Source: Nitrososphaerales archaeon TH5894 (GTDB lineage: Archaea; Thermoproteota; Nitrososphaeria; Nitrososphaerales; Nitrososphaeraceae). From it: DNA of 12,621 nucleotides. Positions within the stretch are counted from its first letter, which is position 1. Each line of letters starts with the position of its first letter. The stretch lies in the NCBI GenBank assembly GCA_014523485.1, contig JAATVK010000054.1, forward strand, positions 1 to 12,621. The letters run 5' to 3'. Below, one piece after another: positions 1 to 12,621 of the stretch. The notes beneath the pieces were generated by a model that saw only the letters and a list, made by a program, of their open reading frames with translations, was not told where the DNA came from and did not search any database. A program made the position numbers and the translations under genes.

Positions 1-11
1 ACAGTAATTAA

Positions 12-24
12 ACACTTAAATTAT
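12..24 (+). promoter_or_regulatory. Probable TATA box of tRNA-Ala
   Basis: The AT-rich stretch around CTTAAATTA is centred about 28 bp before the mature 5' end, the spacing expected for archaeal TBP/TFB initiation of a tRNA with a very short leader. Only 47 bp of upstream sequence are visible. Confidence 0.4.
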
Positions 25-47
25 CAGAAATTCAGGTTGTCATTAAA

Positions 48-141
48 GGGCCGGTAGTTTAGCCTGGTAGAATACCTGCCTTGCATGCCATTGACGCAGA
101 GGAAACGTAGGTGGTCGTGGGTTCAAATCCCACCCGGTCCA
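48..141 (+). tRNA. tRNA-Ala (anticodon UGC) with a 20-nt intron
   Basis: A complete cloverleaf can be drawn. The acceptor stem 48-54 pairs with 134-140 and includes a G3:U70 pair (G50 with T137), the classic alanine identity element; the discriminator is A141 and CCA is not encoded. The anticodon stem CCTGC (75-79) pairs with GTAGG (107-111) only if about 20 nt (86-105) are removed, placing anticodon TGC at 82-84 with T81 as U33 and A85 as position 37. The variable loop is TGGTC, and the T arm is GTGGG/CCCAC around a TTCAAAT loop. The intron sits at the canonical 37/38 site cut by the archaeal splicing endonuclease. It converges on the dehydrogenase gene only 15 bp away. Confidence 0.95.
86..105 (+). 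other. tRNA intron at position 37/38
   Basis: Removing these 20 nt restores the seven-base anticodon loop and the five-bp anticodon stem. A bulge-helix-bulge-like fold is possible: exon CCTT (79-82) with intron GAGG (99-102), and an inner TGC (86-88) with GCA (96-98), leaving GCA (83-85) and AAA (103-105) as three-base bulges. The outer helix is then shortened by one pair, so the motif is relaxed rather than canonical. The boundaries could shift by a base. Confidence 0.8.
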
Positions 142-156
142 TACAATTATTTATCC

Positions 157-1092
157 TTAATTAGATCTTTCTATTAATTTTTGAATAATTTTCTCTGCAA
201 TAACATTTGAAGCTAGTTCTTGAGATTCTTTAGTTTGAGAGCCTATATGGGGAGTACAGATGATATTTGATAATTGCAACAATTTTTTATTAGTAGGTGG
301 TTCTACTTCAAAAACATCCAATGCAGCTCCAGCAATTTTTTTTGTTGTTAGAGCGTTGTACAAAGCGTTTTCATCTACTACTTCTCCTCTTGATGCATTT
401 ATAAAAAAAGCAGTGGGTTTCATAGTTGAGAAACTAGATTCATTGAACATGTGCCTAGTATGAGGTGTTGATGGGACATGACATGAAATAAAATCTGAAC
501 TTGTTATTAAGGTATTAAAATCCGTTGTTATCATACCTACTTCTTTTATAAAGTCTTGTTTAATAGGAATGGTATCATAACCTATAATATTCATCCGTAA
601 TGACCTAGCAATTCTTGCCAAGTTCCTTCCAATATTTCCAACTCCTACAATACCTAAATATTTTCCTCTCAATTCAATTCCATTCAGTTCCTTTTTCAGC
701 CAGTTCCCTTTCTTAATTTCACAATCTGCTAAAGGTAAATTTCTCGCTAATGAAAGCATTAATCCAATAACTAATTCAGCAACGGCATTTATTGCAGATT
801 CGGGTGAGTTTACTACTTCAATATTATTTTGTAGAGCAGATTCAACATCTATGTTGTCAAGACCTACACCAACTCGAGCTACAATTTTAGCTTTTTTTGC
901 ATTTGAAATAACTTCACTAGTGATTTTGGTCCTACTTCTGACTACAATTACATCATAGTTTTCAACTTCGGATAATAATTCGGAATTAGTTATCGATGGT
1001 TTATCGACAACATTAAGGCCTGCTTTTTCTAAAATTGTTATTCCTATTTTGGATATTGGGTCACAGATTAATACATTTCCAGTCAGTTGCAT
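157..1092 (-). CDS. serA: D-3-phosphoglycerate dehydrogenase (ACT-less form)
   Basis: This 311-residue D-2-hydroxyacid dehydrogenase probably oxidises 3-phosphoglycerate to 3-phosphohydroxypyruvate, the first step of serine synthesis, in the cytosol. The substrate domain carries RVGVGLDNID (73-82). The Rossmann NAD motif GVGNIG lies at 150-155. The catalytic triad is visible as R235 in NASRGEVVDE, E264 in FEVEP and H282 in TPHIG. It ends soon after the catalytic domain, so it lacks the C-terminal ACT regulatory domain of long SerA proteins, as in many archaeal homologues; serine feedback through ACT is therefore not expected. The ATG at 1090-1092 is 26 bp from a TATA-like box, suggesting a leaderless mRNA. 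Substrate choice is inferred: glyoxylate or hydroxypyruvate reductases share the same motifs. Confidence 0.88.
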   Translation of the reverse strand: MQLTGNVLICDPISKIGITILEKAGLNVVDKPSITNSELLSEVENYDVIVVRSRTKITSEVISNAKKAKIVARVGVGLDNIDVESALQNNIEVVNSPESAINAVAELVIGLMLSLARNLPLADCEIKKGNWLKKELNGIELRGKYLGIVGVGNIGRNLARIARSLRMNIIGYDTIPIKQDFIKEVGMITTDFNTLITSSDFISCHVPSTPHTRHMFNESSFSTMKPTAFFINASRGEVVDENALYNALTTKKIAGAALDVFEVEPPTNKKLLQLSNIICTPHIGSQTKESQELASNVIAEKIIQKLIERSN

Positions 1093-1113
1093 GTATAAAA
1101 TTTTTTAAGATAC

Positions 1114-1122
1114 AAATATAAT
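1114..1122 (-). promoter_or_regulatory. TATA box of serA
   Basis: ATTATATTT on the minus strand is centred about 26 bp upstream of the serA ATG, which would put the transcription start at or next to the start codon. Confidence 0.5.
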
Positions 1123-1167
1123 TATTACTTGCTTTATTTAGAACCTTAGTAATAAATTAAAAGGATT

Positions 1168-1548
1168 TTAATTAGTGGAGATAATTTCTCCCGTTAAATG
1201 ATCAACATAATAAGTTTGATTTAATGCCGGTAAGTTGATTTCCCATCCAAAATGATTCCCAGTAGTAATAGTAGGGGAATTTTTTCTTACGTAATTGCCT
1301 ATAAAGTTAGTATCTTTTTTTGATTCATATATTTCCCCATTTCCTTTTATATATACATACTCGGAATTTACGGTTTTGAGATGGTCAGAGGATATGTTTT
1401 CATTTTTAAAAATAATGGAAACAGCAGTATCATTAGAAATAGAGAGATAATTAGGTGAAGATCTAGTCATAGAATCCATCAGACCTAGATAAACGAAATA
1501 AGTAATCACAGATGCTATAGCTAATGACAATAAAACTCGCTTTATCAT
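1168..1548 (-). CDS. Small membrane-anchored protein, possible PepSY-like end
   Basis: I cannot assign a function. The 126-residue product begins with two basic residues (MIKR) followed by a hydrophobic segment at about 5-23, which fits an N-terminal membrane anchor or uncleaved signal with the remaining ~100 residues outside. The C-terminus, GWEINLPA followed by YYVDHLTGEII (about 101-123), resembles the last strand and turn of PepSY domains, where an acidic residue plus TGE is typical; the rest of that fold is not obvious, so this is a weak hint. It is transcribed divergently from the RidA gene (77 bp between starts) and tandem with serA after a 75-bp gap. Confidence 0.6.
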   Translation of the reverse strand: MIKRVLLSLAIASVITYFVYLGLMDSMTRSSPNYLSISNDTAVSIIFKNENISSDHLKTVNSEYVYIKGNGEIYESKKDTNFIGNYVRKNSPTITTGNHFGWEINLPALNQTYYVDHLTGEIISTN

Positions 1549-1593
1549 GTATTCAAATATTATTTTTATTAATTTATGTTAATTGTTTAATAC

Positions 1594-1603
1594 ATTTAAT
1601 AAT
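1594..1603 (+). promoter_or_regulatory. TATA box of the RidA gene, deciding a TTG start
   Basis: The sequence TTTAATAATA is centred about 27 bp before TTG 1626. This predicts transcription starting essentially at that TTG and argues against the longer in-frame extension that begins inside the divergent gene. Confidence 0.45.
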
Positions 1604-1625
1604 ACAACTTTTTCATATTTTATTA

Positions 1626-2096
1626 TTGATAAGCATTGATGAAAAACTATATTCTTTAGGATTCGAATTGCCCTCACCTCCAAAATCTTCTGGTTCTTAT
1701 ATTCCATTAGTTGAAGTAAATGGTCTAATCTTTGTTTCTGGACAAATTCCTTTAGATACCGGTTCAAATCCAGTAACAATAAAGTACAAAGGGAAAATAG
1801 GAAAAGATACAACACTTGAAAAAGGTCAAAATGCAGCAATACTTTGTACTCTTAACGCTCTATCATTATTGAAAGATCATTTTGGAAGCCTTGATAAGAT
1901 CAAAAAAATAGTAAAGGTATCTGCATATATAAACTGCATTGAGTCTTTTTCAGATCATCCAACAGTAATCAATTCTGCATCAAATCTTTTGGAAACGCTA
2001 TTTGGAGAAAAAGGAAAACATTCGCGGATCGCTATTGGGGTCGATAGTCTACCATTAGGAAGCACGATAGAAATAGATTTTATAGTTTCAATTTAA
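1626..2096 (+). CDS. RidA/YjgF/YER057c-family protein
   Basis: RidA-family proteins are small trimeric enzymes that hydrolyse reactive enamine/imine intermediates made by PLP enzymes. This 156-residue product matches the family through PLVEVNGLIFVSGQIPL (about 27-43), the middle helix region with LCTLNALS (73-80), and the signature SRIAIGVDSLPLGSTIEID (133-151), in which R134 is the arginine that binds the substrate carboxylate in the family. It has an extra N-terminal stretch (ELPSPPKSSGSYIP) typical of a larger RidA subgroup. The frame is open further upstream to 1524, but that extension is hydrophobic, runs into the divergent gene and has no family resemblance. TTG 1626 follows a well-spaced TATA box, so I chose it. 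Exact substrate unknown. Confidence 0.88.
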   Translation: MISIDEKLYSLGFELPSPPKSSGSYIPLVEVNGLIFVSGQIPLDTGSNPVTIKYKGKIGKDTTLEKGQNAAILCTLNALSLLKDHFGSLDKIKKIVKVSAYINCIESFSDHPTVINSASNLLETLFGEKGKHSRIAIGVDSLPLGSTIEIDFIVSI

Positions 2097-2161
2097 AATT
2101 ACTTATCGTAATAATATTTTTTAGATACTAAAGGAATGATAGCCGTGCAATAAAAGAAATT

Positions 2162-2170
2162 CTTATATAG
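2162..2170 (+). promoter_or_regulatory. TATA box of the eL15 gene
   Basis: CTTATATAG lies about 35 bp before ATG 2201. Initiation about 25 bp downstream leaves a short leader of roughly 10 nt, unlike the leaderless pattern of the neighbours. Confidence 0.5.
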
Positions 2171-2200
2171 CCTTTTGAAAGAATTGGATTATATTTTAAA

Positions 2201-2656
2201 ATGTACAGACAGTTAGCGTCGACTTGGACTAAAATGTGGAAAACAAATAGCGAGGAATTAAAATCGAGAGCAGTTGGATGGAGAAAAGAGCTATCAGTTC
2301 ATAGAATAAATAAACCTAGTAGATTAGATAGAGCAAGAAGACTGGGATATAAAGCCAAGCAGGGTATTGTAGTGATTAGAGCCCGAGTAGGAAGAGGAGG
2401 AATGAGAAAGCAGCGACCAGTCGCCGGCAGGAGACCTAAACACAGTGGAGTTGTTCATATTAAACAAGCAACGAATATGCGGTTGGTAGCTGAAAGAAGA
2501 GTTAATGAGAAATATCCAAATATGGAAATAATTGGTTCCTATTTTCTGTATAAAGATGGTAAACACTCATGGTATGAGGTAATATTAGCTGATCCAAGTC
2601 ATCCATCAATTTATAAAGATAAAGAGATGCGGGGAAAATTAAAATCTTTAACTTAA
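2201..2656 (+). CDS. rpl15e: 50S ribosomal protein eL15 (L15e)
   Basis: The product is a 151-residue, very basic protein of the archaeal/eukaryotic large ribosomal subunit that threads through 23S rRNA. It shows the eL15 hallmarks: N-terminal MYRQLASTW, RLDRARRLGYKAKQGIVV (41-58), the glycine/arginine loop VGRGGMRKQRPVAGRRPKH (63-81) and the C-terminal YFLYKDGKHSWYEVILADPSHPSI (about 114-137). The length is somewhat shorter than in eukaryotes but complete for an archaeal version. The gene is monocistronic with its own TATA box, and converges on the DUF6659-like gene with a 26-bp gap. Base use is slightly richer in G+C than in neighbouring genes, as expected for a highly expressed ribosomal gene. 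Confidence 0.97.
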   Translation: MYRQLASTWTKMWKTNSEELKSRAVGWRKELSVHRINKPSRLDRARRLGYKAKQGIVVIRARVGRGGMRKQRPVAGRRPKHSGVVHIKQATNMRLVAERRVNEKYPNMEIIGSYFLYKDGKHSWYEVILADPSHPSIYKDKEMRGKLKSLT

Positions 2657-2682
2657 TTTAAACCAAATAGATTTGAAATAAA

Positions 2683-3069
2683 TCATGATATTGCAAGATC
2701 TTTAGTTTGTTCGATAAGGGTGTACAATTCATTTTTGTCTATGTTCTTGTCTATAGTAATATAATAAACTAATTCATCAATATAAAAACTAATAATATCC
2801 ACATTTTTATTAGAAATAAAAATGAATTCGGTTTCTCCTATGGATTTTTCATAGTTTTTTCGTATATTATAAATCATAGAATGAACAAACAATTCGTTCC
2901 TCATTTCTTCTGTTTTTAAAAAGGGAGTTAAACCAATTCTAAGTTGGCCTGCTATTGTTCTACCAAATTTATTTGTTACACCTACATAACGAATTTTAGG
3001 TGATAGTTCTAATATTTTTTTACAGTTTGTTTTATATTGAGCGTTTGATTTAGACAGATTCTCAGTCAT
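2683..3069 (-). CDS. DUF6659-like thaumarchaeal protein
   Basis: The 128-residue product resembles the small DUF6659 family that is abundant in ammonia-oxidising archaea, with the pattern KILELSPKIRYVGVTNKFGRT (18-38) and then GLTPFLKTEEMRNEL (46-60). No enzymatic motif is visible; family members look like single-domain, roadblock-like or PAS-like alpha/beta proteins, but no function is established to my knowledge. The frame stays open to 3114, yet the ATG at 3069 lies 25 bp from a TATA box and removes a hydrophobic, non-conserved 15-residue extension, so I prefer it. It follows the tfuA-like gene on the same strand with a 76-bp gap carrying its own promoter. It could be read with the YcaO-TfuA operon, but a role there is unproven. 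Confidence 0.75.
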   Translation of the reverse strand: MTENLSKSNAQYKTNCKKILELSPKIRYVGVTNKFGRTIAGQLRIGLTPFLKTEEMRNELFVHSMIYNIRKNYEKSIGETEFIFISNKNVDIISFYIDELVYYITIDKNIDKNELYTLIEQTKDLAIS

Positions 3070-3088
3070 ACTATAGATTACGAGGTAA

Positions 3089-3098
3089 GATATAAAAT
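3089..3098 (-). promoter_or_regulatory. TATA box of the DUF6659-like gene
   Basis: ATTTTATATC on the minus strand is centred about 25 bp before ATG 3069. It decides between the two possible ATG starts (3114 and 3069) and predicts a leaderless transcript independent of the upstream operon. Confidence 0.5.
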
Positions 3099-3145
3099 AG
3101 TTTTTGAAAAGCAATAGCCTGAGAAATAAAATTTAAATTTAATAA

Positions 3146-3802
3146 TTATGTTTTCGGTAATGATGATATATATTCAAGTGCTCGTATGGCATCTAACTCT
3201 TTTAGACTTACTTTATTAATAAAAATATAATTACTGAATCTTGAAATATATTTTTCTTTTGAAGGAAAAAAATGGAGAGATTTTTTGATTATATTCTCAT
3301 AACTCCGAAAAGGAAAGTAAATTCTCTTAGCTAAATTGACCATAGATTGCTTTGTTTCTTCATCAATTATTCCTTTTTTCCAGCATAAAAAAATATTATA
3401 TCTAATATCAATCATCGCTTCAGAAAGCAGATTATAATTGGAATCAAATGTTACTGCAATTTCATCATCTGAATTGATAATATTCTTTTTAAATAACTCA
3501 AAGATTTTCCCAATACCTTGCATTCCAAAATTTTCTAATTCTACTGCGCGTAATGCTCCAAGACTAGAGGCGCCATAAACTTTAAAGTTTTTATTCTTAA
3601 TAACTTGAAAAACTTCAATAGGAGAAGGGGGATACTCCTGAAGGAAAACTCCATCTATTAGAACAATATCTCTTCTTTCCGTTAATAGATTTAAATTTAT
3701 AAAGTCACCTTTTTTGGCTGGAGGTTTAAAGTCAGCGTCAATAATTTTTTTTGCTTTGTTTATTTCTAAAGAGGGCCCCAAATATATAATTGGTAAATTC
3801 AT
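3146..3802 (-). CDS. tfuA: TfuA-like protein, partner of YcaO
   Basis: TfuA proteins accompany YcaO enzymes and are needed for backbone thioamidation, probably by delivering sulfur. This 218-residue product has the whole TfuA core: YLGPSL (7-12), the PPAKKGDF segment (27-34), LIDGVF (48-53), the signature GASSLGALRAVEL (77-89) and DDEIAV (112-117). The region after about 150 is mostly helical and variable. Its ATG overlaps the ycaO stop (ATGA), indicating translational coupling and a fixed stoichiometry with YcaO. The methionine of the usual GASSMGALR motif is leucine here, a mild change. Molecular role is from the family; what it acts on here is unknown. Confidence 0.9.
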   Translation of the reverse strand: MNLPIIYLGPSLEINKAKKIIDADFKPPAKKGDFINLNLLTERRDIVLIDGVFLQEYPPSPIEVFQVIKNKNFKVYGASSLGALRAVELENFGMQGIGKIFELFKKNIINSDDEIAVTFDSNYNLLSEAMIDIRYNIFLCWKKGIIDEETKQSMVNLAKRIYFPFRSYENIIKKSLHFFPSKEKYISRFSNYIFINKVSLKELDAIRALEYISSLPKT

Positions 3803-5103
3803 TTAAAGGATCTCCTAGCTCTAAAGCCCATAACAGACTTCGATATTTTAAATGTCTCAAGACCAGGAACTATAGCTCTCACAACTGGAACATTTATTTT
3901 CGGATTTGTTAAATCGACTATTATAGCCTTGTTTAATCCTACTTCTTTAAAAAATTTTATAATAAGATTAATATCATCTAAAATATCTTCATTTTGATAA
4001 GTTATTATATCAGAAAAATTAATTGTCTTTTGTGAAGACATAAATTGCCATGCATTTTTATCATCTGTATTATTATAATTATAATGTATTTTCCTTAAAT
4101 CATCCCTGGCACCTTGAATGTTTGCTGCTCTTGTTTGAGAAACTTCGGTTATAGCTCTTAATATTGCAATTCTTTTATCTGGATGAGTACCATGTCCTTC
4201 AGCCAAATACCCATAGTCATGAGATATCCACTCAACACATGCAACGTTAAATGTGGGAATTTTAATATTTGTAGTGATATCCTTAATCATCAATTCAATA
4301 TTAAATTTTTTGAATTTATTTATTAATTTAGTTACTGGGAAAAAATTGTCTTCAGAAATTTTAACATCTGGGTATAGAGAATTGTCATCCAGAAAGTGTT
4401 CTTTGGAAATTGTGTTAATATGATATCCTTCTATTCTTAAATTTTGATATATTTTATACAAAATATGGAATGGAATTGCACTTGCCCGTAATTGAGCTAA
4501 GCTTATTGCATCTCTTTCAATAACTTCGCATAATGCATGACATACCGCTTCCTCAACAACGTTGCCGGATGCGAGTCCATTAGTATGATGAAATGCAAAA
4601 GGATTTAGAGAAGGTGGGTTTGGAGTATATCTAAATAATGCTAATGCTGCAGGAACCAAGATATTTTCCTTATTAATAATATCATAGCCTTCTACATAAT
4701 CCATTAACATATCATTTTGAAAATCAAAAGTTAATGGTTCAACTACCTCGTCAGGATGTAGAAGATTATACGAATGTTTGAGTTGATTAAAAGTTCCAGT
4801 AATAAATTTCCTAGAATAGTTGGTAGGTAAGGCAGAATATCGTTCAATGCTTTCCATAATTGCACTTACTTTTGCATGTTGTTTCGTAGGACCTTTTCCA
4901 CTATATACCCAAATATAATCTTCAGTACCGGGTAAAACACATGAATAATTAGGTATGTATAATTTATCCATATATGTAATATCGGCAATTCTAGTAAGCC
5001 CAATTTTTCTACTTATTTCTGAAACATGCATAAGTGTTTTTTCTACTGGCATAACTCTTGATGTGCCATTAAGAGTCCATTTTTTTTGACTTTGAAATAA
5101 CAA
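3799..5103 (-). CDS. ycaO: YcaO-domain cyclodehydratase/thioamidation protein
   Basis: YcaO enzymes use ATP to activate backbone amides, forming azolines or, with TfuA and a sulfur donor, thioamides. The 434-residue product spans the full domain. Its ATP/Mg-binding motifs are SAIMESIERYSA (80-91; E84, E87, R88), EEAVCHALCEVIERDA (184-199; E193, E196, R197, D198) and RAITEVSQTR (316-325; E320, Q323, R325). The C-terminus ends GLETFKISKSVMGFRARRSFK without the proline-rich tail of azoline-forming TOMM YcaOs, which favours a thioamidation-type role. The first in-frame start after an upstream stop is TTG 5103, and it keeps the conserved LNGTSRVMPVEKTL strand; ATG 5052 would remove it. It leads a two-gene operon with tfuA and is divergent from a small NHLP-like gene. 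The substrate is not known. Confidence 0.93.
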   Translation of the reverse strand: MLFQSQKKWTLNGTSRVMPVEKTLMHVSEISRKIGLTRIADITYMDKLYIPNYSCVLPGTEDYIWVYSGKGPTKQHAKVSAIMESIERYSALPTNYSRKFITGTFNQLKHSYNLLHPDEVVEPLTFDFQNDMLMDYVEGYDIINKENILVPAALALFRYTPNPPSLNPFAFHHTNGLASGNVVEEAVCHALCEVIERDAISLAQLRASAIPFHILYKIYQNLRIEGYHINTISKEHFLDDNSLYPDVKISEDNFFPVTKLINKFKKFNIELMIKDITTNIKIPTFNVACVEWISHDYGYLAEGHGTHPDKRIAILRAITEVSQTRAANIQGARDDLRKIHYNYNNTDDKNAWQFMSSQKTINFSDIITYQNEDILDDINLIIKFFKEVGLNKAIIVDLTNPKINVPVVRAIVPGLETFKISKSVMGFRARRSFK

Positions 5104-5113
5104 TATTTAAAAG

Positions 5114-5125
5114 TTATTTATAAAA
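5114..5125 (-). promoter_or_regulatory. Probable TATA box of ycaO-tfuA
   Basis: TTTTATAAATAA on the minus strand sits about 18 bp (centre) before TTG 5103, closer than the usual 25. The start of transcription may fall just inside the proposed coding region, or another box is used; the start assignment therefore keeps some doubt. Confidence 0.4.
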
Positions 5126-5165
5126 GTTCTTATCAATTTTACTAATTCCAAATTGTAACATTAAG

Positions 5166-5175
5166 ATTATATAAG
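5166..5175 (+). promoter_or_regulatory. TATA box of the NHLP-like gene, deciding a TTG start
   Basis: ATTATATAAG is centred about 29 bp before TTG 5200, placing transcription start at or close to that codon. Upstream in-frame TTG codons at 5182 and 5191 would lie before or at the start of the RNA, so the shorter product is preferred. Confidence 0.5.
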
Positions 5176-5199
5176 ACTTCATTGTTTTTTTTGTTTACA

Positions 5200-5376
5200 T
5201 TGATTTCGCGACAGAAAGAAGCAGAAATAATCAGTGAAATTCTGCTCAGGGCTGCAAGCGAACCTGACTTTAGAAATTTACTTATTAAAAATTCAGCGGA
5301 AATACTGGAAAAATATAATATTTCTAATGAAGCAAAATATATTATTAAGAAAAGTATAATTGATTTAACCCAGTAA
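5200..5376 (+). CDS. Small NHLP-clan-like peptide, candidate YcaO-TfuA substrate
   Basis: The 58-residue product (from TTG 5200; up to 64 from TTG 5182) reads as two or three amphipathic helices. The segment LRAASEPDFRNLLIKNSAEIL (16-36) has the A-x-x-D/E-P-x-F-R-x-x-L-L-x-N pattern of nitrile-hydratase-alpha-like leader (NHLP) RiPP precursors and of the small Os1348/Franean1_4349-type NHLP-clan proteins. The C-terminal third (YNISNEAKYIIKKSIIDLTQ) contains no cysteine at all, so azole formation from Cys is impossible; Ser47, Ser42 and Thr57, or a backbone thioamide, are the only conceivable YcaO products. It is divergent from ycaO-tfuA across 96 bp. The precursor role is inferred from context and leader resemblance; it could instead be a stand-alone helical protein. 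Confidence 0.7.
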   Translation: MISRQKEAEIISEILLRAASEPDFRNLLIKNSAEILEKYNISNEAKYIIKKSIIDLTQ

Positions 5377-5456
5377 TGGTCGATCTATTAATTCAAATTA
5401 TTATTCTTGATTTGCCAAGTTTTATTCGAAGTCCAATATAAAAAATTGATGTTGTC

Positions 5457-5568
5457 CCCCGCCTCTGACTCACAACTATTCATCGATATAGCCATACACA
5501 AAGGTGTATTTCTCCTAGTGCACTCTCTATAACGGGGTTACCGGATATTTCAGCTAAATATCCGGTAA
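5457..5568 (+). ncRNA. Candidate structured element with two hairpins
   Basis: The block stands out as richer in G+C than its surroundings. CCCCG (5457-5461) can pair with CGGGG (5533-5537), enclosing a hairpin ATACAC-aaag-GTGTAT (5494-5509) and the palindrome AGTGCACT, and is immediately followed by a perfect 13-bp stem-loop at 5538-5568. This could be a small RNA with a 3' stem, a terminator of the NHLP-like transcript, or an insertion-element end. I recognise no known RNA family, and the strand is a guess. Confidence 0.3.
5538..5568. repeat. Perfect 13-bp inverted repeat, 5-nt loop
   Basis: TTACCGGATATTT (5538-5550) is followed by CAGCT and its exact reverse complement AAATATCCGGTAA (5556-5568). 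As RNA the stem could extend by two G-U pairs at its base. There is no U-run directly after it, so it is not a standard intrinsic terminator. Confidence 0.9.
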
Positions 5569-5975
5569 TTAAGGTAAATATAAGCCATTATAAAACAATT
5601 ATGGTTTAATATATGACTAAAAAAGAGACTTTTTTTAATTATCTTGTTTTTTTATAACAAAATACAGTAATATATAAAAATGCAACTTATTTTATGGGAG
5701 ATTTATTTACCTTCTTCTTTCAAACAACTAATGGAATAATTCTTCTTTTGGATATTGTATCATTTTACAAAAATAAGTATTGTATCAAACTATGTACATT
5801 AAATAAATTGCATTTGTATTCCGTGTATGCATAGATAGTAGGTATCTAAACTCTAATAGTTGCTCTGGTAACCGTCATAGTACCTAACGTCGAAAAATTC
5901 AGTATATAAATAGCTCAGATCTTTGAGTATTTCTATTCTTTATTTTTAGTTTTTAATGAGTTTTGTTAAAAATCT

Positions 5976-6590
5976 TTAAATAATTCGGTATACGGGTTTT
6001 GTTAGGATATATTTTTTCCTATAACCAGATTTTGAATTCACGATTGGTAGCTTTAGTATCATTGTACATAGATAAAAGAATTGTGTCCAATTCTTATGAA
6101 ACTGATTATATTCCTTTTTAACATATACATAATAATCATCAAAACTTTCCGTCCTATCCTTGAAAGATTGAATTATCTTTTCAATTGAACTCTTTTCTAG
6201 TGGTGAATTTAATCTATGTTTTAGATGCAGAAGGTTGCATGTTTGTGATTACCATATTCCACCACCATCTGTTTATAATGACAGTATGCTTTCCGTACTT
6301 TTGAAACATTGATCTCCTAAAATGCTCAGTAACAAGTAATGTGTCTCTCCTTTAAGATAAGAATTCCAAGCAGAAAGCTGTGTTCAGGTTCAATAAAGAT
6401 CTATTACTAGAAATGTTTGTTAGTTCCACTCTGTATAATTGTTTCCTGTATGGTATGGACTATTACTCTTTTTCTTCTTTTATAGATTTGATATGAGGCA
6501 AATCTCTAAATCTAATTCTATAGAGACATATCATTTCTTTTCCTGTCTCTAAGGACTACTATTGTCTTTAATGTATGTATCACGTAAACA
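5976..6590 (-). pseudogene. Decayed DDE transposase (IS6/IS240-like) relic
   Basis: Reading the minus strand across frames recovers a nearly full-length DDE transposase with lesions throughout. From 6589 downward one frame gives VYVIHTLKTIVVLRDRKRNDMSL, then three stops, YKRRKRVIV..QETIIQSGTNKHF, three consecutive stops, and IEPEHSFLLGILILKER. A frame change gives LVTEHFRRSMFQKYGKHTV, another gives TDGGGIW-stop-SQTCNLLHLKHRLN and SPLEKSSIEKIIQSFKDRTESFDDYY. The order (DET, IEPEH, YGKHTV-TDGG, LKHRL-EKS-IE-KDRTESFDDY) matches archaeal IS240-type elements. The first catalytic Asp is replaced (QET), while the second Asp (TDGG) and the Glu (SSIEK) remain. At least seven internal stops and two frame changes make it inactive. 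Terminal repeats were not found. Family name is from motif memory. Confidence 0.75.
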
Positions 6591-6729
6591 GAGACCAAGA
6601 AAATACAAATACAAAAGTACATTACAATAATAGTTGATGTTCTATTCCTTCAAGAAGTCTAATACCGATAGAGTAGAAATTGAGTGTACATTGTTATAGG
6701 TTTTACTCCTGAACTTAATTGAATATATT

Positions 6730-8397
6730 TTAACATTCAACCTTTAATACGGGTGATAAATTGAATTCAAAGGCTGATAAAGGAACGTGTAAATTGAATT
6801 TTGTAATCAAACCTGGGGTGACTTCTCCTATAAAGCCTATTGTTTTACTTTTATATATTATATCAGCACATCTCCCTTTTAAGAATAAATTATTATTATC
6901 ATTTCTCCTAGTTATAAGATTTTTACCAAAATTTATTTTAAAAATAGATTCTGCAATCGATTTAGCTTCTGTATAGTTAGAATTGTTAGATGCAATTAGA
7001 ACGCCTAAATTCCATTGTTCTACTATTTTATTTTTAAAACTAAATGTTTTTCCTATTTCAAATACTTTCTGAGGGTAATCCTCATGAACATTGTAGGAAA
7101 GATTATTTACCAAAGATGATAATATATTGGTTCTAAGAAATTCATGTTCTTTACTTTTGCTTTCTTTTACCTTAATTTTTTCAAGCACTTCTTTATCCTC
7201 GAAATTAAATATACTAGAAATGGTTCGATCTAACATGGTAAAATTCATCATCTCTAAAAATCCGAGCCCAGTCAGTGTCTCCTTTATCTCATCCATTTTT
7301 TTAAAATAGTGATTTTTTACCCCTGAAGTGATTAAAAATGACGGTATAGTAGATTTAATATTATCAATCCCATACCCTATTGCCACTTCTTCCACAATAT
7401 CTATAAAGCTGATAATATCGTTCCTATAAGGAGGAACTAGACATTTAATTTTTTTATTGTTTATTATTGAAGCATCTATTCGACATCTATTTAAAATTTG
7501 TATAAGCTTTTTAATTGATAGGTCTAATCCTAAATAGCTATTAATCATATTTGGATCAACTGAAATAGTATTATCTTTAAGAAGTTTCAATGAAGAAAAT
7601 GCAGATTTATCGTCATGTACGATTCCAGAAAAAATTTCATAACCTTCATCATAGAGATAATATGCAATGATAGCTAAAATACTCTTACATGTTTCTAAAT
7701 TTGTACCTGTTATTTCTATTACTAAATTACTAGTATTGTCATTTATTTTGGTCTTACTACTATTTATGATAGGGGGAAATGATAGAATTTGATTATTTCT
7801 ATCAGCGATAGTAGGATATAGATTAAAATTTTTTAATAAATTACTATATTTTTTTCCAGCCTCGAGATCAGACAATATTTCTTTTAATCTAAATGGTTTA
7901 GTTTGATCCAATGGTATAAATGATTCCTGTTGAGATTTTGTATTATAGATTAATGGAAATTCAATCTGATTAAGATCATGAATACCTATTGCAGCTTTTT
8001 TTCTGCCTCTGGCTATCCCATTATGAAGATCTTCTTGCATAGAAATTAATTGATTGAGAATAAAATTATTTATGTTAGTATTTTTAGCAACAAAAAACAA
8101 TAATATTGGTCTTATTTGCTTTACCTTCGGATCTATAGTTATTTGATATGATTTATCTGAAGAATATCTGAATGAAGGTAAACCTACTGTATTATTTAAT
8201 AATCCCTTTAGAGTTCTAAATATACCAGTATCACTTGAAAAGTCAGGACGATTAGGATTATATTCTACTCTTATTTTTGATTTATCTACTCCTTCAATAT
8301 CTAATCCAACAAATGGAAGCTTTCCTAATATTTCTTCAATTTGTTTATTGGGAAAAACACTTTTAATACGTGTCTTAAAGATATTTACTACTGGCAT
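6730..8397 (-). CDS. pheT: Phenylalanyl-tRNA synthetase beta subunit
   Basis: The product is the 555-residue beta subunit of the alpha2-beta2 PheRS, with the archaeal/eukaryotic architecture (no N-terminal EMAP/S4-like region of bacterial PheT). It starts MPVVNIFKTRIKSVFPNK, then VEYNPNRPDFSSDTGIFRTLKG (44-65), the B3/B4 editing region including RKKAAIGIHDL and IADRNNQILSFPPIINS (197-213), the B5 domain with VPPYRNDI and DIVEEVAIGYGIDNI (321-347), and a catalytic-like C-terminal domain. The B3/B4 domain normally removes mischarged tyrosine. The ATG overlaps the 3' end of pheS by 10 bp, so both are co-transcribed and coupled. Length is normal for archaea and no damage is seen. Confidence 0.97.
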   Translation of the reverse strand: MPVVNIFKTRIKSVFPNKQIEEILGKLPFVGLDIEGVDKSKIRVEYNPNRPDFSSDTGIFRTLKGLLNNTVGLPSFRYSSDKSYQITIDPKVKQIRPILLFFVAKNTNINNFILNQLISMQEDLHNGIARGRKKAAIGIHDLNQIEFPLIYNTKSQQESFIPLDQTKPFRLKEILSDLEAGKKYSNLLKNFNLYPTIADRNNQILSFPPIINSSKTKINDNTSNLVIEITGTNLETCKSILAIIAYYLYDEGYEIFSGIVHDDKSAFSSLKLLKDNTISVDPNMINSYLGLDLSIKKLIQILNRCRIDASIINNKKIKCLVPPYRNDIISFIDIVEEVAIGYGIDNIKSTIPSFLITSGVKNHYFKKMDEIKETLTGLGFLEMMNFTMLDRTISSIFNFEDKEVLEKIKVKESKSKEHEFLRTNILSSLVNNLSYNVHEDYPQKVFEIGKTFSFKNKIVEQWNLGVLIASNNSNYTEAKSIAESIFKINFGKNLITRRNDNNNLFLKGRCADIIYKSKTIGFIGEVTPGLITKFNLHVPLSAFEFNLSPVLKVEC

Positions 8398-9923
8398 TTA
8401 CTTAAACTCCGTAACCATCCAATTTTATTATTATATAATTCTCTTACATCTGAAATTTCATACTTTAACATCGCTATTCTCTCGATGCCTCCTCCCCATG
8501 CTAAAACAATATTTCTTATACCAAATGGTTGTACTACTTCTGGCCGAAGTATGCCCATCCCAAATAACTCAATCCATTTATTTAAATTACTGTTGAAGAT
8601 CATTGACTGTAGTGATGGTTCGGTATATGGAAAATAAGTTGGCCAAAATTTAATTTTTTTAATTCCAATCTTCTTATAGAATTCCGTTTGAATACCCATT
8701 AGGTCTCTTAAAGTTAGTTTCTTTCCTGTTATGACTCCCTCAATTTGATTAAATTCCACTAGATGTTTATATGAAACTTTTTCGTTTCTGAAAACACGTC
8801 CGATTGTAAATATTCTAGCTTCATCTGGTTTAGTTTCAGACAGATATTTCAATGTCACTGGCGTCGTATGGGTACGTAACACAGGTTTTTTTGCTATTTT
8901 GATATTCCAAGAATCCTTCCATCCAAGTATATGTGTATTAGCAATTTTTTTTATAAGGTTATTATTTCCTAATTTGGTTGTGATTTTCTCTGATAAATAA
9001 AAGGTATCCTGCATATCCCTAGCAGCATGATCTTGAGGGGTAAAGAGCGCATCAAAATTCCAAAAGGCTGATTGTATAAAATCACCATCAATTTCTACAA
9101 ATCCAAGACTTGTGAAGGCTTCACGAATCTCATTAATCAAATCTGTCAAAGGATGTTTTCTTCCTGGATTTGCCATGGCAACTTTGGCTTCGACGTCAAT
9201 GGGACGAAACGTCAAAGTCTTCCATTTTCCTGCTATTAAATGCTCTGGAACTAGTAGAGTAGTATTTTTATTTAATGGGAAGTTCTTATCATTTATATTT
9301 TTTATATCTACTTTAGTCTTGATCTTCTTTCCTAGTTCAGTAAGTGATACTTTTTCCTCATCTTTTTTAAACTTAATAAATTTAGGCCTTTTTACTAGTA
9401 ACTTAAGAACCTCTAACTCAGAGTTCGTTAAATCTACCTCTTTTAGTTTTTTAGATGAAAAAATTTTGTTCAATAACAACTCTTCACCACTTGCATTTTC
9501 AAAATTTTCTATTAGGTTAAAAGTTAATCCTTCTGTTTCAGAACTTGATATATTTATCCATTTATTAGATTTAGCCTTCGAAATCGCTATATTAATTTCA
9601 CTTTGCGTCAACGATCCTTTTTCTAATATTGTGCTAATAGTTGTATTGCCATTTCTTACAGCTCTTACTAATCTTCTTTCAGGTAGACCCTGTTCTATGG
9701 CATTTCTACCTAAATCATCTAATGTGATTAAAGTAGAAGGTTTGTTTGATTCGATTATATTTTTATATTTTAACCATTCTAATCCTCTTCTAATTTGGTC
9801 AAGATTAAGCGCACTCAATTCTATCAAATCAGTTAAAGAAATTTGAGATAAAGGATTTAACGAACTAATAATTTTTCTTTCGATTGGATGTAATTCTGCG
9901 AGATTAATTTGGGTGTTTTCCAA
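8388..9923 (-). CDS. pheS: Phenylalanyl-tRNA synthetase alpha subunit
   Basis: This 511-residue catalytic subunit charges tRNA-Phe. The N-terminal ~200 residues form winged-helix-like tRNA-binding modules typical of archaeal/eukaryotic PheRS (HPIERKIISSL; LTQSEINIAISKAKSNKWI). The class II core follows: HPLTDLINEIREAFTSLGF (257-275), RTHTTPVT (350-357), motif 2 GRVFRNEKVSYKHLVEFNQ (375-393), the Phe-pocket FWPTYFPYTEPS (426-437) and motif 3 WGGGIERIAML (476-486). The start is TTG 9923: no ATG precedes the conserved N-terminus, and a TATA-like TTTAAA lies about 25 bp upstream. It leads pheS-pheT and is head-to-head with trpS, sharing a 61-bp intergenic region with a strong palindrome. A long open frame on the opposite strand (9112-9846) is a coding shadow. 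Confidence 0.97.
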   Translation of the reverse strand: MENTQINLAELHPIERKIISSLNPLSQISLTDLIELSALNLDQIRRGLEWLKYKNIIESNKPSTLITLDDLGRNAIEQGLPERRLVRAVRNGNTTISTILEKGSLTQSEINIAISKAKSNKWINISSSETEGLTFNLIENFENASGEELLLNKIFSSKKLKEVDLTNSELEVLKLLVKRPKFIKFKKDEEKVSLTELGKKIKTKVDIKNINDKNFPLNKNTTLLVPEHLIAGKWKTLTFRPIDVEAKVAMANPGRKHPLTDLINEIREAFTSLGFVEIDGDFIQSAFWNFDALFTPQDHAARDMQDTFYLSEKITTKLGNNNLIKKIANTHILGWKDSWNIKIAKKPVLRTHTTPVTLKYLSETKPDEARIFTIGRVFRNEKVSYKHLVEFNQIEGVITGKKLTLRDLMGIQTEFYKKIGIKKIKFWPTYFPYTEPSLQSMIFNSNLNKWIELFGMGILRPEVVQPFGIRNIVLAWGGGIERIAMLKYEISDVRELYNNKIGWLRSLSKCQ

Positions 9924-9947
9924 TTAAGTTTAATAAAAATTATTTTT

Positions 9948-9963
9948 AAACGTTTAAACGTTT
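9948..9963. promoter_or_regulatory. 16-bp palindrome in the pheS/trpS divergent promoter
   Basis: AAACGTTTAAACGTTT is a perfect palindrome that is also two tandem copies of AAACGTTT. Its TTTAAA cores lie about 25 bp from the pheS TTG and about 30 bp from the trpS ATG, so it overlaps both presumed TATA regions. It may be a shared bidirectional core promoter or an operator for a dimeric regulator; which one cannot be told from sequence. Confidence 0.6.
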
Positions 9964-9984
9964 GTAATTCCACTATTTAAGAAA

Positions 9985-11175
9985 ATGGAAGGCCCTCCAC
10001 ATACTATAGATACCAATAACATCAATAATTCACATGATAATTATAAAGATATTGTTGTTACACCATGGGAGGTTTTTGGTGATTTAGAAGATAAAATGTA
10101 TACTAAACTAATAGAGAAATTTGGAACACAGGCTATCACACACGATTTAATTGAAAAATTTAAAAAATTAATAGGAGAAATTCATCCACTTATAAAATCT
10201 CAATATTTCTTCTCACATAGAGATCTTGATTGGTTACTAACGAAATATGAGAATGGTGACCCTTTTTATCTTTATACTGGAAGAGGCCCATCAGGTTTTG
10301 TACATCTCGGCCACATTTTGCCTTGGTTATTTACGAAATACTTACAGGATAAATTTGGTTCTAAATTATTATTTCAGTTAACTGATGATGAGAAATTTCT
10401 TTATAATCCCGGAGCAACTAGAGAAACCATTTCTGAGTATACTTCAGAAAATATACTTGACATTATAGCAGTAGGCTTCAATCCTAACTTAACGAGGATA
10501 ATTATAGACACGAAACATATTAATTATTTATATCCACTTGCAACAGAGATTGCAAAAAAAATAACTTTTTCTACCGCAAAAGCAGTTTTTGGTTTTACAA
10601 ATACAACAAATATAGGTATGATTGGTTTTCCCCCTATTCAGGCTGCTCCTTGTTTTCTACCTTCTCTAATTGAAAAAAAACCAACCCCAGTTCTAATTCC
10701 TGCAGCAATTGACCAAGACCCCTACTGGAGAATAACAAGAGATATAGCTGCAAAACTAGGGTTTTACAAACCTGCTCAAATACATAGTAAATTTTTACCA
10801 AGCTTGGCACGAATTTCAAAAATGTCATCTTCAAGACCAGAAACGGCAATTTTTACAACAGATGAACCGGAAATTGTTGAAAAAAAAGTATTATCTTCCT
10901 TTACAGGCGGGCAGGCCACAGTTTCATTACAAAAAAAGTTAGGAGGAAATGCTGATATATGTCCAGTATACGGCTACTTAAAATACTTTTTTGATAATGA
11001 GAAAGAATCTTTGGAACGCTACATAAGATGCAAAAGTGGAAATTTACTTTGTGGAGAATGTAAAAGTGATCTTGCCAATAATACTAAAACATTTATAATT
11101 GACTTTAAACATAAAAGAGAAAAAGCTAAAGACAAGGTAAAAGATTTTATGTTTGACGAAAAATTTTCATCATGA
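9985..11175 (+). CDS. trpS: Tryptophanyl-tRNA synthetase, archaeal/eukaryotic type
   Basis: This 396-residue class I synthetase charges tRNA-Trp. TPWEVFGD (26-33) is typical of the archaeal/eukaryotic form. The HIGH-type motif is HLGH (107-110) within RGPSGFVHLGHILPW, LTDDEKFLY (132-140) follows, PAAIDQDPYWRITRD (239-253) is the tryptophan-pocket region, and the KMSKS-type motif is KMSSS (279-283) in SKMSSSRPETAIFTTD. The C-terminal helical part has CxxC-like cysteines (LCGEC, about 353-357), which are not catalytic. The ATG at 9985 follows a TTTAAA box. The stop overlaps the ATG of a small downstream gene. Divergence from pheS groups the two aromatic synthetases under possibly common control. 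Confidence 0.96.
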   Translation: MEGPPHTIDTNNINNSHDNYKDIVVTPWEVFGDLEDKMYTKLIEKFGTQAITHDLIEKFKKLIGEIHPLIKSQYFFSHRDLDWLLTKYENGDPFYLYTGRGPSGFVHLGHILPWLFTKYLQDKFGSKLLFQLTDDEKFLYNPGATRETISEYTSENILDIIAVGFNPNLTRIIIDTKHINYLYPLATEIAKKITFSTAKAVFGFTNTTNIGMIGFPPIQAAPCFLPSLIEKKPTPVLIPAAIDQDPYWRITRDIAAKLGFYKPAQIHSKFLPSLARISKMSSSRPETAIFTTDEPEIVEKKVLSSFTGGQATVSLQKKLGGNADICPVYGYLKYFFDNEKESLERYIRCKSGNLLCGECKSDLANNTKTFIIDFKHKREKAKDKVKDFMFDEKFSS

Positions 11176-11471
11176 GAAAATCACACAACATTATATGTTC
11201 TGATAAATATGAAAAGGAGAAATTGACAGGCTTCTTTTCGATACAAAAAGATGATTCAGTTTTTGAGATGGATGTTGAAAATTTAATCGAAAATGAAATA
11301 ATAGTTAAATTAAAAGATAAATCTTGTCATAGTATTACTTTAAAGAATAAAGATAACGCAAATACTCTGTTTATATTGATCAAAGAAATAAAAAATGGTA
11401 AAAGAAGATTTGTTTCTCTAGACAATTTAAATTCTAATACCGAAATTCAAATAATAACAGAAACAATTTAA
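11172..11471 (+). CDS. Small unknown protein coupled to trpS
   Basis: I do not recognise this 99-residue protein. It is rich in Lys, Glu, Asn and Ile, has no membrane segment or signal, and its predicted strands (FSIQKDDSVFEM, IIVKLKDKSCHSITLKN, RFVSLDN, IQIITETI) suggest a small beta-rich fold with one helix (ANTLFILIKEIKNGK). The ATG overlaps the trpS stop as ATGA, the same coupling seen between ycaO and tfuA, and this supports both the reality of the gene and the start. Codon and base use match the neighbours. A role in tRNA charging or in tryptophan sensing would be a guess. Confidence 0.65.
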   Translation: MRKSHNIICSDKYEKEKLTGFFSIQKDDSVFEMDVENLIENEIIVKLKDKSCHSITLKNKDNANTLFILIKEIKNGKRRFVSLDNLNSNTEIQIITETI

Positions 11472-11590
11472 CAATTTTGTTTTAATATTAAAGAAAAAAA
11501 TCTTTTTCTACTTGATTTATACCTTTTTGGGTTATAATTACTAGTTTTATATTTTTTGTATCTTATAATTTTTTTATTCTTTTTTTAATT
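11472..11590 (+). terminator. T-rich terminator region of the trpS operon
   Basis: A short hairpin AGAAAAA-AATC-TTTTTCT (11492-11509) is followed by many T-runs up to about 11587. Archaeal RNA polymerase terminates on such T-runs with or without hairpins, so this is a plausible end for the trpS transcript. Confidence 0.5.
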
Positions 11591-11609
11591 ACCTATATTC
11601 TAGATTTTT

Positions 11610-11892
11610 TCAAAATTTCGTGAATTTTTCTAAATATAATTTGGGAGAATATTCCATTAATGGTTTAAAGCGTTCTATTGTTTCTAAAACTATAGGAGTT
11701 GCAAGGAAGGAAATATTGATTTTACACTTTATTCATAGAATCTATTCATGTTCGAAATGAATTTTATCCTTTAAATCCCTTCCTACTTTTTCAATAGATT
11801 CATAGTTCATCTCTCGCCCAGGACCATAAGAAGTTTCGAATACATTTATCAATTTTATCAAAATCTAAATTAACTGAATTATCAAAATACAT
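11610..11892 (-). pseudogene. Probable gene relic of unknown family
   Basis: In the otherwise gene-free 474-bp stretch 11472-11945, the minus strand keeps protein-like reading frames that are broken. From ATG 11892 one frame gives MYFDNSVNLDFDKIDK; the adjacent frame continues INVFETSYGPGREMN, then YESIEKVGRDLKDKIHFEHE, a stop, a second stop, and then SFLATPIVLETIERFKPLM and EYSPKLYLEKFTKF before a final stop at 11610-11612. Together they resemble one roughly 90-residue protein with one frame change and two stops. I do not recognise the family. The rest of the gap (11893-11945) shows nothing. Confidence 0.45.
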
Positions 11893-11945
11893 TGAACTCT
11901 AAATATTAGTAAAATAGATTTTATTACTAAAAATTATTCTCTTTA

Positions 11946-12422
11946 TTATTTTCTTAGAATTTTTCCTTTATCATCAATTTCACCATTTCTTATTCGAGTA
12001 GATGATATAGGCTTTCCATCACTAGATCTTGCTATGGCAACTACTATAACCCGTAATGGATGAAGATGGTTCTTAATTCTGATTTCATTAATTTCCTTTA
12101 CTTTCACCAATGTTTCTTCGCTAACTACAATTGCTTGAATTTCTGAGGAATGAATAACAGGGCCAAATTCATCTTCTAGTTTAATTATTGTGTAATTAAC
12201 ATCTTTAAAATTTACCGCAATATTGTTTTTTAAATTTGAAAGTCTCCTTAGATAATTGTTTTTTATACTCGAAGGTACCTTAAATCTTTTTACAAATTCA
12301 TCACTTGTGACTCCAATAATGACATGGTGGCTGATATCAAAAGCAGTTGAAAGAAGTTTTATATGACCAATATGAATATAGTCAAAAGTTCCACCCGTTG
12401 CGACAAGATTTAATTTTTCCAA
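11946..12422 (-). CDS. coaD: Phosphopantetheine adenylyltransferase, archaeal type
   Basis: The 158-residue nucleotidyltransferase converts 4'-phosphopantetheine and ATP to dephospho-CoA, the penultimate step of coenzyme A synthesis. It has the archaeal/eukaryotic-type PPAT layout: VATGGTFDYIHIGHIKLL (7-24) with the HxGH motif at 17-20, GVTSDEFVKRFK (37-48), VVSEET (99-104) and the phosphate-binding ISSTRIRNGEID (139-150). The start is TTG 12422, which precedes the first beta strand directly; no nearby ATG fits. An AT-rich box around 12441-12454 is spaced for a leaderless RNA. A ferredoxin gene lies 49 bp upstream on the same strand and could be co-transcribed. Confidence 0.93.
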   Translation of the reverse strand: MEKLNLVATGGTFDYIHIGHIKLLSTAFDISHHVIIGVTSDEFVKRFKVPSSIKNNYLRRLSNLKNNIAVNFKDVNYTIIKLEDEFGPVIHSSEIQAIVVSEETLVKVKEINEIRIKNHLHPLRVIVVAIARSSDGKPISSTRIRNGEIDDKGKILRK

Positions 12423-12471
12423 TCGTCTTTATCTAAATAATTTATCAATAAAAGAAAAATAGTAAATATTA

Positions 12472-12621
12472 TTAGCTCTTTTTTTCGTAAATTTTGATAG
12501 CCTGTGGTGGACACACATTTTCGCATGCTAAACAAAATATACAATCTTTTTCTCTAGCCATAAAAGGTTTTTTTTCAGAACCTGGATGACCAGGTGTTTC
12601 TAACCATTCATAGACATTAAC
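12472..12621 (-). CDS. [4Fe-4S] ferredoxin, C-terminal part (cut by window edge)
   Basis: Only the last 49 residues are visible; the gene continues beyond the right edge. The sequence MAREKDCIFCLACENVCP has the C-x2-C-x2-C-x3-C-P cluster-binding signature for one [4Fe-4S] centre, followed by PQAIKIYEKKS and a stop, the usual ferredoxin ending. Upstream, VNVYEWLETPGHPGSEKKPF could be the linker from another part of the protein, so a second cluster or a different N-terminal domain is possible. It would act as a small cytosolic electron carrier. It is the first gene of a possible ferredoxin-coaD transcript. Confidence 0.9.
   Translation of the reverse strand, partial: VNVYEWLETPGHPGSEKKPFMAREKDCIFCLACENVCPPQAIKIYEKKS

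Follow-up and report, generated by a model that had tools for sequence, protein, structure and literature searches.

The window analysed here, the whole stretch of DNA from base 1 to base 12621 of a contig in a draft genome that is 87.5% complete, contains on one strand a tfuA gene and a ycaO gene that overlap by 4 bp (3799-3802), and on the other a small gene that diverges from ycaO across 96 bp (Table 1). The initial annotation had reported this overlap and a 58-codon gene at this distance, and our coordinates agree with both. A promoter scan detected no sigma-70-like site at 5050-5450 and placed one terminator-like site, at 5054-5076 (+), within ycaO.

Table 1. Genes and other features at the ycaO-tfuA locus, in positions of the window.
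Feature	Coordinates	Strand	Basis
tfuA, 218 aa	3146..3802	-	Pfam TfuA, NF033432, PDB 6xp8
ycaO, 434 aa, TTG start, small-gene-associated clade	3799..5103	-	Pfam YcaO, TIGR03266, tree
Codons of clade-specific YcaO insertion	4372..4479	-	From residue numbers; edges approximate
TATA-like box TTATATA	5167..5173	+	33 nt ahead of TTG start
Small gene, 58-aa NHLP/Os1348-like miniprotein without core	5200..5376	+	Family of 48 aligned, dN/dS

The small open reading frame, whose stop side lies at 5376, has two candidate starts, TTG 5182 and TTG 5200. The latter fits best, giving the 58 codons and the 96-bp spacing; the former was rejected, as it sits downstream of the TATA-like box and upstream of the conserved start. 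We compared start and promoter in 30 of the 48 members of the family alignment, the window's own among them. The nearest in-frame start is a TTG in all 30 (at the same codon in 25 and one codon earlier in 5), and every member has a TATA-like box 24-34 nt upstream of that TTG, an element present at just 56 of 3000 positions drawn at random from these loci. This spacing suggests a leaderless, or nearly leaderless, transcript. For the same 30 members the median dN/dS is 0.091 (63 pairs, 70-98% identity), and differences at codon positions 1 to 3 number 5257, 3582 and 12660 (383 pairs); the three antisense frames gave dN/dS values of 1.10, 0.21 and 2.15, with stops inside. By these codon-level measures the frame is under purifying selection, and this, together with the conserved start and promoter, rules out a chance ORF and establishes the small gene as genuine.

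Both enzymes are clear members of their families. YcaO matches superfamily model PF02624 (E = 6.3e-72; 243.1 bits, cut-off 25.7) and TfuA matches PF07812 (E = 7.8e-35; 119.7 bits, cut-off 30). The best NCBIfam matches of the two are the McrA-modifying models, and both proteins fall below the equivalog cut-offs, at 296.7 vs 365 bits for YcaO (TIGR03266) and 202.4 vs 235.2 bits for TfuA (NF033432). YcaO also stays under the cut-off of the azoline-forming model TIGR03604 (TOMM, SagD; 144.1 vs 219.25), and its C-terminus, ...RARRSFK, lacks the proline-rich tail, as the initial annotation had observed. The TfuA partner and the missing tail point toward a thioamide-forming YcaO, although they are only suggestive. 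Against the PDB, TfuA matched 6xp8 (2e-27), and for the AF2 model of YcaO (pLDDT 86.8) the best Foldseek match was the M. jannaschii YcaO-peptide complex 6peu (2.9e-30).

We placed the window's YcaO in a tree of 42 rows that takes in bacterial rows and no euryarchaeal methanogens, so that its rooting is provisional. The YcaOs of the small-gene type form their own clade on a long stem with support 100/100 (21 rows, one of them a g8 paralogue), and those of two McrA-bearing members of the same order group with family f56 (100/97), inside the Mcr-type clade (96/95). The small-gene clade and the bacterial rows are among the branches flagged as long, and the relation of the clade to the bacterial rows is unsure. 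We take the YcaO-TfuA pair to belong to a different lineage from the pair that thioamidates McrA. The clade is further marked by an insertion of ~34 residues (about 209-244), directly past the ERD motif, which is present in all 20 small-gene-clade YcaOs aligned (a sample of the 74 carriers, with the paralogue set aside) and absent from 13/13 Mcr-type YcaOs and from 7/7 bacterial YcaOs taken from loci with tfuA, an eighth bacterial row being left aside. An extra helix (212-224) is predicted in the modelled insertion, where the blocks have a pLDDT of 71-86. The two archaeal YcaO clades share invariant residues that include E84, E87, E193, E196, R197, D198, R316, E320 and Q323, several of which bind ATP-Mg in the superfamily.

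The initial annotation had read an NHLP-like pattern in the small protein, and this reading is weak for the single sequence and stands at the level of the family. Taken alone, the window's miniprotein matches TIGR03793 at E 0.0092 and well under the curated cut-off (16.3 vs 50.9 bits), and finds nothing significant in the PDB. Among the 48 aligned family members, however, 47 match NF038399 at E<=0.1 (best 8.6e-7) and 44 match TIGR03793 (best 4.9e-5). Searched against the PDB, the family profile retrieves nitrile hydratase alpha (1v29) at 8.7e-8 for the whole chain, a value that sums two stretches, the better of which gives 0.0025 by itself; the similarity to nitrile hydratase alpha that characterises NHLP leader peptide precursors (TIGR03793; Haft 2010) is thus seen with the family profile. 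A scan of 16 genomes with NF038399, the model of the bacterial NHLP-clan protein Os1348 of Pseudomonas sp. Os17 (PDB 6lk7), matched the small gene of 9 carriers out of 11, the two that it missed being the genome of the window and G032; the miniproteins differ from Os1348 in staying under its curated cut-off (best 21.9 vs 40 bits). The other match in these 16 genomes was one 312-aa frame in G007. The AF2 model of the miniprotein has four helices (pLDDT 91.2), for which Foldseek returned no significant match (best E 2.2), and in a second structural comparison designed helical bundles scored no lower than Os1348.

The available portion of PMC2887384 defines an NHLP precursor by a hypervariable core that comes after a Gly-Gly cleavage site. 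Unlike such precursors, the miniprotein stops where a RiPP core would begin: in all 48 aligned members the leader-like domain is the last part of the chain, and none has a Gly-Gly site or a hypervariable core. The suggestion of a RiPP precursor in the usual sense, with cleavage site, core and hypervariable tail, therefore does not hold, and we found no natural-product precursor with a core either among the 48 or among the complete extra copies of genus g6. Of the 9 ORFs listed, 8 have a length of 55-64 aa, and the last residue is Q in 36 of the 44 rows having that column. The protein is conserved to its C-terminal end in most members from family f1, which is very likely the Nitrososphaeraceae since the close relatives with names are Nitrososphaeraceae and Nitrososphaerales; the tail deviates in genera g5 and g8 and in family f2, perhaps the Nitrosocaldaceae. 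Glycine is absent from 34 of the 48 and cysteine from 40, so that the thioglycine site of McrA is no direct template here, and no residue stands out across the alignment as a modification target.

To what extent the small gene accompanies ycaO was assessed in 400 genomes of the window's own order. ycaO was present in 76 and the small gene in 73 (a single-sequence list of 73, less G040 and plus G047, which was found by profile); 70 genomes have both, 6 ycaO only, 3 the small gene only and 321 neither, counts that are not phylogenetically independent, as one ancestral gain and a few losses would yield the same table. Matches in G040 (899 aa) and G053 (467 aa) were set aside as chance by score and long frame, and those at G086 C1:387716, G146 C145 and G007 C1:556644 were likewise left uncounted. 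When 280 genomes of the order were searched by profile, 73 proved to have the small gene, every one of them from family f1, f2 or f3, and a class-wide draw for ycaO (53/300) gave no carrier beyond the order. The small gene lies within 2.5 kb of ycaO in 54 of the 70 genomes with both, divergent in all 54 and at a median gap of 123.5 bp; five f2 genomes have a gap of 1.0-1.7 kb. In the remaining 16 (15 of genus g4, one of g3) the genes are distant or on different contigs, and in the closed single-contig genomes G056, G083 and G086 they are, by record coordinates, >0.9 Mb apart. The six genomes with ycaO only consist of two with McrA and four drafts (G113, G140, G213 and G234). Where McrA is missing, the small gene thus accompanies ycaO-tfuA almost constantly, contrary to the absence beside most such pairs that the initial annotation had named as a refutation: among the 74 McrA-free ycaO carriers it is near ycaO in 54, elsewhere in 16, and was not found in the four drafts. 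The listed completeness of two of these drafts is 94 and 97%, but they consist of 520 and 720 contigs, and their ycaO lies no more than 400 bp from a contig end. The three genomes with the small gene and no ycaO (G062, G209 and G211) are 67-72% complete. tfuA itself adjoins ycaO in every one of 38 loci, a set in which some regions are represented twice because two collections contributed to it. Of another 16 loci, 15 have the same arrangement, and the remaining one is a paralogue.

Formation of the McrA thioamide in methanogens depends on both ycaO and tfuA, the chemistry being drawn there by analogy, according to the available portion of Nayak 2017 (PMC5589413). The draft genome of the window gave no McrA match, nor did 73 of the 75 other ycaO carriers, and two methanogen controls matched; McrA is thus rejected as the substrate in 74 of 76 carriers. 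The two carriers with McrA (G037 and G053) lack a credible small gene, and their YcaOs are ~36-37% identical to that of the window. A search for the McrA thioglycine neighbourhood gave no match in two McrA loci and carries no conclusion. In a phylum-wide draw, TfuA was present in 36 of 398 genomes, 11 from the same order and 25 from families f27 and f56; McrA was found in all 25 of the latter and the small gene in none. Of 101 genomes with ycaO or TfuA, 70 accordingly have the small gene without McrA, 27 have McrA without a credible small gene, 4 drafts have neither, and none has both. The small gene is therefore co-distributed with ycaO, is mostly its divergent neighbour, and in the genomes examined is found where McrA is absent. 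AmoA was detected in 31 of 33 small-gene carriers tested (missing from the window's own draft and from G188), in 3/3 genomes of f9, perhaps the Nitrosopumilaceae, that lack ycaO, in 0/2 McrA genomes and in 0/6 others. Carriers of the small gene thus look like ammonia oxidisers, and not every ammonia oxidiser is among the carriers.

We propose that YcaO-TfuA and a helical miniprotein dedicated to it, from the NHLP/Os1348 group, constitute a two-part system of ammonia-oxidising archaea in which the miniprotein is the candidate substrate for thioamidation, a reading that we hold with about as much confidence as doubt. YcaO would activate a backbone amide with ATP, and sulphide, from a TfuA-assisted sulphur donor, would replace the amide oxygen, so installing a backbone thioamide on the miniprotein itself. 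Recognition would be through the folded NHLP-like body rather than a cleavable leader, and the product would be a permanently modified small protein rather than an exported peptide; more speculatively, and by position alone, the YcaO insertion could be the place at which the miniprotein docks. Copy numbers bear on this reading: genus g6 (G185, G195 and G230) has extra small-gene copies and no extra ycaO, and genus g8 (G128, G179, G205 and G207) has extra ycaO and no extra small gene, which fits a substrate mildly better than a subunit of fixed ratio. Against it, a leader-like domain without a core is an odd substrate, and there are four McrA-free ycaO carriers in which no small gene was detectable and three small-gene genomes without ycaO. 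YcaO-TfuA pairs otherwise serve McrA thioamidation and peptide natural products. That the window's pair represents a third kind, in which a housekeeping miniprotein of NHLP fold permanently bears a backbone thioamide so that a leader-like fold is itself the functional product, is a broader suggestion that we advance with less than even confidence.

Alternatively, the miniprotein may stay unmodified and serve YcaO-TfuA in trans, as a subunit with a leader, docking or allosteric role, by delivering another, unlinked substrate protein. This remains a serious rival because 34 of the 48 miniproteins have no glycine and none has a core, and it would accommodate the membership of the miniprotein in a group of leader peptides of RiPP precursors, its ending at the expected start of a core with neither a conserved glycine nor a conserved cysteine, and the observation of the YcaO insertion in the small-gene clade only. 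No second substrate is known, however, and the uncoupled copy numbers in g6 and g8 are unlike those of a fixed-ratio subunit; on balance we consider the adaptor role less likely than not.

Divergent promoters are a common regulatory layout, and co-inheritance by itself cannot show contact, so the miniprotein might instead belong to the same pathway, or be co-regulated, without touching YcaO-TfuA, and the pair would then modify another protein. We compared 23 neighbourhoods. A few other gene families do recur near ycaO or the small gene, each in 2-4 of 23 loci, but besides ycaO the most widely shared families are tfuA (18/23) and the small gene (9/23 by ORF clustering, which picked an antisense frame in some loci). 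Moreover, both genes are retained where they lie apart (16/70), and we regard a mere neighbour as improbable.

That the pair is a relic of McrA-thioamidating enzymes, kept for a minor role beside an incidental small gene, would agree with the small-gene-type and Mcr-type YcaOs being mutually nearest in the tree (with long branches flagged) and with scores not far below the McrA equivalog cut-offs, but residues invariant across both archaeal clades are retained, the small gene is under purifying selection, the insertion is present in 20/20, and ycaO occurs in 66 of 70 f1 genomes listed, which leaves this a very slight chance. NHLP-like scaffold peptides also serve pearlin-type pathways, and slighter still is the prospect that the C-terminus of the miniprotein is extended by amino acids, which YcaO-TfuA would alter before their release as a small molecule: near-constant length and the conserved end (Q last in 36/44) are in keeping with it, but the tail differs in f2, g5 and g8, and the lantibiotic-dehydratase-type ligase PF04738 was absent from 12/12 genomes, a weak argument as no control genome matched.

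The substrate reading narrows the role of YcaO-TfuA in McrA-free ammonia oxidisers to one 58-residue candidate protein, and the McrA-or-miniprotein distribution over the 101 genomes splits YcaO-TfuA pairs into two groups by substrate candidate. If the reading is true, nitrifying archaea would contain a new class of protein with a backbone thioamide, and recognition of the RiPP leader type would be linked to archaeal protein modification. The initial annotation had supposed that such a system was undescribed in these archaea, which is incorrect in part: the available portion of Nayak 2017 (PMC5589413) already places homologues from ammonia-oxidising archaea in the archaeal YcaO clade; it gives them neither a substrate nor a partner. 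The miniprotein partner, the insertion and the McrA/miniprotein partition are likewise absent from that portion, and, the literature search being limited, we make no claim that they are unpublished; the available portion of PMC5797428 has no mention of YcaO, TfuA, thioamid or thioglycine.

Among known systems, the methanogen pair that thioamidates an McrA glycine shares with the window's system the two enzyme families, the overlapping ycaO-tfuA order (in the available portion of PMC5589413) and, as the best YcaO fold match, a methanogen YcaO bound to peptide; it differs in that the window's proteins score below the equivalog cut-offs, fall in a separate clade and are accompanied by a YcaO insertion and a miniprotein, with McrA not found in 74 of 76 carriers. 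Bacterial plasmid loci (Rhizobium, Azospirillum, Paracoccus and others) resemble it in having ycaO and tfuA in one locus, whereas their YcaOs are 24-31% identical (25 rows listed) and lack the insertion in the 7 aligned. By eye, five translated small neighbour proteins of these loci are unlike the archaeal miniprotein; in the R. beringeri locus an annotated Nif11-like leader precursor, MoaD/ThiS and MoeB stand beside YcaO-TfuA.

In genus g1 a DUF6659-like gene adjoins the ycaO-tfuA pair downstream of tfuA, and in several loci of genera g3 and g4 that lack an adjacent small gene it lies on the opposite side of ycaO. In the window, pheT-pheS sit past the small gene, and pheT is found again at that place in loci of genera g1, g5, g6, g7, g8 and g9; it was not at that place in the compared loci of g2 and of families f2 and f3. 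Close to the small gene of three f2 loci and one g4 locus, the last a weak match, we found mutually related proteins whose N-terminus is hydrophobic and which contain AWSE/AWTD-like repeats.

Features in the window and in compared loci
Feature	Position	Strand	Remark
tRNA gene	window 48-141		ARAGORN; anticodon not assigned
DUF6659-like gene	window 2683-3114		match below Pfam cut-off; also near ycaO-tfuA in L008, L011, L019, L034, L071, L076
Terminator-like hairpin, then T	window 5054-5076	+	within ycaO
pheT-pheS	window 6730-9923
Repeat protein	L078 10545-11963
Repeat protein	L086 5329-6609
Repeat protein	L087 11164-12561
Repeat protein	L072 6884-7366
Broken ycaO	G197:C8:8470-9762		three pieces, stop codons within

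The genus g6 genomes with loci L173-L177 each contain one or two copies of the small gene beyond the first, and the core is absent from all of these additional copies, of which that in L176 is broken over different frames and that in L174 is truncated at the contig end. Additional ycaO paralogues were also present in genera g8 and g9 (L083, L180, L181 and L182), with neither tfuA nor the small gene matched within the retrieved stretches; the L083 paralogue has the insertion specific to YcaO of the small-gene clade. In genome G197 the small gene adjoining the broken ycaO is an open frame, and the breakage may reflect either decay or an assembly error.

Among the bacterial comparison loci, L164, on plasmid pRlX4 of Rhizobium beringeri, is a YcaO-TfuA cluster that also encodes a second YcaO, MoaD/ThiS, MoeB and a precursor annotated as Nif11-like, and is plausibly a thioamide RiPP locus. 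At the start of the archaeal window, the tRNA gene perhaps contains an intron.
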